In this document: piece after piece, positions 1-64,000 of the stretch
How positions within the stretch are numbered: the stretch's first letter is position 1
Layout of the letters: every line of letters starts with the position of its first letter
From: Serinicoccus sediminis
Lineage (GTDB): Bacteria; Actinomycetota; Actinomycetes; Actinomycetales; Dermatophilaceae
Length of the DNA stretch: 64,000 nt
Assembly: GCF_004153545.1 (NCBI RefSeq)
Contig: NZ_SDVA01000002.1
Location: forward strand, 124,001 to 188,000
Reading direction: 5' to 3'
Position numbers and translations under genes: made by a program
Notes under the pieces: generated by a model
Database searches by the model: none
The model's input: only the letters and a program-made list of their open reading frames with translations
Told to the model about the DNA's origin: nothing

Positions 1-577
1 CGTAGAGCGCCACCTCCTCGTCGCTCCACGCCGCCAGCGGGCTGATCTTGACGACGCCGAAGGACTCGTCGAAGGCCACCACGGGCGTCCCGGCACGCCC
101 CGGGCTCTCGACCCGGCGCACCCCGGTGACCCACGCGTCGTACCCCGCGAGCGCCCGGCGCAGCGGCTCGACCTTGCGCAGCGCGCAGCAGGCACCGGGG
201 TCGCGCTCGTGCAGGCGCGGTCCGAGCTCGGCGTCCTGCTCGGCCACGGTGCGCTGCGGCCGGACGTCGACGACGGTGACGTCGAGCTGCTCGGCCACCC
301 GGTGGCGGGTGCGCAGCGTCTGCGCGAAGTGGTAGCCGGTGTCGAGGAAGAGCACGTCCACCCCCGGCCGGTGCCGGGACACCAGGTGCGCCAGGACCGC
401 CTCCGACATGCTCGACGTCACCGCGAGCCGGTCGCCGAAGGTCCGCGCGGCCCAGGCCAGGACGGAGTCGGCGTCGGCGTCGGCGAGCTGCTCGGCGGCG
501 TGGTCGGCGAGCGTCCGCAGACGGGCGTTCTCGGCCCGGCCGGTGCGGGTCGTCAGGGGCAGGGTGGTCGTGGTCAT
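1..577 (-). CDS. cysH: Phosphoadenylyl/adenylyl-sulfate reductase CysH, 3' part outside window
   Basis: Reduces activated sulfate (PAPS, or APS in many actinobacteria) to sulfite in cytoplasmic assimilatory sulfate reduction. About 192 N-terminal residues are visible. They show the adenine-nucleotide hydrolase-like fold: an LAVTSSMSEAVL substrate loop near residue 52, LDTGYHF near 78 and the tandem cysteines of CCALRKVEPL near 130. The CC pair is the first half of the [4Fe-4S] ligand set of APS-type reductases; the second CxxC would lie beyond the window edge, so APS versus PAPS use is not proven here. ATG at 577 follows GAGGTGAC. A cysteine-containing leader ORF lies 107 nt upstream, suggesting cysteine-responsive control. 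The gene runs off position 1. Confidence 0.9.
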   Translation of the reverse strand, partial: MTTTTLPLTTRTGRAENARLRTLADHAAEQLADADADSVLAWAARTFGDRLAVTSSMSEAVLAHLVSRHRPGVDVLFLDTGYHFAQTLRTRHRVAEQLDVTVVDVRPQRTVAEQDAELGPRLHERDPGACCALRKVEPLRRALAGYDAWVTGVRRVESPGRAGTPVVAFDESFGVVKISPLAAWSDEEVALY

Positions 578-683
578 GTCACCTCGGGCTGCGTGTCGCT
601 GGGAGGTCGCGCGGGGGCGCACGTCGGCGGGGTCGTGCACGCCGGTGCTGCGGTGGGTCCGCGGCGACCCAGGGGGGCGGGGT

Positions 684-770
684 TCAGCGACAGGGGCACA
701 TCAGCATGCTGCTGACGCGCAGGAGGTCCACTTCGTGGCACGTGGTGAGGCGCCATCCGCCGGAAGACAT
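684..770 (-). CDS. Cysteine-containing leader peptide (28 aa) upstream of cysH
   Basis: A 28-residue ORF whose core LTTCHEVDLLRVSSMLMCPCR resembles the actinobacterial putative leader peptides found before sulfur-assimilation genes (typical core: LTSRxHIDLLRVxSALC). It has three Cys, two in the last four residues (CPCR then stop). ATG at 770 sits 6 nt after a -10-like CATGAT with TTGTGA 17 bp further upstream, so the mRNA would start at the ATG and be leaderless. The stop lies 107 nt before cysH. Cysteine-rich leaderless uORFs that attenuate sulfur genes are known in mycobacteria; that this one works so is inference. A short GGGTC/GACCC hairpin is possible in the gap, but I see no strong terminator. 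Confidence 0.75.
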   Translation of the reverse strand: MSSGGWRLTTCHEVDLLRVSSMLMCPCR

Positions 771-805
771 GCGCCCATCATGCCCAGTTATCGATCCGGT
801 CACAA
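771..805 (-). promoter_or_regulatory. Promoter of the cysH leader peptide
   Basis: Reading leftwards: TTGTGA at 805-800, exactly 17 bp, CATGAT at 782-777, then 6 nt to the ATG at 770. This is a good -35/17/-10 layout with transcription start predicted at the start codon. Confidence 0.6.
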
Positions 806-885
806 GTCGTTGGGTCACCTTCCCCCTCTCCACCCCCCGACCCCCCCTCCCCGCGACTCCTCCCTCCTCCCGACCCCCCTCCCCG

Positions 886-977
886 CACCGGACGCGCGGC
901 CAGCACACACCGGACGCGCGCCCAGCTCACACCGGACGCGTCGTCAGCACACACCGGACGCGCGAGCGGCATACCGG
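886..977. repeat. 22-bp tandem repeat array 1
   Basis: Four units start at 886, 908, 930 and 952, each exactly 22 bp and beginning CACCGGACGCG, with a variable middle and CAG plus CA-rich end; the fourth runs into GGCATACCGG. The unit is related (about 17 of 22 positions on the opposite strand) to the array at 49069-49200. It lies about 10 bp before the -35-like TTGACG of the GntR operon. Units are only about two helical turns long, so this is not a CRISPR. Confidence 0.8.
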
Positions 978-985
978 ACCGGGGG

Positions 986-1034
986 TTGACGCCGCTCGAC
1001 GTCCTGTGGTTCATTAGTGAAGTAATGAACCACA
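986..1034 (+). promoter_or_regulatory. Promoter and 30-bp operator dyad of the GntR-ABC operon
   Basis: A perfect inverted repeat spans 1005-1034: arms TGTGGTTCATTA and TAATGAACCACA separated by 6 bp. TTGACG at 986-991 is a likely -35, with the -10 falling inside the left arm (no clean TAnnnT). The dyad ends 13 bp before the regulator ATG, so it is most simply the autorepression site of the encoded YtrA-type GntR protein (inference). Confidence 0.8.
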
Positions 1035-1047
1035 GAAGCGAGGGCTG

Positions 1048-1419
1048 ATGTTCGACGGACGAGACCCGATCTACCTGCAGATCGCCGAGGCGATCCGCGG
1101 TGAGATCCTCACCGGCGCCCTGCAGGAGGGGAACCAGGTGATGTCCACCACGCAGTACGCCACGACCTACCGCATCAACCCCGCCACCGCCGCCAAGGCC
1201 TTCGCCGAGCTGGTCGCCGAGGAGATCCTCGTCAAGCAGCGCGGCGTCGGGATGTTCGTCGCCGAGGGCGCGACGAGCCGGCTGCGCGCCGCCCGGAGGG
1301 AGGCGTTCTTCGACGAGCGCCTGGCCCCCGTCGTGCGCGAGGCCGCCGCCCTCGGGATCACCGCCGCCGAGCTGACGGCATACCTGCACACCCACCTCGA
1401 CCAGGAGGACGACCGATGA
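1048..1419 (+). CDS. GntR family regulator, YtrA subfamily
   Basis: Cytoplasmic repressor of 123 residues. The N-terminal winged helix covers about residues 8-72 (PIYLQIAEAIRGEILTGAL; then ATTYRINPATAAKAFAELV as the recognition region; RGVGMFV as the wing). Only about 50 helical residues follow, the short effector domain typical of YtrA-type GntR proteins rather than FadR or HutC types. ATG at 1048 follows AGCGAGGG. The stop overlaps the next ATG (ATGA, 1416-1419), so regulator, ATPase and permease form one operon, a common layout for YtrA controlling its own ABC exporter. A perfect dyad just upstream is the likely binding site. The inducer cannot be told; many relatives respond to cell-wall antibiotics. 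Confidence 0.88.
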   Translation: MFDGRDPIYLQIAEAIRGEILTGALQEGNQVMSTTQYATTYRINPATAAKAFAELVAEEILVKQRGVGMFVAEGATSRLRAARREAFFDERLAPVVREAAALGITAAELTAYLHTHLDQEDDR

Positions 1420-2297
1420 CCGGCCTCTCCGTGACCACCCGGGACGCCACCGTCCGGTATGGCGCCACCCACGCCCTCGACGGCGTCACCCTCGACCTCG
1501 CGCCGGGACGCATCCACGGCCTGCTCGGCCGCAACGGCGCCGGGAAGACGACGCTGCTGTCGCTGCTCGCGAGCTTCCAGCGCCCCGACTCCGGCGCGGT
1601 CGCCCTCGCGGGGCGCGACCCCTTCGAGGACGCGACCCTCATGCAGGACACCTGCCTCATGCGGGCCACCGGGGACCTCGCCGCCGACCTCAAGGTCCGC
1701 GACATCCTGCGCCTGCACCAGACGGGCCGCCCGCGCTTCGACCAGGGCCTGGCCGATCACCTGCTCGACCGGTTCGACATCCCGCGACGTCGCAGCCTCG
1801 CCCGGCTCTCCCGCGGGCAGCAGTCGGTGGTCGCTGCGACCCTCGGCCTGGCGAGCAGGGCACCGCTCACCATGCTCGACGAGGTGCACCTCGGCATGGA
1901 CGCGCCCACACGGCAGGAGTTCACCGAAGCCCTGCTGGCGGACTTCGCCGAGCACCCGCGGACGATCATCGTCTCGAGCCACCTCATCCAGGAGATCGAG
2001 CACGTGCTCGAGACCGTGACGATCCTGCACCGGGGCCGGGTGGTCCTCTCCGAGGAGGCCGACGACCTGCGCACGCAGGGCACCACCGTCACCGGCCGCG
2101 CCGACCGCGTCGAGGCGATGACCCGGGACCTCCGGGTGGTCGGTCGCCGGGACCTCGGCCCGACCCGCGAGGCGACCGTGCTGGGCCGGCCCCACCCCGC
2201 CTGGGTCACCGAGGCGGACCGTCAGGGCCTGCAGCTGGGCGCCGTGCCGCTGCAGGACCTCTTCATCCACCTCACGAGTGACAAGGACGCAGCATGA
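1416..2297 (+). CDS. ABC transporter ATP-binding protein
   Basis: Cytoplasmic ATPase subunit of 293 residues. It shows Walker A GRNGAGKTT (about 38-46), signature LSRGQQ (131-136), Walker B plus catalytic Glu in LTMLDEVHLG (151-160) and the H-loop SSH (187-189). The signature carries Arg where LSGGQ has Gly, as in YtrB/EcsA-like single-NBD exporters. Residues after about 215 form a C-terminal regulatory extension. It is coupled to both neighbours by 4-nt overlaps (1416-1419 and 2294-2297) and would dimerise and pair with the membrane protein encoded next. Substrate unknown; antibiotic or bacteriocin stress detoxification is typical of the type but not shown. Confidence 0.92.
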   Translation: MTGLSVTTRDATVRYGATHALDGVTLDLAPGRIHGLLGRNGAGKTTLLSLLASFQRPDSGAVALAGRDPFEDATLMQDTCLMRATGDLAADLKVRDILRLHQTGRPRFDQGLADHLLDRFDIPRRRSLARLSRGQQSVVAATLGLASRAPLTMLDEVHLGMDAPTRQEFTEALLADFAEHPRTIIVSSHLIQEIEHVLETVTILHRGRVVLSEEADDLRTQGTTVTGRADRVEAMTRDLRVVGRRDLGPTREATVLGRPHPAWVTEADRQGLQLGAVPLQDLFIHLTSDKDAA

Positions 2298-3163
2298 ACA
2301 CCCCCACCAGCCCTGCTCGGTCCGGCAGCCTCGGCCGGTCCTCCGCCTCCGTCACGGGGAGGTCCACGCCGGGTGGCTCAGCAGCGGAGCCGGCGCCGGG
2401 GACGACGGCCGGTGACACCGCGGCGACCCCGCCGGCGGCCGCTCCCTGGGTGCGCCTGACCCGCTACGTCCTGCGGTGCATGCTCGGCATCACGGTCGGC
2501 ACCCTGGTGGTGCTCGCCGTGGCGTGGGCGGTGGCGGTGGGTGTGGCCGCGGGCGGCAGGGGAGACCTGCTCGCCCAGATCACGCACTACGCCACCATGT
2601 CGACGGTGCCGTGGATCGCCTTCACCGCGCTCGTCATCTGCGTCGGCGCCCAGGTGCGGCACTACGTCCACGCCGGCTTCACCCGGCGCGCTGTGACGGT
2701 GGCCGGGCTGGTCGGCTCGCTCGTCGTGGCGGTGGTCTTCGCCGTCGGCGCGACGGTCCTGGACCGGGTCGGGCTGGGGCTCATGGAGTCGGCCCTCGGG
2801 GACGAGCTCTTCGTCCACGAGGCGCCGTGGTGGGCGCTGCTCGGTGCGATGCTGATGGTCTGCCTGACCGGGGCGGTCTGCGGGGTGCTCGTCGGCGCCA
2901 GCTTCGTCCGGTGGGGCGGGTGGGCGACGGTGCTGCTGCCGCTGACGGTGGGCCTGCCGTACTTCGTCCAGGACGTCCTCACGCGGTCGGTGACCCTGCG
3001 TGGGGAGGGGCCGGGAGGCAGGCCGAGCTGGCTGCAGGACCTTCAGGACGCCCTTCCGACGGCGCCCACCGCGGTCTTGTCGCTGCTCGTCCTCGGACTC
3101 GTCGCAGCCGGCGCCTGGCTGGTCCTGCGGCGCCTCCCGCTCCCCCCGCGCGCCTCCGCCTGA
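2294..3163 (+). CDS. ABC transporter membrane subunit (YtrA/B-linked)
   Basis: Integral membrane protein of 289 residues. The first about 55 residues are a Ser/Thr/Pro/Gly/Ala-rich cytoplasmic stretch. About six hydrophobic segments follow, near residues 62-88, 100-120, 133-157, 178-203, 210-230 and 262-282. There is no clear motif, but it is translationally coupled (ATGA at 2294-2297) to an ATPase and has the size of an ABC-2-like permease, so it probably forms the channel of that transporter. It ends 40 bp before the first of two tandem 68-bp elements that separate it from the convergent exporter gene. Confidence 0.75.
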   Translation: MNTPTSPARSGSLGRSSASVTGRSTPGGSAAEPAPGTTAGDTAATPPAAAPWVRLTRYVLRCMLGITVGTLVVLAVAWAVAVGVAAGGRGDLLAQITHYATMSTVPWIAFTALVICVGAQVRHYVHAGFTRRAVTVAGLVGSLVVAVVFAVGATVLDRVGLGLMESALGDELFVHEAPWWALLGAMLMVCLTGAVCGVLVGASFVRWGGWATVLLPLTVGLPYFVQDVLTRSVTLRGEGPGGRPSWLQDLQDALPTAPTAVLSLLVLGLVAAGAWLVLRRLPLPPRASA

Positions 3164-3202
3164 GGCACGCCTGCGGCGGTGGGCCCTCGCGGCTGGGAGG
3201 CG

Positions 3203-3270
3203 CCTGAGCAGAGAAAGGTTCCCCACTCGGCGGTTGCTACACCTGCGCTGAGCACTTTTCTCTGCTCAGG
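3203..3270. repeat. 68-bp dyad element, copy A
   Basis: The ends are CCTGAGCAGAGAAAG and the complementary CTTTTCTCTGCTCAGG; the interior has CCCAC and GTTGC motifs shared with the other copies. It is the first of two tandem copies (14 bp apart) between convergent genes. It could act as a bidirectional terminator or a mobile palindrome; no T-tract follows. Confidence 0.85.
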
Positions 3271-3284
3271 TCGGGCGGGTCCAA

Positions 3285-3352
3285 CCTGAACAGAGAAGGG
3301 TCACCCACTCAAGTGTTGCAGCACCTGTGTGGGCGGCCCTTCTCTGCTCAGG
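3285..3352. repeat. 68-bp dyad element, copy B
   Basis: The left end CCTGAACAGAGAAGGG has one substitution; the right end is CCCTTCTCTGCTCAGG. The interior carries GTTGCAGC as in copies D and E. It ends 43 bp before the stop codon of the convergent EamA gene. Confidence 0.85.
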
Positions 3353-3394
3353 TGCCTGCTGGTGGGGCAGGCCCGGCGTCTGCCCGCAGACCCC

Positions 3395-4345
3395 TCAGGC
3401 CCGCCGCGTGCCGACCGCCTCGACCGGCACCTCGTCGCCGTCGAGCCCCGCGGGAGCGAGGCCGGCAGCGGCTGGCCGGCCTCGCCGGGCCGCCCAGAGC
3501 ACACCGCCCACGACGAGCGCCCCGCCGGCCAGCTCGAGCACGGCGGGCCGCTCCCCGAGCACCCACCACGCCGCGGAGATGCCGACCACCGGCACCAGCA
3601 TCGAGAAGGGCGCGACGACACCGGCCGGGTGCCGCGCCATGAGCCACACCCAGATGCCCGAGCCAACGACCGTGCCGAGCACCACCGTGTAGGCCAGCCC
3701 CAGCCACGCCGGCAGCGCCACCGCCGTCCCGGACGTCGCGAGCGCCTCCCAGATCTCGCCCGGGCCCTCGACCAGCAACGACACCACCAGCATCGGCAGC
3801 GGCGGCACGACCGACATCCACAGCGTGAGGTGCAGCGGGTTCGGCGGGGCGGCGAGCCGGCTGGACAGGTTGCCGATGGCCCACCCGAAGGCCCCGAGGA
3901 CGACGAGCAGGAAGGGCACGAGCTGCCCGGCGCTCCCGTCGGCCCGGCTCACCCCCACCACGGCCAGCCCCAGCACCGCGACGCCGACGCCGACGGCCCG
4001 TCGGGGCGTGAGCCGCTCCCCCAGCAGCAGCACGCCGAGCAGCACGGTGAACGGCGCCGACGCCTGCAGCACCAGCGAGGCCAGGCCGGCGGGGAAGCCG
4101 GCCGCCATCCCGAGGTAGAGCCCGACGAACTGCAGCGTCCCGAACCCCAGCCCGTACCCGACCAGCCAGCGCACCGGCACCTGCGGCCGCGGCACCAGCA
4201 GCAGGGTCGGCACCGCCAGCACCGCGAAGCGCAGCGCCACGAGGAACAGCGGCGGGAAGTGCTCCAGCGAGGCGTGGATGGCCAGGAAGTTGAGCCCCCA
4301 CAGGGCCGCGACCAGGACGGCGAGGAGGGTGTGGCGCATCGGCAT
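3395..4345 (-). CDS. EamA/DMT family exporter
   Basis: Inner-membrane exporter of 316 residues with about ten transmembrane helices in two homologous EamA halves (LWGLNFLAIHASLEHFPPL near the N-terminus; FGWAIGNLSSRLA in the second half). The stretch GLYLGMAAGFPAGLASLVLQ followed by FTVLLGVLLLGERLTP closely resembles E. coli EamA (YdeD), an exporter of O-acetylserine and cysteine. Substrate assignment to cysteine-pathway metabolites is therefore plausible but not proven. It is transcribed divergently from a LysR regulator 72 bp away, the usual arrangement for a regulated exporter. ATG at 4345 is the first start before the first helix. Confidence 0.85.
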   Translation of the reverse strand: MPMRHTLLAVLVAALWGLNFLAIHASLEHFPPLFLVALRFAVLAVPTLLLVPRPQVPVRWLVGYGLGFGTLQFVGLYLGMAAGFPAGLASLVLQASAPFTVLLGVLLLGERLTPRRAVGVGVAVLGLAVVGVSRADGSAGQLVPFLLVVLGAFGWAIGNLSSRLAAPPNPLHLTLWMSVVPPLPMLVVSLLVEGPGEIWEALATSGTAVALPAWLGLAYTVVLGTVVGSGIWVWLMARHPAGVVAPFSMLVPVVGISAAWWVLGERPAVLELAGGALVVGGVLWAARRGRPAAAGLAPAGLDGDEVPVEAVGTRRA

Positions 4346-4388
4346 ACCTCCGAGTTTGCGGTCGCCGACCGGGAAGGTCTAGCGAGTC

Positions 4389-4411
4389 TTCATGACGTGA
4401 ATGCTTAGGCT
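4389..4411 (+). promoter_or_regulatory. Intergenic regulatory site between exporter and LysR gene
   Basis: TTCATGACGTGAA (4389-4401) is a small dyad (TTCA-N5-TGAA). TAGGCT at 4406-4411 is a -10 box 6 nt before the LysR ATG, predicting a leaderless transcript. The dyad is a candidate LysR-type site serving both genes. Confidence 0.5.
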
Positions 4412-4417
4412 GGCTTC

Positions 4418-5311
4418 ATGGACGTGCGCCATCTGGAGCTGCTGCGCGAGCTCGCGGTCCGCGGCACCCTCGCCGCCGTGGCCGAGGCCACCCACCGCAC
4501 GCCCTCCGCGCTGTCCCAGCAGCTGCGCACGGCCGAGCGCGACCTGGGCGTCACGCTGGTCGAGCCGGTCGGGCGCGGGCTGCGGCTGACCGCCGAGGGA
4601 CAGCTGCTCGCCGACGCCGCCGACGAGGTATGCCGTGCCCACGCCCAGGTGCAGGCGCGCCTGGACGCGGCGCGCGGTGAGCCGCGGGGGCGGGTCAGCA
4701 TCGGCACGCTGCCCAGCGCCGGGGAGGCGCTGCTGCCCGACCTCGTCGACGCCCTGGCCGGCAGCGCGATCGACCTGTCCCTCGACGACTTCGACCTCGC
4801 CGAGGCCGACTTCGCCACCCGGACCCTGGACGCCGACGTCGTCATCGCGCACAGCCTGCGCGGCGACGTGCCGACCGGCGCCGAGCGGCTCACCTCCCGG
4901 GTGCTGGCCCGGGAGCCGATCGACGTCGCGGTGCCGGCCCGCCACCCCCTCGCCGACCGCGCCCGGCTCACCCCCGACGACCTCGTCGGCACCACCTGGA
5001 TCGGCGTGCCCGAGGGGTACCCGTTCGACACGATCCTGCTGGCCGTCGAGGCGCTGACCGGCCAGCCCCTGCGCCGCACCCAGCGACTGCGCGACAACGC
5101 CCTCATCCGTTCGCTCGTCGCCCGCGGGGTCGGCCTGGCGCTGCTGCCGCGCTTCACCACGCCCTCGGACGAGCAGGTCGTGCTGCGGCCGCTGGACGGG
5201 GTGCCCGCGCGGCGTGCGGTCGTGGCCCTGTGCCGGCCCGACCGCTACGCGCGCCTCGCCGTCCGCACGGTCGTCGACGAGCTCGAGCGCATCGGCGCCC
5301 GCCTCAGCTGA
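4418..5311 (+). CDS. LysR family transcriptional regulator
   Basis: DNA-binding regulator of 297 residues. The N-terminal winged HTH (about residues 3-60) has the standard pattern HLELLRELAVRGTLAAVAEA followed by TPSALSQQLRTAERDLGVTL. From about 88 on is the periplasmic-binding-like effector domain (GRVSIGTLPSAGEALLPDLV; ARGVGLALLPRF near 240). It is divergent from the EamA exporter, which is its likely target. It is leaderless by prediction: TAGGCT lies 6 nt before the ATG. Its last 8 nt overlap the end of the convergent SRPBCC gene (5304-5311), so the two transcripts are antisense at their tails. The effector is unknown. Confidence 0.9.
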   Translation: MDVRHLELLRELAVRGTLAAVAEATHRTPSALSQQLRTAERDLGVTLVEPVGRGLRLTAEGQLLADAADEVCRAHAQVQARLDAARGEPRGRVSIGTLPSAGEALLPDLVDALAGSAIDLSLDDFDLAEADFATRTLDADVVIAHSLRGDVPTGAERLTSRVLAREPIDVAVPARHPLADRARLTPDDLVGTTWIGVPEGYPFDTILLAVEALTGQPLRRTQRLRDNALIRSLVARGVGLALLPRFTTPSDEQVVLRPLDGVPARRAVVALCRPDRYARLAVRTVVDELERIGARLS

Positions 5312-5822
5312 CCGGCTCCCCCTGCTCCGGGAGACCGAACGCGGCGGCATACTCCCCGCTCATGGCCAGGTAGCCCTCCCACTCGGCCGCCGCCTGCTCC
5401 CCGGTGCGCACGACCTCCTCGAGCCGGTCGAGGTAGTACTCCCAGCCCGGTCCCACGTCTGTCACCACCGACCGGTCGGTCAGCACCTGGGCGAAGCGCA
5501 GCGTCGTGACGCCGGCCGTCTCGGACAGCTGCAGGTCGAGGGTCCACACCTGCGCGGGGTCGTCGTTCTCGTTGTGGACACGCAACCGGGTGGGAGCCTC
5601 GCAGACCTCGATGACGTAGGTCTCGGTGGGCATCTCGTCCTCGTAGACCCAGGTCACCCGCACCCTGCCGGAGGCGGGGTCGCCGCTCCAAGTCGCGAAC
5701 CACCGGCCCAGCCGCTCGCTCTCGGTGACCGCCGCCCACACGTCCCCGACCGGCGCGCGGAAGGTGCGGGTGAGCACGAGGTGCTCCTGCCCGTCGATGG
5801 TCTCGGGTGCTCCGGTGATCAT
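5304..5822 (-). CDS. SRPBCC (AHSA1-like) domain protein
   Basis: Soluble 172-residue START/Bet v1-fold protein with the AHSA1 pattern: LTRTFRAPVGDVWAAVTESERLGRWFATW near the N-terminus, RVTWVYEDEM strands, and WEYYLDRLEEVV in the C-terminal helix. Such proteins bind hydrophobic ligands; no enzymatic activity can be assigned. It is coupled by an ATGA overlap (5819-5822) to an ArsR regulator upstream, a pairing found throughout actinobacteria in which the ArsR protein controls the SRPBCC gene. It overlaps the end of the convergent LysR gene by 8 nt. Confidence 0.85.
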   Translation of the reverse strand: MITGAPETIDGQEHLVLTRTFRAPVGDVWAAVTESERLGRWFATWSGDPASGRVRVTWVYEDEMPTETYVIEVCEAPTRLRVHNENDDPAQVWTLDLQLSETAGVTTLRFAQVLTDRSVVTDVGPGWEYYLDRLEEVVRTGEQAAAEWEGYLAMSGEYAAAFGLPEQGEPVS

Positions 5823-6280
5823 GCGGTCTCCTCGGTGTCGTCGTCGGCTCCGGTATGCCGTGCCTCGCCCCCGCGCTCCCGGACGGTGCGCCGCACCTCG
5901 AGGTCGAGGGCGTCCAGGTGGTGCGCGCCGACCGGCGGGGCGGGGGTGAGCGCGTCGGCGGGGGTGAGCGCACCGGTGGGGCTGGTCATCGCAGCGGTCG
6001 GCGTGGGCGAGTCACTCGCCGGCGTCGCGCCCCCCAGCCGCCGCGCGTAGTCGACCATCTCCTGCAGCGGGGCGGTCTCGAGCCGGTAGTGCCGCTCGCG
6101 CCCGACGTCCCGGGCCTGCACCAGCCCGGCCTCGCCGAGCACCCGCAGGTGCCGGCTCACGGCGGGCCGGGAGATGCCGCGGCCGGCGGTGAGGTCGACC
6201 ACCCGGCAGGCGCCGTACTCGGCGAGCTGCTCCAGCAGCGAGCGGCGCACCGGGTCGGCGAGCGCGGCATACACGTCCAT
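5819..6280 (-). CDS. ArsR family transcriptional regulator
   Basis: Repressor of 153 residues. The winged HTH spans about residues 1-85 (MDVYAALADPVRRSLLEQL; then GISRPAVSRHLRVLGEAGLV as helix-turn-helix; RERHYRLET as the wing). The metal-binding CVC motif of ArsR/SmtB is absent, as in the SRPBCC-linked branch. Residues after about 100 are a low-complexity Thr/Ala/Pro linker ending in a charged helix. ATG at 6280 was chosen because the HTH begins immediately after it; upstream in-frame sequence is not protein-like. The TATATT and GTAAC/GTTAC dyad just before the ATG are probably its promoter and operator. It is co-transcribed with the SRPBCC gene. Confidence 0.88.
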   Translation of the reverse strand: MDVYAALADPVRRSLLEQLAEYGACRVVDLTAGRGISRPAVSRHLRVLGEAGLVQARDVGRERHYRLETAPLQEMVDYARRLGGATPASDSPTPTAAMTSPTGALTPADALTPAPPVGAHHLDALDLEVRRTVRERGGEARHTGADDDTEETA

Positions 6281-6281
6281 G

Positions 6282-6304
6282 AATATAGGTAACCATGCAG
6301 TTAC
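6282..6304 (-). promoter_or_regulatory. Candidate promoter/operator of the arsR gene
   Basis: An AT-rich patch that stands out in this genome: TATATT (6287-6282 on the minus strand) next to the inverted repeat GTAAC-N6-GTTAC (6289-6304), directly before the ArsR start codon. Confidence 0.5.
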
Positions 6305-6333
6305 AAATAGCGCAAGGGTCGGTCTGGCCCGCG

Positions 6334-6401
6334 CCCGAGCAGAGAAACACCGCCCGCTCGGGGGTCGCAGCCCCTGCGTCGACGAGGTTTCTCTGCTCAG
6401 G
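6334..6401. repeat. 68-bp dyad element, copy C
   Basis: The left end CCCGAGCAGAGAAAC has two changes from consensus; the right end is GTTTCTCTGCTCAGG. The interior GTCGCAGCCCCTGC and GTCGACG match copies D and E. It lies between a minus-strand gene end (6481) and the ArsR promoter. Confidence 0.8.
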
Positions 6402-6480
6402 TTGTCACCGCGACAGGACCGGCCCCCTACCTGACGAGCCGCCCCGCCCTCACCGCCCCCGTCGAGCCGGGGCGCGGGGC

Positions 6481-7566
6481 TCAGGCCGAGTCGCCGAGCC
6501 CTCGGATGTGCTCGGGCAGCCGCGCGTTGTCGCCGTACATGAAGTGGTTCTGCATCTTCTCCGAGAAGCGGCTGGCCTCGGTCTCCAGCCCGACCGCCTC
6601 GGCCACCTGGCGGATGAGCATCGGGGAGGCGCCGCAGCACACCCCGAGGTAGCTGACCCCGAGCGCGAAGGCCTCCGCCGCGAACGCGCCGATCTCGTAC
6701 CGGTTGCAGGACAACGGGTCCAGGGCCGTCGGGAAGGTCCGGCCGTGCGGCGAGGGCACGAGGACGCCGTTGTCGTCGCTGAGGTTGAAGAACGTCGGCT
6801 CGGCCTCGGTGGTGCGGTAGGGCACCGGGAGCGCGGCGACGTGGCAGCTCACCGCCTCCCGGATCTGCCGCAGCCACGGCAGCATGGTGGCCGGGCCGCG
6901 GAAGCAGTTCATCCCCACGACGTCGGCCCCGCCCTGCTCCAGCCGCTGGCACACCTCGACGATGCCCACCCCGTCGCGCATCTCCTCGCCCGCCATCGGT
7001 GCGACGGTCAGCACCACGGGCAGCCCGCTGGCCCGCGCGATCTCCAGGGCGGCCTCGGCCTCGCCCGCGTAGTAGAAGGTCTCGCCGATGATGAGGTCGG
7101 CGCCCTCCTCGACGGCCCACCCGACCATCTCCTCGAACATCCCGCGCACCTCGCGCTGGGCGTCTGGGCTGTCCGGGTCCCACACGTTGCTGTTGGAGAT
7201 GTTGCCGGCGACGAGGTCGCCGGGCTTCTCGTCGGCGACCTCCCGGGCGATCTGCAGCGCGGCCCGGTTGAGCGGCTCGAGCAGCTCCTCCTTGCCGATG
7301 ACCCGCATCTTCTCGCGATGCCCGTTGTAGGTGAAGGCCTCGACGACGTCGCTGCCGGCGCGCTGGAAGTCGCGGTGCAGCGTGCGCAGCGCGTCGGGGA
7401 ACTCGAGCGCGACCTCGGGGACGAACTCGCCCGCGGTGAGGTAGCCGCGGCGCTCCAGCTCGAAGAGGAAGCCCTCGGCGCAGATCACCGGGCCCTGGTC
7501 GAGGCGCTCGACGAGGCCGGTGGGCGTGGTGGTGGTGCGGGGGTCGTCGGTCTGCGGGTCGCTCAT
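6481..7566 (-). CDS. Homocysteine S-methyltransferase family protein
   Basis: Cytoplasmic zinc-dependent methyltransferase (BHMT/MmuM fold) of 361 residues. This family moves a methyl group from betaine, S-methylmethionine or a similar donor to homocysteine, giving methionine. Zinc ligands are visible: Cys in GMNCFRGP near residue 218 and the CC pair in GVCCGASP near 314. The N-terminal GFLFELERRGYL replaces the usual DGGxxxxLxxxG, and AFTYNGHREKM matches the region-2 helix. The donor cannot be deduced; the length (361) is nearer betaine methyltransferases than MmuM (about 310). It stands alone on the minus strand with a 68-bp element downstream. Confidence 0.8.
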   Translation of the reverse strand: MSDPQTDDPRTTTTPTGLVERLDQGPVICAEGFLFELERRGYLTAGEFVPEVALEFPDALRTLHRDFQRAGSDVVEAFTYNGHREKMRVIGKEELLEPLNRAALQIAREVADEKPGDLVAGNISNSNVWDPDSPDAQREVRGMFEEMVGWAVEEGADLIIGETFYYAGEAEAALEIARASGLPVVLTVAPMAGEEMRDGVGIVEVCQRLEQGGADVVGMNCFRGPATMLPWLRQIREAVSCHVAALPVPYRTTEAEPTFFNLSDDNGVLVPSPHGRTFPTALDPLSCNRYEIGAFAAEAFALGVSYLGVCCGASPMLIRQVAEAVGLETEASRFSEKMQNHFMYGDNARLPEHIRGLGDSA

Positions 7567-7708
7567 CCGTGCCCCTCCTCGCGAGCTCGTCGGTCACCGG
7601 GCCCGGTCGGGCCCGGCAGCCACGGCGGTCCCGGGACGGGTGGGCCCTGGGCGCAGCCGGGCGGCACCGCGATGCTACTCCCGCGAGGCCCGCGCGGGGA
7701 GGGATCCG

Positions 7709-8842
7709 TCAGCCGCCGAGGTGCGCCGGCAGCTCGGGGTCCAGCCCGAGCCACGCAGCCAGGTCGTGCACCTCGGCGAGCACGCGCTCGCGGCGGGCGG
7801 CACTCCATACCCCGTCCTCGTGGAGGGCGTCGACCCGCAGCACGCCACGCCGACGGTCGGCGGTGGCGTCGAGCTTGCCGACCAGCTCGTCCCCGTCGAG
7901 CACGGGCAACGCGTAGTAGCCGAACCGGCGCTGGGCCTTCGGCTTGTACATCTCCAGGACGTAGTCGAACTCGAACAGCTCGGCCATCCGTTCCCGGTCG
8001 AAGACCAGCCGGTCGACCGGGCAGAGCAGCGCGGCGCGGCCGGCGAACGTCTCCGGCGGGTCGAGGTAGGCCGGGTGCACCCGCCAGCTGCCCCGCACCC
8101 CCTCGACCTCCGCCTCCTCGCCCGCGGCCCGTGCGTCGGCCGGCTCCACCGGGCACTCCGGCCCCCGGGCCCGCAGCAGCCCGAGCGCCGCCAGGCGCCG
8201 CTCGTCCAGCTCGGCCCGCGCCTGCTCCAGCGGCACGGCGGGGAGGTCGGGGTAGACCCGCTCGGCCAGGTCCCAGAGCCGCTGCCCGCCCTCGCGGCCG
8301 GACACGGCGACCTCGCCGCGGGCGACCATGAGATCCAGCAGCCGCTGCACGTTCTTGTCGTCGGTCCAGCCGCTCGAGCGCCACGGCACCTCGGTCGCGT
8401 CCGGCAGCGCGGCGGTGGGGGTCGCGCCCTCGGCCGACAGGTGGGCGAGGATCTCGCGGCGCGCGCGGTCGTTGGCCGCGACCCAGCGCGCCTGGCCCTC
8501 CTGCCACGGGCGCAGCGTGCCGTCCCGCCGTGACGGCGCGGGCCAGGCCTGCATCTCGGCCCGGAAGAGCGCGACGTCCTCGGCCGGCCGCACGAAGCCC
8601 AGCAGCTCGACGAGGACCCGGTCGGCGAGCAGCCGGTCCAGCTCACCGGTGTCGTAGGCGCTGCCCAGCCGGCTCCACAGCACGAGGTGCTGGGCCGGCG
8701 CGAGCGCCTTGACCGGGTCGATCTGCAGCAGGGTCAGCTCCCGCACCGTCTCCACGACGTCGCCGGGCCGGTGCCGGGTGAGCAGCTGGGCCCGCACCCC
8801 GACCCGCCGCGCGTCCCGCCGGGACAGCCGGTGCACGCTCAC
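7709..8842 (-). CDS. Winged-helix DNA glycosylase-like protein, YcaQ (AlkX) type
   Basis: A 377-residue HTH_42-family protein. YcaQ/AlkZ-type enzymes are DNA glycosylases that unhook interstrand crosslinks or remove bulky N-alkyl adducts. The N-terminal half carries the catalytic-loop motif as QID in LTLLQIDPVKAL (about residue 36), the Q-x-D form of the YcaQ branch, not Q-x-Q of AlkZ. HLVLWSRLG follows, as in E. coli YcaQ. Conserved later blocks are AALLCPVDRLVFDRERMAEL and LPVLDGDELVGKLD. GTG start at 8842 overlaps the stop of a truncated TfoX ORF (GTGA). A role in alkylation or crosslink repair is inferred from the family. Confidence 0.82.
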   Translation of the reverse strand: MSVHRLSRRDARRVGVRAQLLTRHRPGDVVETVRELTLLQIDPVKALAPAQHLVLWSRLGSAYDTGELDRLLADRVLVELLGFVRPAEDVALFRAEMQAWPAPSRRDGTLRPWQEGQARWVAANDRARREILAHLSAEGATPTAALPDATEVPWRSSGWTDDKNVQRLLDLMVARGEVAVSGREGGQRLWDLAERVYPDLPAVPLEQARAELDERRLAALGLLRARGPECPVEPADARAAGEEAEVEGVRGSWRVHPAYLDPPETFAGRAALLCPVDRLVFDRERMAELFEFDYVLEMYKPKAQRRFGYYALPVLDGDELVGKLDATADRRRGVLRVDALHEDGVWSAARRERVLAEVHDLAAWLGLDPELPAHLGG

Positions 8843-8970
8843 GGCGTCGGCGGCTGCGCGCGGCCGCCCACGAGGAACGCGAGCCCGCCGAACATCCGCC
8901 GCTCGGCCACCCCGGTCTCGTCGGCCAGGAGGTCACGGATCCGCTGCGCGAGCCCCTCGTCATACCCCAT
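8839..8970 (-). pseudogene. Truncated TfoX N-terminal domain remnant
   Basis: A 43-residue ORF starting MGYDEGLAQRIRDLL and continuing ERRMFGGLAFLVGGR matches the first about 38 residues of TfoX/Sxy N-terminal domain proteins, normally about 110 residues. After GGR the homology stops and the frame ends in AQPPTP-stop, the stop overlapping the GTG of the YcaQ-type gene. This looks like a deletion that removed the rest of the tfoX-like gene and joined its front to the next gene. It may still be transcribed: CATACT lies 6 nt before the ATG, predicting a leaderless start. The stable fold (strands 2-5 and helices) would be missing, so function is unlikely. Confidence 0.7.
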
Positions 8971-8989
8971 GAGCCGAGTATGCCGTCGC

Positions 8990-9559
8990 TCACGCCCACG
9001 CGGCGGGCGGCGCCCAGTCCTCGGGCGGGTCCTCGCCCACCCGGCCGTCCACCGCCTCCCGGAGGAGGTCGGCGTGACCCGTGTGCCGGCCGTACTCCTC
9101 CAGGAGGTCGAAGAGCATCCGGCGCAGGCTGAGCTCGATCCCGAACTCCTGGCCCCAGGAGATGATGCGGTCCAGCCCGTCGGCCGCGACGACCTCCCGG
9201 TGCCGGGCCCGGGTGGCGGCGACCGTCTCGACGTAGCGCGCGTAGAGCTGCTCCGGGGGGTCGTCCGCGGCGCTGGCGAAGTCCCAGTCCGGCGTCGTCC
9301 CCCAGTCGACCTCCGCCCACGGGCTGCCGGGTGAGGAGCCGTCCAGCCGCCAGGTCGCGGCGACCGCCTCCACCCCGGCGAGGTGCTTGAGCAGCCCCCC
9401 GAGGGTGAGCGAGGAGGCGCCGATGCGGGTGGAGAGACCGGCGGCATCCAGCCCCTCGGCCTTCCACCAGAAGGTCATGCGCTGCCGGTCGAGGGCACCG
9501 ACCAGGTGGGCGGTCTCGTCGCCGGTGCGCGGCGGCTCCCACACGGGTGAGGTGTTCAT
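8990..9559 (-). CDS. DinB/DUF664 family protein
   Basis: A 189-residue four-helix-bundle protein of the DinB superfamily, which includes mycothiol-dependent transferases and metal-binding enzymes of actinobacteria. Putative metal-site histidines are in LLKHLAGVE (about residue 52) and EYGRHTGHADLLRE (about 160). TFWWKAEGLD is the usual first-helix signature of DUF664. ATG at 9559 was preferred over a further upstream start because TAGCGT lies 7 nt before it, a leaderless promoter pattern seen repeatedly here, and conserved sequence begins after it. Substrate unknown. Confidence 0.82.
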   Translation of the reverse strand: MNTSPVWEPPRTGDETAHLVGALDRQRMTFWWKAEGLDAAGLSTRIGASSLTLGGLLKHLAGVEAVAATWRLDGSSPGSPWAEVDWGTTPDWDFASAADDPPEQLYARYVETVAATRARHREVVAADGLDRIISWGQEFGIELSLRRMLFDLLEEYGRHTGHADLLREAVDGRVGEDPPEDWAPPAAWA

Positions 9560-9623
9560 GACCGCGACGCTAGCCCTGGTGGCGGACAGTCGGCGTCCGC
9601 CACCAGGGCCGGTCACGTCGTGC

Positions 9624-10838
9624 TCAGGCGACCATGCCGTGCGGGTCGATGACGAACTTCGTCGCCGCCCCCTGGTCGAACTCCGCGTAGCCGCGCGGAG
9701 CGTCGTCCAGGCTGATCGTCTGCGCGTTGACGGCCTTCGCGATCTGCGCCCGGTCGTGCAGGATCATGTTCATCAGCTGCCGGTTGTAGCGCTTGACCGG
9801 GCACTGGCCGGTGGTGAAGTGCTGCGACTTCGCCCAGCCCAGGCCGAGGCGCACCCCGAGGGTGCCCTGCTTGGCGTTGTCGTCCACGGCACCGGGGTCG
9901 CCGGTGACGTAGAGCCCCGGTATGCCGATCCCGCCCGCCGCGCGGGTGACCGCCATGGCGTCGTTGAGCACGGTGGCGGGCGCCTCCTGCGCGTCCTGGC
10001 CGTGGCCGCGCGCCTCGAAGCCGACGGCGTCGACGGCCGCGTCGACCTCGGGCTCCCCGACGACCTCCTCGATCATGTCCACCAGGGCGTTCCCGGTGCT
10101 GAGGTCGATCCCGACGCACCCGAAGCTCTCCGCCTGCCGCAGCCGGTCGGCGTTCATGTCGCCGACCATGACGACCGCGGCGCCCAGGAGCTGCGCGGAG
10201 TGCGCGGCCGCCAGGCCCACCGGCCCGGCGCCCGCGACGTACACCGTCGACCCGGTCGTCACCCCGGCCGTGTAGGCGCCGTGGTAGCCGGTGGGGAAGA
10301 TGTCGGAGAGCATCGTCAGGTCGAGGATCTTCTCCAGCGCCTGGTCGCGGTCGGGGAACTTCAGCAGGTTGAAGTCGGCGTAGGGGATCATGACGTACTC
10401 CGCCTGCCCGCCGAGCCAGCCGCCCATGTCGACGTAGCCGTAGGCGGCACCGGCCCGGGCCGGGTTGACGTTGAGGCACACGCCGGTGTGCCCCTCGTTG
10501 CACATCCGGCAGCGGCCGCAGGCGATGTTGAAGGGCACCGAGCAGATGTCGCCCTCCTCGACGAAGAGCACGTCCTCGCCCTTCTCGACCACCTCACCGG
10601 TGATCTCGTGACCGAGGCTCTGCCCCACCGGGGCGGTGGTGCGGCCGCGGACCATGTGCTGGTCGGAGCCGCAGATGTTGGTGGTGACCAGCTTGAGGAT
10701 CACCGCGTGCGGCGCCGCCTTCGCGATGCCGAAGTGGTCGGCCACCTCGCCGGGGATCTCCAGCTTCGGGTAGTCCACGCCCTCGACGGCCACCTCCCCC
10801 GGCCCCTTGTAGACGACGACGCGGTTGCCTTGTGCCAT
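9624..10838 (-). CDS. fdhA: Glutathione-independent formaldehyde dehydrogenase
   Basis: Zinc- and NAD-dependent medium-chain dehydrogenase of 404 residues that oxidises formaldehyde to formate with tightly bound NAD, without added thiol. The N-terminus NRVVVYKGPGEVAVEGVDYP, catalytic-zinc region TTNICGSDQHMVRGRT with LGHEITG, and structural-zinc cysteines in ACGRCRMCNEGHTGVC match the FdhA family. The Rossmann motif is AGAGPVGLAAA (about residue 178), and the long insert PGLYVTGDPGAVD is typical of FdhA. It lies alone on the minus strand; an 18-bp perfect palindrome is 28 bp upstream. The role is detoxification of formaldehyde from C1 or demethylation reactions (inferred). Confidence 0.9.
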   Translation of the reverse strand: MAQGNRVVVYKGPGEVAVEGVDYPKLEIPGEVADHFGIAKAAPHAVILKLVTTNICGSDQHMVRGRTTAPVGQSLGHEITGEVVEKGEDVLFVEEGDICSVPFNIACGRCRMCNEGHTGVCLNVNPARAGAAYGYVDMGGWLGGQAEYVMIPYADFNLLKFPDRDQALEKILDLTMLSDIFPTGYHGAYTAGVTTGSTVYVAGAGPVGLAAAHSAQLLGAAVVMVGDMNADRLRQAESFGCVGIDLSTGNALVDMIEEVVGEPEVDAAVDAVGFEARGHGQDAQEAPATVLNDAMAVTRAAGGIGIPGLYVTGDPGAVDDNAKQGTLGVRLGLGWAKSQHFTTGQCPVKRYNRQLMNMILHDRAQIAKAVNAQTISLDDAPRGYAEFDQGAATKFVIDPHGMVA

Positions 10839-10865
10839 GACGCTCGACTCCTTTGTCCGCTGGCG

Positions 10866-10883
10866 GCGCGCCGGCCGGCGCGC
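10866..10883. promoter_or_regulatory. 18-bp perfect GC palindrome upstream of fdhA
   Basis: GCGCGCCGGCCGGCGCGC reads the same on both strands and lies 28 bp before the fdhA start. It may be an operator or a hairpin in the leader; in so GC-rich a genome it could also be chance. Confidence 0.4.
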
Positions 10884-11015
10884 ACGGTGCGGCTACGGCG
10901 TGTCCACGGGCGGGAGTCGTCTCCCCTCGTGCGGCATACCGTCCGCACCCCACCCATGCTGGCCCCCGCCCGGCGCTCCCCGCAAGCGCCCAGCCGCACC
11001 TGGCACCCTCGTGCC

Positions 11016-11723
11016 GTGCTCCTCGACCTGTGGGACCGTGCCACCACGACCCAGCCGCCGCTGACCTGGCCGGTCAGCCTGCTCGTGGGCGTGGCCGCGC
11101 TGGCGCTGACCTGGAGCCCGGCGGGCTACCGCCTGGTCCGCCACCTCGTCACCCTGGTGCACGAGGCCGGGCACGCGCTGGTGGCCGCGCTCGTCGGCCG
11201 GCGGCTGACCGGGATCCGGCTGCACTCCGACACCTCCGGCGTCACGGTGTCCCGCGGCCGCCCGCGCGGGCCGGGCATGGTGGCGACGGTCCTCGCCGGC
11301 TACCCGGCGCCGGCCCTGGTGGGGCTGGCCGGGGCCTACCTGCTGGGGGCCGGGTATGCCGCGGGCCTGCTCTGGGCGCTCGTCCTCACCTGCGCGCTCA
11401 TGCTGGTGCTCATCCGCAACCTCTACGGGCTGTGGGTCGTGCTCGCGACCGGCGCCAGCGTCGCGCTGCTGTCGTGGTCGGTGACCGGGCGGATGCTGTC
11501 GGCGGCGGCCTACCTCGTCGTGTGGTCGCTGCTGCTCGCCGCGCCACGCTCGGTGGTGGAGCTGCAGCGGCAGCGGCGCCGGCGGGGCGGGCAGGGCAGC
11601 GACGCCGACCAGCTCGCGGCGCTCACGGGGCTGCCGGCGCTGGTGTGGATCGTGCTCTTCTGGCTGGTCTGCGCGGTCTGCCTGGTCCTGGGTGCGCGCG
11701 AGCTGACTCAGGGCCTGGGGTAG
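11016..11723 (+). CDS. M50-like membrane metallopeptidase
   Basis: A 235-residue integral membrane protein of the M50B-like type. The zinc-binding HEXXH is VHEAGHALVAALVG (about residues 48-61), in the first third as in site-2-protease relatives. RLHSDTSGVTVSRGRP follows, then about five hydrophobic helices. In M50B-like proteins the second metal motif is often degenerate, and the Asp ligand is not obvious here. Start is uncertain: GTG at 11016 begins LLDLWDRATTTQPPLTW, where family members usually start; an in-frame ATG at 10956 would add 20 residues. The last 16 nt overlap the convergent sulfotransferase gene. Function of the family is unclear. Confidence 0.75.
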   Translation: MLLDLWDRATTTQPPLTWPVSLLVGVAALALTWSPAGYRLVRHLVTLVHEAGHALVAALVGRRLTGIRLHSDTSGVTVSRGRPRGPGMVATVLAGYPAPALVGLAGAYLLGAGYAAGLLWALVLTCALMLVLIRNLYGLWVVLATGASVALLSWSVTGRMLSAAAYLVVWSLLLAAPRSVVELQRQRRRRGGQGSDADQLAALTGLPALVWIVLFWLVCAVCLVLGARELTQGLG

Positions 11724-12340
11724 TCGAACGTGCGGAAGTCACGCTGGTAGAACCGGCGGGCCAGGCGACGGGTGGCGGCCGAGATCTCGACGTCGGCGGA
11801 ACGGCGGGGGCCCGAGCCGCTGTCCTTGAACTGCTCCGGGCCGCCCTCGAGGCCCAGCCGGTGGACGTCGCTCAACCGGCGCAGCCCCTCGGCGAGCCCG
11901 TCCTCCAGCCGCAGCACCTCGGCGCCCGGGACGAGGAACTCGTGCTGCGGGCGCAGGTGGTTGTCGAAGAGATAGGGGTTCTCCCGCGAGCGCTTCACCG
12001 ACCGGCGGAACCACGACGCGACCGCCGAGCCGCGCAGGTCGACCTCGTCCTTCTTGCGGTGCCGCCAGACGTACTCCGAGCGCAGCCGCGCCATCGGCTC
12101 GCGGACGACGGTGAAGACCAGGTCGAAGCGCTCGAGCCGGAAGAGCTGCCGCAGCGGCTCGCCGTGCAGGTGCTGCGGCCCGCAGACCATGAGGTGGTTG
12201 AGGGTGCCCTGGCCGTACTTCGCGCTGAAGAAGCCCTGCTCCCAGCCGTTGGCCCGGAAGAGGTGCTCGACCGAGGTGCCGCCGGTCTTGGGCACGTGGA
12301 TGAACAGCACGGACCGGCCGTCCTTGCGGTAGACGGGCAC
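11708..12340 (-). CDS. Sulfotransferase family protein
   Basis: A 210-residue cytoplasmic sulfotransferase-2-type protein. The PAPS 5'-phosphosulfate loop is FIHVPKTGGTSVEHLF (about residues 13-28), and the 3'-phosphate site is VFTVVREPMARLRSEYVWRH (about 74-93). These are the two diagnostic motifs of carbohydrate-type sulfotransferases. The acceptor is unknown; actinobacterial members are often near cell-surface polysaccharide genes, but no such cluster is present. The tail overlaps the M50-like gene by 16 nt in convergent orientation. ATG at 12340 directly precedes the first strand. Confidence 0.82.
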   Translation of the reverse strand: MPVYRKDGRSVLFIHVPKTGGTSVEHLFRANGWEQGFFSAKYGQGTLNHLMVCGPQHLHGEPLRQLFRLERFDLVFTVVREPMARLRSEYVWRHRKKDEVDLRGSAVASWFRRSVKRSRENPYLFDNHLRPQHEFLVPGAEVLRLEDGLAEGLRRLSDVHRLGLEGGPEQFKDSGSGPRRSADVEISAATRRLARRFYQRDFRTFDYPRP

Positions 12341-12407
12341 GAGGGGCTCCTCACGGGTCGGGGTCGAGGGTCAGGCTACGACGATCCCGGTCCCGGCGGG
12401 AGGCGGC

Positions 12408-12593
12408 TCACTCGGACGGCATGATGACCCACAGCACGAGGTAGGCGAGGATCTGCGGACCCGGCAGCAGCATCGAGAGCAGGAAGAGCACCCGGACGAG
12501 CCAGGGGCTCATGCCGAAGCGCCGGGCGAGACCGGCGCAGACACCGGCGAGGACGCGGCTGCGGGGGCGGACGAGGGCGGGTGAGCGTGCCAT
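12408..12593 (-). CDS. PspC domain protein (61 aa)
   Basis: A small membrane protein consisting of one PspC domain: RSRVLAGVCAGLARRFGMSPWLVRVLF followed by a hydrophobic helix ending LVLWVIMPSE. PspC domains of the phage-shock system sense membrane stress; stand-alone short versions are common in actinobacteria and need not belong to a PspA system. No pspA or pspB is nearby. ATG at 12593 has TACCGT 6 nt before it, so a leaderless transcript is predicted. The reading frame stays open further upstream, but that sequence is out of character. Confidence 0.85.
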   Translation of the reverse strand: MARSPALVRPRSRVLAGVCAGLARRFGMSPWLVRVLFLLSMLLPGPQILAYLVLWVIMPSE

Positions 12594-12721
12594 GGCCCCA
12601 CGGTAGGGCGGCCCGCTCCCGGGGACCAGGGGGGCGGCCTCCCGGGACGGTGGGGCCTGACCCCCGTGCCCGCGGTGCAGGGGGCCGACCCCGCGGAGGT
12701 GCCGAGCCCGCCGCGGGGGCC

Positions 12722-13252
12722 TCAGGGCTGGTGCCGCGGCACCCGGGCCAGCCGGGCCACCTCGTCGGTCGGCACCTCCTGGGCCTCGTTGGGGTAGCGC
12801 TGCGGCACCGCGTCGGCGACCCGGTAGACGCCGTCCGCGCGGACCAGCCAGCGGTAGTCCACGAGCTCGCGCCGCAGCGAGGCGACGTCCTCGTGCGCGG
12901 TGGCGAGCAGGGCGTTGACCTCTGGCTCGGCATACTCCCGTCCACGCTCGAAGCGCAGCAGCAGGTGCATGAGCACCGCTGCCCGCGGACGGCGCCGGGT
13001 GGGGATCGACCGCAGCCGCTCGCCGTCGAAGAACGAGGAGACCGCGCGGTCCGCAGCCAGGTCGGTCTCGACCACCAGGGCGCGCGGCGGCGGGTCCTCG
13101 GCCTCGGGCCGGGCCTCGGCGCGGGGCGGGCGCGCCGGTGGCGGCGCGGCGAGCAGCGCCTCGCGGGCGGCGGTGTAGGTCTCCCCGGTGCGGGTCATCC
13201 GCTCGCGCACCCGGGCCTTGAGGTCGGCATCGGTGGTCATGGTCGTGCTCAC
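12722..13252 (-). CDS. DUF2087 domain protein
   Basis: A 176-residue cytoplasmic protein. The C-terminal about 100 residues carry the DUF2087 winged-helix-like domain: FFDGERLRSIPTRRRPRAAVLMHLLLRF, then EYAEPEVNALLATAHEDVASLRRELVDYRWLVR. The N-terminal helix ADLKARVRERMTRTGETYTAAREAL resembles the basic N-terminus of several actinobacterial small proteins; a Pro/Ala-rich linker joins the two. DUF2087 is thought to be a nucleic-acid-binding fold in stress or RNA-associated proteins, but no activity is established. GTG at 13252 and ATG at 13240 are both possible starts. Confidence 0.8.
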   Translation of the reverse strand: MSTTMTTDADLKARVRERMTRTGETYTAAREALLAAPPPARPPRAEARPEAEDPPPRALVVETDLAADRAVSSFFDGERLRSIPTRRRPRAAVLMHLLLRFERGREYAEPEVNALLATAHEDVASLRRELVDYRWLVRADGVYRVADAVPQRYPNEAQEVPTDEVARLARVPRHQP

Positions 13253-13435
13253 GCATCCTTCGCGGACCGCTCGCCCCAGCCGCGGCAGGTCCTGGTGCGG
13301 TGCTCGACAGGTATGCCGTGTGCTCGCCGCGAGGATCTGCTCCCCTTCGCCCGGGTGACCGGCCGGCTGGGGGCGGGTCGGGCTGGGCGCTGCGGTGACG
13401 CCGGCCCCAGCATACCGACCTGTCGGGTGCCGACC

Positions 13436-14080
13436 TCAGGAGAAGAGGTGCAGAGCGCGCCCCAGCAGCAGCACCGCCCCCGCGGCGCAGGCCAGCACGG
13501 GCAGGAGCCGGCTGAGGGTGCTCTGCTCGCCGCCGTGCCGACGGTGCTCGAGCAGGCGCGGCGCGACCCGCACGAGGACGAGGGGCAGCCAGGCGGGAGC
13601 GAGCGCCAGGAGGACCAGGACGACCAGGAGCGGGACGGTCTCCGGGAGCGGCAGCCGGGCGGCTCCCACGTGCTGTCCGGCGGAGAGCATGAGCGGCAGC
13701 GTCGTGAGGTTGGTGGCCATCGCGGTGACCCCCAGCACCAGCGGGTTCTGCGCCCGAGCGGACCCGGAGGACTGCGTCGGGCGCTCCGCACGGCGGACCT
13801 TCACCACCAGGTAGCCGGCGTAGAGCAGGAGCAGCGCCCCCAGCGTGCCGTCCACGACCCGCGAGGCCAGGTCACGCTCGACGACCGTCGTCAGACCCGC
13901 TCCCAGCAGACCCGCCCCGAGCGCGACCACGAGGCTGAGGACGAGCGCGCCACCCAGCCCGTACCGCGCGGACGCGGCCCGTCCCTGACCCGTCAGCAGC
14001 GCGCTCGAGGTGGCGAAGATCAGCGGTGAGACCGCCCCGAGCAGCGCCAGGGGGAGGACCGTGCGCAGCAGCTCCACCAT
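13436..14080 (-). CDS. GAP family (LysE-like) membrane protein
   Basis: A 214-residue membrane protein with six predicted helices ([116 protein letters not shown]) matching the GAP/Sap group related to LysE-type exporters. The mycobacterial member is linked to export of sulfolipid or peptidoglycolipid, but the substrate here is unknown. TAGGCT lies 6 nt before the ATG at 14080, predicting a leaderless start. It stands alone between unrelated genes. Confidence 0.78.
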   Translation of the reverse strand: MVELLRTVLPLALLGAVSPLIFATSSALLTGQGRAASARYGLGGALVLSLVVALGAGLLGAGLTTVVERDLASRVVDGTLGALLLLYAGYLVVKVRRAERPTQSSGSARAQNPLVLGVTAMATNLTTLPLMLSAGQHVGAARLPLPETVPLLVVLVLLALAPAWLPLVLVRVAPRLLEHRRHGGEQSTLSRLLPVLACAAGAVLLLGRALHLFS

Positions 14081-14185
14081 GGGCCGAGCCTAGACGAACG
14101 GCCCGGCCGCCGGACCCGAGCCGCCGGCTCCCGCAGGAGCTGGGGTGCGCCCCGGACATCCACCGCCACCCGGGTCCGGTGACCC

Positions 14186-15343
14186 TCATCCGGCCCGGGG
14201 ACCGGTGTAGACCCCGCGCAGGCGGAAGCGCATCCCCGGCTCGGCGAGCTCCTCGATGGCGTGCGCCGTCCACCCGGCGGTGCGGGCGCAGGCGAAGATC
14301 GCCGACCCGGCGTCCCGCGGCAGGTCGTGGGCGAGCATCAGCGCGGCGAGCGCGAGGTCGACGCTGAGCACCCAGCCGCGCCGCTCGGCGAGCTCGCTCT
14401 CGAGCAGCGACACGGCCTCCCGCAGGTCGTCACCGGCCTCGGGCAGCACGCGGTCGAGCAGCAGCTGGGCCCGGGGGTCGACCTCGGTGTAGACGACGTG
14501 CCCGAACCCCGGCGGCGGCCCGTCGGCCAGGGCCGCGGCCAGCGCGCCGCGCGGGTCCTCGACCGCTCCGCGCAGCCAGTCCAGCGCCTGCACCGAGGCC
14601 CCGACGTGCTGCGGGCTGTCCGCGGCGGCGAGCCCCGCCAGCAGGGCGGAGTACCCGTCCGCGCCCGCCGACACCGCCACCCGCACCGCCGTCGTCGACA
14701 CCGCGAGGTCGTGGTCGGCCAGCAGGACCAGGGCCAGGTCGACGAGGTCGGCCGGGAGTCCGAGGTATGCCGCGAGCGCCACCGCGGTCCTCTCACGGTC
14801 ACCCCCCGCGCCGGCCGGTGTCCCGGCCCCGACGGCCGCCACCATCGCCGACAGCGAGCGCGCCCCGGCCGTCGCGAACGCCTCGGGGCTGCGGTCGTGC
14901 CTCCCGAGGTCCTCCGCCCCGGCGACCAGGACGGCGTGCTTGAGGCGGTCGAGGAGCCGGGCCCCTGGCGGCAGTGCGGCCATGACCGCGTCGAGGACCG
15001 CGTCCGGCGGGCCGGCTGCCGCGGGCACGCCGGTGAGCAGGTCGCGCACCTCCTCGAAGGTCGAGGCGCCGGCGAGGCCCCGGACGTCGTGGCCGCGGTA
15101 GGCCAGGCCGCCCGGTCCGACCTGCGTGATGGCGGTCCGCACGTCGTCGCTGGTGGCCCGCGCTCCCCGTCGCCCCGACCGGCCCCTCCCGAGGGCCTGC
15201 ACGTCGGCGAGCGCGAAGACGCTGCCCACCCCCGGGTCGCGCCGCAGCGGCGCGAGCACCCCGCGGCTGACGTAGGCATACACCGTCTGCGTCTTGACCC
15301 CGAGGTAGTCGGCCACCTGGGCGGTGCTCAGCTCGCCGCTCAT
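14186..15343 (-). CDS. Citrate synthase-like protein with N-terminal helix-turn-helix
   Basis: A 385-residue fusion. Residues 1-45 (MSGELSTAQVADYLGVKTQTVYAYVSRGVL) are a MerR/excisionase-type HTH; from about 75 on is a citrate synthase fold beginning TAITQVGPGGLAYRGHDV. The catalytic His region is GFGHVVYTEVDPR (near 285), but the other His motif is SPQHVGASVQ instead of the canonical GPLHGGA, so full activity is uncertain. It is divergent from a normal-looking citrate synthase across a 52-bp spacer with two TTGA/TCAA dyads. It may be a regulator sensing acetyl-CoA or oxaloacetate, or a bifunctional enzyme. Such pairs are known in Streptomyces; their logic is not settled. Confidence 0.85.
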   Translation of the reverse strand: MSGELSTAQVADYLGVKTQTVYAYVSRGVLAPLRRDPGVGSVFALADVQALGRGRSGRRGARATSDDVRTAITQVGPGGLAYRGHDVRGLAGASTFEEVRDLLTGVPAAAGPPDAVLDAVMAALPPGARLLDRLKHAVLVAGAEDLGRHDRSPEAFATAGARSLSAMVAAVGAGTPAGAGGDRERTAVALAAYLGLPADLVDLALVLLADHDLAVSTTAVRVAVSAGADGYSALLAGLAAADSPQHVGASVQALDWLRGAVEDPRGALAAALADGPPPGFGHVVYTEVDPRAQLLLDRVLPEAGDDLREAVSLLESELAERRGWVLSVDLALAALMLAHDLPRDAGSAIFACARTAGWTAHAIEELAEPGMRFRLRGVYTGPRAG

Positions 15344-15344
15344 G

Positions 15345-15374
15345 TTGACGTGATCAACGTTGACACGAGATCAA
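15345..15374. promoter_or_regulatory. Paired dyads between the two citrate synthase genes
   Basis: TTGACGTGATCAA (15345-15357) and TTGACACGAGATCAA (15360-15374) are two similar TTGA...TCAA inverted repeats only 2 bp apart, sitting over the promoters of both divergent genes. The obvious candidate binder is the HTH of the citrate synthase-like protein, but this is inference. Confidence 0.55.
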
Positions 15375-15395
15375 CCCTAGCGGCACGCTCGCCCC

Positions 15396-16532
15396 ATGAG
15401 CACGCAGATCGCCCCGCCCGGCCTCAAGGGCCTCGTCGTCGCCCGCACCGCGACCGGCGACGTCCGCGGGGAGGAGGGTTTCTACCACTTCCGGCAGTAC
15501 TCCGCCGTCGACCTGGCGCGGCACCGCAGCTTCGAGGACGTCGCGCACCTCATGGTCGAGGGTCACCTGCCGGACGAGCAGGAGTCCGCCGCCTTCGCCA
15601 CCGAGCTCGCGGCCGCCTCCACCCTGCCGCACGCGCTGCTGGAGCAGCTGCTCGCCATCGCCCGGTCCGGCCCGGACCGCGGCGCCCTGGCCCGGCTGCG
15701 CACGGCCCTCTCCCTGCTGGGGTCGGTCGAGGAGTTCCCGGCGACCTACGGCGCCAGCCCCGCGCAGGTGCGCGCGGGCGTCCTCCGGCTCATCGGGGTC
15801 GTGCCGGTGCTGCAGGCCGCGCTCTTCCGTCTGCGCTCGGGTAGGCCGCCGCTCGAGCCGCGCCCGGAGCTCGGCGCCGGCGGCAGCTGGCTGTGGATGC
15901 TGACCGGTCAGGAGCCCGAGCCGGAGCACGCGGCGGCAGTGACGGCATACCTCACCAGCACCGTCGACCACGGCTTCAGCGCGTCGACCTTCACCGCCCG
16001 CGTCGTCACCTCGGCCGGCGCCGACGTCGTGTCCGCGGTCTGCGGCGCGATCGGGACGTTCTCCGGGCCGCTGCACGGAGGGGCGCCGGACCGCGCGCTG
16101 GACTCCCTCGACGAGATCGGCACGCCGGACCGGGCGCGGGAGTGGGTGCGCGAGCGGGTCGCCGCCGGCGAGCGCATCATGGGCTTCGGCCACGCGGTCT
16201 ACCGCACCGTCGACCCCAGGGCGGTCCTGCTGCGCGAGCACGCGCAGGTGCTCGGCGGCCCGCTGGCCGAGCTGGCGGTGCAGGTCGAACGCGAGGTGGT
16301 GGACGCCCTCGCCGAGCTCAAGCCCGGGCGCGAGCTGCACACCAACGTGGAGTACTACGCCGGCGTCGTCATGGAGCAGTGCGGGATCCCCCGGGAGATG
16401 TTCACCCCGACCTTCGCGACCGCGCGGATCGTCGGGTGGGGCGCCCACGTCCTCGAGCAGGCGGGCGACCCGCGCATCATCCGCCCGGCGGCGGAGTACG
16501 TCGGGCCTCAGGCCCCCGCGCCGCTGCCCTGA
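15396..16532 (+). CDS. Citrate synthase / 2-methylcitrate synthase
   Basis: A 378-residue cytoplasmic type-I-like citrate synthase that condenses acetyl-CoA (or propionyl-CoA) with oxaloacetate. The N-terminus PPGLKGLVVARTATGDVRGEEGFYHFRQY is the usual start of short Gram-positive enzymes. Catalytic histidines lie in SGPLHGGAPDRA (near 228) and IMGFGHAVYRTVDPR (near 262), and TFATARIVGWGAHVLEQ is the conserved C-terminal block. Length is normal. Whether it serves the TCA or methylcitrate cycle cannot be read from motifs; no prpB or prpD is adjacent. It is divergent from the HTH-bearing paralogue, which probably regulates it. Confidence 0.88.
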   Translation: MSTQIAPPGLKGLVVARTATGDVRGEEGFYHFRQYSAVDLARHRSFEDVAHLMVEGHLPDEQESAAFATELAAASTLPHALLEQLLAIARSGPDRGALARLRTALSLLGSVEEFPATYGASPAQVRAGVLRLIGVVPVLQAALFRLRSGRPPLEPRPELGAGGSWLWMLTGQEPEPEHAAAVTAYLTSTVDHGFSASTFTARVVTSAGADVVSAVCGAIGTFSGPLHGGAPDRALDSLDEIGTPDRAREWVRERVAAGERIMGFGHAVYRTVDPRAVLLREHAQVLGGPLAELAVQVEREVVDALAELKPGRELHTNVEYYAGVVMEQCGIPREMFTPTFATARIVGWGAHVLEQAGDPRIIRPAAEYVGPQAPAPLP

Positions 16533-16620
16533 GCCGGCGGCCGCCCGCCCGCTCCCCCGCGCGGCTAGGCTCCGGCCCAGGGTCCGCACCGGCCCCGTCG
16601 ACCCGACCCCGAGGACGCCC

Positions 16621-17619
16621 ATGCCCGAGCAGCCCACGAGCCTCACGCTCACCGCCCCCGGCATCCAGGTCGGCCTGCTCAGCACCGGCGCCGCCGTCAC
16701 CCGCGTCGAGCTGACCGACGCGCACGGCGAGGGCCCGGTCGACGTCGTCCTCGGCCACCGCGACCTCGCGGCATACCAGGAGGTCAGGGACTTCCACGGC
16801 GCCACCATCGGGCGGGTCGCCAACCGCATCGACGGCGGCCGGTTCCAGCTCGGCGACGAGCAGGTCGAGGTGCCGCTGGACCCGGACGAGCCGCACGCGC
16901 TGCACGGTGGACCGGACGGCTTCGACCAGCGCGAGTGGACCCTCGTCGAGGCCACCGAGGACCGTGCCGCCTGGTCGCTCACCTCCCCGGACGGCGACCA
17001 GGGCTTCCCCGGCGAGGTCGAGGTCGAGGTGCGGTATGCCGTCGCGCCCGGCCTCCTCACCGTCGAGCACCGCGCCACCACCTCGGCGCCGACGGTGGTG
17101 AGCCTGACGAACCACAGCTACTGGAACCTCGACGGCGAGGGCTCGGGGGACGTGCTGGGCCACACCCTGCAGGTCGACGCCGACACCTACCTGCCGCTGC
17201 GGGCCGACCAGATCCCGACCGGCGAGCTGCGCGACGTCACCGGGACGCCCTTCGACCTGCGTCGCCCCGTCGCCCTCGGCGACGCGATGGCCGAGGACGA
17301 CGAGCAGCTCACGATCGGCCAGGGCTTCGACCACCACCTCGTCGTCTCCGGCGACGGCCTGCGCCGGCACGCGGTGCTCGTCGGACGTTCGGGCCGCCGT
17401 CTGGAGGTGTGGAGCGACCGGCCCGGGGTGCAGGTGTATGCCGGTGCCCACTTCGACGGCACGGTCACCGGGCCGCGGGGGGTCGCCTACCGTCCGCGCG
17501 CCGGGGTCGCGCTGGAGACGCAGGCCCACCCGGACGCGGTGAACCACCCACGCTTCCCGTCGGTCGTCCTGCTGCCGGGACAGACCTACACCTCCACCAC
17601 GCAGTGGCGATTCAGCTGA
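16621..17619 (+). CDS. galM: Aldose 1-epimerase (mutarotase)
   Basis: A 332-residue galactose mutarotase-family enzyme interconverting alpha and beta anomers of aldoses in the cytoplasm. Conserved blocks: GATIGRVANRIDGGRF (about 60-75), the catalytic His region LTNHSYWNLDGEGSGDVLGHTLQV (about 161-184, cut here by family convention at NHSYWNL), FDHHLVV near 238, and a C-terminal ETQAHPDAVNHPRFPS containing the acid/base Glu. ATG at 16621 follows a GAGGACG ribosome site. TAGGCT at 16566-16571 is a likely -10. No galactose operon is nearby, so it is probably a general sugar-metabolism gene. Confidence 0.9.
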   Translation: MPEQPTSLTLTAPGIQVGLLSTGAAVTRVELTDAHGEGPVDVVLGHRDLAAYQEVRDFHGATIGRVANRIDGGRFQLGDEQVEVPLDPDEPHALHGGPDGFDQREWTLVEATEDRAAWSLTSPDGDQGFPGEVEVEVRYAVAPGLLTVEHRATTSAPTVVSLTNHSYWNLDGEGSGDVLGHTLQVDADTYLPLRADQIPTGELRDVTGTPFDLRRPVALGDAMAEDDEQLTIGQGFDHHLVVSGDGLRRHAVLVGRSGRRLEVWSDRPGVQVYAGAHFDGTVTGPRGVAYRPRAGVALETQAHPDAVNHPRFPSVVLLPGQTYTSTTQWRFS

Positions 17620-17636
17620 CGCGGACCCGGCGTCCT

Positions 17637-17650
17637 CCACCCCCGGGTGG
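17637..17650. terminator. Possible bidirectional terminator hairpin
   Basis: CCACCCCCGGGTGG forms a short GC-rich stem between the convergent galM and ABC permease ends. No T-run follows, as is usual for actinobacteria, so this rests on position and dyad only. Confidence 0.35.
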
Positions 17651-17668
17651 TGCGGGCGACGGCGCCCG

Positions 17669-19279
17669 TCAGCTCACCGGCACGTCGCGACGCCGCAGGC
17701 CGGCGAACCCGGCCACCAGCAGGCCGAGGCCCAGCACCGTGAGGACCACCAGGCCCGCGGGCTGCGGACCCTCCCCCACCACGTCCCGGCCGACGGTCAG
17801 GAAGGGCGTGAGGTCGAGCAGCCAGGACGGCAGGTCGAGGCCGGGGCCGAGGTAGGCCAGGACGGCGGCGACGGCGAAGGCGGCCCAGCCGAGGGCCTGG
17901 GCCCGGGGGAGCCAGCCGAAGAGCGCGACGCCGAGGCCGAGGAAGACCAGCACGGCCGGGAGCTGCGCGGTCCCTGCGCCGACCACGTCGCCGAGCCAGC
18001 TGCCGTCCTCGAGCGCGGCGGCGGCACTGGCCCCGAGGGCGAGGGCACCGACCGCGCCGACGACGACCGCGCCGAGCACCAGCACCAGCAGGCGCGGACC
18101 CAGCCATCCCGCCCGGGAGCGGCTCGCCGACAGCTCGACCTCGAGCCGGGAGCTCTCCTCCTCGCGGCGCAGCGCACCGACGCCCAGCAGGACGTAGGCG
18201 GTGCTCAGCAGGGCCAGCATGACGAGGAACGTCGACATCATCGGCGCCAGGACGAGGTCGGCGGCCCGGCCCTCCGCCTCCGGGCCGGCCCCGAGGAACC
18301 CGCCGAGCGCGGGGTTGTCGAGCACGGCGTCGACGATCTCCTGGGCGAGCGACCCGAAGACCGCCATGAGCGCGGCGGCACCGAGAGCCCACCCCGCGAC
18401 CGCCGTCCGCTGCTGGTGCCACGCGAGCCCGAGAGGGGTCCGCAGCGCGGCCGAGGCACGCGGTCGGGCCCGGCGCGGACGGAGCAGACCCGCCCCCACG
18501 TCACGGCGGTCCCGCAGCACCGACGCCAGGGCGAGCAGCCCGGCCCAGAGCGCCACCGGCACGGCCAGCGGCCACCACCGGGCGTCCACGCCGAAGGCCT
18601 GCACCTCGTCCACCCAGCCGTGCGGGCTGGCCCAGACCAGCGCGGTGTCCCGCAGCGCCCCCACTCCCCTGACCAGGTAGGACACGAGCGTCAGGGCCAG
18701 GCCCACCCCCCACACGGCGCGGGTGTGCTCCACCACCTGGGCGGCCACGGCGGTGACGCCCAGGAAGACCAGCCCGAGGCCGGCGACGGCCAGGCCGTAG
18801 CGCAGCGACCCGGCGGGATCGGCACCGAAGGGCAGCATGGCCGCCCCGATGCCCACCCCGGTGACGACCATGGCGGCACTGGCGACGAGCACCGCGGCGC
18901 CGAGCGGCGCGCGGCGGCCCACCCGGGCCGCCAGCAGCAGCTCGAGCCGGCCCGCCTCCTCCTCACGGCGGGTGTGCCGTGTGGTGAGGGCGATGGCCAT
19001 GACCGGGACGCCGAAGGACAGCACGAAACCGAACTCGTTCGCGAGCACACCGCCCAGGGTGTCCAGCCCCGCCACCCTCCCGTTGACGGCGGTGAGGGCG
19101 TCGCCGCCGAGGGTCTCGGCATACCCCGCGATCTTCTCCGGGGTGTCGTAGAGGGCGCTGATCGACGAACCGGTGAGCACCATGACCGCGACGAGCCCGA
19201 GGGCCCACGCGAGCAGCGACCGCCACCCGGTGCGCAGCGCGATACCGGCCATCGGGCCCACGCCCACCATGGCGCTCAT
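17669..19279 (-). CDS. ABC transporter permease, two-domain exporter type
   Basis: A 536-residue membrane protein of the ABC-2-like antibiotic exporter type, made of two similar halves of about six helices. Each half contains a short cytoplasmic R-R-E-E-x-x-R-L-E-x-x-L motif ([20 protein letters not shown] near 103; [19 protein letters not shown] near 363) that is diagnostic of this permease group. ATG at 19279 overlaps the stop of the ATPase gene (ATGA). With the ATPase and TetR gene it forms a three-gene efflux operon in which the drug substrate is unknown; homologues confer resistance to macrolide-, tetronasin- or daunorubicin-type compounds. Confidence 0.85.
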
Positions 19280-20205
19280 CGCGCGGCCGCCGTCCCGCCG
19301 TCGCCCGCGTAGGCCCGGAGGAAGAGGTCGTCCAGGCTGGGCGGGGTCACCGTGAGCGTATGGATGCCGGCCTCGTGCAGCGCACCGACGAGGTCGGCGA
19401 CCGCGTCCGGCTCGACCGCGGCGGTCACGTCGGTCCGCCCCTGCTCGTCGGTGCCCGTCTCGACGTCGCCGAGCCCGGGCATCCCCGCGAGCGCCGGCGT
19501 CCGCTCGGTCACGGCGCGCACCGCCGAGTGGGTGTGCCGCCGCAGGTCGGTCAGGGTGCCGGTCGTCACCGTCCGGCCCGCCCGGATGATCGAGACCCGG
19601 TCGGCCAGCGCCTCGACCTCCCCCAGGATGTGGCTGGAGAGCAGCACCGTGGTGCCCTGCTCCCGCCGCTCCCGCACCACCTGCTGGAAGACCTCCTCCA
19701 TGAGCGGGTCCAGCCCCGAGGTCGGCTCGTCGAGGACGAGCAGCTCGGCGTCGGTGGCGAGGGCCGCGACCAGCGAGACCTTCTGCCGGTTGCCCTTGGA
19801 GTAGTCGCGTGAGCGCTTGGTCGGGTCCAGGTCGAAGCGTTCCACGAGCTCGGCACGGCGGCCCTCGTCGACGCGGCCGTGGGCCCGGGCGAGGATGTCG
19901 ATGCACTGACCACCGCTCAGGCCGGGCCAGAGCGTGACGTCACCCGGCACGTAGGCGAGCCGCGAGTGCAGCTCCACGGCCTCGGCCCACGGGTCGCCGC
20001 CGAAGAGCCGCACCGTGCCGCCGTCGGCCCGCATCAGGCCCAGCAGGATGCGGATGGTGGTGGACTTGCCGGCGCCGTTGGGGCCGAGGAAGCCGTGCAC
20101 CTCGCCGCGGTCGACGACGAGGTCGAGGCCGTCCAGGGCCGTCGCCGCGCCGAAGGACTTGCGCAGCCCGGAGATCTCGATGAGGTGGTCCGACGGGGCG
20201 GTCAT
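19276..20205 (-). CDS. ABC transporter ATP-binding protein (drug exporter type)
   Basis: A 309-residue DrrA/CcmA-like ATPase. Walker [10 protein letters not shown] (about 46-54), signature [11 protein letters not shown] (near 143), Walker B with catalytic Glu [13 protein letters not shown] (about 162-174) and H-loop SSH (near 203). The signature has KGN for GGQ, common in this exporter group. The C-terminal about 80 residues form the DrrA-like extension. ATG at 20205 overlaps the TetR stop and the gene's own stop overlaps the permease start, so all three proteins are co-translated. It supplies energy to the two-domain permease encoded next. Confidence 0.92.
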
Positions 20206-20846
20206 GGCGTGCGTCCTTCCGGTGCGGGTGGGTCGGTCAGCATGAGCGTGAAGAAGGAGTAGGCGTCGCGTCCCCACCGGTCGATGCCGCCGGAGCCCAG
20301 GGGGTCGAACCCGAGCAGCTCGGTGAGCGGGTCGCGCAGCAGGACCGCTCCGAGGTCCATCGCCAGCAGCAGCGCCGCCCGGACCTCGGGGTCCGGGCCC
20401 GGGTCGAGCACCCCCGCCTCGCGCCACCGGGTCAGCAGGTCCACGGTCATCCGGTGCCACCCGCGCAGCACCTCGCGGGCCCGCTCGTCGTCGGCCAGCA
20501 GCATCCGGCGCAGGTAGGGCAGGACCGGCGAGTCGTCCGGGAAGAGGTCGGCGAAGGATCCGAGCTTGGCGTCGACGGCCGCATCGAAGGCCCCGGGAGC
20601 CGGGCTGCTGGTGGCGGACGCGGAGTCCTCGGGGGTGGGCATGAGCGCCTCGGTGAGCCCGAGGATGTGGTCGTCGCAGGCCGCGCGCAGCGCGTCCTTG
20701 GAGCCGTAGTGGTGCAGCACGAGGGCCGGGGAGACCCCTGCGGCGGCGGCGATCCGGCGCACGGTCACGGCGTCGAAGCCGTCGTCCGCGAAGAGGCGCA
20801 GCGCCGCGTCCCTGATCCGCGCCTTCGGCGTGAGGTCTGAACGCAT
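20202..20846 (-). CDS. TetR family transcriptional regulator of the ABC operon
   Basis: A 214-residue repressor. The HTH is at residues 8-55 ([32 protein letters not shown] then [14 protein letters not shown], the TetR signature). The rest is the helical ligand domain, including a low-complexity Pro/Ser/Ala stretch near 85-95. ATG at 20846 was chosen; another ATG at 20855 is 3 codons upstream. A palindrome containing the start codon and a second dyad just upstream are likely its operator. It overlaps the ATPase gene by 4 nt, so it should repress its own efflux operon until the drug binds. Confidence 0.9.
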
Positions 20847-20873
20847 GTTCAGCATCCTAAACGACTGTTCAGT
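20837..20873. promoter_or_regulatory. Operator region of the TetR-ABC operon
   Basis: CTGAACGCATGTTCAG (20837-20852) is a 16-bp palindrome with perfect 6-bp arms that contains the ATG of the regulator. ACTGTTCAGT (20864-20873) is a second dyad carrying the same TGTTCAG half-site. Their spacing suggests two repressor dimers. Confidence 0.6.
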
Positions 20874-20924
20874 GCGCTGTCCAGCATCCTGACGCCGCCC
20901 CGCGTCCTGGGGGATACTGGCGAG

Positions 20925-21521
20925 GTGAGCAGCTCGAGCCCGGCCACCTGGCGCCGCGACGCCCCCGCGTGGGTGCGACGCGTCATACCCGTGCTGCTGC
21001 TGGTCGCGCTGATGTGGGTCACCGAGATCGTCGACCTCGTGCTGCCGCTGAGCCTGGACCAGTTCGGCATCCGGCCGCGGGACCTCGGCTCGCTGACCGG
21101 CATCGTGCTGAGCCCGTTCCTGCACCTCGGCTTCGGCCACCTCATGGCCAACACCGTCGCCCTGCTCGTGCTCGGCTCGCTGCTCGCACTGACCACCCGG
21201 CACCTGTGGGTGGTCACCGGCGGGGTGGTGCTGGTCAGCGGCCTGGGCGTGTGGCTGCTGGGGGCGCCCGGCACGGTGCACATCGGCGCGAGCGGCGTCG
21301 TCTACGGGTATGCCGCGTTCCTCGCCGTCTACGGCTTCGTCTCCCACCACCTGTGGCGGGCGCTGCTCGGGGTGCTGGTCATCCTGGTCTACGGCTCGAT
21401 GATCTGGGGGGTGCTGCCCCTCCGCGAGGGGGTCTCGTGGCTCTCGCACCTCTTCGGCGCCGCCGCCGGGGTCGGGCTGGCGCTCTGGCTCGGCCGCCGC
21501 GACCGGGTCGGCCGGCGCTGA
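20925..21521 (+). CDS. Rhomboid family intramembrane serine protease
   Basis: A 198-residue six-helix membrane protease. The catalytic dyad and signature are present: GHLMANTVALLVLGS (His-x4-Asn helix, about 72-86), HIGASGVVYGYAAF with nucleophile Ser (GASG, near 124) and SHLFGAAAGVGLALWL with the catalytic His (near 172). LSPFLHLGFGHL gives the loop before helix 2. It cleaves other membrane proteins within the bilayer; substrates are unknown. GTG at 20925 lies just after GATACTGGCGAG, so a leaderless start is likely. It is divergent from the TetR gene with about 78 bp between. Confidence 0.9.
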   Translation: MSSSSPATWRRDAPAWVRRVIPVLLLVALMWVTEIVDLVLPLSLDQFGIRPRDLGSLTGIVLSPFLHLGFGHLMANTVALLVLGSLLALTTRHLWVVTGGVVLVSGLGVWLLGAPGTVHIGASGVVYGYAAFLAVYGFVSHHLWRALLGVLVILVYGSMIWGVLPLREGVSWLSHLFGAAAGVGLALWLGRRDRVGRR

Positions 21522-21613
21522 CCGGCGACGCCCCGCCCCGGCAGCAGGACCACGCCCACCCCGGCACGTCGACGTCGCGGAATCCCCGCGCGGGCGAAGT
21601 CGTTGACGTGTCC

Positions 21614-22630
21614 ATGAAACGCATCGGCTTCCTCTCCTTCGGGCACTGGACCCCGCACCCCCAGTCGGCGACGCAGTCGGCGTCCGACGTGCTGCTGCAG
21701 TCGATCGACCTCGCGGTCGCGGCGGAGGAGCTCGGCGCAGACGGTGCCTACTACCGCGTGCACCACTTCGCCCGGCAGCTGGCCTCGCCGTTCCCGCTCC
21801 TCGCGGCGGTGGGCGCCCGCACGAAGCGGGTCGAGATCGGCACCGGCGTCATCGACATGCGCTACGAGAACCCGCTCTACATGGCCGAGGACGCCGGCGC
21901 GGCCGACCTCATCTCCGGCGGCCGGCTGCAGCTCGGCATCTCCCGGGGGAGCCCCGAGCAGGTCGTCGAGGGCTACCGCTACTTCGGCCACGACCCCGCG
22001 GAGGGCGAGACCGACGCCGACATGGCGCGGCGGCATACCGCGCGCTTCCTCGAGGCGCTCTCCGGCGAGGGCTTCGCCCAGCCGAGCCCGCGCCCGATGT
22101 TCCCCAACCCACCGGGCCTGCTGCGCCTCGAGCCGCACAGCGAAGGCCTGCGCGAGCGCATCTGGTGGGGCGCCGGGACCCGCGCCACCGCCGAGTGGGC
22201 GGGCACCCAGGGCATGAACCTCATGAGCTCGACCCTGCTCACCGAGGACGCCGGCGTGCCCTTCCACCAGCTGCAGGCCGAGCAGATCCATCTCTTCCAC
22301 GAGGCGTGGAAGACCGCCGGCCACGCGGGCACCCCGCGGACCTCGGTGTCGCGCAGCATCTTCCCGCTGGTCGACGAGCGCGACCACGCCTACTTCGGGC
22401 TGGAGCGGCGCAGCACCGACCAGGTCGGCGTCATCGACGGGTCACGCTCGACCTTCGGCAAGACGTATGCCGCCGAGCCGGACGAGCTGGCCCGCCAGCT
22501 GGCCGCCGACGAGGCGATCGCGGCCGCGGACACGCTGCTGCTGACCGTGCCCAACCAGCTCGGCGTCGACTACTGCGCCCACGTCATCGAGGGCGTGCTC
22601 GACGTCGCGAAGGAGCTGGGCTGGCGCTGA
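21614..22630 (+). CDS. LLM class flavin-dependent oxidoreductase
   Basis: A 338-residue luciferase-like monooxygenase-fold enzyme (TIM barrel using FMN or F420). The N-terminus MKRIGFLSFGHWTPHPQ, EELGADGAYYRVHHFARQLASPFPLLAAVGART, GTGVIDMRYENPLYMAEDAGAADLISGGRLQLGISRGSP (the conserved strand-helix region, about 75-113, quoted in parts by block) and WWGAGTRATAEWAG mark the family. It lacks features that would define a substrate; other relatives act as alkanal monooxygenases or F420-dependent reductases. It may be co-transcribed with the rhomboid gene 92 bp upstream. ATG at 21614 directly begins the first strand. Confidence 0.85.
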   Translation: MKRIGFLSFGHWTPHPQSATQSASDVLLQSIDLAVAAEELGADGAYYRVHHFARQLASPFPLLAAVGARTKRVEIGTGVIDMRYENPLYMAEDAGAADLISGGRLQLGISRGSPEQVVEGYRYFGHDPAEGETDADMARRHTARFLEALSGEGFAQPSPRPMFPNPPGLLRLEPHSEGLRERIWWGAGTRATAEWAGTQGMNLMSSTLLTEDAGVPFHQLQAEQIHLFHEAWKTAGHAGTPRTSVSRSIFPLVDERDHAYFGLERRSTDQVGVIDGSRSTFGKTYAAEPDELARQLAADEAIAAADTLLLTVPNQLGVDYCAHVIEGVLDVAKELGWR

Positions 22631-22696
22631 CCGTCTCGCTGTGAGGCGGGGTCTCGCCGTGGCCGCTGCTGGGCCGTCACCGCGCGGGTGACGGGG

Positions 22697-24022
22697 TCAG
22701 TCGCCGACCCGGAAGGCCGCGACCTCGCGGTGCGTGAGGGCGACCCAGGCACCGACCGCGAGGCAGCCGACCGCCCCGAGCAGCGCCGACCAGGCCGGGG
22801 TCGTGAGTCCGGCGACGAGTCCTGCGCGGGCGTTGCCGATGTCCGGGCCCGAGACCCCGATGACGTGCTCGACCGACGACACCCGCCCCAGGTGGCTGTC
22901 CGGTGTGGCGAGCTGCACCATCGCGGCCCGGCTCGTCACCGAGACCGTGTCGGCCGCACCCGCCACGACGAGCGTGGCCAGCGCCGCCCAGGCCCACCCG
23001 GCCAGCGCGGCGAGGCCGAAGCCGAGCAGCGCCACGCCCCAGACCGCGACCGCGCCCAGCTGCACCACGCCCAGCCGGGACCGCCGGGTGACCAGCCCGG
23101 ACCCCAGGCCGGCGCTGACGCCCCCGACGGCGACGCAGGTGAGGAAGAGCCCGAGGGTGCGCGGGTCGCCCCCGAAGAGCTCCTGGTTGACCATGGGGAA
23201 GAGGGCGACCGGGAAGGCCAGCAGCGTCGCGGCGAGGTCGAGCAGGAACGACCCGCGCAGCACCGGGTTGTGGCGCACCGCGTCGACCCCCTCGCCGAGC
23301 ATGACGAGCGCGGTGCGGGTGCGGCGGCGCAGCCGGGTGGTCGGGCTGGTCCGCGTGGGCGGGTCTGCTTTCGCGCGTGCCCCGGTCGGCGCCCGGCGCT
23401 CCGGCGGCATCGCCGGCAGCGCCCGGACGGTCCACCAGCTCACGGTGAGCGCGAGGGCGTTGACCAGGTAGCAGACCGCCGGGGAGGCGACGCCGAGCAG
23501 CAGCCCGCCGACCGCCGGGCCGACCATCATCGCCGCCTGGAAGCTGATCATGTGCAGGGCGATGCCGGCCGGCACCTGCTCGCGCGGCATGAGGCGGGTG
23601 ATGAAGGTCCGTCGCGCGGGCGCGCCGAGGGCGTTGCAGGCCGTCTGCACGCTGAGCAGGCCGAGCAGCAGGGGGAGCGGGTAGAGCCCGGTCACCAGCT
23701 GCGCACCGAGCGCGAGCGCCGCCAGCGCCTGCCCTGCGGTGGCGGCCAGGGCGACGCGCCGGCGGTCGAGCACGTCGGCCACGGGGCCGCCGACCAGGCC
23801 GAGCAGGATCATCGGCACGGCCTGGGCGATGCCGATGGCGGCCACCCAGAACGGGCTGCGGGTCATCTCCCACACCTGGAAGAGCACGGCCACCACCGCC
23901 ACCTGGTGCCCCAGCCCGGACAGCGCCCCGCCGACCCACAGGCGGCGGTAGGCGGGGCTGATCCGCAGGGGTGTCAGGTCCAGGAACGCGCCCCGTGCCC
24001 GCCGGGTGGCGGACGCCCTCAC
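22697..24022 (-). CDS. MFS transporter, MFS_3 (EntS-like) type
   Basis: A 441-residue major facilitator with twelve predicted helices and a long central loop (about 200-245) rich in Arg/Pro/Thr. The N-terminal half has LWVGGALSGLGHQVAVVAVLFQVWEMTRSP and the loop 2-3 motif GGPVADVLDRRRV, typical of the MFS_3 group that includes the enterobactin exporter EntS and many drug exporters. GTG at 24022 overlaps the stop of a MarR gene (GTGA), so both are one operon and the transporter is probably derepressed by the MarR ligand. Substrate unknown. Confidence 0.85.
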   Translation of the reverse strand: MRASATRRARGAFLDLTPLRISPAYRRLWVGGALSGLGHQVAVVAVLFQVWEMTRSPFWVAAIGIAQAVPMILLGLVGGPVADVLDRRRVALAATAGQALAALALGAQLVTGLYPLPLLLGLLSVQTACNALGAPARRTFITRLMPREQVPAGIALHMISFQAAMMVGPAVGGLLLGVASPAVCYLVNALALTVSWWTVRALPAMPPERRAPTGARAKADPPTRTSPTTRLRRRTRTALVMLGEGVDAVRHNPVLRGSFLLDLAATLLAFPVALFPMVNQELFGGDPRTLGLFLTCVAVGGVSAGLGSGLVTRRSRLGVVQLGAVAVWGVALLGFGLAALAGWAWAALATLVVAGAADTVSVTSRAAMVQLATPDSHLGRVSSVEHVIGVSGPDIGNARAGLVAGLTTPAWSALLGAVGCLAVGAWVALTHREVAAFRVGD

Positions 24023-24507
24023 GCCCCGTCGTCCCCGAGGTGGTCCTCCAGCCGCTCGGCGAACGAGCGCCGGCCCAGCGCCTCGGCGACGTCCGCGGCG
24101 ACCCGGCTCAGGGCATACGGCAGCTCCTCCTCGAGCTCGGCGATCGCGGCCTCGGTCGCGCGCCACTCCGCCTCCGCGAGGGGGACGAGGGCCCGGCCAC
24201 GCCCGGTGAGCGTGACCACGCGGGTGCGGCCGTCATCGCCCGCCTCGCTGGTCACCAGCTCGGCCTGACGCATCTGCGTGATCGTCTGCGAGAGCGCGGA
24301 GTGGGTCCGGTCGAGCTCGCTCGCGAGCTGGGTGATGGTCATCGGTCCGAGGTGCGCGAGCCGCACCAGCGGCAGCACGAAGCGGCTGCGCACCTGCCCC
24401 TGACCCCGCTCGCGGTAGGCCTCGTTGATGGCCGCGTCCATGCCCGCGAGCACCTCGAAGAGCTGCCGCAGCCGACTGCTGCGGGTCGGGTCGTCGGTCG
24501 ATGTCAC
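24019..24507 (-). CDS. MarR family transcriptional regulator
   Basis: A 162-residue dimeric winged-helix repressor. The DNA-binding core is LGPMTITQLASELDRTHSALSQTITQMRQAELV (about 55-87) followed by the wing EAGDDGRTRVVTLTGRGRALVP, the MarR signature. Helices at both ends form the dimer interface. GTG at 24507 lies inside a perfect ACAGCGCT/AGCGCTGT dyad and exactly 6 nt after TATATT, so its mRNA is probably leaderless and self-repressed by occlusion of the start. It overlaps the MFS gene by 4 nt and presumably controls efflux. Confidence 0.9.
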   Translation of the reverse strand: MTSTDDPTRSSRLRQLFEVLAGMDAAINEAYRERGQGQVRSRFVLPLVRLAHLGPMTITQLASELDRTHSALSQTITQMRQAELVTSEAGDDGRTRVVTLTGRGRALVPLAEAEWRATEAAIAELEEELPYALSRVAADVAEALGRRSFAERLEDHLGDDGA

Positions 24508-24529
24508 AGCGCTAATATAACAGCGCTGT
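24506..24529 (-). promoter_or_regulatory. MarR operator and promoter
   Basis: ACAGCGCT (24506-24513) and AGCGCTGT (24522-24529) are perfect 8-bp inverted arms around an AT-rich spacer holding the -10 TATATT. The operator covers promoter, predicted transcription start and GTG start codon. Confidence 0.7.
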
Positions 24530-24594
24530 CAGGTATGCCGTGTCGCGCCGGACGTCGACCGATGAGTGCGGGCGGCCCGGGAGGTCATACCGGC

Positions 24595-25020
24595 ATGGAT
24601 CCAGACACCAGCTCTCCCCTGACCGACCTCGACGGGGTCTTCAACGGCTTCTCGGTCGACGACCTCGACGCCGCCGAGGCGTTCTACCGCGACGTGCTCG
24701 GGGTGCCCGTCGGGCGGGAGGACGAGCCCATGGGCATGCTGGAGCTGCAGCTCGGGCAGCGTCGGGTGCTCGTCTACCCCAAGGGTGAGGCCCACCAGCC
24801 GGCGACCTACACCGTCCTGAACTTCCCCACCGACGACATCCAGGCAGCCGTGCGGGCGCTCACCGACCGCGGGGTGGAGTTCCTGCGCTACGACGGCATG
24901 CCGCAGGACGACCTGGGCGTGGTGACCTCCGGTGAGGGTCCGCCCATCGCCTGGTTCGCCGACCCCGCGGGCAACGTGCACTCCGTCATCGAGCTCGGCC
25001 CGGAGCCGAGCCAGGAGTAG
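24595..25020 (+). CDS. VOC (glyoxalase-like) family protein
   Basis: A 141-residue vicinal-oxygen-chelate fold protein with two beta-alpha-beta-beta-beta modules: FNGFSVDDLDAAEAFYRDVLGVPVGRE in the first, and TVLNFPTDDIQAAVRALTDRGVEFLRY with IAWFADPAGNVHSVIEL in the second. The Glu of SVIEL is a usual metal ligand, but the His expected in the first strand is replaced (GFSV), so metal binding and catalysis are uncertain. Proteins of this kind range from antibiotic-binding to dioxygenase-like. ATG at 24595. It is a single gene divergent from the MarR/MFS pair. Confidence 0.82.
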   Translation: MDPDTSSPLTDLDGVFNGFSVDDLDAAEAFYRDVLGVPVGREDEPMGMLELQLGQRRVLVYPKGEAHQPATYTVLNFPTDDIQAAVRALTDRGVEFLRYDGMPQDDLGVVTSGEGPPIAWFADPAGNVHSVIELGPEPSQE

Positions 25021-25031
25021 CTCGACCGGCC

Positions 25032-25075
25032 GCGTCGCCCCGCGGGCGGCGTCGCCCCGCGGGCGGCGTCGTCCA
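25032..25075. repeat. 17-bp direct repeat
   Basis: GCGTCGCCCCGCGGGCG starts at 25032 and 25049, and a third partial copy begins at 25066. It is a short tandem duplication in the spacer between the VOC and SDR genes. Confidence 0.7.
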
Positions 25076-25164
25076 TCGACCGGTGGGTCTCGTCGCGGCG
25101 TCGTCCGTCGGGCGGTGCGGCGCCACCGGCCGCGCGCTGCCGGGCCGGGTGGTAGACCTGCGGT

Positions 25165-26169
25165 ATGCGCATCCTGCTGCTGGGCGGCACCGCCTTCCTC
25201 TCCCGTGCGACCGCGACCGAGGCGGTGCGCCGCGGGCACGACGTCACCTGTCTCGCGCGGGGCTCCGCCCCGGCGCCGGGGGGCGTCCGCTTCGAGCGGG
25301 GCGACCGTGACGAGGCGGACGGGCTCGCCCCGGTCCGGGACGAGCGGTGGGACGCGGTCGTCGACGTGTCGCGCCAGCCGGGGCAGGTGCGGCGGGCGGT
25401 CGCCGAGCTCGACACGCCGCACTGGGTCTTCGTGTCGACAGCCAACGTCTACGCCCCGCCCGCCGAGGGGACGGCGGGCCGGGCCCCGACCGAGACGGAC
25501 CCCCTGCTCGACCCGCTCGAGGCGGACGTCATGTCCACGATGGAGGAGTACGGCCCCGCCAAGGTGGCCTGCGAGCAGGCGGTGACCTCGGGGGCGCGGC
25601 GACACCGAGGCACCGCCACCCTCGTGCGGGCCGGGCTCATCGGTGGGCCGGGGGACACGTCCGGACGCGTGGGCTACTGGCCCTGGCGCTTCGCCCACCC
25701 GAGCGGTCCGGACGTGCTGGCCCCGGACGACCCCGACTTCCCCGTCGCCTTCGTCGACGTCCGCGACCTGGCCGCCTGGCTGGTGGACGCCGCGGAGCAG
25801 CGGGTGGACGGCGCCTTCAACGCCACCGGGCCGGTGGCGCCGCTAACCGACGTGCTCGATGCGGCCCGCGAGGCAGCCGGGGCTCAGGTCGGTGTGCGGC
25901 CGGTGGCGCCTGCCCGGCTCGCCGAGCTCGGCGTGAACCCCTGGATGGGCCCGCGGTCGATGCCGCTGTGGATCGACGACCCCGCGCTGCGGTCGTTCGC
26001 CGCGCTCGACACCACCCGCGCGCGAGCTGCCGGGCTGCGCACCCGACCGGTTGTCGAGACGCTGCGCGACACCCTCGCCTGGGAGGAGACGCGCCAGACG
26101 CCCCGGGCCGCCGGGCTCACCGACGACGAGGAGCGGGAGATCCGCGAGGTGCTGGACGCTCGGGCCTGA
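25165..26169 (+). CDS. NAD-dependent epimerase/dehydratase family protein
   Basis: A 334-residue extended short-chain dehydrogenase fold. The nucleotide loop is MRILLLGGTAFLSRATATEAVRRGHDV (about 1-27), a GGTxFLxR variant of GGTGFxG seen in actinobacterial SDR/epimerase relatives. FVSTANVYAPP (near 94) is the strand carrying the catalytic Ser/Thr, and the expected YxxxK is present as EEYGPAKVACEQ (near 133). Late helices carry WMGPRSMPLWIDDP. Substrate unknown; the odd P-loop suggests it is not a classical sugar epimerase. ATG at 25165 follows a GGTAGACCT box. Confidence 0.82.
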   Translation: MRILLLGGTAFLSRATATEAVRRGHDVTCLARGSAPAPGGVRFERGDRDEADGLAPVRDERWDAVVDVSRQPGQVRRAVAELDTPHWVFVSTANVYAPPAEGTAGRAPTETDPLLDPLEADVMSTMEEYGPAKVACEQAVTSGARRHRGTATLVRAGLIGGPGDTSGRVGYWPWRFAHPSGPDVLAPDDPDFPVAFVDVRDLAAWLVDAAEQRVDGAFNATGPVAPLTDVLDAAREAAGAQVGVRPVAPARLAELGVNPWMGPRSMPLWIDDPALRSFAALDTTRARAAGLRTRPVVETLRDTLAWEETRQTPRAAGLTDDEEREIREVLDARA

Positions 26170-26193
26170 GCCGGGTCAGCCCGGTGGAGGGGG

Positions 26194-26280
26194 CAACCAT
26201 CTGCGGCGCCCGGACGGCCCGTAGGCAACCACACGCGGCGCCCGGACGGCCCGTAGGCAACCACACGCGGCGCCCGGTCA
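26194..26280. repeat. 32-bp direct repeat array
   Basis: Two full and one partial unit start at 26194, 26226 and 26258. Each begins CAACCA and contains GCGGCGCCCGGACGGCCCG before GTAGG. The array fills the space between the convergent SDR and lactonase genes and reaches into the lactonase stop codon. Confidence 0.8.
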
Positions 26281-27318
26281 GAGCTGCACGGAGCGCGCCC
26301 AGTTGGCGCCGTTGCCGGTCTCGGCCCGGGCGACCTCCTGGAGCAGACCCCCCTCGTCGACGGCGACCAGCGCGACCGCCGTGTCCCGCTCGCCCGTGAC
26401 GAGGGCATACCGGTCGTCGTGGAGCACGACGAACCCCCGGGGCTGCGCGACCGTCCCGACGATCGACGCCGCCTCGCCGAGCGAGCCGTCCGGCGCCACC
26501 GGCAGGCACGCGAGGGTCGACTCGGTGCGCTCGCTGGCCAGCAGGAAGGTCCCCTGCCGCGCCAGGTGCAGGTCGGCTCCCCAGACGAGGTGCCCCTCGA
26601 CGGGGTCCGCCCCGAGCTCGCTGTGCTGCAGACCGCGGTCCTGGGCGTAGGCGGGCGTGGCCTCGCGCATCGTGAGGTCGCCGCTCCCGTCCCGGTCGTA
26701 GGTCAGGACCTCGCCGGAGAACTCGGTCATCACGTAGGCCCGCTCCTGCGTGTCGTCGAGCACGAGGTGGCGCGGGCCGGACCCGTCCGGCGCCGCGGCG
26801 GTGGGCGGGGCGAGCGGGGTGAGGCCGCCCCCGGGCGACAGGGAGTACTGCGCGACGACGTCGGCCCCGAGCGAGACGACGTAGAGGTGCCGCCCGTCCC
26901 CGGCGAGCGCGGCGCAGTGCGCGTTGGGCCAGGACACCTCGGCCGTCGGCTCCTCGACGTGCCCCTCATCGCCGACGGGGAAGACCTGTGCGCTGCCGCC
27001 GCCGTAGGACGCGCCCACCAGCAGCGTCCCGCCGTGCGCGAGCGCGAGGTAGCTCATCGAGCTCGCGACGTCGGTGCGGTCGAGGTGCTCCAGGCGCCCC
27101 GACTCGCGGTCGAGCGCGAAGACGTCGATGCCGGGCGGGTCGCCCTTGGCCGCGGCATACACCAGGTCACGCTCGGCGTCGACGGCGAAGGTGCCGCACC
27201 CCTGCCCGACCTCGCTCACCGCGACCCGCTCGAGGGTCGGCGGCTGCGCGCGGGTGTCGACGCGGAAGGTGCTGATCGTGCTGTCGGCGGCGTTGGCCAC
27301 GAGGACGAGTTCGGTCAT
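26278..27318 (-). CDS. Lactonase family protein (6-phosphogluconolactonase-like beta-propeller)
   Basis: A 346-residue seven-bladed propeller of the YbhE/Pgl-like lactonase group, in which bacterial members hydrolyse 6-phosphogluconolactone. Blades repeat a strand-turn pattern such as GTFAVDAERDLVYAAAKGDPPGIDVFALDRESGRLEHL, ALAGDGRHLYVVSLGADVVAQYSLSPGG and LVLDDTQERAYVMTEFSGEVLTYDRD (blocks only). No signal peptide is visible. Start ATG at 27318 lies 6 nt after TACCGT, predicting a leaderless transcript, and the longer reading upstream is not conserved-looking. It sits just upstream of two tandem 68-bp elements. Activity on 6-phosphogluconolactone is inferred from family only. Confidence 0.8.
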   Translation of the reverse strand: MTELVLVANAADSTISTFRVDTRAQPPTLERVAVSEVGQGCGTFAVDAERDLVYAAAKGDPPGIDVFALDRESGRLEHLDRTDVASSMSYLALAHGGTLLVGASYGGGSAQVFPVGDEGHVEEPTAEVSWPNAHCAALAGDGRHLYVVSLGADVVAQYSLSPGGGLTPLAPPTAAAPDGSGPRHLVLDDTQERAYVMTEFSGEVLTYDRDGSGDLTMREATPAYAQDRGLQHSELGADPVEGHLVWGADLHLARQGTFLLASERTESTLACLPVAPDGSLGEAASIVGTVAQPRGFVVLHDDRYALVTGERDTAVALVAVDEGGLLQEVARAETGNGANWARSVQL

Positions 27319-27381
27319 GCCCCCACGGTATGCCGTGCCACCCCCACCCGGCAGGCGCGGGCGGCGCAGCCCCCCTCGAAA

Positions 27382-27449
27382 CCTGAGCAGAGAACGGTGC
27401 CTCACGCAGGGGTTGCAGCCCCTGCCTCGACGGCCTTTCTCTGCTCAGG
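27382..27449. repeat. 68-bp dyad element, copy D
   Basis: Left end CCTGAGCAGAGAACGG and right end CCTTTCTCTGCTCAGG. Inside is a nested stem GCAGGGG-TTGCAG-CCCCTGC and CGACG before the right arm. It is the first of a tandem pair 35 bp apart. Confidence 0.9.
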
Positions 27450-27484
27450 TGCGGCTCCGGCCAGACGACCCGGCCCCCTCGAAA

Positions 27485-27552
27485 CCTGAGCAAAGAACGG
27501 TGGCCCACGCAGGGGTTGCAGCCCCTGCCTCGACGGCCTTTCTCTGCTCAGG
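27485..27552. repeat. 68-bp dyad element, copy E
   Basis: Nearly identical to copy D (left arm CCTGAGCAAAGAACGG, one change), with the same nested hairpin and the preceding CCCCTCGAAA also duplicated, so the pair arose by recent duplication of about 103 bp. It lies downstream of the GH13 gene. Confidence 0.9.
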
Positions 27553-27576
27553 CTCGGCGCGAGCCCGCGCCCAGGC

Positions 27577-28824
27577 TCAGCCCCCGGAGGCCCAGCGGAA
27601 GACCTCGCCGTCCGGGCCCGTGACGGTCACCGACGCCGTCGGCGCGAGCGTGACCTGCACCCGGAGCCACTGGTCCTGCCCCGAGGAGACGTAGGTGAGC
27701 TGCTCGTTGGTGCGGTCCTCCACCTGGGTGCGGGCGCGGGCGAGCCACGGGTGCCGGCGGCGCAGCCCGATGAGCTCGCGGTGCAGCGCGAGCATCCACG
27801 CCCCGTCCTGGCCGAGGTCGGCAGGGCTGTCCGGCAGCGCCGGGCGGATCGCGTCGTCCCCGCCGAGCCGCTCCTCCTTGACCCCCTGGAAGGCGTGCTC
27901 GTCGCCGTAGTAGACCGACGGCATACCGCCGACCGTCATGAGCACGGCCAGCCCGATCACCGCCCCGTCGTCCCCCACCTTGCTCGCGATCCGGGTGACG
28001 TCGTGGTTGCCGACGAAGGTCTGCGGCACGAACGAGCCCAGCAGGGTGTCGTGCTCGCCCAGCGCGTGCGCCAGCTCCCAGCAGTTGGTGTCGGCGACCG
28101 AGCTCCAGATGGCCTTCCAGAGCATGTACTGCGTGACGGTGTCCACGCCGCTGGCCTCGACGAACCCGGCGTAGTCGCCGTGGATGACCTCACCGACGAA
28201 GAGCGCGTCCGGGAACTCCTCGCGCACCCGCGCGGTGACACGTGCCCAGAAGTCGGTGGGGACGGCGTACGCCACGTCGAGCCGCCACCCGGCGATCCCG
28301 CGCCGCAGCCAGCGCAGCATGACGTCGACGACGAGGTCCTCGACGCCAGGATGCCCGTGGTCCAGCTCGACGAGGCCTTCGTGCCCCTCCCAGGACGCCG
28401 GGCGGCCGTCCTCCCCCTGCTTGAGCATCGAGGAGGTATGCGGGTCGCTCACCATCGGGTGGTCCGCGCCGACGTGGTTGAACACACCGTCGAGCAGCAC
28501 CGACAGGCCCCGCTCGCGGCACTGCTCGAGCAGGTGGTCCAGGTCGGACTCGTCCCCCAGCCGCGGGTCGACGCGGCTGTGGTCGAGGGTGTCGTAGCCG
28601 TGGCTGCGGGAGGCGAAGACCGGACCGAGGAGCAGACCCGAGCAGCCCAGCTCGACCGCCTCGTCGAGCCACGCCTCGAGCCTGGGCAGCCGGTGCTCGA
28701 CCGTCGCGTCCGCGGGGTCGCCCTCCAGGACGGCGGGCGCCCCCACGGCGCCGAGCGGGTAGACGTGCCACCAGATGGCGTGGTCCAGCAGTCGGTCGGC
28801 GCCGGGGGCGGGAGGACGAGGCAT
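27577..28824 (-). CDS. Alpha-amylase family (GH13) glycoside hydrolase
   Basis: A 415-residue cytoplasmic GH13 enzyme (no signal peptide). All four catalytic regions are present: DGVFNHVGADH (region I, near 112), GWRLDVAYAVP with nucleophile Asp (region II, near 181), LFVGEVIHGDY with acid/base Glu (III, near 208) and FVGNHDVTRI with the transition-state Asp (IV, near 269). The N-terminus WWHVYPLGAVGAP and LLLGPVFASRSHGYDTLDH define the barrel start. It is short for the family and has a reduced C-terminal domain; it could be a maltase or trehalose-forming-type enzyme, but the substrate is not clear. A pair of 68-bp elements follows it. Confidence 0.85.
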   Translation of the reverse strand: MPRPPAPGADRLLDHAIWWHVYPLGAVGAPAVLEGDPADATVEHRLPRLEAWLDEAVELGCSGLLLGPVFASRSHGYDTLDHSRVDPRLGDESDLDHLLEQCRERGLSVLLDGVFNHVGADHPMVSDPHTSSMLKQGEDGRPASWEGHEGLVELDHGHPGVEDLVVDVMLRWLRRGIAGWRLDVAYAVPTDFWARVTARVREEFPDALFVGEVIHGDYAGFVEASGVDTVTQYMLWKAIWSSVADTNCWELAHALGEHDTLLGSFVPQTFVGNHDVTRIASKVGDDGAVIGLAVLMTVGGMPSVYYGDEHAFQGVKEERLGGDDAIRPALPDSPADLGQDGAWMLALHRELIGLRRRHPWLARARTQVEDRTNEQLTYVSSGQDQWLRVQVTLAPTASVTVTGPDGEVFRWASGG

Positions 28825-28873
28825 GGCACCCAGTCTCCCAGCACCGGCGGGTCAGCCGTCGGTCAGCCTTATC

Positions 28874-29467
28874 TCACCACCGGTGGGCGACGTCGACCAC
28901 CAGCCGCTGACCGGACCCGGGACCGTCGAGGACGAAGACCCGCATCGGCAGCCGGGCCCGCACCCCGAGGCCGATGGACGTCTGCCCCTCGAAGCTCCCG
29001 CCCAGGCGCACCTGGCGCAGCGTGCTGTAGCCGGCGGTGCCGACGAGCTCGGCGGGATTGGCCGGGTCGTAGGTGGCGTCGCCGTCGGCGTCGTAGGCCG
29101 GGTTGCCGACCAGGACCTCGATCTTCGCGCCGCCGCGCAGCGACAGCGCCTGCCCGCTGCCCGGGGCGCGGTAGGTGCTGACGTAGCGCACGGCATACTC
29201 CCCGGCGTCGCCGGAGATGTCGACGACGACCCGGTCGAAGCAGGTGTGCCGGCCGGACCGGACATTCGTGATCGGCGACTGCGCGGTGTCGTAGCCGGTG
29301 ACCTTGGGCAGCGAGCCCCAGGTGATGCCGCAGTAGGGCGCGGCCTGCGCGGCCGGGGCGGCGACCGCCAGCGGAGCCAGCGCGCCGACGGCCAGCAGCG
29401 CGCCGGCCAGCAGGGTGCGGGGTGTCGCGCACAGCGCGCGGCGGGGGGTGGGGCGGGTGGTGCTCAT
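28874..29467 (-). CDS. Secreted AMIN-like domain protein
   Basis: A 197-residue exported protein. Residues 1-43 are a signal peptide: RPTPRRALCATPRTLLAGALLAVGALAPLAVA followed by an AxA-type cleavage region ending AAQAAP. There is no lipobox. The mature part has the pattern of an actinobacterial AMIN-like domain: HTCFDRVVVDISGDAGEYAVRYV and GSFEGQTSIGLGVRARLPMRVFVLDGPGSGQRLVVDVAHRW (blocks quoted), plus paired cysteines at CGITW and HTCFD. AMIN-type domains bind cell-wall material, so a peptidoglycan or surface role is likely but unproven. It stands between the GH13 gene and a divergent FadH gene. Confidence 0.78.
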   Translation of the reverse strand: MSTTRPTPRRALCATPRTLLAGALLAVGALAPLAVAAPAAQAAPYCGITWGSLPKVTGYDTAQSPITNVRSGRHTCFDRVVVDISGDAGEYAVRYVSTYRAPGSGQALSLRGGAKIEVLVGNPAYDADGDATYDPANPAELVGTAGYSTLRQVRLGGSFEGQTSIGLGVRARLPMRVFVLDGPGSGQRLVVDVAHRW

Positions 29468-29607
29468 GACGACCTCCTTGTCGGGTGACGTGGGTGTGCA
29501 CGTCCCTGGCCCAGAGCACGCGGGACGCCGCCAGATACCTCCGTCCGCCCGGCTGGACGCACGACCGGTCGGGATCGACGCGCCGCCGCCGTGGCTACCC
29601 TGTCGAC

Positions 29608-31647
29608 ATGCCCGGCCCGAGCGCCTACCCGCACCTGCTGAGCCCCGTCCGCCTCGGCCACCTCACGCTGCCCAACCGGGTCGTCATGGGGTCGATGCAC
29701 ACCAAGCTCGAGGACCGCGCGCGCGACATCGACAAGCTGGCCGCCTTCTTCGCCGAGCGCGCCCGGGGCGGGGTGGGGCTCATGGTCACTGGCGGGTATG
29801 CCCCGGGCTGGCGCGGGTGGCTGCTGCCGTTCGGCTCGAGCATGGTCAGGTCGGCGCAGGCCCGGCGGCACCGCACGGTCACCGACGCCGTGCACGGGCA
29901 CGACGGCCGCATCCTGCTGCAGCTCCTGCACGCCGGCCGCTACGCGTACCACCCGTTCGCCCAGGGGGCCTCCGCCGCGAAGTCCCCCATCACACCGTTC
30001 CGACCCTCGGCCCTGACCACCCGCCAGGTGGAGCGCACGGTCGACGACTTCGCGCGCTCGGCCCGGCTCGCCCAGCAGGCGGGCTACGACGGCGTCGAGA
30101 TCATGGGCTCCGAGGGCTACCTCGTCAACCAGATGCTCACGGCGCGGACCAACGACCGGACCGACGCCTGGGGCGGCTCGGCGAGGGCCCGGATGCGCTT
30201 CCCGGTCGAGATCGTGCGGCGCACCCGCGAGCTGGTGGGGGACGACTTCGTCGTGCAGTACCGCATGAGCCTGCTCGACCTCGTCCCCGACGGGCAGGAC
30301 TGGGCCGAGACGGTCGACCTGGCGCACCAGCTGGTGGAGGCCGGCGTGACCTGCATCAACACCGGCATCGGCTGGCACGAGTCGCGGATCCCCACCATCG
30401 TCACCTCCGTGCCGAGGGCGGCCTTCACCTGGGTGACCGCGCGGCTACGGGCGGAGATCGGGATCCCCGTCATCGCCTCCAACCGGATCAACCGGCCCGA
30501 GGTGGCCGAGCGCATCGTCGCCACCGGCGAGGCCGACCTGGTGTCGATGGCCCGGCCCCTGCTGGCCGACGCCGACTGGGTGCGCAAGGCGCAGGAGGGG
30601 CGCAGCGCCGAGATCGTCCCGTGCATCGCCTGCAACCAGGCCTGCCTGGACCACACCTTTGCCAACCGCCGCGCGACCTGCATCCTCAACCCGCGCTCGG
30701 CGCACGAGACAGAGCTCGTGCTGGAGCCGACGCGCCGGGCCAGGACGGTCGCCGTCGTGGGTGCCGGACCGGCCGGGCTGGCCGCTGCGGTGGAGCTGGC
30801 CGGGCGCGGGCACGCCGTCGAGCTCTTCGAGGCCCAGGAGCAGGTCGGTGGGCAGTTCCGGCTGGCCGCGCAGATCCCGGGCAAGGAGGAGTTCTGCGAG
30901 GCGCTCGCCTACTACGAGCACCTGCTCGGGGTCCGCGGCGTCACCACCCACCTGGGTGCGCCGGTCACGCCGGAGCGGCTCGCCGGCTTCGACGAGGTCG
31001 TCGTCGCCACCGGCGTCGTCCCGCGGGTGCCCGACATCCCGGGGGTGGACCACCCCAGTGTCCTGAGCTACCCCGAGGCCATCCGCGACCCCGGCCGGGT
31101 CGGGAAGCGGGTGGCGGTCATCGGGGCGGGCGGCATCGGCTTCGACGTCAGCAGCGCGCTGCTGCACGAGCACGACGAGACGGTGCAGCAGTGGCGCGAG
31201 CGCTGGGGGGTCGCCGACCCCTGGGTGGTCCGCGGCGGGGTGGGCGAGAAGCAGCAGCCACCGGCCCCTCGGGAGGTCCACCTCGTGCAGCGCAAGACCT
31301 CCCGGCACGGCGCCGGGCTGGGGAAGACGACGGGGTGGGTCCACCGGGCCGAGCTCGCCGACGCCGGGGTGCGGCTGGTGGGCGGCGCGGAGTACGTCCG
31401 GATCGACGACGACGGGCTGCACCTCACCCTGCCCGCGGGCGACGGGGAGAAGGAGGAGCGGGTGGCGCACGTCATACCGGTCGACAGCGTGGTCCTCTGC
31501 GCCGGGCAGGAGTCGGTGACCGACCTCGTCGAGCCGGTGCGCGCGCTGGGGATGCCGGTGCACGTCATCGGCGGGGCCGACGTCGCCGCCGAGCTGGACG
31601 CCGAGCGGGCGATCCGGCAGGCGACCGAGCTGGCCGCCCGCCTCTGA
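29608..31647 (+). CDS. NADPH-dependent 2,4-dienoyl-CoA reductase-like enzyme
   Basis: A 679-residue FadH-type enzyme containing FMN, a [4Fe-4S] cluster and FAD; it reduces conjugated dienoyl-CoA for beta-oxidation of unsaturated fatty acids. The old-yellow-enzyme barrel (1-335) begins HLLSPVRLGHLTLPNRVVMGS and has VQYRMSLLDL. Cluster cysteines are in CIACNQACLDHTF with CILNP (near 340-365). The FAD/NADPH part starts VAVVGAGPAGLAAAVELAGRGHAVELFEA (near 380) and has a second dinucleotide motif VAVIGAGGIGFDVSSALL. Predicted leaderless: TACCCT is 6 nt before the ATG at 29608. Relatives also reduce other enoates, so the exact substrate is inferred. Confidence 0.87.
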   Translation: MPGPSAYPHLLSPVRLGHLTLPNRVVMGSMHTKLEDRARDIDKLAAFFAERARGGVGLMVTGGYAPGWRGWLLPFGSSMVRSAQARRHRTVTDAVHGHDGRILLQLLHAGRYAYHPFAQGASAAKSPITPFRPSALTTRQVERTVDDFARSARLAQQAGYDGVEIMGSEGYLVNQMLTARTNDRTDAWGGSARARMRFPVEIVRRTRELVGDDFVVQYRMSLLDLVPDGQDWAETVDLAHQLVEAGVTCINTGIGWHESRIPTIVTSVPRAAFTWVTARLRAEIGIPVIASNRINRPEVAERIVATGEADLVSMARPLLADADWVRKAQEGRSAEIVPCIACNQACLDHTFANRRATCILNPRSAHETELVLEPTRRARTVAVVGAGPAGLAAAVELAGRGHAVELFEAQEQVGGQFRLAAQIPGKEEFCEALAYYEHLLGVRGVTTHLGAPVTPERLAGFDEVVVATGVVPRVPDIPGVDHPSVLSYPEAIRDPGRVGKRVAVIGAGGIGFDVSSALLHEHDETVQQWRERWGVADPWVVRGGVGEKQQPPAPREVHLVQRKTSRHGAGLGKTTGWVHRAELADAGVRLVGGAEYVRIDDDGLHLTLPAGDGEKEERVAHVIPVDSVVLCAGQESVTDLVEPVRALGMPVHVIGGADVAAELDAERAIRQATELAARL

Positions 31648-31686
31648 CGGCGGGTGGGGGTCAGGGGCGGCGAGCCCAGGCCGCCG

Positions 31687-32328
31687 TCACACCGGGCTCG
31701 GGTATGCCGCCCGGGTCGCGGTCACGGAGGCCGGCTCCGAGGCGGTCGTGCCGGGGGTCGGCTGCGGGGTGCCGGCGGTCAGCGCCAGCGGGACGACCCC
31801 GGTCCACACGGTGGGGTCCTCGGCGGGGTCGGTGCCGCCGGTACGGGCCTTGAGCAGCCAGGAGCCGTCGACGATCGGGAGCGCCAGGCAGCTGGTCGCC
31901 CGCAGCTCCTTGCCGGTGCTGGACCGGACCTCCGCCGTCCTCCCGGGCAGCAACCGGTCGGTCAACCGCTCCAGCGCCCCCGTCGCCTCCTCCTGGCCGA
32001 GCTCGACGGTCGTGCCGCGCAGCACGGCGCTGCGGTAGTTCGCCGAGGAGTCGAAGGCGGTCTCCGCCACCACCAGCCCGTCGAGGGCTACGACGGTGAG
32101 CGTCACCGGGGCACCGGTGAGCACATGGCGCAGCGCCCCCGCACCGGTCGAACCGTGCAGCAGCACCCGGTCACCGTCCCGGGCGACCAGCAGCGGCACC
32201 GACCACGGCTCCCCGTCGACGACGGTGGACAGCACGCCCACCGGCATCGCGTCGAGGAGGTCGTCGAGCGCGGCGCGGTCGGCGAGGTAGCGGTCCGGCT
32301 TGCGGGTCGGGGTCGAGAGATCCGGCAC
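31687..32328 (-). CDS. Pyridoxamine 5'-phosphate oxidase family (FMN-binding split barrel) protein
   Basis: A 213-residue split-barrel flavin-binding-like protein. DLLDAMPVGVLSTVVDGEPWSVPLLVARDGDRVLLHGSTGAG, then LTGAPVTLTVVALDGLVV and SANYRSAVLRGTTVEL, is the pattern of the NimA/PNPOx-like group, which includes F420-, FMN- and haem-binding members and nitroimidazole resistance proteins. Later LRATSCLALPI and LLKARTGG conform. GTG at 32328 is the likely start. It is probably a flavin-binding reductase or stress protein; substrate is unknown. The gene follows FadH in convergent orientation 39 bp apart. Confidence 0.8.
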   Translation of the reverse strand: MPDLSTPTRKPDRYLADRAALDDLLDAMPVGVLSTVVDGEPWSVPLLVARDGDRVLLHGSTGAGALRHVLTGAPVTLTVVALDGLVVAETAFDSSANYRSAVLRGTTVELGQEEATGALERLTDRLLPGRTAEVRSSTGKELRATSCLALPIVDGSWLLKARTGGTDPAEDPTVWTGVVPLALTAGTPQPTPGTTASEPASVTATRAAYPSPV

Positions 32329-32405
32329 ACCGTCATCCTGCCGCACCGGGCGGTCGCCGTTCACGCACCGGCACCCCGCCACGGCGAGTCGCTCCGGCCC
32401 CCTCG

Positions 32406-32882
32406 CTAGGAGGTCTGGAGCAGGTCGACACCGAGCACCGCGAGGGCCCCGAAGGCGACGCCCCAGATGACGATGGAAAGGACCTGCCACCCGATGACCC
32501 CCCGGGTGCTCGCGCCGAAGGCCACCAGCGCGCCCGAGGTGATCTGGCTCGGCAGCACGGTCTGCCCCAGCAGGCTCACCCCCGGCACCCCGAACCGGTC
32601 GAGCATCCGGCGCAGACGCTGCTTGCGGGGGGACATCTCCTCGAGGGGCTGCACCCCGCGGCGCGCGCGCAGCCGGTCGGCCGACAGCACCACCAGCACC
32701 ATCGACAGGACGTTGCCGACCACCGCGGCCAGCACGGCCACGACGGGGTTCATCCCGGCCACGATGCCGATGACCGACCCGACGTAGCTCTCGACGAACG
32801 GGATGGCGGCGGCGAGCATCACCCCCAGCCACCGGAGGAGGGCGGGCAGCCCGGAGGTGAAGTCCTGCAGGTTCTCGATCAT
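32406..32882 (-). CDS. Small multidrug export (Sm_multidrug_ex) family membrane protein
   Basis: A 158-residue membrane protein with about four helices: LRWLGVMLAAAIPFVESYVGSVIGIVAGM, VVAVLAAVVGNVLSMVLVVLS, FGVPGVSLLGQTVLPSQITSGALVAFGAS and VLSIVIWGVAFGALAVLGV (blocks). The ESYVGSVIG and PSQITSGAL sequences are the family hallmarks; the name implies export but evidence for drug efflux is weak. It is divergent from a TetR regulator across 90 bp with two repeated dyads, so it is the likely target. ATG at 32882 directly begins MIENLQDF. Confidence 0.82.
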   Translation of the reverse strand: MIENLQDFTSGLPALLRWLGVMLAAAIPFVESYVGSVIGIVAGMNPVVAVLAAVVGNVLSMVLVVLSADRLRARRGVQPLEEMSPRKQRLRRMLDRFGVPGVSLLGQTVLPSQITSGALVAFGASTRGVIGWQVLSIVIWGVAFGALAVLGVDLLQTS

Positions 32883-32905
32883 GGTGTCCCTGGGATGGCG
32901 GTGGG

Positions 32906-32947
32906 CTAGTACGCTCTGCTAACACCCACGCTAGCACGCTGTGCCAG
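32906..32947. promoter_or_regulatory. Two tandem TetR-type operators between divergent genes
   Basis: CTAGTACGCTCTGCTAA (32906-32922) and CTAGCACGCTGTGCCAG (32931-32947) are two copies of the same imperfect 17-bp palindrome, 25 bp apart (start to start), in the 90 bp between the exporter and the TetR gene. Confidence 0.65.
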
Positions 32948-32972
32948 TACGGCGTACCAATGAGGGAGCACC

Positions 32973-33554
32973 ATGAGCCAGGACCGTCGCGAGCAGATCG
33001 TGTCCGCAGCGCGGGAGATCGTCGCCGAGGAGGGTCTCGAGGCGATGAGCGTGCGCAACGTCGCCCGTCGTGCCGGGATCGGCCCGAGCACGCTGCGGCA
33101 CTACTTTCCCACCCAGAAGGACCTCTACGAGGAGGTCCTGCGCCCGGCCCTCGACCACGTCGTGTCCGACCTGCGCATCGAGGACCGCCAGCTGCCCCCG
33201 CGCACCCGCCTCGCCGAGTGCCTCGTGCAGTTCGTCCCGCCGGGTTTCCGGCAGGCCGACACGTTGTCGCTGTGGCTGGCGTCCTACGCCGCCGCGGTGG
33301 GGCCGAACGCCAGCGAGCCCGAGAGCAGGACCCTCGAGTCGCTGGCCGCCCTGGGCCGCGAGCGGATCGACACGTGGCTGGGGGTCCTGGAGGAGGAGGG
33401 CGCCCTGCTGCTGGGGCGGGAGCGCGCGCTGCGCCTCCTCCTGTCCACGCTGGACGGCATCTGCCTCCAGCTCCTGACGCCCGGGACGGTCTTCCTGCCC
33501 GAGCACGTCGAGCCGACGGTCGCGGACGTCGTGTCCCTGCTCGTCCCGGGGTGA
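32973..33554 (+). CDS. TetR family transcriptional regulator
   Basis: A 193-residue repressor: HTH residues 6-52 (RREQIVSAAREIVAEEGLEAMSVRNVARRAGIGPSTLRHYF, a standard TetR signature), then the C-terminal ligand domain (LSLWLASYAAAVGPNASEPES; LLLSTLDGICLQLL). ATG at 32973 has a GGGAGC site upstream. It is divergent from the Sm_multidrug_ex gene, and two 17-bp palindromes lie between them, so the pair is likely a self-regulated efflux-type module. The ligand is unknown. Confidence 0.9.
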   Translation: MSQDRREQIVSAAREIVAEEGLEAMSVRNVARRAGIGPSTLRHYFPTQKDLYEEVLRPALDHVVSDLRIEDRQLPPRTRLAECLVQFVPPGFRQADTLSLWLASYAAAVGPNASEPESRTLESLAALGRERIDTWLGVLEEEGALLLGRERALRLLLSTLDGICLQLLTPGTVFLPEHVEPTVADVVSLLVPG

Positions 33555-33599
33555 GGCGCGCAGGCCCGACCGGATGCGCCCCCTTCTGCGGGCCGGGCC

Positions 33600-34256
33600 T
33601 CAGGCGAGCTGCCAGGTGCCGTCCGGGGCACAGCGGACCACCCGGTCGGGCGCGTCCGAGCGCTCGCGGATCCGGCGCGCGTTGGCCTCGTCCACCCGCT
33701 CGACCCAGGCCTCCGCCTGCGCCTGCGTCTTGCCGAACTCGACGTGCCGCGCCACCAGCTGGGTGTGCCGCTGCTCCTCGTCGACCTCGACGCTCCACAC
33801 CGCGTCCAGCCGGGCCCGCGCCGCCCGCCACCGCTCGTCCGGGTCGAGCAGGTAGTTGCCCTCGGTGACGACGAGGCGCACCGAGGGCAGCACGGCCAGC
33901 GCGGCGGCGAGCGGCTGCTCCAGGGTGCGCTCGAAGCCGGGGGCGTAGACGGTGTCGGTGGTGTCCTCGCGCAACCGGGCGAGCAGAGCGGCATACCCCT
34001 CGGCGTCGAAGGTCTCCGGGGCGCCCTTGCGGTCGATGAGGCCCAGCCGCTCCAGCTGGGCGTCGGCGAGGTGGAAGCCGTCCATCGGCACGTGCCCGAC
34101 GTGCTCCTCCCCGTGCCGCTGCGCGAGGGCGGCGATGAGCTCGTCGGCGAAGGTCGACTTGCCCGAGCCGGGCAGCCCCACGATCCCGAGCAGCCCCCGA
34201 CCCTCCCCGGGGACGAGCGCGTCGGCGAGGTCGAGGAGGTCGGGCGCGAGCGGCAT
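33600..34256 (-). CDS. Nucleoside/nucleotide kinase family (uridine kinase/PanK-like) P-loop protein
   Basis: A 218-residue kinase-fold protein. Walker A LLGIVGLPGSGKSTFADEL (about 26-44), HVPMDGFHLADAQLERLGLIDRKGAPETFDAEGY (the typical uridine kinase/pantothenate kinase substrate lid, about 66-99, quoted by region), and VTEGNYLLDPDERW (near 140) closely match actinobacterial nucleoside/nucleotide kinase proteins of the FruT/UdK-PanK type. Phosphoryl acceptor is unknown; fructose-related or nucleoside-like substrates are reported for relatives. ATG at 34256 lies in a GGCATACC motif. It stands alone convergent with the TetR gene. Confidence 0.82.
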   Translation of the reverse strand: MPLAPDLLDLADALVPGEGRGLLGIVGLPGSGKSTFADELIAALAQRHGEEHVGHVPMDGFHLADAQLERLGLIDRKGAPETFDAEGYAALLARLREDTTDTVYAPGFERTLEQPLAAALAVLPSVRLVVTEGNYLLDPDERWRAARARLDAVWSVEVDEEQRHTQLVARHVEFGKTQAQAEAWVERVDEANARRIRERSDAPDRVVRCAPDGTWQLA

Positions 34257-34366
34257 ACCCCTCACTCTGGCAGATGCTGCGCCGCCGGACGGGCACCACG
34301 ACCCTGCTCCCGGCAGGACGCGCCTGGCTCTGGCCGTGGTGCCCGCCGGTCCGCACCGGGTGGGGC

Positions 34367-35095
34367 TCAGTCGCGGCGCCAGACCGAGACGTGGCTCTCC
34401 GACTCCGCGGTGAACGGCGCCCCGGACCAGTCCGACGACCGCGACTCCAACGACATCCCGGCCATCCGGGCCATGAGGTCGAGCTCGCTCGGCCACACGT
34501 AGCGGAAGCGGTGCGGGTGGTAGCGGTAGGTTCCGTCCGGCTGTCGCTCGTAGTGGTGCGAGGTGGCCCGCTGGGTCACCGGGTCGTAGGTGTCGAGGCC
34601 GACGTGCCCTTCGCTCACGTCGAAGGGCACGGTCGTCTGCCCCGGGGGCAGCCGCCGCAGTGCCGGGACGCCCACCTCGACGACGAACCGGCCGCCGGGA
34701 CCCAGGTGCCGTGCGGCGTTGGCGAAGCAGGCGACCTGCTCGTCCTGCGTGCAGAGGTTGCCGACGGTGTTGAAGACGAGGTAGACGAGCGCGAAGGCGC
34801 CCTCGACCCGGGCGGTCGCCATGTCGCCGACGACCACCGGCAGGGCGGGGCGCTTGCGGTGCAGCTGCTCGACCATCGGCGCGGACAGCTCGATGCCGGT
34901 GACGTCCACGCCCCGATCCGCGAGCGGTATGCCGACCCGGCCCGTCCCGATCGCGAGCTCCAGCGCGCGGCCCCCACCGGCCAGGTGGGTCAGGAGGTCG
35001 ACCGTGGGGTCGAGGACATCGGGGGCGAACATCGCGGCGCTCGCCTCGTCGTACCGGGCGGCCGTCTCGGCGTCCCACCGGTCGCTGGAGGTCAT
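34367..35095 (-). CDS. SAM-dependent class I methyltransferase
   Basis: A 242-residue Rossmann methyltransferase. Motif I RALELAIGTGRVGIPLADRG (about 45-64), acidic loop VTGIELSAPMVEQL (near 68), motif II VVVGDMATARVEGAFALVYLVFNTVGNL (near 90-117 by region) and motif III LGPGGRFVVEVGVP (near 135). The C-terminal sheet carries HRFRYVWPSELDLMARMAGMSLESRSSDW, usual in small-molecule methyltransferases. Acceptor unknown. ATG at 35095 directly precedes RWDAETAARYDEA. It is divergent from DUF2461 across 85 bp. Confidence 0.85.
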   Translation of the reverse strand: MTSSDRWDAETAARYDEASAAMFAPDVLDPTVDLLTHLAGGGRALELAIGTGRVGIPLADRGVDVTGIELSAPMVEQLHRKRPALPVVVGDMATARVEGAFALVYLVFNTVGNLCTQDEQVACFANAARHLGPGGRFVVEVGVPALRRLPPGQTTVPFDVSEGHVGLDTYDPVTQRATSHHYERQPDGTYRYHPHRFRYVWPSELDLMARMAGMSLESRSSDWSGAPFTAESESHVSVWRRD

Positions 35096-35180
35096 GCCCC
35101 CAACCTCGCCCTCCCTCGCCGCCCGAGCAACCGGATTTCGGCGAGGGGCGAGCTCGGCCACCAGCGGGCACACTGGTCGC

Positions 35181-35888
35181 ATGGGCAGCTTCACCGGCAT
35201 CCCGCACGCCGCGACCGACTTCTACGCGCGGCTCGAGGAGGACAACACCAAGGAGTTCTGGGCCCGGCACAAGGACGACTACGAGGCCCACGTCCGCGGC
35301 CCGATGGAGGCGCTGCTGGCCGAGCTGGAGCCGGAGTTCGGCGCGGCCAAGCTCTTCCGGCCGCACCGCGACGTGCGCTTCGGCCCGGACAAGACCCCCT
35401 GCAAGACGCACCAGGGCGCCTACGTCGCGGCCGCCGAGTCGACCGGGTGGTACCTCCAGGTCTCGGCCGACGGGCTGATGCTCGGCGGCGGCGCCTACCG
35501 GATGGACCCGGCCCGGCTGCGGTCCTACCGCGCCGCCGTGGACTCCCCCGCCACCGGCCAGCAGCTGGAGCAGCTCGTCGGGGAGCTGCGCGCGGGCGGG
35601 TGGGAGATCGGCGGCGAGCAGGTCAAGACCGCCCCGCGCGGGTGGGACCGCGAGCACGAGCGGATCGAGCTGCTCCGGCACAAGGCGCTCACGTGTATGA
35701 CGTGGGTCGAGGACGGCGACGTCGTCACCACCCCGCGGCTCGTCGAGGAGGTACGGGCCCGCTGGGGGGTGGTCCGGCCCCTCGTGGAGTGGCTCGCCGC
35801 GACCGACACCGGCCCGGCGGGCGGACAGGGTGCCGACGGCAGCACCACCTTCGACCCGGGGCGGGACGTCGCCGGGGGCCCGCCGTGA
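35181..35888 (+). CDS. DUF2461 domain protein
   Basis: A 235-residue cytoplasmic protein with the DUF2461 pattern: TDFYARLEEDNTKEFWARHKDDYEAHVRGPMEALLAEL, KLFRPHRDVRFGPDKTPCKTHQGAYV (the most conserved block, about residues 58-83) and YLQVSADGLMLGGGAYRM (parts quoted). The fold is known only from uncharacterised proteins; the many conserved basic residues suggest a nucleic acid or nucleotide ligand. A stop at 35886-35888 overlaps the next start region (GTGATG), so it is translated with the ASCH/HhH-like gene that follows, a co-occurrence that may bear on function. Confidence 0.82.
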   Translation: MGSFTGIPHAATDFYARLEEDNTKEFWARHKDDYEAHVRGPMEALLAELEPEFGAAKLFRPHRDVRFGPDKTPCKTHQGAYVAAAESTGWYLQVSADGLMLGGGAYRMDPARLRSYRAAVDSPATGQQLEQLVGELRAGGWEIGGEQVKTAPRGWDREHERIELLRHKALTCMTWVEDGDVVTTPRLVEEVRARWGVVRPLVEWLAATDTGPAGGQGADGSTTFDPGRDVAGGPP

Positions 35889-36676
35889 TGATCCGCCCGG
35901 CCGAGCTCGCGGCCATCCGGGCGGGGGAGGTCGACCTCGCGTTCCGCCGCTGGGACCGCCCGCGGGTCAGGGTCGGCACCCGGATGCGCACCGCCGTCGG
36001 GCTGGTCGAGGTCACCTCGGTCGAGCCGGTCACCCTGTCCGCGCTGCGGGCGGAGGACGCCCGCCGGGCCGGCGCCGCCAGCCTGACCGCGCTCAGGGAG
36101 GGCCTCGCCGCGCGGCCGGGAGGCACGGCATACCGCGTCGGGCTGAGGTATGCCGGGCCCGACCCGCGCGCGCAGCTGCGGGAGCAGGTCCCCGACGCGG
36201 GGGAGGTCGAGCGTCTGCGCGCGTGGCTGGACCGGCTGGACGCCGCCTCCTCGCACGGCCCGTGGACCCGCGCCACCCTCGAGCTCATCGACGCCCACCC
36301 GGAGGTGCGGGCGCCCGAGCTGGCCGCCCGGCTGGGGCGGGAGACGCCGTCGTGGAAGGCCGACGTCCGCAAGCTCAAGGAGAAGGGCCTGACCGAGTCG
36401 CTGGCGATCGGCTACCGTCTCTCGCCGCGTGGCGAGGCGGTGCTCGACCACGGCGGCCCGCCGCGTGAGCGCGCCCCGCGGCCGGCGGGCACCCCGCTGC
36501 CCCGGGAGATCGGCGCCCCGGCCACCCGGGCGCTGCGGGAGGCCGGCCTCACCACCCTCGAGGCGGTCGCCGGGCTCACCGAGGACGAGCTGCGCGCCCT
36601 GCACGGCGTCGGCCCCGTCGCCGTCGAGCGGCTCCGCGCGGCGCTCGCCGAGCGCGGGCAGGGTTTCCGCGGCTGA
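35885..36676 (+). CDS. ASCH-like and helix-hairpin-helix domain protein
   Basis: A 263-residue protein. The N-terminal about 95 residues (RPAELAAIRAGEVDLAFRRWDRPRVRVGTRMRTAVGLVEVTSVE) have the shape of an ASCH/PUA-like RNA- or nucleotide-binding domain. The middle has a winged-helix look (PELAARLGRETPSWKADVRKLKEKGLTESL). The C-terminal EAGLTTLEAVAGLTEDELRALHGVGPVAVERLRAALAERG is a helix-hairpin-helix pair (GVGP hairpin) as in DNA-repair and RNA-polymerase alpha tails. It overlaps DUF2461 (starts GTG 35885 or ATG 35888). The combination suggests nucleic acid handling; no enzyme motif is seen. Confidence 0.7.
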   Translation: MMIRPAELAAIRAGEVDLAFRRWDRPRVRVGTRMRTAVGLVEVTSVEPVTLSALRAEDARRAGAASLTALREGLAARPGGTAYRVGLRYAGPDPRAQLREQVPDAGEVERLRAWLDRLDAASSHGPWTRATLELIDAHPEVRAPELAARLGRETPSWKADVRKLKEKGLTESLAIGYRLSPRGEAVLDHGGPPRERAPRPAGTPLPREIGAPATRALREAGLTTLEAVAGLTEDELRALHGVGPVAVERLRAALAERGQGFRG

Positions 36677-36828
36677 CACTGCTCCGGCGTGGGTGGGCGG
36701 CACGGGCTCGGCCGGCACCCGCCCGGCCAGCACCCGCCCGGCCGGCCATCTCCGGCACAGCCTCCACTGCCGTCGCCACGTGCGTCACTCTGGCCCCACG
36801 CGCACCACGCTGCGGGCATCTGCGCAGC

Positions 36829-36868
36829 TGCGGGGGATGTCACCCTGTCTGGCGGACATGTCCCCGCA
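36829..36868. repeat. TGCGGGGA dyad element, copy 1
   Basis: TGCGGGGGATGTC (36829-36841) faces GACATGTCCCCGCA (36855-36868) in the 258-bp spacer between convergent genes. The flank has GCACCACGCTGCGGG as in other copies. Related elements lie at 44957-45014, 46242-46295 and 59467-59531. Confidence 0.75.
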
Positions 36869-36934
36869 CCGTGTGGCCTGTGTGGCTTCAGGGGTTCCCG
36901 GGAGGAGCGCCGACCCTCCGTGCCGGACGGCGAG

Positions 36935-37867
36935 CTACCCCCGGCGGTGCTGGGGCCAGCGGCCGGGGTCGTCCTCGAGGGCCGCCCGGTCCCACCCGCC
37001 GAGCTCGGCGGCGGCGGCATACGTGTCGTGGAGGAACCGGCCGAGCGCCGCGTCCGGGTCGTCCGCGTCGGCGACCACCTCGTAGGGCAGGAGGTACTGA
37101 CCGTTCGCCTCGCTCCAGAAGGCGCCCTCCGGACCGACGCGGGCCGCCTCGAACCCCTCCGGCTGCGGGTAGGCGTAGGCGTAGAACGCGCCCTCCTCGC
37201 CGCCGCCCGGCCAGAAGCCGCAGCTGGCCAGCTCGCGGGAGTACCCCTCGACCATGACCCAGTCGCCGCAGTTCGGCGCCCCACCGGGGTGCTCGGGGGC
37301 GGGGCGACCCGAGAAGCGCGTGCAGGCCAGGTCCATCGCGCCCCAGAAGAAGTGCACCGGGCTCACCTTGCCGACGAAGTGCGACCGGAACTCCCCCAGC
37401 ACGCGGTCGGCCTGGACCAGCTGCTGCCAGAACAGGTGGACCGCCTGCGCGTCGTAGGCCGCGTGCTCGTGGTCCTCGGCGAACGGGATCGCGGGGTCCA
37501 CCTCGTTCGGCGTCGCCTGGATGCGCGGCTCGAGCCCGAGCCGGCCCAGCGCCGCCAGGGTCTGCGCGTGGAAGTCCGCGACGGTCATCGGCCGCAGGTC
37601 GAAGGCCTCCTCGGCGCCGGTGCTCAGCCGCATCCGCAGCCGGTGGTCGACCAGGTCGAGCTCGAGGTCGAGCGCCCCCGCCGGCGTGTGGACCGTGCCG
37701 GTGGTGAGACCGCGCGGGCTGACGTAGAGCGTGACCTGCCACCAGTGGTTGACCAGGGGCGCGTAGGCCATCCGCACCTTGCCGACGACCTGGGTCCACA
37801 GGTGGAAGGTGTCCCGGGTGTCGGTCCAGTCGGCCACCTTGAGGCGCGGCCAGGGCTGTCGGCTCAT
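36935..37867 (-). CDS. DUF5996 family protein
   Basis: A 310-residue cytoplasmic protein matching the DUF5996 pattern: WPRLKVADWTDTRDTFHLWTQVVGKVRM at the start, then APLVNHWWQVTLYVSPRGLTTG, and HFFWGAMDLACTRFSGRPAPEHPGG (near 185-210) with the ending FWSEANGQYLLPYEVVADADD. Conserved Trp, His and Asp/Cys residues cluster in the middle block. No function is known for this family; its presence in many actinobacteria as single genes is consistent here. ATG at 37867 opens with MSRQPWPRL. Convergent with the ASCH/HhH-like gene. Confidence 0.8.
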   Translation of the reverse strand: MSRQPWPRLKVADWTDTRDTFHLWTQVVGKVRMAYAPLVNHWWQVTLYVSPRGLTTGTVHTPAGALDLELDLVDHRLRMRLSTGAEEAFDLRPMTVADFHAQTLAALGRLGLEPRIQATPNEVDPAIPFAEDHEHAAYDAQAVHLFWQQLVQADRVLGEFRSHFVGKVSPVHFFWGAMDLACTRFSGRPAPEHPGGAPNCGDWVMVEGYSRELASCGFWPGGGEEGAFYAYAYPQPEGFEAARVGPEGAFWSEANGQYLLPYEVVADADDPDAALGRFLHDTYAAAAELGGWDRAALEDDPGRWPQHRRG

Positions 37868-37939
37868 GAGCGTTCCCTTCGCTGGGTGCTGCTCACGCTA
37901 GAGCGACCGACCGCCCGCCACAAGGACCCGCCGACGGCC

Positions 37940-38422
37940 TCAGCAGTCGACGGTGCCCGAACGGTGCTTGGACGCGGTGAAGGTGCAGGTGTCCTGGATC
38001 GACCCGCGGCTGTTGCGCAGCGTGGCCTTGTCACCGGGCGTGTTGTTCCAGACGTAGTTGCCCTGGCCCCAGTAGAGGTCGGTCGAGGAGTTCGTGCCCT
38101 TGCCGGTGTGCAGGACGATGGTCTTCCCCGCCTTCAGACTGACCCCCCGCGGGACGGTGTAGGTGTGGTTCTGCTGGTCCCGCACCGTCCAGCCGGTCAG
38201 GGTGACCGAGGTGCGGCCGGTGTTCTTGATGGCGATCTTCTCGCGGTTGATCTTGGCGTTGGTCCGCTCGTCCTTCCCGGAGGGGTCCGCGACGAAGGTG
38301 GTGAAGCGCACCGCCGACGCCGCATCCGCGCCGGGCACCGGGCCGGCGCCGAGGGCCAGGGTGACGCCGAGCGCCATCGCGCTGACGAGGGCGGGGAACG
38401 GGCGGGCAGGCAGAGCGGGCAC
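37940..38422 (-). CDS. Secreted lamin-tail domain protein
   Basis: A 160-residue exported protein. Residues 1-35 form a signal peptide (PFPALVSAMALGVTLALGAGPVPGADA) with AxA-like cleavage near ADAAS. The mature domain FTTFVADPSGKDERTNAKINREKIAIKNTGRTSVTLTGWTVRDQQNHTYTVPRGVSLKAGKTIVLHTGKG (blocks) is a lamin-tail fold, with IAIKNTG, LTGWTVRD and LKAGKTIVLHTGKG as its signatures, also found in extracellular nucleases and calcium-binding wall proteins. A single pair of cysteines (DTCTF and the last residue) may form a disulfide. It has no partner nuclease domain, so a surface or DNA-binding role is speculation. Confidence 0.78.
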   Translation of the reverse strand: MPALPARPFPALVSAMALGVTLALGAGPVPGADAASAVRFTTFVADPSGKDERTNAKINREKIAIKNTGRTSVTLTGWTVRDQQNHTYTVPRGVSLKAGKTIVLHTGKGTNSSTDLYWGQGNYVWNNTPGDKATLRNSRGSIQDTCTFTASKHRSGTVDC

Positions 38423-38593
38423 GAGAGCCTCCTGGGACAGCGGTGGGGTGACACCGGGGTCCCGGGCAGCGACAAGTTACCAGACGGTATGGAGGTGGAC
38501 CTCACCCCTCGGGGTGGGTCACCAGCCCCACGCTGCGGACCGGCTCACGGGCCCGGGTCGCGGCGGCGACCGCAGGCTCCTAGGGTCCCTCGC

Positions 38594-38917
38594 ATGAGCC
38601 AGCACGGGACGAATGACTCCAGCAGCAGCAGCAGCAGCAGCAGCGACGACCTGGTCCTGCACCTCGGGCACGAGGAGCTCGTGGTGCGCCAACGGTTCGA
38701 GACCCTGAGCATCGCCAACGACGTGCTCATCGGGCTGTGGTTCCTCGTCGGCAGCGTGCTGTTCTTCAGCGAGTCGACGGCGACCGCGGGCACCTGGCTG
38801 TTCGTCATCGGCTCGGCCCAGATGCTCATCCGCCCGGTCATCCGGCTGGCCCGCCGGCTGCGCCTCCAGCGCTACCGGCCCGCCGGCGAGGGCTCGGAGC
38901 ACGCCTTCGACTTCTGA
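38594..38917 (+). CDS. YrhK-like membrane protein with poly-Ser tract
   Basis: A 107-residue protein with two membrane helices: RFETLSIANDVLIGLWFLVGSVLFF and TWLFVIGSAQMLIRPVIRLARRL (blocks), the YrhK-like pattern. The N-terminal nine-Ser run is encoded by TCC followed by eight AGC codons (38620-38646), a microsatellite that could expand or contract without changing frame. YrhK-like domains are usually paired with other membrane domains; the function is not known. Predicted leaderless: TAGGGT is 7 nt before the ATG at 38594. It is divergent from the lamin-tail gene. Confidence 0.8.
   Translation: MSQHGTNDSSSSSSSSSDDLVLHLGHEELVVRQRFETLSIANDVLIGLWFLVGSVLFFSESTATAGTWLFVIGSAQMLIRPVIRLARRLRLQRYRPAGEGSEHAFDF
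38620..38646. repeat. AGC trinucleotide microsatellite
   Basis: Eight consecutive AGC units inside the YrhK-like gene encode part of a Ser run. Slipped-strand changes would keep the frame. Confidence 0.85.
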
Positions 38918-38957
38918 GGTCTGCCGTCGACGCCTGAGGTGCGCCGGTCGGCGCGGC

Positions 38958-41081
38958 TCAGGCGCCCCGGCCCTCGGCGGCCTCCCACGCCTCCAGCACA
39001 CGACCCGGGGTGAACGGTAGCTCCCGCAGCCGCACCCCCGTCGCGTCGAAGACCGCGTTGCCGATGGCGGCCGGCACCCCGACGATGCCGACCTCACCGA
39101 TGCCCTTGGCCCCGGTGGCGCCCATCCAGGGGTCGGGCTCACCGACCCAGCCCACCTCGAGGTCGACGACGTCGGCGTGCGCCGCGACGTGGTAGCCGGC
39201 GAGGTCGCCGTTGACGACGTGGCCGAAGCGGGGGTCGCGGTAGGACTCCTCGAAGAGCGCGCCGGAGATCCCCATGGTCATGCCGCCGATGAACTGGCTG
39301 CGGGCGGTCCGGGGGTTCATGATCCGACCGCCGTCGAAGTGGCCGTACATCCGGCGCACCCGCACCTTCCCGGACACCTCGCTCACGGCGACCTCGGCGA
39401 AGTGCGCGCCGAAGGCCATCCGGGTCACGCCGCGTACGCCCTGCGGCATCCGGGTCCGCGCCCGGGCGGTCGCCCCCTCCTCGGGGTGCTCGCCGTGCTC
39501 GGTGCGGAAGGCGTGCGCCGCCTCGACGACGGCCGAGCCCCACCCGAAGGTGCCGGTGCTGCCGCCGGCGATGATCGCCGCCGGGGCGTCGGTCGTGCCG
39601 ATCCGCGCGTCCACCGCGTCCTCCGGCACCCCCAGCGCCTGCGCGGCGATCTGGGCCAGCACCGTGCGGGCGCCGGTGCCGATGTCGCTGGCCTGCATGC
39701 TCACGACGTAGCGCTCGTCGGCGAAGGTGACCCGCGCCAGGCTGGGCCCCATCGACATCTGCGGGAAGCTCGCGGCCGCCACGCCCTGACCGATCCACCA
39801 CTCGCCCTCGCGGCGACGGCGCCGCTGCTGCTCGAAGCCGAAGATCCGGGCGCCCTCGGTGAGGCAGGTGGTGACGTGCCGGCTGCTCCACGGCCGCCCG
39901 GACTCCGGGTCGGCGCCCGGTTCGTTGCGCAGCCGCAGCTCGACCGGGTCGACCCCGGTCGCGTGCGCCAGCTCGTCCATCGCGGTCTCCAGCGCGAACA
40001 TCCCGGTGTACTCCCCCGGCGCCCGCATGAAGGTCCCGGGAGCGATGTCCAGGTCCTGGGTGCGGTATGCCGTCCGCCGGGTCGACGAGGCGTACATCGA
40101 CAGCGTCGGCCCGGCCGTCGGGTCCATCCACGGGATCACCCGGGAGACGGGGGCGTAGACCTGGTGGTCGATCGCGGTGAGCCGGCCGTCGGCGTCGGCG
40201 GCGAGCGCCACCCGCTGCGTCGTCGGCGGGCGGTAGCCGGTGCCGGCGGACATCTGCGGCCGGGTCAGTGCCACCTTCACCGGGTGGCCCGGCAGCAGCT
40301 TGGCGGCCATGACGGTGGCCATGGTGTGCGGGTGCGGGACGCCCTTCGTGCCGAAGGAGCCCCCGATGTAGGGCGAGACCACCTCGACCTGGGTGGGGAG
40401 CAGCCCGAACGCCCCGGCGATGACCCCTTGCGGGGCGATGACGCCCTGGTTGGTGTCCCAGAGGGTGAGCCGCGTGGTGCGCGGGCCGGACAGCCGGCCG
40501 GCGCCGTGGTGCCAGAGCGCGGTGACCGCGTGCGGCTCGATGGGGTGGTGGTGGTTCGTGGGGGTGGTGTAGGTCCCCTCGACGCGGTGGGTGGCCCCGG
40601 CGAGGGCGCCGTCGACGTCGCCGTCGCGGTAGCGGCCGGGGTAGATCGCCATCACCCGACGCAGCTCACGCACGTCCTCCCCCTCGGGGTCGGGCCGGGT
40701 CGCGGCCTGCTCGGGGGCGTAGTCGACACGCAGCAGGGACGCGGCATACCGGGCCTGCTCGGCGCTGTCGGCGACGACGGCCGCGACGATCTCGCCGCGG
40801 TACCGGACCCGTGACCGCCGCAGCACCGTCAGGGTGGGCAGGGTCGGGGCGATGCGCGGGGCGTTCTCGTGGGTGAGGACGAGCCGCACGCCGGGCACCG
40901 CCCGCGCCGCCTCGTCGTCGATCCGCGTGATGCGGCCCAGGGCGACCGTCGCCAGGACGGGTGCGAGGTGCAGCGCCCCCTCCTGCACGTGCTCATCGGC
41001 GTAGGGCGCCAGGCCGGCCACCTTGAGGGGGGCGTCCACCCGGGTGCGGTCGCGGGCGCCCTCCATCGCCGCCTCGCTCAT
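38958..41081 (-). CDS. Xanthine dehydrogenase/aldehyde oxidoreductase molybdenum subunit
   Basis: The 707-residue large subunit of a molybdenum hydroxylase (PaoC/XdhA type), which binds molybdopterin and oxidises aldehydes or purines. The catalytic Glu lies in GAKGIGEVGIVGVPAAIGNAVFDATGVRLRELPFTP (the typical GE.g.vgvpaai motif, near 655-690, quoted by region). TFMRAPGEYTGMFALETAMDEL (near 340) is the usual substrate-channel block. There is no N-terminal signal. ATG at 41081 overlaps the stop of the FAD subunit (ATGA), giving the operon order FeS, FAD, Mo as in PaoABC. Substrate unknown; an aldehyde role is inferred from the FAD subunit's extra cluster. Confidence 0.9.
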   Translation of the reverse strand: MSEAAMEGARDRTRVDAPLKVAGLAPYADEHVQEGALHLAPVLATVALGRITRIDDEAARAVPGVRLVLTHENAPRIAPTLPTLTVLRRSRVRYRGEIVAAVVADSAEQARYAASLLRVDYAPEQAATRPDPEGEDVRELRRVMAIYPGRYRDGDVDGALAGATHRVEGTYTTPTNHHHPIEPHAVTALWHHGAGRLSGPRTTRLTLWDTNQGVIAPQGVIAGAFGLLPTQVEVVSPYIGGSFGTKGVPHPHTMATVMAAKLLPGHPVKVALTRPQMSAGTGYRPPTTQRVALAADADGRLTAIDHQVYAPVSRVIPWMDPTAGPTLSMYASSTRRTAYRTQDLDIAPGTFMRAPGEYTGMFALETAMDELAHATGVDPVELRLRNEPGADPESGRPWSSRHVTTCLTEGARIFGFEQQRRRRREGEWWIGQGVAAASFPQMSMGPSLARVTFADERYVVSMQASDIGTGARTVLAQIAAQALGVPEDAVDARIGTTDAPAAIIAGGSTGTFGWGSAVVEAAHAFRTEHGEHPEEGATARARTRMPQGVRGVTRMAFGAHFAEVAVSEVSGKVRVRRMYGHFDGGRIMNPRTARSQFIGGMTMGISGALFEESYRDPRFGHVVNGDLAGYHVAAHADVVDLEVGWVGEPDPWMGATGAKGIGEVGIVGVPAAIGNAVFDATGVRLRELPFTPGRVLEAWEAAEGRGA

Positions 41082-42094
41082 GCGCGCGACCCGCTCGGGG
41101 CGTGCTCGGCGAGCTCCCGCAGCACGGCGGGGACGACCCGCCGCAGCTGGATCACCTTGTAGCGGTTGTCCTCTCCCGGCCGGGCCTGCTCGAGCTCGGC
41201 CTCGACCGCCGCGGCATACGCCTCGTCGGTCGCCGGACCGCCCCGCAGCGCGTCCTCGGCGCGGTGCGCCCGCCACGGCTTGTGGGCGACGCCGCCGAGC
41301 CCGATCCGCACGTCGTCGACCCGCCCCTCGCGGACGTCGAGGGCGGCGGCGACGGAGACGGTGGCGAAGGCGTAGGACTCTCGCTCACGCAGCTTGCGGT
41401 AGCGCGAGTGCCGCGCGAAGCCGGGTCCGTGGATCTCGAGCGCGGTGATGAGCTCGCCCCGCTCCAGCGTGGTGTCGACCTCCGGACGGTCGCCGGGGAG
41501 GCGGTGCAGGTCGGCGAAGTCGAGGCGCCGCTCGCCCAGCGGTCCCTCGGTGACGACGGTGACGTCGAGCGCGGCCAGCGCGACGCACAGGTCGGAGGGG
41601 TGCACCGCGACGCACGAGGGCGAGGCCCCGATGAGCGCGTTGTAGGTGCCGAACCCCTCGATCGCCGAGCAGCCGGAGCCGGGCTCGCGCTTGTTGCAGG
41701 GGGTCGAGGCGTCCTGGAAGTAGACGCAGCGGGTGCGTTGCAGCAGGTTGCCGCCCATGGTCGCCATGCTGCGCAGCTGGCCCGAGGCGCCGGCCAGCAT
41801 CGCAGCGCTGACCAGCGGGAACGCGGCGCGCACGAGCGGATGCGCTGCGACGTCGGAGTTGCGCGCCAGCGCACCGACCCGCACGCCCCCGCCGTCGAGC
41901 TCACTCACCTCGGTGAGGTCGAGGTGGCTGACGTCGATGAGCCGGTCGGTCTCCCGGATGCCCAGGCGCAGGTGGTCGATGAGGTTGGTGCCGCCCGCGA
42001 GGTATGCCGCCCGCTCCCCCTCGCCGGAGGCCGCCACGCTGCGGCGCAGGGCGTCGGCGACGCTCGTCGCCCGCTCGTAGGTGAACGGCTTCAC
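41078..42094 (-). CDS. Molybdenum hydroxylase FAD-binding subunit with [4Fe-4S] motif
   Basis: A 338-residue medium subunit (PaoB/XdhB-like) carrying FAD: LAGGTNLIDHLRLGIRETDRLIDVSHLDLTEV (near 26-57) and SMATMGGNLLQRTRCVYFQDAS (near 105-125) are the usual FAD loops, TMGGN being the hallmark. The cysteines in RTRCVYFQDASTPCNKREPGSGC match the additional [4Fe-4S] cluster of the E. coli PaoB subunit, so it is of the periplasmic-aldehyde-oxidoreductase type, though the actinobacterial complex need not be exported. GTG at 42094 and the stop at 41078 overlap the neighbouring subunit genes by 4 nt each. Confidence 0.88.
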   Translation of the reverse strand: MKPFTYERATSVADALRRSVAASGEGERAAYLAGGTNLIDHLRLGIRETDRLIDVSHLDLTEVSELDGGGVRVGALARNSDVAAHPLVRAAFPLVSAAMLAGASGQLRSMATMGGNLLQRTRCVYFQDASTPCNKREPGSGCSAIEGFGTYNALIGASPSCVAVHPSDLCVALAALDVTVVTEGPLGERRLDFADLHRLPGDRPEVDTTLERGELITALEIHGPGFARHSRYRKLRERESYAFATVSVAAALDVREGRVDDVRIGLGGVAHKPWRAHRAEDALRGGPATDEAYAAAVEAELEQARPGEDNRYKVIQLRRVVPAVLRELAEHAPSGSRA

Positions 42095-42693
42095 GACGAC
42101 TCCTCGCCGGTGCGCGCGGGCCCGTCGGCGGCGTCCTGCGCCTCCCGCGCCCGGCGGGCCGCGGTGTCCCGGATGGCCGCGACGATGTTGACGTAGGCAC
42201 CGCAGCGGCACAGGTTGCCGCTCATCCGTTCACGGATCTCCTCGTCGGTGAGCTCGAGGACGGCGTCGGGATCGGCGAGCGCGTCCGGGTCGGTGACGTG
42301 GCTCGGCATACCCGCGGCCGCCTCGGCGAGCATCGCCTGGGCCGAGCACACCTGCCCCGGCGTGCAGTAGCCGCACTGCAGCGCGTCCCGGTCGACGAAG
42401 GCCTGCTGGAGGTCGCTGAGGTCCCCCGGGCGTCCGAGCCCCTCGGCCGTCACGACCTCGGCACCGTCCAGCGACGCGGTGAGCGAGAGGCACGAGACCA
42501 CCCGGCGGCCGTCGACGAGCACCGTGCAGGCGCCGCACTGGCCGTGGTCGCAGCCCTTCTTCACCGAGGTGACCCCCAGGTGCTCGCGCAGGGCGTCGAG
42601 CAGGGTGACCCGCACGTCGTGGGTGAGCTCCTGCGGAGCACCGTTGACGACGAACTTGGTCGAGAGGTGGGTGTCGCCCGCGGTCTGGTGCAT
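42091..42693 (-). CDS. Molybdenum hydroxylase [2Fe-2S] subunit
   Basis: A 200-residue small subunit with two ferredoxin-like clusters: the plant-type [2Fe-2S] motif GCDHGQCGACTVLVDGRRVVSCL (near 47-69 by region) and the second, all-helical cluster in CGYCTPGQVCSAQAML with ERMSGNLCRCGAYVNI (near 107 and 160). These pass electrons from the Mo centre to FAD. Unlike E. coli PaoA there is no twin-arginine signal at the N-terminus, so the complex should stay in the cytoplasm. GTG (42696) or ATG (42693) is the start; AATGAGGTG precedes them. It begins a few nt after the hydrolase stop, in the same operon. Confidence 0.88.
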   Translation of the reverse strand: MHQTAGDTHLSTKFVVNGAPQELTHDVRVTLLDALREHLGVTSVKKGCDHGQCGACTVLVDGRRVVSCLSLTASLDGAEVVTAEGLGRPGDLSDLQQAFVDRDALQCGYCTPGQVCSAQAMLAEAAAGMPSHVTDPDALADPDAVLELTDEEIRERMSGNLCRCGAYVNIVAAIRDTAARRAREAQDAADGPARTGEESS

Positions 42694-42697
42694 CACC

Positions 42698-43342
42698 TCA
42701 TTCTGCCGCTCGGCCCTGCCGTTCGCGCGTCGAGCCCGTCAACGTCCCGACCAGGTACGCGCCCGCCAGCCGGTGCCAGGTGCGGGCGTGCCGGACCAGC
42801 CCGTGGGTGTCCGCCAGGTCCGTGCGCACGCTCACGTCCGCACCCAGGGCGCGCAACCGGTCGGCGGCCGCCAGGGTGCCCTCGGGCGAGGTCACCTCGT
42901 CGCGGGCGCCGTGCAGCAGGAGCACCCGACCGCTACGGGGCGGGCGCAGCAGCGGCAGGTCGGCCCGGTCCACCCAGGCGGCGGCGGTGACGACGGTGTC
43001 GACCTCGCCTCCGAGACGCAGCGCGGCCCGCCCGCCCATCGAGTAGCCGAGCAGTCCGGTCGGCACCTCGGGGTCCTCGGCGCGCAGCTGCTCCAGCGCC
43101 CACCGGGCGTCCCGCAGCGGCGCGCCGTCGTTCCAGCCGCGTGCGGCATACCGCAGGAGACGGACGTCGACCCGGTGCCGCGCGCCCGCCCGGGCGACCG
43201 CGGAGGCCAGGACCCGGCTGCGCAGGACCGACAGCTGGCGCCAGCTGGTGGGCTCGGTGCCGTGCTGCTGACCGCCGTGCAGGACGAGCACCCGGGCGAC
43301 CGGGTCGGCGTGCCGGCGGACGTCGAGGAGGCGGGCCGTCAC
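42698..43342 (-). CDS. Alpha/beta hydrolase (dienelactone hydrolase-like)
   Basis: A 214-residue alpha/beta-hydrolase. The nucleophile elbow is TGLLGYSMGGRAALRLGGEV (Ser of GYSMGG, near 98), the acid lies around LLHGARDEVTSPEGTLAAADRL (near 142-163) and the His in DLADTHGLVRH (near 182). There is no signal peptide. It overlaps the upstream HlyIII gene (GTGA at 43339-43342) and lies 2-4 nt before the [2Fe-2S] gene, so all five genes 44010-38958 are probably one transcript. Its substrate is unknown; being coupled to an aldehyde-type dehydrogenase makes an ester or lactone related to that pathway conceivable. Confidence 0.8.
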   Translation of the reverse strand: MTARLLDVRRHADPVARVLVLHGGQQHGTEPTSWRQLSVLRSRVLASAVARAGARHRVDVRLLRYAARGWNDGAPLRDARWALEQLRAEDPEVPTGLLGYSMGGRAALRLGGEVDTVVTAAAWVDRADLPLLRPPRSGRVLLLHGARDEVTSPEGTLAAADRLRALGADVSVRTDLADTHGLVRHARTWHRLAGAYLVGTLTGSTRERQGRAAE

Positions 43343-44010
43343 AGGACGTAGGCGTACATGAGGACGAAGTGCAGACCCGCGGCGGCCATGACCAGCAGGT
43401 GCCAGATCTCGTGGAAGCCGAAGACCCCCGGCACCGGGTTGGGCCGCTCGATGATGAAGATGACGAAGCCGACGCTGTAGAGCACGCCGCCGACGGCCAT
43501 GAGCAGGAGGGCGCCCAGGGGGAGGGTGAGCCCCGTGAGGACCAGCACGACCGGCATCCAGCCGAGCACGATGTAGAGGGTGTTGGTCACCCACTTGGGC
43601 AGGTCCGTCCACACCGAGCGCGCCGCGATGCCGAGCGCGGCGATGCCCCAGACGGTGCCGAGCACCGCCCAGCCCGCGACCGTGCGCTCGAGGACGAGGA
43701 CGATCGGCGTCACCGTCCCGGCGATGAGGCCGAAGACCGAGGTGTAGTCCAGGGTCCGCAGCAGGTCGTTGACACGCGGGCCGCGGTCGAGGCCGTGGTG
43801 GGCCGTGCTGGCGACGAAGAGGGTGACGAGCGAGGCGCAGTAGATCGACAGACCGACGATGCGCCACGGGTCTCCCGTGGCGCCCGCCTGGGCGATGAGC
43901 AGTGCCGAGCCGAGGAGGGCGAAGCAGGAGCCGGCGAGGTGGGAGATCGTGTTGATCCGCTCGTCGGTGACGTGGACGCTGCCGTCGCGGCTGCGGTGGA
44001 CGGGGTCCAT
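43339..44010 (-). CDS. Hemolysin III/PAQR family membrane protein
   Basis: A 223-residue seven-helix protein of the HlyIII/YqfA family, related to eukaryotic adiponectin receptors. The zinc-site signature is split: RINTISHLAGSCFALLGSALL (near 18-38), ASTAHHGLDRG with DYTSVFGLIAGTVTPIVL (near 66-105) and the final FHEIWHLLVMAAAGLHFVLMY (near 200-220) carrying the HxxxH ligand. Bacterial members are possible membrane hydrolases or ion channels, not proven toxins. ATG at 44010 follows GGGAGGTG; a GTG 3 nt upstream is also possible. First gene of the operon that continues to the molybdenum hydroxylase. Confidence 0.87.
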   Translation of the reverse strand: MDPVHRSRDGSVHVTDERINTISHLAGSCFALLGSALLIAQAGATGDPWRIVGLSIYCASLVTLFVASTAHHGLDRGPRVNDLLRTLDYTSVFGLIAGTVTPIVLVLERTVAGWAVLGTVWGIAALGIAARSVWTDLPKWVTNTLYIVLGWMPVVLVLTGLTLPLGALLLMAVGGVLYSVGFVIFIIERPNPVPGVFGFHEIWHLLVMAAAGLHFVLMYAYVL

Positions 44011-44142
44011 CACTCACCTCCCAGGGGTAGGACATGGGTCTCCAGCGTAGTCGGGCACCGATGAGTCCCGGACGGCCCGAGAGTCCCACCCCCGTGACCA
44101 CCAGCGCCTCCGATGCGCAGGGACGAGGAGAGGGAGCAGACC

Positions 44143-44841
44143 ATGACGACCAGCCTGTCCAGCAGCAGCCGCAAGGCCCACCAGCCGGAGGCGGCGCCGC
44201 CGGTGGTGGGCCGCGACGCGTTCGACGCCGCCCTGGCCGACCAGGTGGCCCGGGAGAAGGAGGTCACCCGGCTCAATGACCAGGTCTCGGCCGCCCGGCG
44301 GCGCCTGCCCATGGTGGAGGTGGAGGACTACACCTTCGACGGACCGGACGGGCCGGTGCGGCTCACCCAGCTGTTCGGCGGGCACTACCTGCTCCTCGTG
44401 CAGAACGTCATGTTCGGGCCCGACTGGGAGGAGGGCTGCCCGAGCTGCACGTGGGCGGTCGACACCCTCCCGGCGCGGATGGAGCGGCTGGACGAGGAGG
44501 GCATCGCCTTCGTGATGATCTCGCAGGGGCCGGTCGAGAAGCTGCAGCGGTGGCGGGCCGAGCGGGGCTGGTCGCACACCTGGGTGTCCTCGGGCGGCAC
44601 GACCTACCACGACGACTGGGGGTGGACGCGTCGGGACGAGGACGGTACGCCCTTCCAACTCCCCGGCTACTCCTACTACCTGCTGCGCGACGGGGTGCCC
44701 TACCTCACCTACGCGACCACCGCCCGCGGCACGGAGGCCACCCTGCCGGTCGCGCACATCATGGACCGCACGGCATACGGACGCCAGCAGGACTGGGAGG
44801 ACAGCCCGCAGGGCTGGCCGCAGTACCCGACCTACGGCTGA
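44143..44841 (+). CDS. DUF899 (thioredoxin-like) family protein
   Basis: A 232-residue cytoplasmic protein of the DUF899/Trx-like group. After a variable Ser-rich N-terminus the conserved core starts VEVEDYTFDGPDGPVRLTQLFGGHYLLLVQNVMFGPDWEEGCPSCTWAVDTL (near 45-90 by blocks): the CPSC motif in the GCPSCTW block is in the position of a thioredoxin CxxC. Later EKLQRWRAERGWSHTWVSSGGTTYHDDW gives the usual C-terminal block. It is probably a redox protein, but no activity is proven. ATG at 44143 follows GAGGAGAGGGAG. It ends in a 337-bp spacer holding a dyad element. Confidence 0.83.
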   Translation: MTTSLSSSSRKAHQPEAAPPVVGRDAFDAALADQVAREKEVTRLNDQVSAARRRLPMVEVEDYTFDGPDGPVRLTQLFGGHYLLLVQNVMFGPDWEEGCPSCTWAVDTLPARMERLDEEGIAFVMISQGPVEKLQRWRAERGWSHTWVSSGGTTYHDDWGWTRRDEDGTPFQLPGYSYYLLRDGVPYLTYATTARGTEATLPVAHIMDRTAYGRQQDWEDSPQGWPQYPTYG

Positions 44842-45178
44842 AGGCGGCTCGGGGCGGGCCAGGCCGCTGCGGGCCGGGGTGGCCAGAGGCGACCGCCGCG
44901 GGCCGGGCAACCGTTGCCCAGACCCACGCCTCGCTCTCGTCACCGTCGCCACATGGTGCGGGGACGTGCACAGACGCACGGGATATACCTGCTGCATCGG
45001 TGCACATCCCCGCATCCCGGTGCCACTGTGGTTGTTGTGACTGACGGTATGTCGATCCTCCAGTTCAGGGGCCTCTCACCCAGGGCCAGGCGGCGCGGCG
45101 GCCTGGTAGGGGGCGGGAGCTGCGGACGTCAATCTGGGCGGCACGGCGGTCAGGCGCAGGCTCCGGCAGCCGCGGACC
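44842..45178. other. Spacer with dyad element between convergent genes
   Basis: Contains the second TGCGGGGA dyad (44957-45014). I see no gene. It separates the DUF899 gene and the AbiEi/DUF559-like gene, whose ends face each other. Confidence 0.6.
44957..45014. repeat. TGCGGGGA dyad element, copy 2 (best preserved)
   Basis: TGCGGGGACGTGCAC (44957-44971) and GTGCACATCCCCGCA (45000-45014) match at 14 of 15 inverted positions around a loop containing CGGGATATACC. The flanks GCCACATGG and CCGGTGCCAC extend the symmetry. Confidence 0.85.
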
Positions 45179-46111
45179 TCAGCCGCGGCGTGCAGCGGAG
45201 CGGGCGAAGGCGGCCGTGAGCTTGCGTTCGACGACCCGCGGGTCACCGAGGTCCGCCCACGTCAGCCGCACGACCTCGTAGCCCAGCTCCCGCAGACGGT
45301 CCTCGCGGAGCTTCTCCTGCCGCAGGGCAGCAGGATCGTCGTACTTCAGCATCCCGTCGAACTCCACGACCACCCTCCGGTCGCGGTAGAGGAAGTCGAC
45401 CCGCGCCACGAAGGCCCCCTCACCGTCCACGATCTGAGCCTGCTGCTCGGGAAGCGGCAGGCCCAGGGTGAGCAGCACCCATCTGGTGCGGGACTCCCCC
45501 GCGGACTCGCTCAGCGCCGAGGCGAGCTCAGCGGTGCGGGCGGCACGGAGCTGCCCGCGACTACCGCCGAGGACCGGGAGCGCACCGTCCAGCTCCGCGC
45601 GTGTCGCCCGACCCTCCCGCAGCGCCGCGTCCGCGCTCACCAGCCCTGCTTCCACCCCGAACAGGGCTGCCACCTGCAGGACCGCCAGGGCGACCTGCAC
45701 CGAGGGCCCGCACGCCGTGCGCACGACGAACGCCTCGGGCACGCGGCGGTGCACCACGACGACGGCGTCGTGGAAGGACCTGCCGCCGTCGGTGCGGCAC
45801 AGGTGCGCCCGGTCGTCGACCCCGTGCACGGCCAGCCCCCGCGCTGCCAGCGCGCTGTGGTGGCTCCGGGCCACCGGGGCCCCCGGCCCGAACGCCCGGA
45901 GCACCGCCCGGGCGCGCATCTCGTGCCGGTCCCAGGGTGCGGCCGCACGCCATACCGGCCCCTCGACGAAGGTGCCACGGCGCAGACGCACCAGGACGCC
46001 CGACCTCACCAGCGCCTGCGTCTCCCGCGGCCCCACGCCCAACGCCGTCAGGTCCGCCGTGGCCGCGACATGGCCGAGGCTGCCCAGCAACGTCATCACG
46101 TCCCCCTCCAT
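45179..46111 (-). CDS. AbiEi-like/DUF559 domain protein (putative endonuclease)
   Basis: A 310-residue protein. The N-terminal part (TLLGSLGHVAATADLTALGVGPRETQALVRSGVLVRLRRGTFVEG) resembles the winged helix of AbiEi-type antitoxins and their relatives; the C-terminal about 100 residues (RWVLLTLGLPLPEQQAQIVDGEGAFVARVDFLYRDRRVVVEFDGMLKYDDPAALRQEKLREDRLRELGYEVVRLTWADL, by blocks) form the DUF559 endonuclease-like fold with D-x-L and VEFDGxxKY (catalytic D/E-x-K-like). Such proteins are common in actinobacteria; a toxin partner is not seen nearby, and any role in phage defence is speculation. ATG at 46111 or 46096. Confidence 0.72.
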   Translation of the reverse strand: MEGDVMTLLGSLGHVAATADLTALGVGPRETQALVRSGVLVRLRRGTFVEGPVWRAAAPWDRHEMRARAVLRAFGPGAPVARSHHSALAARGLAVHGVDDRAHLCRTDGGRSFHDAVVVVHRRVPEAFVVRTACGPSVQVALAVLQVAALFGVEAGLVSADAALREGRATRAELDGALPVLGGSRGQLRAARTAELASALSESAGESRTRWVLLTLGLPLPEQQAQIVDGEGAFVARVDFLYRDRRVVVEFDGMLKYDDPAALRQEKLREDRLRELGYEVVRLTWADLGDPRVVERKLTAAFARSAARRG

Positions 46112-46241
46112 CGCCCCAGGATGCCCGGATCGGAGGTGGGCCGGCCGCCGTCGTCCACAGGCGGAGACGTGACAGGCCGCGGCCCGACCTCGCGCGCACC
46201 ACGCGTCGCGTCGGCACCAGACTGCGCCGTTCTTGCCCCCA

Positions 46242-46295
46242 CGCAGGGAAATCACCCCGGCCTCTGTACATATCCCCGCACGCTGATGCTCGTGG
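46242..46295. repeat. TGCGGGGA dyad element, copy 3 (degenerate)
   Basis: CGCAGGGAAATCAC (46242-46255) opposite GTACATATCCCCGCA (46266-46280), followed by CGCTGATGCTCGTGGTGCC. The arms match imperfectly, but the right arm and flank follow the family. Confidence 0.55.
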
Positions 46296-46405
46296 TGCCA
46301 AGGGGAGGTGTGGGGCCCTGGCCGTGCGCCACCCCGACGCGCAGTCTCATGCTCGTGGCGCGGGGGGACCCCTGGGGCTCATGCTCGTGGCGTGGACCCC
46401 TGGGG
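46286..46405. repeat. Direct repeats with ATGCTCGTGG
   Basis: ATGCTCGTGG occurs at 46286, 46349 and 46381. The last two belong to 32- and 28-bp units (46346-46377 and 46378-46405) differing by a four-base deletion, both ending GACCCCTGGGG. Confidence 0.75.
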
Positions 46406-46445
46406 CCCGACCGGACGCGCGTCTCGTGAGCTGGCAGCCCGCCGC

Positions 46446-47150
46446 TCAGCCCGGCACGACCCGGCGGCCCTCCCAGGTGCCGTGCTCGGACAGCGGCCGG
46501 AAGCGCAGCGTCGTGAACTCGTGGTGGAAGTCGCGCCGCTCCCGCTCCACCATGGCGCGGGCGTGCCGGGCACCGACCTCCCCGCCGTGCGGGCCGTCCG
46601 TTGACGCGTCACGACCGTGGACCATGCCGGTCATCTCGCGGGCGCTGCGCCATACCGAGAAGGTGGAGACGGTGCGCGGCGGGCGGTATGCCGCCAGCGC
46701 CAGCGTCACCGCGGGGTGGTCGCGGACCTGGCGCTCCACGGGCCGGCCCCAGTGGACGAATCGCGGCACCTCGGGGATCCGCATCCTGGCCACCGTCACG
46801 GCCACCACCGGCTCGGCGGGGTCGGACCGACCCGCAACCTCCGGCAGGTCGCCGAGCCGCGCGACCCTGCCCCACCGGCGGAGGAACTCCATCCTGACGT
46901 GCCAGCCGTCCGCGAGGGTGCGCCCCAGCCGGTCGGCCGCGAGGAACCGCTCCAGCGCCGTCTCGTCCTCCCAGCGCGCGAACACCGCCAGCCGGCGCAC
47001 CTGCAGCCGCTGCGGCGAGACCACCGGGGCGCCCAGGGTCATCGTCGCCATCACCTCGGCGTGCCGCAGGCCAGGCACGTCCCGTGGGGGCCGCGCGACC
47101 GCCCGGGTGCCGACCGCGGCCGGCACCCGCACGAGGTGGAAGGAGTGCAT
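46446..47150 (-). CDS. Spheroidene monooxygenase (CrtA)-like protein
   Basis: A 234-residue protein resembling the CrtA/spheroidene monooxygenase fold: MHSFHLVRVPAAVGTRAVARPPRDVPGLRHAEVMATMTLGAPVVSPQRLQVRRLAVFARWEDETALERFL at the start (by blocks), then FVHWGRPVERQVRDHPAVTLALAAYRPPRTVSTFSVWRSAREM and the end RDFHHEFTTLRFRPLSEHGTWEGRRVV. No carotenoid genes are near, so it is more likely a heme- or flavin-dependent relative of unknown function. ATG at 47150 lies 7 nt after TAGGTT, predicting a leaderless start, and the longer frame upstream is out of character. Confidence 0.65.
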   Translation of the reverse strand: MHSFHLVRVPAAVGTRAVARPPRDVPGLRHAEVMATMTLGAPVVSPQRLQVRRLAVFARWEDETALERFLAADRLGRTLADGWHVRMEFLRRWGRVARLGDLPEVAGRSDPAEPVVAVTVARMRIPEVPRFVHWGRPVERQVRDHPAVTLALAAYRPPRTVSTFSVWRSAREMTGMVHGRDASTDGPHGGEVGARHARAMVERERRDFHHEFTTLRFRPLSEHGTWEGRRVVPG

Positions 47151-47271
47151 GCCGGCGAACCTACGCGAGCCGCATCGACGGCGCGGCGCGAGCCGGCCCC
47201 GCACGAGATGGCCTCGGCCCATCCCACCCCTGCCCCTGGTCGCGACGCGCCGACGGGGCCATGATGGCGAC

Positions 47272-47694
47272 ATGGACCCCGCGCTGCGCGACATCCTCAC
47301 CGCCGGCTCGAACGGCGCCCTCACCACGATCAAGCGCGACGGCCAGCCGCAGCTCTCGCTCGTGACCTACGTCATCGACCCGGACGCCTCGCTGGTCCGG
47401 GTCTCCACCACCGACGGTCGGGCCAAGGTCGCCAACCTGCGTCGCGACCCGCGCTCCAGCCTGTTCGTGACCAGCACCAGCGGCTGGTCGTATGCCGTGG
47501 CGCAGGGCACGGTGGAGCTGTCGCCGACCGCCGCTAACGAGCAGGACCCGACGGTGGCGGACCTCGTCCAGCTCTACCGCGACGCGCAGGGCGAGCACCC
47601 TGACTGGGACGAGTACCGCCGGGCGATGGTGGCCGACCGGCGTCTCGTCCTCCGGTTGCGGGTGGAGCACGTCTACGGCGTGGCCCAGGGGTAG
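47272..47694 (+). CDS. PPOX class F420-dependent oxidoreductase
   Basis: A 140-residue split-barrel flavin/F420-binding protein of the PPOX class. The pattern DILTAGSNGALTTIKRDGQPQLSLVTYVIDPDASLVRVSTTDGRAKVANLRRDPRSSLFVTS (by blocks) is the F420-binding side of such reductases; ARVxNLRRDPR is characteristic. Reduces quinones or similar compounds with F420H2 in relatives. ATG at 47272 lies 6 nt after CATGAT, predicting a leaderless transcript. It is divergent from the CrtA-like gene across 121 bp. Confidence 0.84.
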   Translation: MDPALRDILTAGSNGALTTIKRDGQPQLSLVTYVIDPDASLVRVSTTDGRAKVANLRRDPRSSLFVTSTSGWSYAVAQGTVELSPTAANEQDPTVADLVQLYRDAQGEHPDWDEYRRAMVADRRLVLRLRVEHVYGVAQG

Positions 47695-47786
47695 GGCTGA
47701 CCCGGTAGGCCGCGGCCCCGGGTCCACCGCGACGGGTCGGGACCGTGTCGTGCCGCCCGGAGCTGCTGCAGCTCGGCGCCGCGGGG

Positions 47787-48890
47787 TCAGAGCCGCTGCA
47801 GGTCGGCCACGAGCCGGAAGGCCGGCGGCCCCATCTCCACCTGGGTGAGGACGACGGCATACCGGCCGGTCGCGGGGTCGACCCAGAAGTCCGTGCCGAG
47901 GCCGCCCGACCAGCCGAACCTCCCGGCGTGCTCCCCGCCGACCTCGACTCCGACGCCGTAGCCCCAGCCTGAGGTCTCCCAGAAGCCGGAGAAGAACCCG
48001 GCCGGGTCCTTCGCGGTGGCGGGGACCTGGTCGGTGCGCATCGCGAGGAGGAGCTCGGCGTCCACGACCTGCTCCCCCTCGTGCACCCCGCCGGCCGCCA
48101 GCATCCGGGCGAAGGCGGCGTAGTCGGCGACCGTCGAGACGAGCTCGTCGTGGCTGCGGGTGGAGGTGTCGTCGGCGACGTCGTGGCCCGCCCCGGCGGG
48201 CTCGATCTCCACGAGCCCGTCCTCCATCAGCCGGTATGCCGCGGGGAGACGGTGTGCGCGGGCGGGCGGCACGGCATACCCCGTGTCGGTCATGCCGAGG
48301 GGGAGCAGCAGGTCGTCACGCAGGTGGTCGTCCAGCGGCCGCTGGACGACCCTGGACAGCAGGATGCCGAGGACGCCGAAGGAGTGGTGGTAGCGCCATG
48401 TCTGGCCGGGTTGCGCGACCAGGGGCAGGCTCGCCAGCGCGGCGAGCCAGTCGTCGGCCGCGAGCGTCACCGGCTCGGGGCCGGCCTCGACCCCGGCCGT
48501 GGCCATCGCCCGGGCCAGCGGCGAGTCGTCCAGGACCATGCCGTAGCCGCTCGTGCAGGTCAGCAGGTGCCGCACGGTGATCGGCCGCTCGACGGGCACG
48601 GTGTCGTCGACCTCGGCCCCCGGCGAGCGGAGGACCCGGCGGTCGGCGAGCTCGGGCAGCCAGTGCGCCACCGGGTCGTCGAGGCCCAGCCGGCCGCGCG
48701 CCACCAGCCGCAGCGTCGCGACCGCGACGACCGGTTTGGTCATCGACTGGATGCGCACCACCGCGTCGGGCTCGAGGTCCCCCGCCGCGGCCACCTCCAG
48801 GGCGCCGGAGGCGTCACCCAGGGCGGCGACCACGCCCGGCGCGGTGCCTTCCCGGACGTGCCGCTCGGCCAGGTCGGTCAGGTCGCTCAC
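47787..48890 (-). CDS. Beta-lactamase-fold serine hydrolase
   Basis: A 367-residue class C beta-lactamase/esterase-like protein (no signal peptide). Catalytic motifs: RIQSMTKPVVAVATLRL with S-x-x-K (SMTK, near 53), WRYHHSFGVLGILLS with the Y-x-[NS]-like motif (Tyr-His-His-Ser, near 181) and, late, GRFGWSGGLGTDFWVDPATG (near 325) resembling the H/K-x-G box. Such proteins are esterases, D-aminopeptidases or penicillin-binding-like; the missing signal peptide suggests a cytoplasmic esterase. GTG at 48890. Substrate unknown. Confidence 0.83.
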   Translation of the reverse strand: MSDLTDLAERHVREGTAPGVVAALGDASGALEVAAAGDLEPDAVVRIQSMTKPVVAVATLRLVARGRLGLDDPVAHWLPELADRRVLRSPGAEVDDTVPVERPITVRHLLTCTSGYGMVLDDSPLARAMATAGVEAGPEPVTLAADDWLAALASLPLVAQPGQTWRYHHSFGVLGILLSRVVQRPLDDHLRDDLLLPLGMTDTGYAVPPARAHRLPAAYRLMEDGLVEIEPAGAGHDVADDTSTRSHDELVSTVADYAAFARMLAAGGVHEGEQVVDAELLLAMRTDQVPATAKDPAGFFSGFWETSGWGYGVGVEVGGEHAGRFGWSGGLGTDFWVDPATGRYAVVLTQVEMGPPAFRLVADLQRL

Positions 48891-49032
48891 GCATCCTCCT
48901 CGTCGATGGGCCTGGTCGTGGGACCACCCCGACCGTCGGTTCTCATCGGCAGCAGCACCGGCGCGGGCACCGGAAGCGGGCGCATGCGAGGCGCGCGCAG
49001 GGCCCGAGGGTGAGTTACACGGGTGTAGTTCT

Positions 49033-49056
49033 CCACACCCTGTGCACACCGTGTGG
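49033..49056. promoter_or_regulatory. 24-bp imperfect palindrome around TGTGCACA
   Basis: CCACAC at 49033 and GTGTGG at 49051-49056 frame a central TGTGCACA; 20 of 24 positions are symmetric by eye. It lies in the 5' region of the serine hydrolase gene and may be an operator. TACACGGGTGTA (49016-49027) is a further small dyad nearby. Confidence 0.45.
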
Positions 49057-49068
49057 ACAACCCACGCA

Positions 49069-49200
49069 CCACGCGTCCTGTGCGGCCTGGCGACCCGTCC
49101 TGTGCGGCCTGGCCACGCGTCCTGTGCGGCCTGGCCACGCGCCCTGTGCGGCCCGACCACGCGTCCTGTGCGGCCTGGCGACCCGTCCTGCGCGGGCCGG
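49069..49200. repeat. 22-bp tandem repeat array 2
   Basis: Five full units (49077, 49099, 49121, 49143, 49165) of exactly 22 bp, each starting CCTGTGCGGCC and ending CACGCGT or ACCCGT, plus partial copies at both ends. The array reaches to 2 bp from the glutaminase stop codon. The unit is related to the array at 886-977 read on the other strand. Confidence 0.85.
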
Positions 49201-49202
49201 CC

Positions 49203-50999
49203 TCAGCCCACCCGGACGGCGCTGCGGCGCAGGGCGCGGTCGGCGACGCGGTAGCCGTCGCGGGCGACGGCGCGCCACACCTGCACCCCCAGAGCAGGGT
49301 CGTCCTCACCGATGCGCGCGAGGTCGTCGGCGGACAGGACGAGCAGCTCGAGCTCCTCGACCGCCCGGATGGTGGTCCGCTGCTCGTCGTCGGTCCCGAG
49401 GGCCAGCTCCCCGAAGGACGTGCCGGGCCCCATCGACACCAGGGTGACCGGCTCTCCGTCCGGCCCCGGGCCCTGCGCCTCCGCCAGGCCGCGCACGATG
49501 AGGTGCACCCCGGCGAACGGCCCGCCGGCCTGGAGCACGACCTCGCCGGCCGGCACCACCCGGTGGGTCATCGCGGAGCGGACCGCGTGTGCGGCCGGCT
49601 CCTCCAGGTCACGCATGAGCGGGTGGTCCTCGACCGGGTCGGGCTCCGGGCGCGGGCCGCAGTGCGCGCGGATGAGGGCGCGCTCGCACCACTCGATGGC
49701 CGACGGCAGGTCGGTGAACCGTGGCGAGGCGCTGTCGGTGCCGGCGTCCGGGTCGGGGACCACCCCGCCCGGGTCGACGACGACGCCCTCGGACCCGTCG
49801 GCACGCAACCGGTCGCGCAGGGCCAGCAGGGTCAGCCGGCTCACCTCGGCGACCTCGTTGACGTGCGAGAAGTCGAGGACGGCCAGCTCCGGCTCGTCCC
49901 GGACGACGGACCGGACGATCGCCTCGGCACCGGCGAAGAGCAGGTCGCCGTGCAGCTCGTAGACCCAGGCCCGGTCCGCCACGCGGTCCAGCACCTCCTC
50001 GTCGGCACCCTGCCGACGCGTCGTCGACCGGGCGGTCGCCAGGGAGTAGCTGCTGCGCACCGCGTTGCGCGAGCCCCGGCTCACGTGCATGAGGTGCATC
50101 TCCATGTCGCGCGACATCCGCTCGAAGATGGTCACGCCCCGGGCGCTGTTGCCGTGCGCGTCCAGCCGGGGCGAGAAGACCGCCACGCCCACCTGGCCCG
50201 GCAGGACGCCGATGATGCCGCCGCTCACCCCGCTCTTGGCCGGCATCCCGACCGCGCTCACCCAGTCCCCTGCTGCGTCGTACATGCCGCAGGTCGTCAT
50301 CACCGCCAGCAGGTGCTCGACCAGGGCGGGCTCCAGCACCTCGCGCCCGGTGCGCGGCTGGCGGCCCCCGTTGGCCAGGGTGGCCGCCATCATCGCCAGG
50401 TCGCGGGTGTCGACGGCGATCGAGCACTGACGGACGTACTGCTCCAGCACCGGCTCGGGATCGCCCTCGAGGATGCCGAACTCGCGCAGCATGTGCGCGA
50501 TGGCCCGGTTGCGGTGGGCGCTCGCGAGCTCGGAGGAGAAGACCGCCTCGTCGACGTCGAGGTCGCGCCCGGCGAAGGCGCCGAACCACTCCAGCGCCCG
50601 GGCGAAGCGCTCCTCGCCGTCGCTGCCGGCCACGAGCGAGGCGGCGGTGATGGCGCCCGCGTTGATCATGGGGTTGCGCGGGCGGCCCGTGCCCGGGGCG
50701 AGGCTGATCTCGTTGAACGCGTCGCCGGACGGCTCGACGTCGACCTTGCGGGCGACGGCGTCCAGCCCCTGGTCGTGCAGCCCGAGGGCGTAGGTGAACG
50801 GCTTGGAGATCGACTGGATGGTGAAGCGGTGCCCCGCCTGCCCCACCTCGTAGACCTGCCCGTCGACGGTCGCCAGGCACAGCGCGAAGGTGTCCGGGTC
50901 GGCCGCCGCCAGCTCGGGGATGTAGGAGGCCACCTCGCCGCCGGCGTCCCCGCACCGCTCGACGATCTGCTCCAGGTAGTCCTGCACCGGGTTGCGCAC
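49203..50999 (-). CDS. glsA: Glutaminase A fused to STAS and cyclic-nucleotide-binding domains
   Basis: A 598-residue fusion. Residues about 1-305 are a glutaminase of the serine type (L-glutamine to glutamate and ammonia): catalytic SISKPF (Ser63, Lys66), PRNPMINAGAITAASLV, VYFSSEL-like VFSSELASAHRNRAIAHML and the Tyr region QYVRQCSIAVDTRDLAMM match. Residues about 318-420 form a STAS domain (VYELHGDLLFAGAE; LAVLDFSHVNEV). About 455-575 form a cNMP-binding fold (HRVVPAGEVVLQAGGPFAGVHLIVRG; GTSFGELALG). The tail domains suggest regulation by protein contacts or ligand. GTG at 50999 follows GAGGAGGGGCCC and fits better than an upstream ATG. Confidence 0.9.
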   Translation of the reverse strand: MRNPVQDYLEQIVERCGDAGGEVASYIPELAAADPDTFALCLATVDGQVYEVGQAGHRFTIQSISKPFTYALGLHDQGLDAVARKVDVEPSGDAFNEISLAPGTGRPRNPMINAGAITAASLVAGSDGEERFARALEWFGAFAGRDLDVDEAVFSSELASAHRNRAIAHMLREFGILEGDPEPVLEQYVRQCSIAVDTRDLAMMAATLANGGRQPRTGREVLEPALVEHLLAVMTTCGMYDAAGDWVSAVGMPAKSGVSGGIIGVLPGQVGVAVFSPRLDAHGNSARGVTIFERMSRDMEMHLMHVSRGSRNAVRSSYSLATARSTTRRQGADEEVLDRVADRAWVYELHGDLLFAGAEAIVRSVVRDEPELAVLDFSHVNEVAEVSRLTLLALRDRLRADGSEGVVVDPGGVVPDPDAGTDSASPRFTDLPSAIEWCERALIRAHCGPRPEPDPVEDHPLMRDLEEPAAHAVRSAMTHRVVPAGEVVLQAGGPFAGVHLIVRGLAEAQGPGPDGEPVTLVSMGPGTSFGELALGTDDEQRTTIRAVEELELLVLSADDLARIGEDDPALGVQVWRAVARDGYRVADRALRRSAVRVG

Positions 51000-51079
51000 G
51001 GGCCCCTCCTCGTCGTCAGGCCGTGTCCCGGAGCCTATCGTCGCCGCCACCCGCTGGCCGGGGTGGCAGGATCGGCCTC

Positions 51080-52228
51080 ATGGACAGGCACGAGGACGCC
51101 GGGGCGGTCACGGCGGTCCGGCGGTATTCCGTGCGCTTCGACGCGCACGTGCTCGGCGGCCCGGGCGTGGGGTCCGGGCTCGGGGCGTGGCTGCTGCTGG
51201 CGCTGGTCGCCGCCCAGGCGGGACCGGCGGACCGGGCCGCGCTGGAGGAGCAGGTCGGGCTGCCGGCCGAGGCGGCCAGGGCTGCCGTGGCCGAGCTGCT
51301 CGCGGACCCGCACCCGGCGGTGGCCGCAGCCGTGGCGCGGTGGGCCGACGCGGCGGACCTGACCGAGGAGTTCGCCGCCTGGGCGGTGCCGGACGCCGTC
51401 GAGGACGGGCCCCTCCCGGACCAGGCCGGGGCCGACCGGTGGGCCGACGAGCGCACGGGCGGCCTCCTCGACGCCTTCCCGCTCGAGATCACCGAGGAGA
51501 CCCGCCTCGTGCTCGCGTCGGCGCTGGCGACCCGGATCTCCTGGCGCACCCCGCTGGCGGAGCTCGACGACGGCGGCCTCGGCACCGACGCGGGCACGGC
51601 CCGCCACCTCGTGATGGAGACCGAGGCGGGCCCGGTCGGGGTGGTGGCGCCGACCTCCACCTCCGGGCTGGCCGTGGTGAGCGTCGTCGCGGACCCCACG
51701 GTGGCGCCCGAGCGGGTGCTCGCGGCGGCCCACGAGGTGGCGGCCGCCCTCGCCTCGCCGCGCCTGCCGCAGGCGGTCACGGTGACCGAGGACGGGCACG
51801 CCTGGACGGTGAGCGAGCACCGCGAGGTGCGGGCCGCGTCCCAGGAGGTGGTCGAGGAGTGGAGCGGCTGGCTGCCGCCCTGGCGGCTGACCTCGCAGCA
51901 CGACCTGGCCGACGCACCGGGCTTCGGCACCGCGCTGGCCTCCCTCGCCCGCTACGTCCGGCCGGCGGAGCGACCGGCGGTCACCGAGGCGCGGCAGGCC
52001 GCCGTCGCGGCCTACTCCGCCACCGGGTTCGAGGCGGCGGCGGTGACCGGGATGGGGATCCGGGCGACCAGCCTGCAGCCGGAGCAGGAGGTCCTGGTCC
52101 GCCGGATCCACCTCCGCCTCGACCGCCCGCACGCGGTCGTCGCGGTCGCCCTGGACACCGGGGCGGGCGGCGCGGCCTGGCAGGGCCTGCCGGTCTTCAC
52201 CGCCTGGGTGGACCCGGCCGCCGGCTGA
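51080..52228 (+). CDS. Serpin-like protein (distant) of unknown function
   Basis: A 382-residue soluble protein with no signal peptide. Parts resemble a serpin core: ADRWADERTGGLLDAFPLEITEETRLVLASALATRISWRTPL (the usual INRWVEEKTxGKIxxLL ... LVLVNAIYFKGxW region, by blocks), later VARRYSV-like strands and, at the end, RRIHLRLDRPHAVVAVALD. The reactive-centre loop region (about 320-350) is poorly defined, so inhibitory activity is doubtful. It shares a 5' region with the divergent glutaminase. Other actinobacterial proteins of this shape are annotated as serpin family; the distance makes the call tentative. Confidence 0.55.
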   Translation: MDRHEDAGAVTAVRRYSVRFDAHVLGGPGVGSGLGAWLLLALVAAQAGPADRAALEEQVGLPAEAARAAVAELLADPHPAVAAAVARWADAADLTEEFAAWAVPDAVEDGPLPDQAGADRWADERTGGLLDAFPLEITEETRLVLASALATRISWRTPLAELDDGGLGTDAGTARHLVMETEAGPVGVVAPTSTSGLAVVSVVADPTVAPERVLAAAHEVAAALASPRLPQAVTVTEDGHAWTVSEHREVRAASQEVVEEWSGWLPPWRLTSQHDLADAPGFGTALASLARYVRPAERPAVTEARQAAVAAYSATGFEAAAVTGMGIRATSLQPEQEVLVRRIHLRLDRPHAVVAVALDTGAGGAAWQGLPVFTAWVDPAAG

Positions 52229-52242
52229 CCCGCGGGCGGCGC

Positions 52243-53751
52243 CTACATGCTGCCGAGGTGCCCCGCGAGCTGCTGGTGCCGCGCCCGGCTGGCGTCGTTG
52301 AGGCCGTGGATGTCGACCGTGGTGCCGTGCGCGGCATACCGACGCTCGATCGCGTCGAGGGCGGCGACCGTCGAGGCGTCCCAGATGTGCGAGTCGCTCA
52401 TGTCGATGACGACCGTCCGCGGGTCGCCCGCGTAGTCGAACTGGTGGACCAGGTCGTTGCTCGAGGCGAAGAACAGCTCGCCGACCACGCGGTAGCGCGC
52501 GACCCCGGGGTCGCCGCTGTCGACGCGCACCACCTGGGTGAAGTGCGCCACCCGGCGGGCGAAGACGACCATGGCGGTGAGCACCCCGACGACCACGCCG
52601 ATGGCCAGGTTGTGCGTGGCGATCGTCGTGACGACCGTGGCGAGCATGACGAGGTTCTCGCTCTTGGGCATCCGCCGCAGGGTCCCGGGGGCGATCGAGT
52701 GCCAGTCGAAGGTCGCGACCGAGACCATGATCATCACCGCGACCAGGGCCGCCATGGGGATCGAGGCGACGAGGTCGCCGAGGGCGACGACGAGCACGAG
52801 CAGGAAGACGCCGGCGAGGAAGGTGGAGATCCGGGTGCGGGCGCCGGAGACCCGGACGTTGACCATCGTCTGGCCGATCATCGCGCAGCCGCCCATGCCG
52901 CCGAAGGCGCCGGTGACGAGGTTGGCGACGCCCTGGCCCCAGCCCTCGCGGGTCTTGTCCGAGCCGGTCTCGGTGATGTCGTCGACCAGCTTCGCGGTCA
53001 TGAGCGACTCCATGAGGCCGACCAGGGCCATCGCCAGGGCGTAGGGACCGATGACCTGCAGCGTCTCCCACGTCAGCGGCACGTCCGGGACGAAGAACGA
53101 CGGCAGGCTGTCGGGCAGCTGCCCCTCGTCGCCGACGTCGGGCAGCCGCCAGCCGGCGAGCAGCGCCATCCCGGTGATCAGGACGATCGCCACGAGCGGC
53201 GCCGGCACGGCCGTGGTGGCCCGGGGCAGCATCACCATGACGGCGATCCCCAGCCCGACCAGCGGGTAGACCAGCCACGGGACGCCGACGAGGTAGGGGA
53301 TCTGCGCCATGAAGATGAGGATCGCCAGCGCGTTGACGAACCCGACCATGACCATGCGCGGGATGAAGCGCATGAGCCGGGCGACGCCGGCCAACGACAG
53401 CACGATCTGCAGCACCCCGGCGAGCAGCACGGTCGCGATGAGGTAGTCGAGCCCGTACTGCGCCATGACCGGTGAGATGACGAGGGCGATGGCGCCCGTG
53501 GCCGCCGAGATCATCGCCCGCCGCCCGCCGACGAACGCGATCGTCACGGCCATGGTGAAGGAGGCGAACAGCCCGACCCGGGGGTCGACCCCGGCGATGA
53601 CGGAGAACGAGATGGCCTCGGGGATGAGGGCCAGGGCGACGACCAGGCCGGCGAGGACCTCAGTGCGCAGCCGCGCGGGCGAGCGCAGCGCGGCGCGGAC
53701 CGAGTGCGGGTCGGAGGTGCTGGTGGTGGAGGGCGCGGGGGCAGGCAGCAT
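52243..53751 (-). CDS. SulP family inorganic anion transporter with STAS domain
   Basis: A 502-residue membrane transporter, sulfate permease/bicarbonate-type SulP. It has about 11-12 helices with the signature near the start (LRTEVLAGLVVALALIPEAISFSVIAGVDPRVGLFASF, by blocks) and VTGAFGGMGGCAMIGQTMVNVRVSGARTRIST (near 250-280). The C-terminal STAS domain starts VVGELFFASSNDLVHQFDYAGDPRTVVIDMSDSHIWDASTVAALDAIERRYAAHG (near 430). Whether it moves sulfate, bicarbonate or another anion cannot be told. A likely -10 TAGACT lies at 53844-53849. It is divergent from an alpha/beta hydrolase. Confidence 0.88.
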   Translation of the reverse strand: MLPAPAPSTTSTSDPHSVRAALRSPARLRTEVLAGLVVALALIPEAISFSVIAGVDPRVGLFASFTMAVTIAFVGGRRAMISAATGAIALVISPVMAQYGLDYLIATVLLAGVLQIVLSLAGVARLMRFIPRMVMVGFVNALAILIFMAQIPYLVGVPWLVYPLVGLGIAVMVMLPRATTAVPAPLVAIVLITGMALLAGWRLPDVGDEGQLPDSLPSFFVPDVPLTWETLQVIGPYALAMALVGLMESLMTAKLVDDITETGSDKTREGWGQGVANLVTGAFGGMGGCAMIGQTMVNVRVSGARTRISTFLAGVFLLVLVVALGDLVASIPMAALVAVMIMVSVATFDWHSIAPGTLRRMPKSENLVMLATVVTTIATHNLAIGVVVGVLTAMVVFARRVAHFTQVVRVDSGDPGVARYRVVGELFFASSNDLVHQFDYAGDPRTVVIDMSDSHIWDASTVAALDAIERRYAAHGTTVDIHGLNDASRARHQQLAGHLGSM

Positions 53752-54058
53752 GGACAGGGCGGTCCTCGCAGGATCGTCGGTGGTGTCGGGGAGGTATGCC
53801 GTCGCTCCGGTCCGGGTGCTCCCCCACCGACGACGGCAGGTCCAGTCTACCGGCCGGCCGGACGCTCCCCGGTCGGCGTCGCGACCGCCCGGTCCCGGTC
53901 CTGGTGCTCCAGCACGCCCACGTCCCTGTCCTCCAGCATGCGGTGCTCGTGCTCACGGGCCCGTCCACCCGCGCCGGAGGTGCGCCCGTCGAGGGCGATG
54001 AGTCCGGCGCACCCCGGGTGTCTCACCGTGCACAAGACCCCCGGCCAGGACGGACACC
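53752..54058. other. Spacer between divergent SulP and hydrolase genes
   Basis: A 307-bp region without a convincing gene. It holds CCGGCCGGCCGG (53850-53861), a possible TAGACT -10 for the transporter, a GGTATGCC octamer at 53793 and short CTCCAGCA repeats. A minus-strand TTG-started reading frame inside lacks any conserved pattern. Confidence 0.55.
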
Positions 54059-54937
54059 ATGACCACGACCCAGCGCAGCACCGCCACCCGCACCGTCGGT
54101 GAGGGCGACGACCTCATCACGTATGACGTGCACGGCGACCTCACGCAGGCCGCACCCGACCGACCGCTCCTGCTGGCCGTCGGCTCGCCCATGGACGCCG
54201 CGGGCTTCGCCGCGCTGGCCGAGCGGCTCGACGACCGCCCGGTCGTGACGATGGACCCCCGCGGCGCCGGCCGCAACCCGACCGGTACCGACCCGGTGAC
54301 CCCGGAGCAGCACGCGGAGGACCTGCACCGCGTCGTCGCAGCCCTCGGGGTCGGCGCGGTCGACGTCTTCGCCAGCAGCGGAGGTGCCGTCAACGCGCTG
54401 GCGCACGCGACGGCATACCCGCAGGACGTCCGTCGGGTCGTGGCGCACGAGCCCCCGCTGGCGACCTACCTGCCCGACCGCGAGGTGGCGCTGGCCGCCT
54501 GCGAGCAGGTGCGCCGGACCTACGAGCAGGACGGCCACGGCGCGGCGATGGCCCGCTTCATGACCCTGGTCATGGCCCCGGGCGAGCTGGACGAGAGCTT
54601 CCTGGACCGACCCGCACCCGACCCGTCCGCCTTCGGCATGCCGACCGGCGACGACGGGTCGCGCGACGACCCGCTCTTCCGCAACATGCCCGCCTGCAAC
54701 GCGCTCGAGCTCGACCTGGACCGGCTGCGCGACCTGGGTGACCGGGTGGTGCTGGCGGTGGGCGAGGACTCCGGGCAGGCCCTCGCCGCACGGGGTGCGC
54801 GGTCCGTGGCGCAGGCTCTCGGCGCCGAGGCGGTGGTCGTGCCGGGCGACCACGGCGGCTTCATGGGTGAGGTCTACGGGCGCCCGGCCGGACGGCCCGA
54901 CGAGTTCGCGGCCGCGCTGCGCCGGCTGCTCGCCTGA
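54059..54937 (+). CDS. Alpha/beta hydrolase
   Basis: A 292-residue alpha/beta-hydrolase: oxyanion-turn LLLAVGSPMDAAGFAALAERLDDRPVVTMDPRGAGRN (near 36-73 by blocks), nucleophile elbow DVFASSGGAVNALAHATAYP (ASSGG with Ser in the middle, near 104) and the His in VVPGDHGGFMGEVYGRPA (near 263). It looks like an esterase or epoxide-hydrolase-type enzyme; the acid is probably GEDSGQALA (near 237). ATG at 54059 follows AGGACGGACACC. It is convergent with an SRPBCC gene 36 bp away. Confidence 0.85.
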   Translation: MTTTQRSTATRTVGEGDDLITYDVHGDLTQAAPDRPLLLAVGSPMDAAGFAALAERLDDRPVVTMDPRGAGRNPTGTDPVTPEQHAEDLHRVVAALGVGAVDVFASSGGAVNALAHATAYPQDVRRVVAHEPPLATYLPDREVALAACEQVRRTYEQDGHGAAMARFMTLVMAPGELDESFLDRPAPDPSAFGMPTGDDGSRDDPLFRNMPACNALELDLDRLRDLGDRVVLAVGEDSGQALAARGARSVAQALGAEAVVVPGDHGGFMGEVYGRPAGRPDEFAAALRRLLA

Positions 54938-54973
54938 GCGCATGCTCGGGCCCCGAGGGTGCTGCCGCCGGGG

Positions 54974-55435
54974 TCAGCCCTCGAGCACGGCCTTCATCCG
55001 CTCCAGCGTGGTCCGCATGCCTCGCTCGTTGGTGCGGCCGCGCGCCCGCCCGAGCACGGCCCAGTAGAGACGCAGCGGCAGGACGGGCTCGAGCCGGAAG
55101 TACTCGGTGACCTCGGTGCCCTCCTCCGACGGCCGCAGCCGGTAGCCCCAGTTGTTGACGACGACCTTCTTGGTGCCGACCGAGAACTCGAAGAGCCGCT
55201 CCGGCTCGCACCGGGTCACCCGGCACGCGGACCAGTAGGTCGGCCCCACCCCGTTGCGCACCACCTTGCCGGCGAAGGTCGCGCCCACCTCCGGGCCGGT
55301 CGAGCCGCCGGTCCACCGGCCCGCCACGGTCTCCGGGCTGAACTCCCCGATCCGGGTGACGTCGCTCACGAGCGACCAGACCTCCTCGGGGGTCGCGTCG
55401 ATGTGCAGGGTGACCTCTCCGCCGAGCGAGCGCAT
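54974..55435 (-). CDS. SRPBCC family protein
   Basis: A 153-residue soluble Bet v1-like protein: EVTLHIDATPEEVWSLVSDVTRIGEFSPETVAGRWTGGSTGPEVGATFAGKVV and EGTEVTEYFRLEPVLPLRLYWAVLGRARGRTNERGMRTTLERMK (by blocks) have the cyclase/dehydrase-START pattern. Ligand unknown. Downstream of a disulfide oxidoreductase gene by 31 bp on the same strand, with another SRPBCC gene upstream, so three genes probably form one operon. ATG at 55435. Confidence 0.85.
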   Translation of the reverse strand: MRSLGGEVTLHIDATPEEVWSLVSDVTRIGEFSPETVAGRWTGGSTGPEVGATFAGKVVRNGVGPTYWSACRVTRCEPERLFEFSVGTKKVVVNNWGYRLRPSEEGTEVTEYFRLEPVLPLRLYWAVLGRARGRTNERGMRTTLERMKAVLEG

Positions 55436-55466
55436 ACCCGCATCATCGCAGGCCGGACGGCTCGGC

Positions 55467-56822
55467 TCAGTGCTGCTCCAGCAGCCTCAGCCAGATCTCG
55501 CTGACGGTCGGGTAGGCGGGCACCGCGTGGCGCAGCACGCTCAGCGGCACCCCGCCGACGATCGCGACGGTGGCCGCGTGCAGCAGCTCGCCGGCGTGCG
55601 GTCCGACGAAGGTCGCGCCGAGGAGGCGGTCGTCCTGGACGACGAGCCGCGCCCACCCGGTGACGTCGTCGCGCTGCAGCGAGGCACCGGCGACGGCCGA
55701 CATGTCGGCGTCCAGCACCCTGGCGTCGGGCGCCTCCGCGCTGGTGCGCCCCACCCACGCGACCGGCGGGTCGGTGAAGACGACCTGCGGCACGGGGACC
55801 TCGTCGGGCTCGCGCAGCGGTGTCCCGGCGAGCCGGGAGCCGACGAGCCGGGCCTGGTACTTGCCCCAGTGCGTCAGGGGCGCCCCGTCGGAGGCGTCTC
55901 CGACGACCTGCAACCAGTCCGGCAGGTGCTCCGCGGCGAGGCCGCCGCGCTCCGGCACCGTCACCCCGACCGACCCCAGCCCCAGGTCGCGCAGCGCCGG
56001 ACGCCGACCGGTGGCCACCAGCACCTCGGCATACCTCTCCTCCCCGCCGTCGACGACGAGGGTGACCTCGGTGCCGCGCGGATGGCCGACCGCGGTGGTG
56101 AGCGGCGGGTCCCGGTATGCCGACCCCACCTCGACCCCGAAGCGCACCGTGATGCCGGCGTCCCGCAGCGAGGTGGCCACGATCTCGGCGGCGACGTCCT
56201 CCGCGCGCGCCAGCAGCCGGTCGTCCCGGACGAGCATCGTCACCTCGGCGCCCAGGGCGGCGAGCCAGCGGGAGGCCTCGCACGCGACGACACCTCCGCC
56301 GACGACCGCGATCGTGGCCGGGACCTCGTGGATGCCGGTGGCGTCGCGGCTGGTCCACGGCGCGACCTCGGCGTAGACCTCGGGCACGACCGCCTCGCTC
56401 CCGGTGGCCACGACCACCGCGCGACGGGCCCGGAGCACCCGGTCGCCCACGGTGACCTCGCGCTCGCCGGTGAGACGTCCCCGCCCGCGCACGATGCTCA
56501 ACCCCGCCGATCGTGCCCAGTCGACCTGGCCCTCGTCGTCCCAGTCGGAGGTGAAGGAGTCGCGTCGGTCGAGCAGGGCGTCCCGGTCGAGGGCGGGCGC
56601 CTCCAGGCCGCCGAGATGGTCCGCCTGGGCGGCGACGTCGAGCGGGGTGAGCAGGGCCTTGCTCGGCATGCAGGCCCAGTAGGAGCACTCACCGCCGAGC
56701 AGCTCGGCCTCCACGACCACGACGTCGAGCCCGCCGCGGGCCGCGTAGTCGGCGGCGTTCTCCCCGGCGGGGCCCCCGCCGATGACGACGACGTCGTGGT
56801 CGGTGGTGTCCTGCCGACTCAT
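55467..56822 (-). CDS. Pyridine nucleotide-disulfide oxidoreductase
   Basis: A 451-residue class I disulfide oxidoreductase (dihydrolipoamide dehydrogenase/mercuric reductase-like). FAD motif HDVVVIGGGPAGENAADYAARGGLDVVVVE, redox pair GECSYWACMPSKALL (CxxxxC with the unusual Ser-Tyr-Trp-Ala between), second dinucleotide motif IAVVGGGVVACEASRWLAALGAEVTML, and near the end HAVPAYPTVSEIWLRLLEQH, which replaces the usual HxHPTLSE dimer-interface box. No HMA or mercury domain is present. The substrate could be a disulfide or a metal ion, and is unknown. ATG at 56822 overlaps an SRPBCC stop (ATGA). Confidence 0.86.
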   Translation of the reverse strand: MSRQDTTDHDVVVIGGGPAGENAADYAARGGLDVVVVEAELLGGECSYWACMPSKALLTPLDVAAQADHLGGLEAPALDRDALLDRRDSFTSDWDDEGQVDWARSAGLSIVRGRGRLTGEREVTVGDRVLRARRAVVVATGSEAVVPEVYAEVAPWTSRDATGIHEVPATIAVVGGGVVACEASRWLAALGAEVTMLVRDDRLLARAEDVAAEIVATSLRDAGITVRFGVEVGSAYRDPPLTTAVGHPRGTEVTLVVDGGEERYAEVLVATGRRPALRDLGLGSVGVTVPERGGLAAEHLPDWLQVVGDASDGAPLTHWGKYQARLVGSRLAGTPLREPDEVPVPQVVFTDPPVAWVGRTSAEAPDARVLDADMSAVAGASLQRDDVTGWARLVVQDDRLLGATFVGPHAGELLHAATVAIVGGVPLSVLRHAVPAYPTVSEIWLRLLEQH

Positions 56823-57271
56823 GTCGCGCTCTCGACGACCTTGGCGAGCCGGTCCAGCGAGGCCTGCAGCTGGGCCTCGCCGGTGGCGCGGGCCCGCTCC
56901 ACCCGGGACTCGTCGGTCAGCTCGGTCCAGTCGTAGGTGTGGGTGACGCGGCTGGCGCCGTCGCCGACCGGCTCGACCTCCCACCGCCACTCGTGCCCCG
57001 CCGGGTCCTTGCCCTCGCTGGCGGGCCGCCAGGCGATGAGCCTGCCCTCCTCGAAGGCGACCACGTGGTTGTCACGGACCTTGCCGCTCGTCACGCGCAT
57101 CGCGAACACCTCGCCGACCGCCCGCACCCGGTCGCCGTGCACCACCTCGGCCACGTTGTCGTTGCCGTCCCACGCCGCGTGCTGCGCCGGGGTGGCGATG
57201 AGCTCGAAGACCGCCTCCGGCGGAGCGGCGACCTCACGGCTGACGGACACGATCTGCACTTCCTCGTCCAT
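56819..57271 (-). CDS. SRPBCC family protein
   Basis: A 150-residue soluble Bet v1/START-fold protein: VSVSREVAAPPEAVFELIATPAQHAAWDGNDNVAEVVHGDRVRAVGEVFAM (by blocks) and WRWEVEPVGDGASRVTHTYDWTELTDESRVERARAT match the family. Ligand unknown; not an enzyme by motif. It is coupled by 4 nt to the disulfide oxidoreductase gene, followed by another SRPBCC gene, so a ligand-linked operon is possible. ATG at 57271 was chosen because GACT lies 6 nt before it and the conserved core begins there. Confidence 0.85.
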   Translation of the reverse strand: MDEEVQIVSVSREVAAPPEAVFELIATPAQHAAWDGNDNVAEVVHGDRVRAVGEVFAMRVTSGKVRDNHVVAFEEGRLIAWRPASEGKDPAGHEWRWEVEPVGDGASRVTHTYDWTELTDESRVERARATGEAQLQASLDRLAKVVESAT

Positions 57272-57341
57272 GGGCTCAGTCAAGCGGTCGGAGGGAAGTG
57301 CTGTCGACCGCAGGGAGCAGGCACGCGACACACCGGGGTGC

Positions 57342-58262
57342 TCACCGGGACCGCGATCGGCTCGGCCGGCCCCGTGCGGCCATGGTCACGGCGTTGGCGA
57401 GGACGACGAGCGTCATCCCGACCCACTCGTGCACGGCGAGGAACTGCCCGAGCAGGACCATGCCGACGAGCGCGGCGAGCACCGGGTGGGCGCTCATGGC
57501 GACCCCGAAGACGGCGGCGGGCACCCGCCGCAGGACCAGCAGGTCGAGGGTGTAGGGCACCACCGTCGACAGGACACCCGCTACCACGGCGAGTCCGAGC
57601 GCCGCCGCGGTGAAGCGGTCACCGGCCACCAGCCACACCAGCACCGGGAGGTATGCCGTGGCCGACACCGCGGTCGCGAGCGCGGTGCCCTGCACACCGG
57701 GCAGCGCCGCGCCCACCGAGCGGTTGGCGAGGATGTAGCCGCCCCAGCACGCCGCCGCGGCCAGCCCGAAGGCGATGCCGAGGACGTCGCTGCTCGGTCC
57801 CGGCAGCACGAGGACGTAGACACCCACCCCCGCGAGCACCGCCAGCGCCAGGTCGCGCACCGACCTCGACCCGAGCAGGGCGACGGCCAGCGGCCCGAGG
57901 AACTCCAGGGTGACCGCCAGCCCCAGGCCGATGCGGTCGACGGCGGCGTAGAGGCCGAGGTTCATCCCGGCGAACATCGCCGCCAGCCACGCCACCCGGA
58001 CCCACTGTCCGCGGGTCAGCCGCCGGACGTCCGGCCGGGTGAGCGGCAGCAGGACCGCGGAGGCCACGAGCTGACGGACCGCGACCACCCCGGCCGGGCC
58101 GATCGCCGTGAAGGCGTGGCTGCCCCAGGCCGCGCCCATCTGCGTGCTCGTGGCGGCGGTGAGCATGAGCAGCACGTCGCGCGGGCTGGTGCTCCGTGGC
58201 GTGTCGGCCACGGGCGCGTCGGCCACGGGGGCGGGGGCGGGCTGGGTCTGGCTGACGGACAT
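57342..58262 (-). CDS. EamA/RhtA-like exporter
   Basis: A 306-residue membrane transporter with ten helices in two EamA repeats. The N-terminal 30 residues are a Pro/Ala-rich tail. LGLYAAVDRIGLGLAVTLEFLGPLAVALLGSRS (helix 3-4 region, by blocks) and AACWGGYILANRSVGAALPGVQG (fifth helix) are diagnostic of RhtA, the threonine/homoserine exporter group. ATG at 58262 lies 6 nt after CAGACT, predicting a leaderless transcript. It is divergent from a LysR regulator 68 bp away with a GGCATAC-type dyad between, its likely control. Confidence 0.85.
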   Translation of the reverse strand: MSVSQTQPAPAPVADAPVADTPRSTSPRDVLLMLTAATSTQMGAAWGSHAFTAIGPAGVVAVRQLVASAVLLPLTRPDVRRLTRGQWVRVAWLAAMFAGMNLGLYAAVDRIGLGLAVTLEFLGPLAVALLGSRSVRDLALAVLAGVGVYVLVLPGPSSDVLGIAFGLAAAACWGGYILANRSVGAALPGVQGTALATAVSATAYLPVLVWLVAGDRFTAAALGLAVVAGVLSTVVPYTLDLLVLRRVPAAVFGVAMSAHPVLAALVGMVLLGQFLAVHEWVGMTLVVLANAVTMAARGRPSRSRSR

Positions 58263-58285
58263 GCCCCGAGTCTGCTGACCGCCGA

Positions 58286-58335
58286 GGCATACGAGAAATG
58301 CACGACGCGCACGCTGCATACACTTGTCGTATGCC
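58286..58335. promoter_or_regulatory. LysR-type operator and promoter between exporter and LysR gene
   Basis: GCATAC (58316-58321), 7 bp, GTATGC (58329-58334) is a perfect inverted repeat over the LysR ATG; an outer arm GGCATACGA (58286-58294) faces TCGTATGCC (58327-58335). TACACT at 58319-58324 is a -10 box 6 nt before the ATG. Confidence 0.6.
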
Positions 58336-59194
58336 GACACCGGAGGTCTCGCTGCGCGACCTGCGCTCCTTCCTCGCCGTCGTGGAGGAGGGCACCTTCA
58401 CCGACGCCGCCATCGCCCTGGGCACCACCCAGGCCTCGGTCTCCCGTCACGTCGGCGCCCTGGAGCGCTCGCTCGGGGTGCGGCTGCTGGCGCGCGGTGG
58501 ACGCGTGGTCACCGTGACCACGGCCGGCCGCCGGGTGCTGCGGCACGCCCGGGCGAGCGTCGAGGAGGCGCGGGCCGTGGTCCGCGCCGCGCACGACGAG
58601 GGGCGCGAGGTGCGGGTGGGGTATGCGTGGGCCGCCCTCGGTGAGCACACCGCCACCGTGCAGCGCGAGTGGACCCGCCGGCACCCCGGCTCCGAGCTCA
58701 CCTTCGTCAACACGGCCACCCGCTTCGCCGGGCTCAACGAGGGGACGGTCGACCTGGCGGTCGTGCGCCGTGACCCGGGGGTCTCGCAGATCGCGACGGC
58801 GGTCCTCGGCCGGGAGTCGCGGCGGGCGGCGCTGCCGGCGGAGCACGAGCTGGCGCGGCGGCGCAGCCTGCGCATGGCCGACTTCACGAGCCGGACCGTC
58901 GCCCTGGACACCTCGACCGGCACGACGACGACCGATCTCTGGGCACCCGACCAGGCCCCCGGTGACTACCGCCTGGTGCGGGGCACCGACGAGTGGCTGA
59001 CCGTCATCGCCGCCGGTCACGCCGTCGGCCTCACCTCGGAGGCGACCGCGGCGCAGTACTCCCGCCGCGGGGTCGTCTTCCGGCCGGTCCTCGACGCACC
59101 ACCGGTGGAGGTGCTGCTCATCTGGTGGCGTGAGGACCCGCCCAGCGTGCTCGAGGAGCTCCTGGAGCTGGGCCGCGCAGCCTACGGCGCCTGA
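58331..59194 (+). CDS. LysR family transcriptional regulator
   Basis: A 287-residue LysR protein. HTH residues about 5-60: SLRDLRSFLAVVEEGTFTDAAIALGTTQASVSRHVGALERSLGVRLLARGGRVVTVTTAGRRVL (by blocks). The effector domain begins near 85 (REVRVGYAWAALGEHTATVQREWTRRHPGSELTFVNT). ATG at 58331 chosen: the HTH begins at residue 5, and TACACT lies 6 nt before it (leaderless prediction). It is divergent from the RhtA-like exporter, its probable target. The start codon lies in the putative operator, implying autoregulation. Confidence 0.9.
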   Translation: MPTPEVSLRDLRSFLAVVEEGTFTDAAIALGTTQASVSRHVGALERSLGVRLLARGGRVVTVTTAGRRVLRHARASVEEARAVVRAAHDEGREVRVGYAWAALGEHTATVQREWTRRHPGSELTFVNTATRFAGLNEGTVDLAVVRRDPGVSQIATAVLGRESRRAALPAEHELARRRSLRMADFTSRTVALDTSTGTTTTDLWAPDQAPGDYRLVRGTDEWLTVIAAGHAVGLTSEATAAQYSRRGVVFRPVLDAPPVEVLLIWWREDPPSVLEELLELGRAAYGA

Positions 59195-59333
59195 CCCGGG
59201 TGGTGCGGCCCAGCGTGGTCAGCCCCGACCGGCCGCGGCGGACGAGGTCCTGCTGTGCTGCTCCACACCACTGGGGGACTGCGTCATCGAGGCCTGAGAG
59301 CCTGGTCGCGCATGACGGGGGCATGTCGTCGCC

Positions 59334-59359
59334 GGCTCAGCAGTCGGGTCGGCTGAGCC
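59334..59359 (+). terminator. Possible terminator hairpin after the LysR gene
   Basis: GGCTCAGC (59334-59341) and GCTGAGCC (59352-59359) form a perfect 8-bp stem with a 10-nt loop 140 bp after the LysR stop. No T-tract follows. Confidence 0.4.
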
Positions 59360-59466
59360 TCGCCGAGCCACCGCGGCCGGCGCAGGGCCGCTCGGCTGCA
59401 GCCTCACGAACCTCACGAGCCACTGGCTGCCGGGATATGGCCATCCGCGCGCGTTGTCTCCCGGGC

Positions 59467-59531
59467 GGATGCACATTCCCCCGCAGCGTGCTGCGCGTGG
59501 TGCCCACGTGACGCACGTGGCGGGGACATCC
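59467..59531. repeat. TGCGGGGA dyad element, copy 4
   Basis: GGATGCACATTCCCCCGCA (59467-59485) faces GTGGCGGGGACATCC (59517-59531), with CGTGCTGCGCGTGGTGCCC between as in copies 1 and 3. A CGGGATAT also seen in copy 2 lies upstream. It sits between convergent genes. Confidence 0.7.
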
Positions 59532-59626
59532 AGGTGGGTGACGGCCTGCAGCTCGGTGCGCTCGCGTCCCCACCTGCCCGCCCCGAGGGGTCGCCCCAGG
59601 TGTACCGACCTGTCCGGTCAGGACAC

Positions 59627-60589
59627 CTAGGCCGAGAGGTCCTGCAGCCGCGGGCGCAGCTCCTCGCTGAAGAACCGCATGAAGCCGTCGACGTCCGGCC
59701 CGGCGTTGATGAGCGCGAGGTGGTCGAAGCCCGCGTCGGCGAACTGCCGCACGACCTCCAGGTGGCGCTCCACGTCGGGGCCGCAGGCGAAGACCTCGCG
59801 CATCGAGTCCGGGGTGATGAACTGCGTGGCGGCGTCGAAGTGGGGCGGGTTGGGGAGCTCGCTGTTGACCCGCCAGCTGCCGAGCCCGAAGCGGAACATC
59901 CGGTGCGCCGACTCGGCCGCTGTCTGCTCGTCCGGGGCCCAGGCGAGCGGCACCTCGTTGTAGCGCGGGCCGGACCCACCGGCCTGCTCGAAGGCCTCGA
60001 TGAGCGAGGCGTCCGGGTCGGTCGCGAAGATCCCGTCGCCCTGCTCCGCGGCCACGCGCGCCGCCTGTGGTCCGCCGATGGCCACGACGATGTCCGGCAA
60101 CGTCTCGGGCAGGTCGAAGACGCGGGCGTCCTCGATGGTGAGGAACTCCCCGCGGTAGGAGTGGTAGCCGCCCTGCCAGAGCAGACGGATGATCTCCAGA
60201 GCCTCGCGCAGCATCTGGTGGCGGTCGCGCACCTCGGGCCAGCCCTGACCGACGACGTGCTCGTTGAGCCGCTCGCCCGACCCCACCCCGAGGGTGAAGC
60301 GGCCCCCGGAGAGGATCTGGGTGGTCGCCGCGGCCTGCGCGATGATCGCCGGGTGGTAGCGGATCGTCGGGCAGGTCACCCCGGTCGCGATGCGCAGACG
60401 GTCGGTCGACGCGGCGATCGCGGCCAGCACCGACCACGCGAAGGGCGAGTGCTCGTGCTCGGGCAGCCAGGGGTGGAAGTGGTCGCTGATCTCGACGAAG
60501 TCGAAGCCGGCCCGTTCGGCCTCCACGGCCTGCCGCACGAGCTCGGTGGGAGAGAAGTTCTCGGCGAACAGCTTGAATCCGATCTGCAT
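59627..60589 (-). CDS. LLM class F420-dependent oxidoreductase
   Basis: A 320-residue luciferase-like enzyme of the F420-dependent glucose-6-phosphate dehydrogenase-like group. MQIGFKLFAENFSPTELVRQAVEAERAGFDFVEISDHFHPW (by blocks) is typical, with the F420-binding strand ATGVTCPTIRYHPAIIAQAAATTQILSGGRFTLGVGSGERLNEHVVG. The SDHFHPW and GSGERLNEHVVG motifs are shared with FGD. Whether it oxidises a sugar phosphate or another alcohol is not clear. ATG at 60589. It is divergent from the stress block that follows and convergent with the LysR gene. Confidence 0.86.
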   Translation of the reverse strand: MQIGFKLFAENFSPTELVRQAVEAERAGFDFVEISDHFHPWLPEHEHSPFAWSVLAAIAASTDRLRIATGVTCPTIRYHPAIIAQAAATTQILSGGRFTLGVGSGERLNEHVVGQGWPEVRDRHQMLREALEIIRLLWQGGYHSYRGEFLTIEDARVFDLPETLPDIVVAIGGPQAARVAAEQGDGIFATDPDASLIEAFEQAGGSGPRYNEVPLAWAPDEQTAAESAHRMFRFGLGSWRVNSELPNPPHFDAATQFITPDSMREVFACGPDVERHLEVVRQFADAGFDHLALINAGPDVDGFMRFFSEELRPRLQDLSA

Positions 60590-60671
60590 GGCTCCAGCCT
60601 ATGAGCCGCGCCCCCCGGCCGCGCGGCGTGCCGCCACGGGGCTGGGCGGGGCGTGCGGTGAAGGCCTGTGC

Positions 60672-60698
60672 GGAAACAACCGCGGCGCCGGGACGTTG
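60672..60698 (+). promoter_or_regulatory. SigR/SigH-like promoter upstream of the stress block
   Basis: GGAAA (60672-60676), exactly 18 bp, GTTG (60695-60698): the layout GGAA-N18-GTT of actinobacterial thiol- or heat-stress sigma factors (SigR/SigH). It lies 43 bp before the MT0933-like gene, and the genes beyond are katE and a general-stress-type SDR. Confidence 0.5.
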
Positions 60699-60740
60699 AA
60701 GCGGTGACAGGTCCGCCATACCCCGAGCAGAGGACGAGAC

Positions 60741-60986
60741 ATGCCGTTCCGCAAGATCGCCGCCCTGGGCGCCGCCGCCGACGCGGCCCGCCGCTTCGCC
60801 CGCAAGGACCCGCAGAAGACGCAGTCCTACCTCGACAAGGCCGCCGACTTCGCGGACCGGCAGACGAAGGGGAAGTACACCAGCCAGATCCGCTCCGTCT
60901 CCGACAAGGCCGGTCAGGCGGCCCTGGGTGACGAGGGCCGCCCCGGCCCGGGCGACGAGGACCGGCCGGGAGGCTCACGCCCCTGA
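60741..60986 (+). CDS. MT0933-like (antitoxin-family) small protein
   Basis: An 81-residue charged protein similar to the MT0933/Rv0909 antitoxin family: FARKDPQKTQSYLDKAADFADRQTKGKYTSQIRSVSDKAGQAALGDEG (by blocks) follows the family's DKAGDFxDEKTGGKYxxQI pattern. The tail is Gly/Pro/Asp-rich. The usual toxin partner (Rv0910-like SRPBCC) is not adjacent, so it may be orphan or a stress protein. It lies between a SigR-like promoter and katE on the same strand. ATG at 60741 with the GAGCAGAGGACGAGAC leader. Confidence 0.75.
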   Translation: MPFRKIAALGAAADAARRFARKDPQKTQSYLDKAADFADRQTKGKYTSQIRSVSDKAGQAALGDEGRPGPGDEDRPGGSRP

Positions 60987-61111
60987 GCCCCGCCCGCGCG
61001 TGGCGGATGAGCGCGCGGGACCCCCCTCAGGGTGGTTAGCGTCGAGGGAGTTCCACGTCGCCGGCTGCCGAGGTCGACGCGTACGCACGCCCGACCCCCG
61101 AGGAGACCGCC

Positions 61112-63307
61112 ATGGGCCCCAGCGAGCACGACGCCACCGTCCCCGCAGCGCACCGGCACGAGCCGGCAGCTCCCTCCTACCCCCCGGCGCCGGAGGTGCC
61201 CCGCCCGCCGAGCCCCAGCACCGCGGGGCAGGCCGCCGACAACGCGCTCTACACCGACCGCACCGAGCCGGGGCAGGGGGGCGAGCTGCATCAGCAGCCC
61301 GGACCCGACCAGGAGGTCCTGACCACGGCACAAGGGGTGCCGCTCGCCGACGACCAGAACTCTCTCAAGGCCGGTGACCGCGGCCCGACCCTGCTCGAGG
61401 ACTTCGCGCTGCGCGAGAAGATCTTCCACTTCGACCACGAGCGCATCCCGGAGCGGGTGGTCCACGCCCGCGGGTACGGCGCGCACGGCACGTTCACCGC
61501 GACCGAGGACCTCTCCGACCTGACCTGCGCCTCGCTCTTCGCCGAGGCGGGCAAGCAGACCCCGGTCTTCGTCCGCTTCTCGACCGTCGCGGGCAACCTG
61601 GGGTCGTTCGACCTCGCGCGCGACGTGCGCGGCTTCGCGACGAAGTTCTACACCGACGAGGGCAACTGGGACCTCGTCGGCAACAACATCCCCGTCTTCT
61701 TCGTCCAGGACGCGGTGAAGTTCCCCGACCTCGTCCACGCCGTCAAGGAGGAGCAGGACCGCGGCTGGCCGCAGGCCCAGTCCGCGCACGACACCTTCTG
61801 GGACTTCGCCAGCCTCATGCCCGAGTCCACGCACATGCTGCTGTGGCAGATGTCGGACCGCACCATCCCACGGTCCTTCCGCTTCATGCAGGGCTTCGGC
61901 GTGCACACCTTCCGGATGGTCGACGCGGACGGCCGCAGCACCTACGTGAAGTTCCACTGGGTGCCCCGGCAGGGCCTGCAGTCCGTGGTGTGGAACGAGG
62001 CCGTGAAGATCAACGGGGCCGACCCCGACTTCCACCGCCGTGACCTGTGGCAGGCCATCAACAACGGGGACCTGCCGGAGTGGGACCTCGCCGTGCAGAC
62101 CTTCGACGACGAGTTCGCCGACCAGTTCGAGTTCGACGTGCTCGACTCGACCAAGATCATCCCGGAGGAGCAGGTGCCGCTGCGCGTCATCGGGACCATG
62201 CGCCTGGAGCGGGTGGTGGACAACGTCTTCAGCGAGACCGAGCAGGTCGCCTTCTGCACCCAGAACATCGTGCGCGGCCTCGACTTCACCAACGACCCGC
62301 TGCTGCAGGGCCGCAACTTCTCCTACCTGGACACCCAGCTCAAGCGGCTGGGCAGCCCCAACTTCACCCAGCTGCCCATCAACGCCCCCCGGTGCCCGGT
62401 GGCGCACTTCCAGCGGGACGGGCACATGCAGACCGGCGCGCAGTCCGGCCGTGCCACCTACGAGCCGAACTCCTTCACCGGGGCGGCGGCCGGTCCCCGG
62501 GCCGACGCCGAGCGGGGCTACCGCAGCGTGGCCCGGCACGAGAGCGGCGACACCCGTCGCGTCCGCCCGGAGTCCTTCGCCGACCACTACTCCCAGGCGG
62601 GGCAGTTCTGGCGCAGCCAGAGCGCGACCGAGCAGCAGCACATCCGGATGGCCTTCGTCTTCGAGCTCTCCAAGTGCGAGATCCCGCAGATCCGGACCCG
62701 CGTGGTGGCCAACCTGCGCAACGTCGACGAGGGACTCGCCGCAGCGGTCGCCGACGGCCTGGGGATGGACCTGCCCGAGGCGACGCCGCCGCACGCGCAG
62801 CCGAACCACGACCTGCCCGACTCGCCGGCACTGAGCATGATGTCGCGGGCACCGCAGAGCTTCGCCGGACGCAAGCTCGGGGTCCTCGTCACCGACGGCG
62901 TGGACGCCCAGGTCCTGGACGGCCTGCGCGAGACCTTCGAGCAGGGCGGTGCCCTCGTCGAGACGATCGGCCTCAAGGTCGGCGGGGTCACCCTCGCCGA
63001 CGGCGAGCGCCGACCGGTGGACCACAAGATCGACGGAGCACCCTCGGTCCTCTTCGACGCCGTAGCGCTGCTGGGCGCGGACGGTGCCGCCGACGAGCTC
63101 GCCGGGCACCCCGCGACCCGTGACTTCGTCTCGGACGCCTTCAGCCACTACAAGGTCATCGGCCACCTGCCCGGCGCCCAGGCGTTGCTGCGGGCCGGTG
63201 GCATCGACGGCAGCCTCGACGAGGCGTGCCTGGACCTCAGCGACGCCACGTCCCAGGACTTCCTCGAGGCCTGCGGCGCGCTGCGCCACTGGGCCCGCGA
63301 CGTCTGA
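61112..63307 (+). CDS. katE: Large-subunit monofunctional catalase (HPII/KatE type)
   Basis: A 731-residue large clade-2 catalase that decomposes hydrogen peroxide. An 80-residue Pro-rich N-tail precedes the core. Distal His is in [16 protein letters not shown] (near 111-126), the distal Asn in [20 protein letters not shown] (near 188), and the proximal Tyr in [19 protein letters not shown] (near 406). After about 570 comes the DJ-1/glutamine-amidotransferase-like C-terminal domain ([19 protein letters not shown] ...), which large catalases need for stability. ATG at 61112 follows GAGGAGACC. It is followed 32 bp later by an SDR gene, likely the same operon. Confidence 0.94.
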
Positions 63308-63339
63308 AGCCGACCACCCCGTCCGCACGGAGGAGAACC

Positions 63340-64000
63340 ATGACCCGAGCAGACCTGTCCTCGCTCCCCGGCCAGCACCAGGACTGGCCCGGCACCGTCG
63401 CCGACCTCGACCCGCAGCCCGACCACGGCGAGCACTCCTGGACGGGCCGGGACCGCCTCCCGGGGCGCCGGGCGCTCATCACCGGCGGCGACTCCGGGAT
63501 CGGGCGGGCCGTCGCGCTCACCTTCGCCAAGGAGGGCGCCGCCGTCGCGGTGGCGCACCTGCCGGAGGAGCAGGCGGACGCCGAGCGCACCCGGCAGCTG
63601 GTCGAGGAGGCCGGGGGCACGTGTCACCTGTTCCCCGTCGACCTGCGGGACCGTGAGGCCAACGAGCAGGTCGCGCAGGACGCCGTCGGGGCCCTCGGCG
63701 GGCTGGACGTGCTCGTCGCCAACGCGGCCTACCAGATGACCCACGACCTGCTCGAGGACTTCCCGCCCGAGCAGGTCGAGCGGACCTTCGCGACCAACGT
63801 CTTCTCGCCGTTCTGGCTGGTGCGGGCGTTGGCCGACGAGCTGAGCCCCGGCGGGTCGGTCATCGTCACGACCAGCATCCAGGCCTACTCGCCGTCGGAC
63901 CACCTGCTCGACTACGCCGCCACCAAGGCCGCGCTCAACAACCTCGTGGTCAACCTGGCCGCCGAGCTGGGGCAGCGTGGCGTGCGGGTGAACGCCGTGG
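63340..64000 (+). CDS. SDR family oxidoreductase, general stress type (cut by window end)
   Basis: About 220 residues of a short-chain dehydrogenase resembling Bacillus YdaD/YhdF and E. coli YghA. An N-terminal extension (HQDWPGTVADLDPQPDHGEHSWTGRDRLPGRRALITGGDSGIGRAVALTFAKEGAAVAV, by blocks) is typical of this stress group; TGGDSGIGRA is the cofactor loop (NADP type suggested by GDSG). Catalytic Ser is in SVIVTTSIQAYSPSDHLLDYAATKAAL, with Y-x-x-x-K as YAATK (near 194). Substrate is unknown. GAGGAGAACC precedes ATG at 63340. The gene continues beyond 64000, downstream of katE. Confidence 0.88.
   Translation, partial: MTRADLSSLPGQHQDWPGTVADLDPQPDHGEHSWTGRDRLPGRRALITGGDSGIGRAVALTFAKEGAAVAVAHLPEEQADAERTRQLVEEAGGTCHLFPVDLRDREANEQVAQDAVGALGGLDVLVANAAYQMTHDLLEDFPPEQVERTFATNVFSPFWLVRALADELSPGGSVIVTTSIQAYSPSDHLLDYAATKAALNNLVVNLAAELGQRGVRVNAV

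Follow-up and report, generated by a model that had tools for sequence, protein, structure and literature searches.

An N-terminal helix-turn-helix head joined to a citrate synthase-like body makes up a Serinicoccus sediminis protein, here HTH-CS, that is on the whole probably a one-component regulator derived from citrate synthase; it would sense citrate or oxaloacetate and control a second citrate synthase (the partner), probably as a repressor. The two genes are divergent, with start codons 52 nt apart, in a 64,000-nt stretch of contig NZ_SDVA01000002.1 (the window), and both reading frames lie exactly where the original prediction placed them (Table 1). Sequence comparison makes it very probable that HTH-CS binds DNA and regulates the citrate synthase next to it; the comparison supports the gene pairing, the operator, the link between operator and citrate synthase promoter, and the retention of the pocket. 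The original prediction spoke of an enzyme turned metabolite-sensing regulator. This reading survives comparison, through the pair, the single-locus operator and the tie of the pocket to pairing, but the reason given for it, a degenerate active-site histidine, does not. We found no description of an HTH-citrate synthase regulator in the literature searched, a collection thin in subscription papers.

Table 1. Features of the HTH-CS/partner locus, in window coordinates
Feature	Position	Strand	Length	Remarks
HTH-CS gene	14186-15343	-	385 aa	HTH_17 plus citrate-synthase-like protein; proposed regulator
DNA-binding head (predicted), residues 1-54	15182-15343	-		Helices 7-14, 18-26, 45-54 and wing; PF12728, model secondary structure
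Flexible linker, residues 57-64	15152-15175	-		Sole segment with pLDDT <50
Citrate-synthase-like sensor domain (proposed), residues 69-385	14189-15139	-		PF00285, 6abx profile match, VIA-align
SPQHVGAS, residues 243-250, first active-site His segment (H246)	14594-14617	-		His in 108/109 relatives
H282, second active-site His (GFGH)	14498-14500	-		Kept in 107/109
D329, catalytic Asp position	14357-14359	-		Asp in 109/109 HTH-CS, Glu in 104/104 partners
Candidate operator dyad 1, GTTGACGTGATCAAC	15344-15358	either		
Candidate operator dyad 2, GTTGACACGAGATCAAC	15359-15375	either		
TTGACA, proposed -35 box of partner promoter, also half-site	15360-15365	+		36 nt before start codon
CACGCT, proposed -10 box, leaderless start at 15396	15384-15389	+		By eye; inferred, weak
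Partner citrate synthase, CitA type	15396-16532	+	378 aa	Full Citrate_synt protein; proposed target gene
Glu319 of partner, catalytic Asp position	16350-16352	+		Common to 104/104 aligned partners

Domains, pocket and synthase activity of HTH-CS

Both domains of HTH-CS pass the Pfam gathering cut-offs: PF12728 (HTH_17) at residues 5-34 (E 2.4e-6; 28.1 bits against 27) and PF00285 (Citrate_synt) at residues 69-368 (E 5.2e-47; 161 bits against 27). The head had been described as MerR/excisionase-like, of which only the second half fits. We dropped MerR-family membership, and since the MerR models score below their cut-offs (PF00376, 19.3 against 28.2 bits; MerR_1, PF13411, 17.7 against 21.6), excisionase-like is the better label. 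The head also matches PDB 4j2n (Gp37; E 5e-4), and its residues L14, T20, Y22, Y24, S26 and R27 are near-invariant among HTH-CS relatives. It has the helix-turn-helix in common with HTH_17/excisionase-like and MerR-like domains but differs from them in its fusion to a metabolic enzyme domain. As in one-component regulators, a DNA-binding domain is fused to a sensor-type domain, and a conserved operator-like site lies at the target promoter.

For the body, the best solved match of the HTH-CS family profile is the M. sedula citrate synthase 6abx (E 1e-62). The single-chain AlphaFold2 model of HTH-CS (mean pLDDT 92) matched citrate and methylcitrate synthases in VIA-align with Z up to 35.6, in rows that mostly leave the head uncovered; that highest score, to 3o8j, came with an rmsd of 2.2 over 315 residues, as expected of a citrate synthase fold. 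The model agrees with a head tethered loosely to a citrate synthase body.

The accessible text on the M. sedula enzyme (PMC6386500) gives His214, His253 and Asp307 as catalytic, and Arg262, Arg332 and, from the other subunit, Arg351 as binding citrate; Arg351 touches citrate and not oxaloacetate, and each of the two ligands drives domain closure. In the alignment to 6abx, these six residues correspond to H246, H282, D329, R291, R354 and R374 of HTH-CS, conserved in 108, 107, 109, 109, 108 and 109 of 109 HTH-CS proteins, respectively; H211, the one pocket residue of seven outside this mapping, is kept in 108. HTH-CS therefore has the catalytic His/His/Asp and the citrate arginines of a functional synthase. 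The letters SPQHVGAS had been reported correctly, but the motif is not degenerate: the family consensus at this segment is GPLHG, and since H246 and the other pocket residues are kept family-wide, SPQHVGAS is local variation around an intact histidine. We rejected the idea of a dead pocket, its residues being kept in nearly all 109 proteins. The pocket probably binds citrate or oxaloacetate as a signal, and the invariance of R374 and D329 speaks for citrate as the likelier of the two.

Several basic residues common to the partners are mostly or wholly missing in HTH-CS: R280 (102/104 partners against 0/109 HTH-CS), K309 (97/104 against 0/109), R233 (98/104 against 10/109), R360 (100/104 against 13/109), R260 (103/104 against 31/109) and R270 (103/104 against 43/109). 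At the equivalents of R270, R280 and K309 the window HTH-CS has T286, L296 and a gap. We take the R270 and K309 regions to bind CoA in other citrate synthases; the lost residues presumably sit on the CoA side. HTH-CS scored below the cut-offs of all NCBIfam synthase models (TIGR01800, NF009005 and others; best 104.7 against 421.3 bits), a weak test because the partner enzyme fails the same model too (313.4 bits), as well as NF009005 (309.3 against 332). A short loop before the catalytic acid is weakened as proof of lost activity, since PrpC 6s6f, an active-type synthase, aligns there gap-free. HTH-CS shares fold, pocket, and GFGH and DPR motifs with citrate and 2-methylcitrate synthases (PF00285; 6abx, PrpC 6s6f, 2c6x) and differs from them by the N-terminal helix-turn-helix, the lost basic residues and the sub-cut-off NCBIfam scores; it is quite probable that it has no meaningful synthase activity.

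The gene pair and its intergenic site

The closest solved chain to the partner is 2c6x (E 7e-79), which we take to be B. subtilis CitA. The partner had been credited with the canonical GPLHGGA motif, which it has, but it is not quite a canonical enzyme: Glu replaces the catalytic Asp; 2c6x has this Glu as well. Two further citrate synthase matches in the genome, at the ends of contigs C11 and C77, appear to be parts of a single main citrate synthase gene that is split. Pfam assigned the neighbours of the pair in the window (11708-14080, minus strand; 16621-17619, plus strand) as a sulfotransferase, a DUF2087 protein, a Sap (SfLAP) membrane protein and an aldose 1-epimerase, and these assignments show no tie to citrate metabolism. 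Elsewhere, the partner at L059:2394-3911 carries N-terminal CBS domains (PF00571, two stretches; Pfam), and a CBS-like partner extension seems, by eye, likewise present in the long spacers of L064, L068, L088, L090 and L092. These apparent CBS-bearing partners come from Acidimicrobiia and related MAGs, and the CBS domains suggest that the enzyme may be under extra nucleotide control.

The pair is, to judge from its distribution, ancient and widespread. Among 99 genomes of the same family we found 30 HTH-CS loci, each with a canonical citrate synthase next to it on the other strand (15 pairs divergent, 15 convergent); a 31st locus, in G050, is truncated by the end of its contig. Of 80 named relatives, 78 have a citrate synthase neighbour, 77 divergent (in L064 about 3.1 kb away) and one convergent (L048), and two have none in the locus; a citrate synthase gene is also adjacent in 29/29 further Caulobacteraceae loci examined. 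All locus counts are raw and ignore relatedness. The named relatives include Serinicoccus, Ornithinimicrobium, Gordonia, Kribbella, Actinoplanes, Streptomyces and Acidimicrobiia as well as Roseibium, Novosphingobium, Phenylobacterium and one myxococcal MAG. A phylum sample of 296 genomes yielded 28 with a full-length HTH-CS match (E <1e-85, start at profile position <=5) and one with a truncated match. In a tree of 71 rows the HTH-CS proteins and the partners each formed a clade of their own (SH-aLRT 100 and 90, respectively), and HTH-CS and partner distances were correlated over 103 pairs (r 0.653; permuted maximum 0.147). Left out of counts were L048 (same contig as L009) and L127-L129 (repeats of L036, L080 and L114); L034, a fragmentary match, entered neither the residue set nor the tree set, and L096 (all seven pocket residues intact) and L168 (HTH-CS within a 996-aa reading frame) were also left out.

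The two TTGA/TCAA dyads predicted between the genes are indeed there, and jointly they form a conserved core, TCAACGTTGAC. The pattern GTTGAN{3,9}TCAAC occurs at seven sites in the 3.55-Mb genome, two of them the window dyads, against four in a backward-read control. The three-half-site form TTGAN5TCAANNTTGA, allowing at most one mismatch, occurs once in the window (0 in 100 shuffles), and the only match in the window's genome is at the HTH-CS/partner spacer. Among the 115 of 121 divergent spacers scanned for motifs (<=300 nt; six longer ones left out), 106 contain the core TCAANNTTGA (shuffled mean 0.40, maximum 3) and nine lack it; the three-half-site form occurs in 64 of the 115 (shuffled 0.01). 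Across the 99 family genomes this form gave 40 matches. By position, 32 belong to the HTH-CS locus and are spread over 21 genomes, G027 contributing two, of which one is at a broken second citrate synthase copy; the remaining eight are close to the backward-read control total of seven. The second citrate synthase copy of G027 (L116, G027:C3:209000-221000), apparently frame-broken, lies about 2.5 kb off and has kept the operator upstream.

Convergent pairs separate the two genes' upstream regions. There, 8 of the 11 citrate synthase upstream regions that span >=60 nt contain TTGAN5TCAA, against 0/15 of those in front of HTH-CS. By eye, it also precedes citrate synthase in L012 and L022 (shorter flanks) and in L118; it is missing from L013, L015 and L019, that is, from 3 of 14 readable convergent citrate synthase promoters, L021 being left out. 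Because convergent pairs keep the motif there only, it stays with the citrate synthase promoter when the regulator gene flips. The final TTG of the core precedes the partner start codon by 35-37 nt in 29 of 119 loci, the spacing that the -35 box of a leaderless promoter would give; -10 boxes are weak by information content across loci. Taken from these motif comparisons, HTH-CS is highly likely to act via the TTGA/TCAA operator.

HTH-CS genes without a citrate synthase neighbour

All seven pocket residues are present in 131 of 135 HTH-CS proteins paired with a citrate synthase (104/106 plus 27/29) against 0/12 unpaired ones, 11 of the 12 unpaired loci coming from 12 regions hand-chosen since no citrate synthase gene showed nearby. 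The 12 comprise 11 Caulobacteraceae loci (L159-L167, L169, L170) and L103. Each of the 11 Caulobacteraceae proteins has lost at least one of H246, H282 and D329, and all 11 keep the head residues L14, T20, Y22, Y24 and R27. On the tree, pocket loss needs at least three separate changes; because ten of the unpaired proteins form one clade, we count three or more loss events, not twelve. That the head outlasts the pocket argues that DNA binding would be the basic function of HTH-CS, and that the pocket is kept beside a citrate synthase argues that it would read that enzyme's product or substrate.

In L159-L165 and L169 the unpaired paralogue with its degraded pocket lies beside uppP/bacA, and a cation diffusion facilitator gene is often its divergent neighbour. 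Pfam confirmed a divergent cation-efflux gene in L159, L164, L165 and L166, and the core TCAANNTTGA is found upstream of the unpaired HTH-CS gene in L163, L164, L165 and L169. In Microbacterium marinilacus (L103:2126-5173), the HTH-CS gene and an SdhA-like flavoprotein gene point away from each other, with a TTGA/TCAA core between them; the sole pocket residue lost from this HTH-CS is H211, replaced by Ser. Two further L103 reading frames, which may not be genes, had no Pfam domain. Other candidate targets are the cation-efflux genes in Caulobacteraceae and the SdhA-like flavoprotein gene in Microbacterium marinilacus. We lean towards the view that a widespread and so far undescribed class of one-component regulators uses the citrate synthase fold as its sensor module; the intact pocket would read citrate when the protein governs a second citrate synthase, and would have been lost repeatedly, with the head kept, on moving to other targets.

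Proposed mechanism, alternatives and known systems

We propose that the whole citrate synthase domain would serve as the sensor. A dimer of citrate synthase type would place its two N-terminal heads, each a helix-turn-helix, on the TTGA/TCAA operator; we infer this dimer geometry, as we do DNA binding, the ligand, the sign of regulation and the loss of synthase activity. Because the operator would overlap the partner -35 box and abuts the HTH-CS start codon, binding would most simply repress both genes. Citrate or oxaloacetate would enter the retained pocket, and the open-to-closed movement of the fold would alter DNA binding, so that expression of the second citrate synthase would be coupled to its product or substrate pool.

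A repressor is moderately favoured over an activator, because one half-site coincides with the -35 box. An activating HTH-CS, sitting just upstream of and on the -35 box and recruiting RNA polymerase at low citrate or high oxaloacetate, is possible though doubtful: the centre of dyad 1 is about 45 nt ahead of the proposed start, a usual activator position, and the -10 boxes appear poor, but the final half-site and the -35 hexamer are one and the same, so that bound HTH-CS would compete with sigma, and the window operator abuts the HTH-CS start codon. It is unlikely that HTH-CS is instead a trigger enzyme, still working as a (methyl)citrate synthase while also binding DNA, with catalytic occupancy as the signal. 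The retention of the three catalytic residues and the citrate arginines speaks for such an enzyme and counts against a sensor, since a dead enzyme would not need them, and fold and profile resemble active enzymes, with PrpC among the top matches. The basic residues conserved in the partner are, however, lost from HTH-CS, the likely Caulobacter member, discussed below, failed gltA complementation, and the TIGR01800 and PRK12350 scores are far below cut-off.

The TTGA/TCAA motif might belong to another regulator (AcrT, MtrA or GlnR), with HTH-CS not binding it, which we regard as improbable. The main competing candidate for the site is AcrT, which we take to be a TetR-family protein. According to two reports, AcrT of S. 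erythraea recognises an nttGaTc motif at the citrate synthase promoter of SACE_0632-0633 (PMC8546615), and MtrA of S. coelicolor binds the intergenic region between SCO5831 and SCO5832 (PMC12323332). Many sites would be expected of a global regulator, whereas the three-half-site motif is limited to the HTH-CS locus in the family sample, save chance-level matches, and the core is also upstream of several unpaired HTH-CS genes. That HTH-CS is a duplicate in decay, without any regulatory role, is hardly credible; SPQHVGAS, as an example of local drift, would agree with decay, but helix-turn-helix and pocket residues are near-invariant over actinobacteria, alphaproteobacteria and a myxococcal MAG, HTH-CS forms a single clade, and its distances track those of the partner well beyond the permuted maximum.

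The proposed regulator has parallels in layout and in design. In Bacillus subtilis, the regulator CitR is divergent from the second citrate synthase gene citA, the same layout as that of HTH-CS and its partner, but CitR is of LysR type and not derived from citrate synthase. BirA, PutA, NadR and NagC/ROK combine a metabolic enzyme fold with a DNA-binding head as a sensor; HTH-CS shares this design and differs in fold, since to our knowledge none of the four uses the citrate synthase fold.

SCO5831/SCO5832 (citA3/citA4) of S. coelicolor are two citrate synthase genes with a common intergenic region, as in the HTH-CS/partner pair, and neither is presented as a regulator in the excerpted texts of the papers concerned (PMC12323332, PMC9739823). 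For Caulobacter crescentus, the excerpted text of one study (PMC7083601) reports complementation of an E. coli gltA mutant by CitB (CCNA_03757) but none by CitC (CCNA_03758), and gives identities to B. subtilis CitA of 37% and 32%, respectively; CitC is called a putative citrate synthase, and that text names no helix-turn-helix. Our Caulobacteraceae medians against the same protein are 36.6% for the partner (29 proteins) and 32.4% for HTH-CS (30 proteins). Since these two citrate synthase paralogues have consecutive locus numbers and their identities match the partner and HTH-CS medians, CitC is probably a member of the HTH-CS family.

If HTH-CS proteins are regulators, many actinobacterial and alphaproteobacterial genes would be misnamed. 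This would also account for some of the redundancy among Streptomyces citrate synthases and for the silent CitC of Caulobacter, and would offer a citrate sensor whose pocket is known and whose regulon is a single site, open to direct testing.
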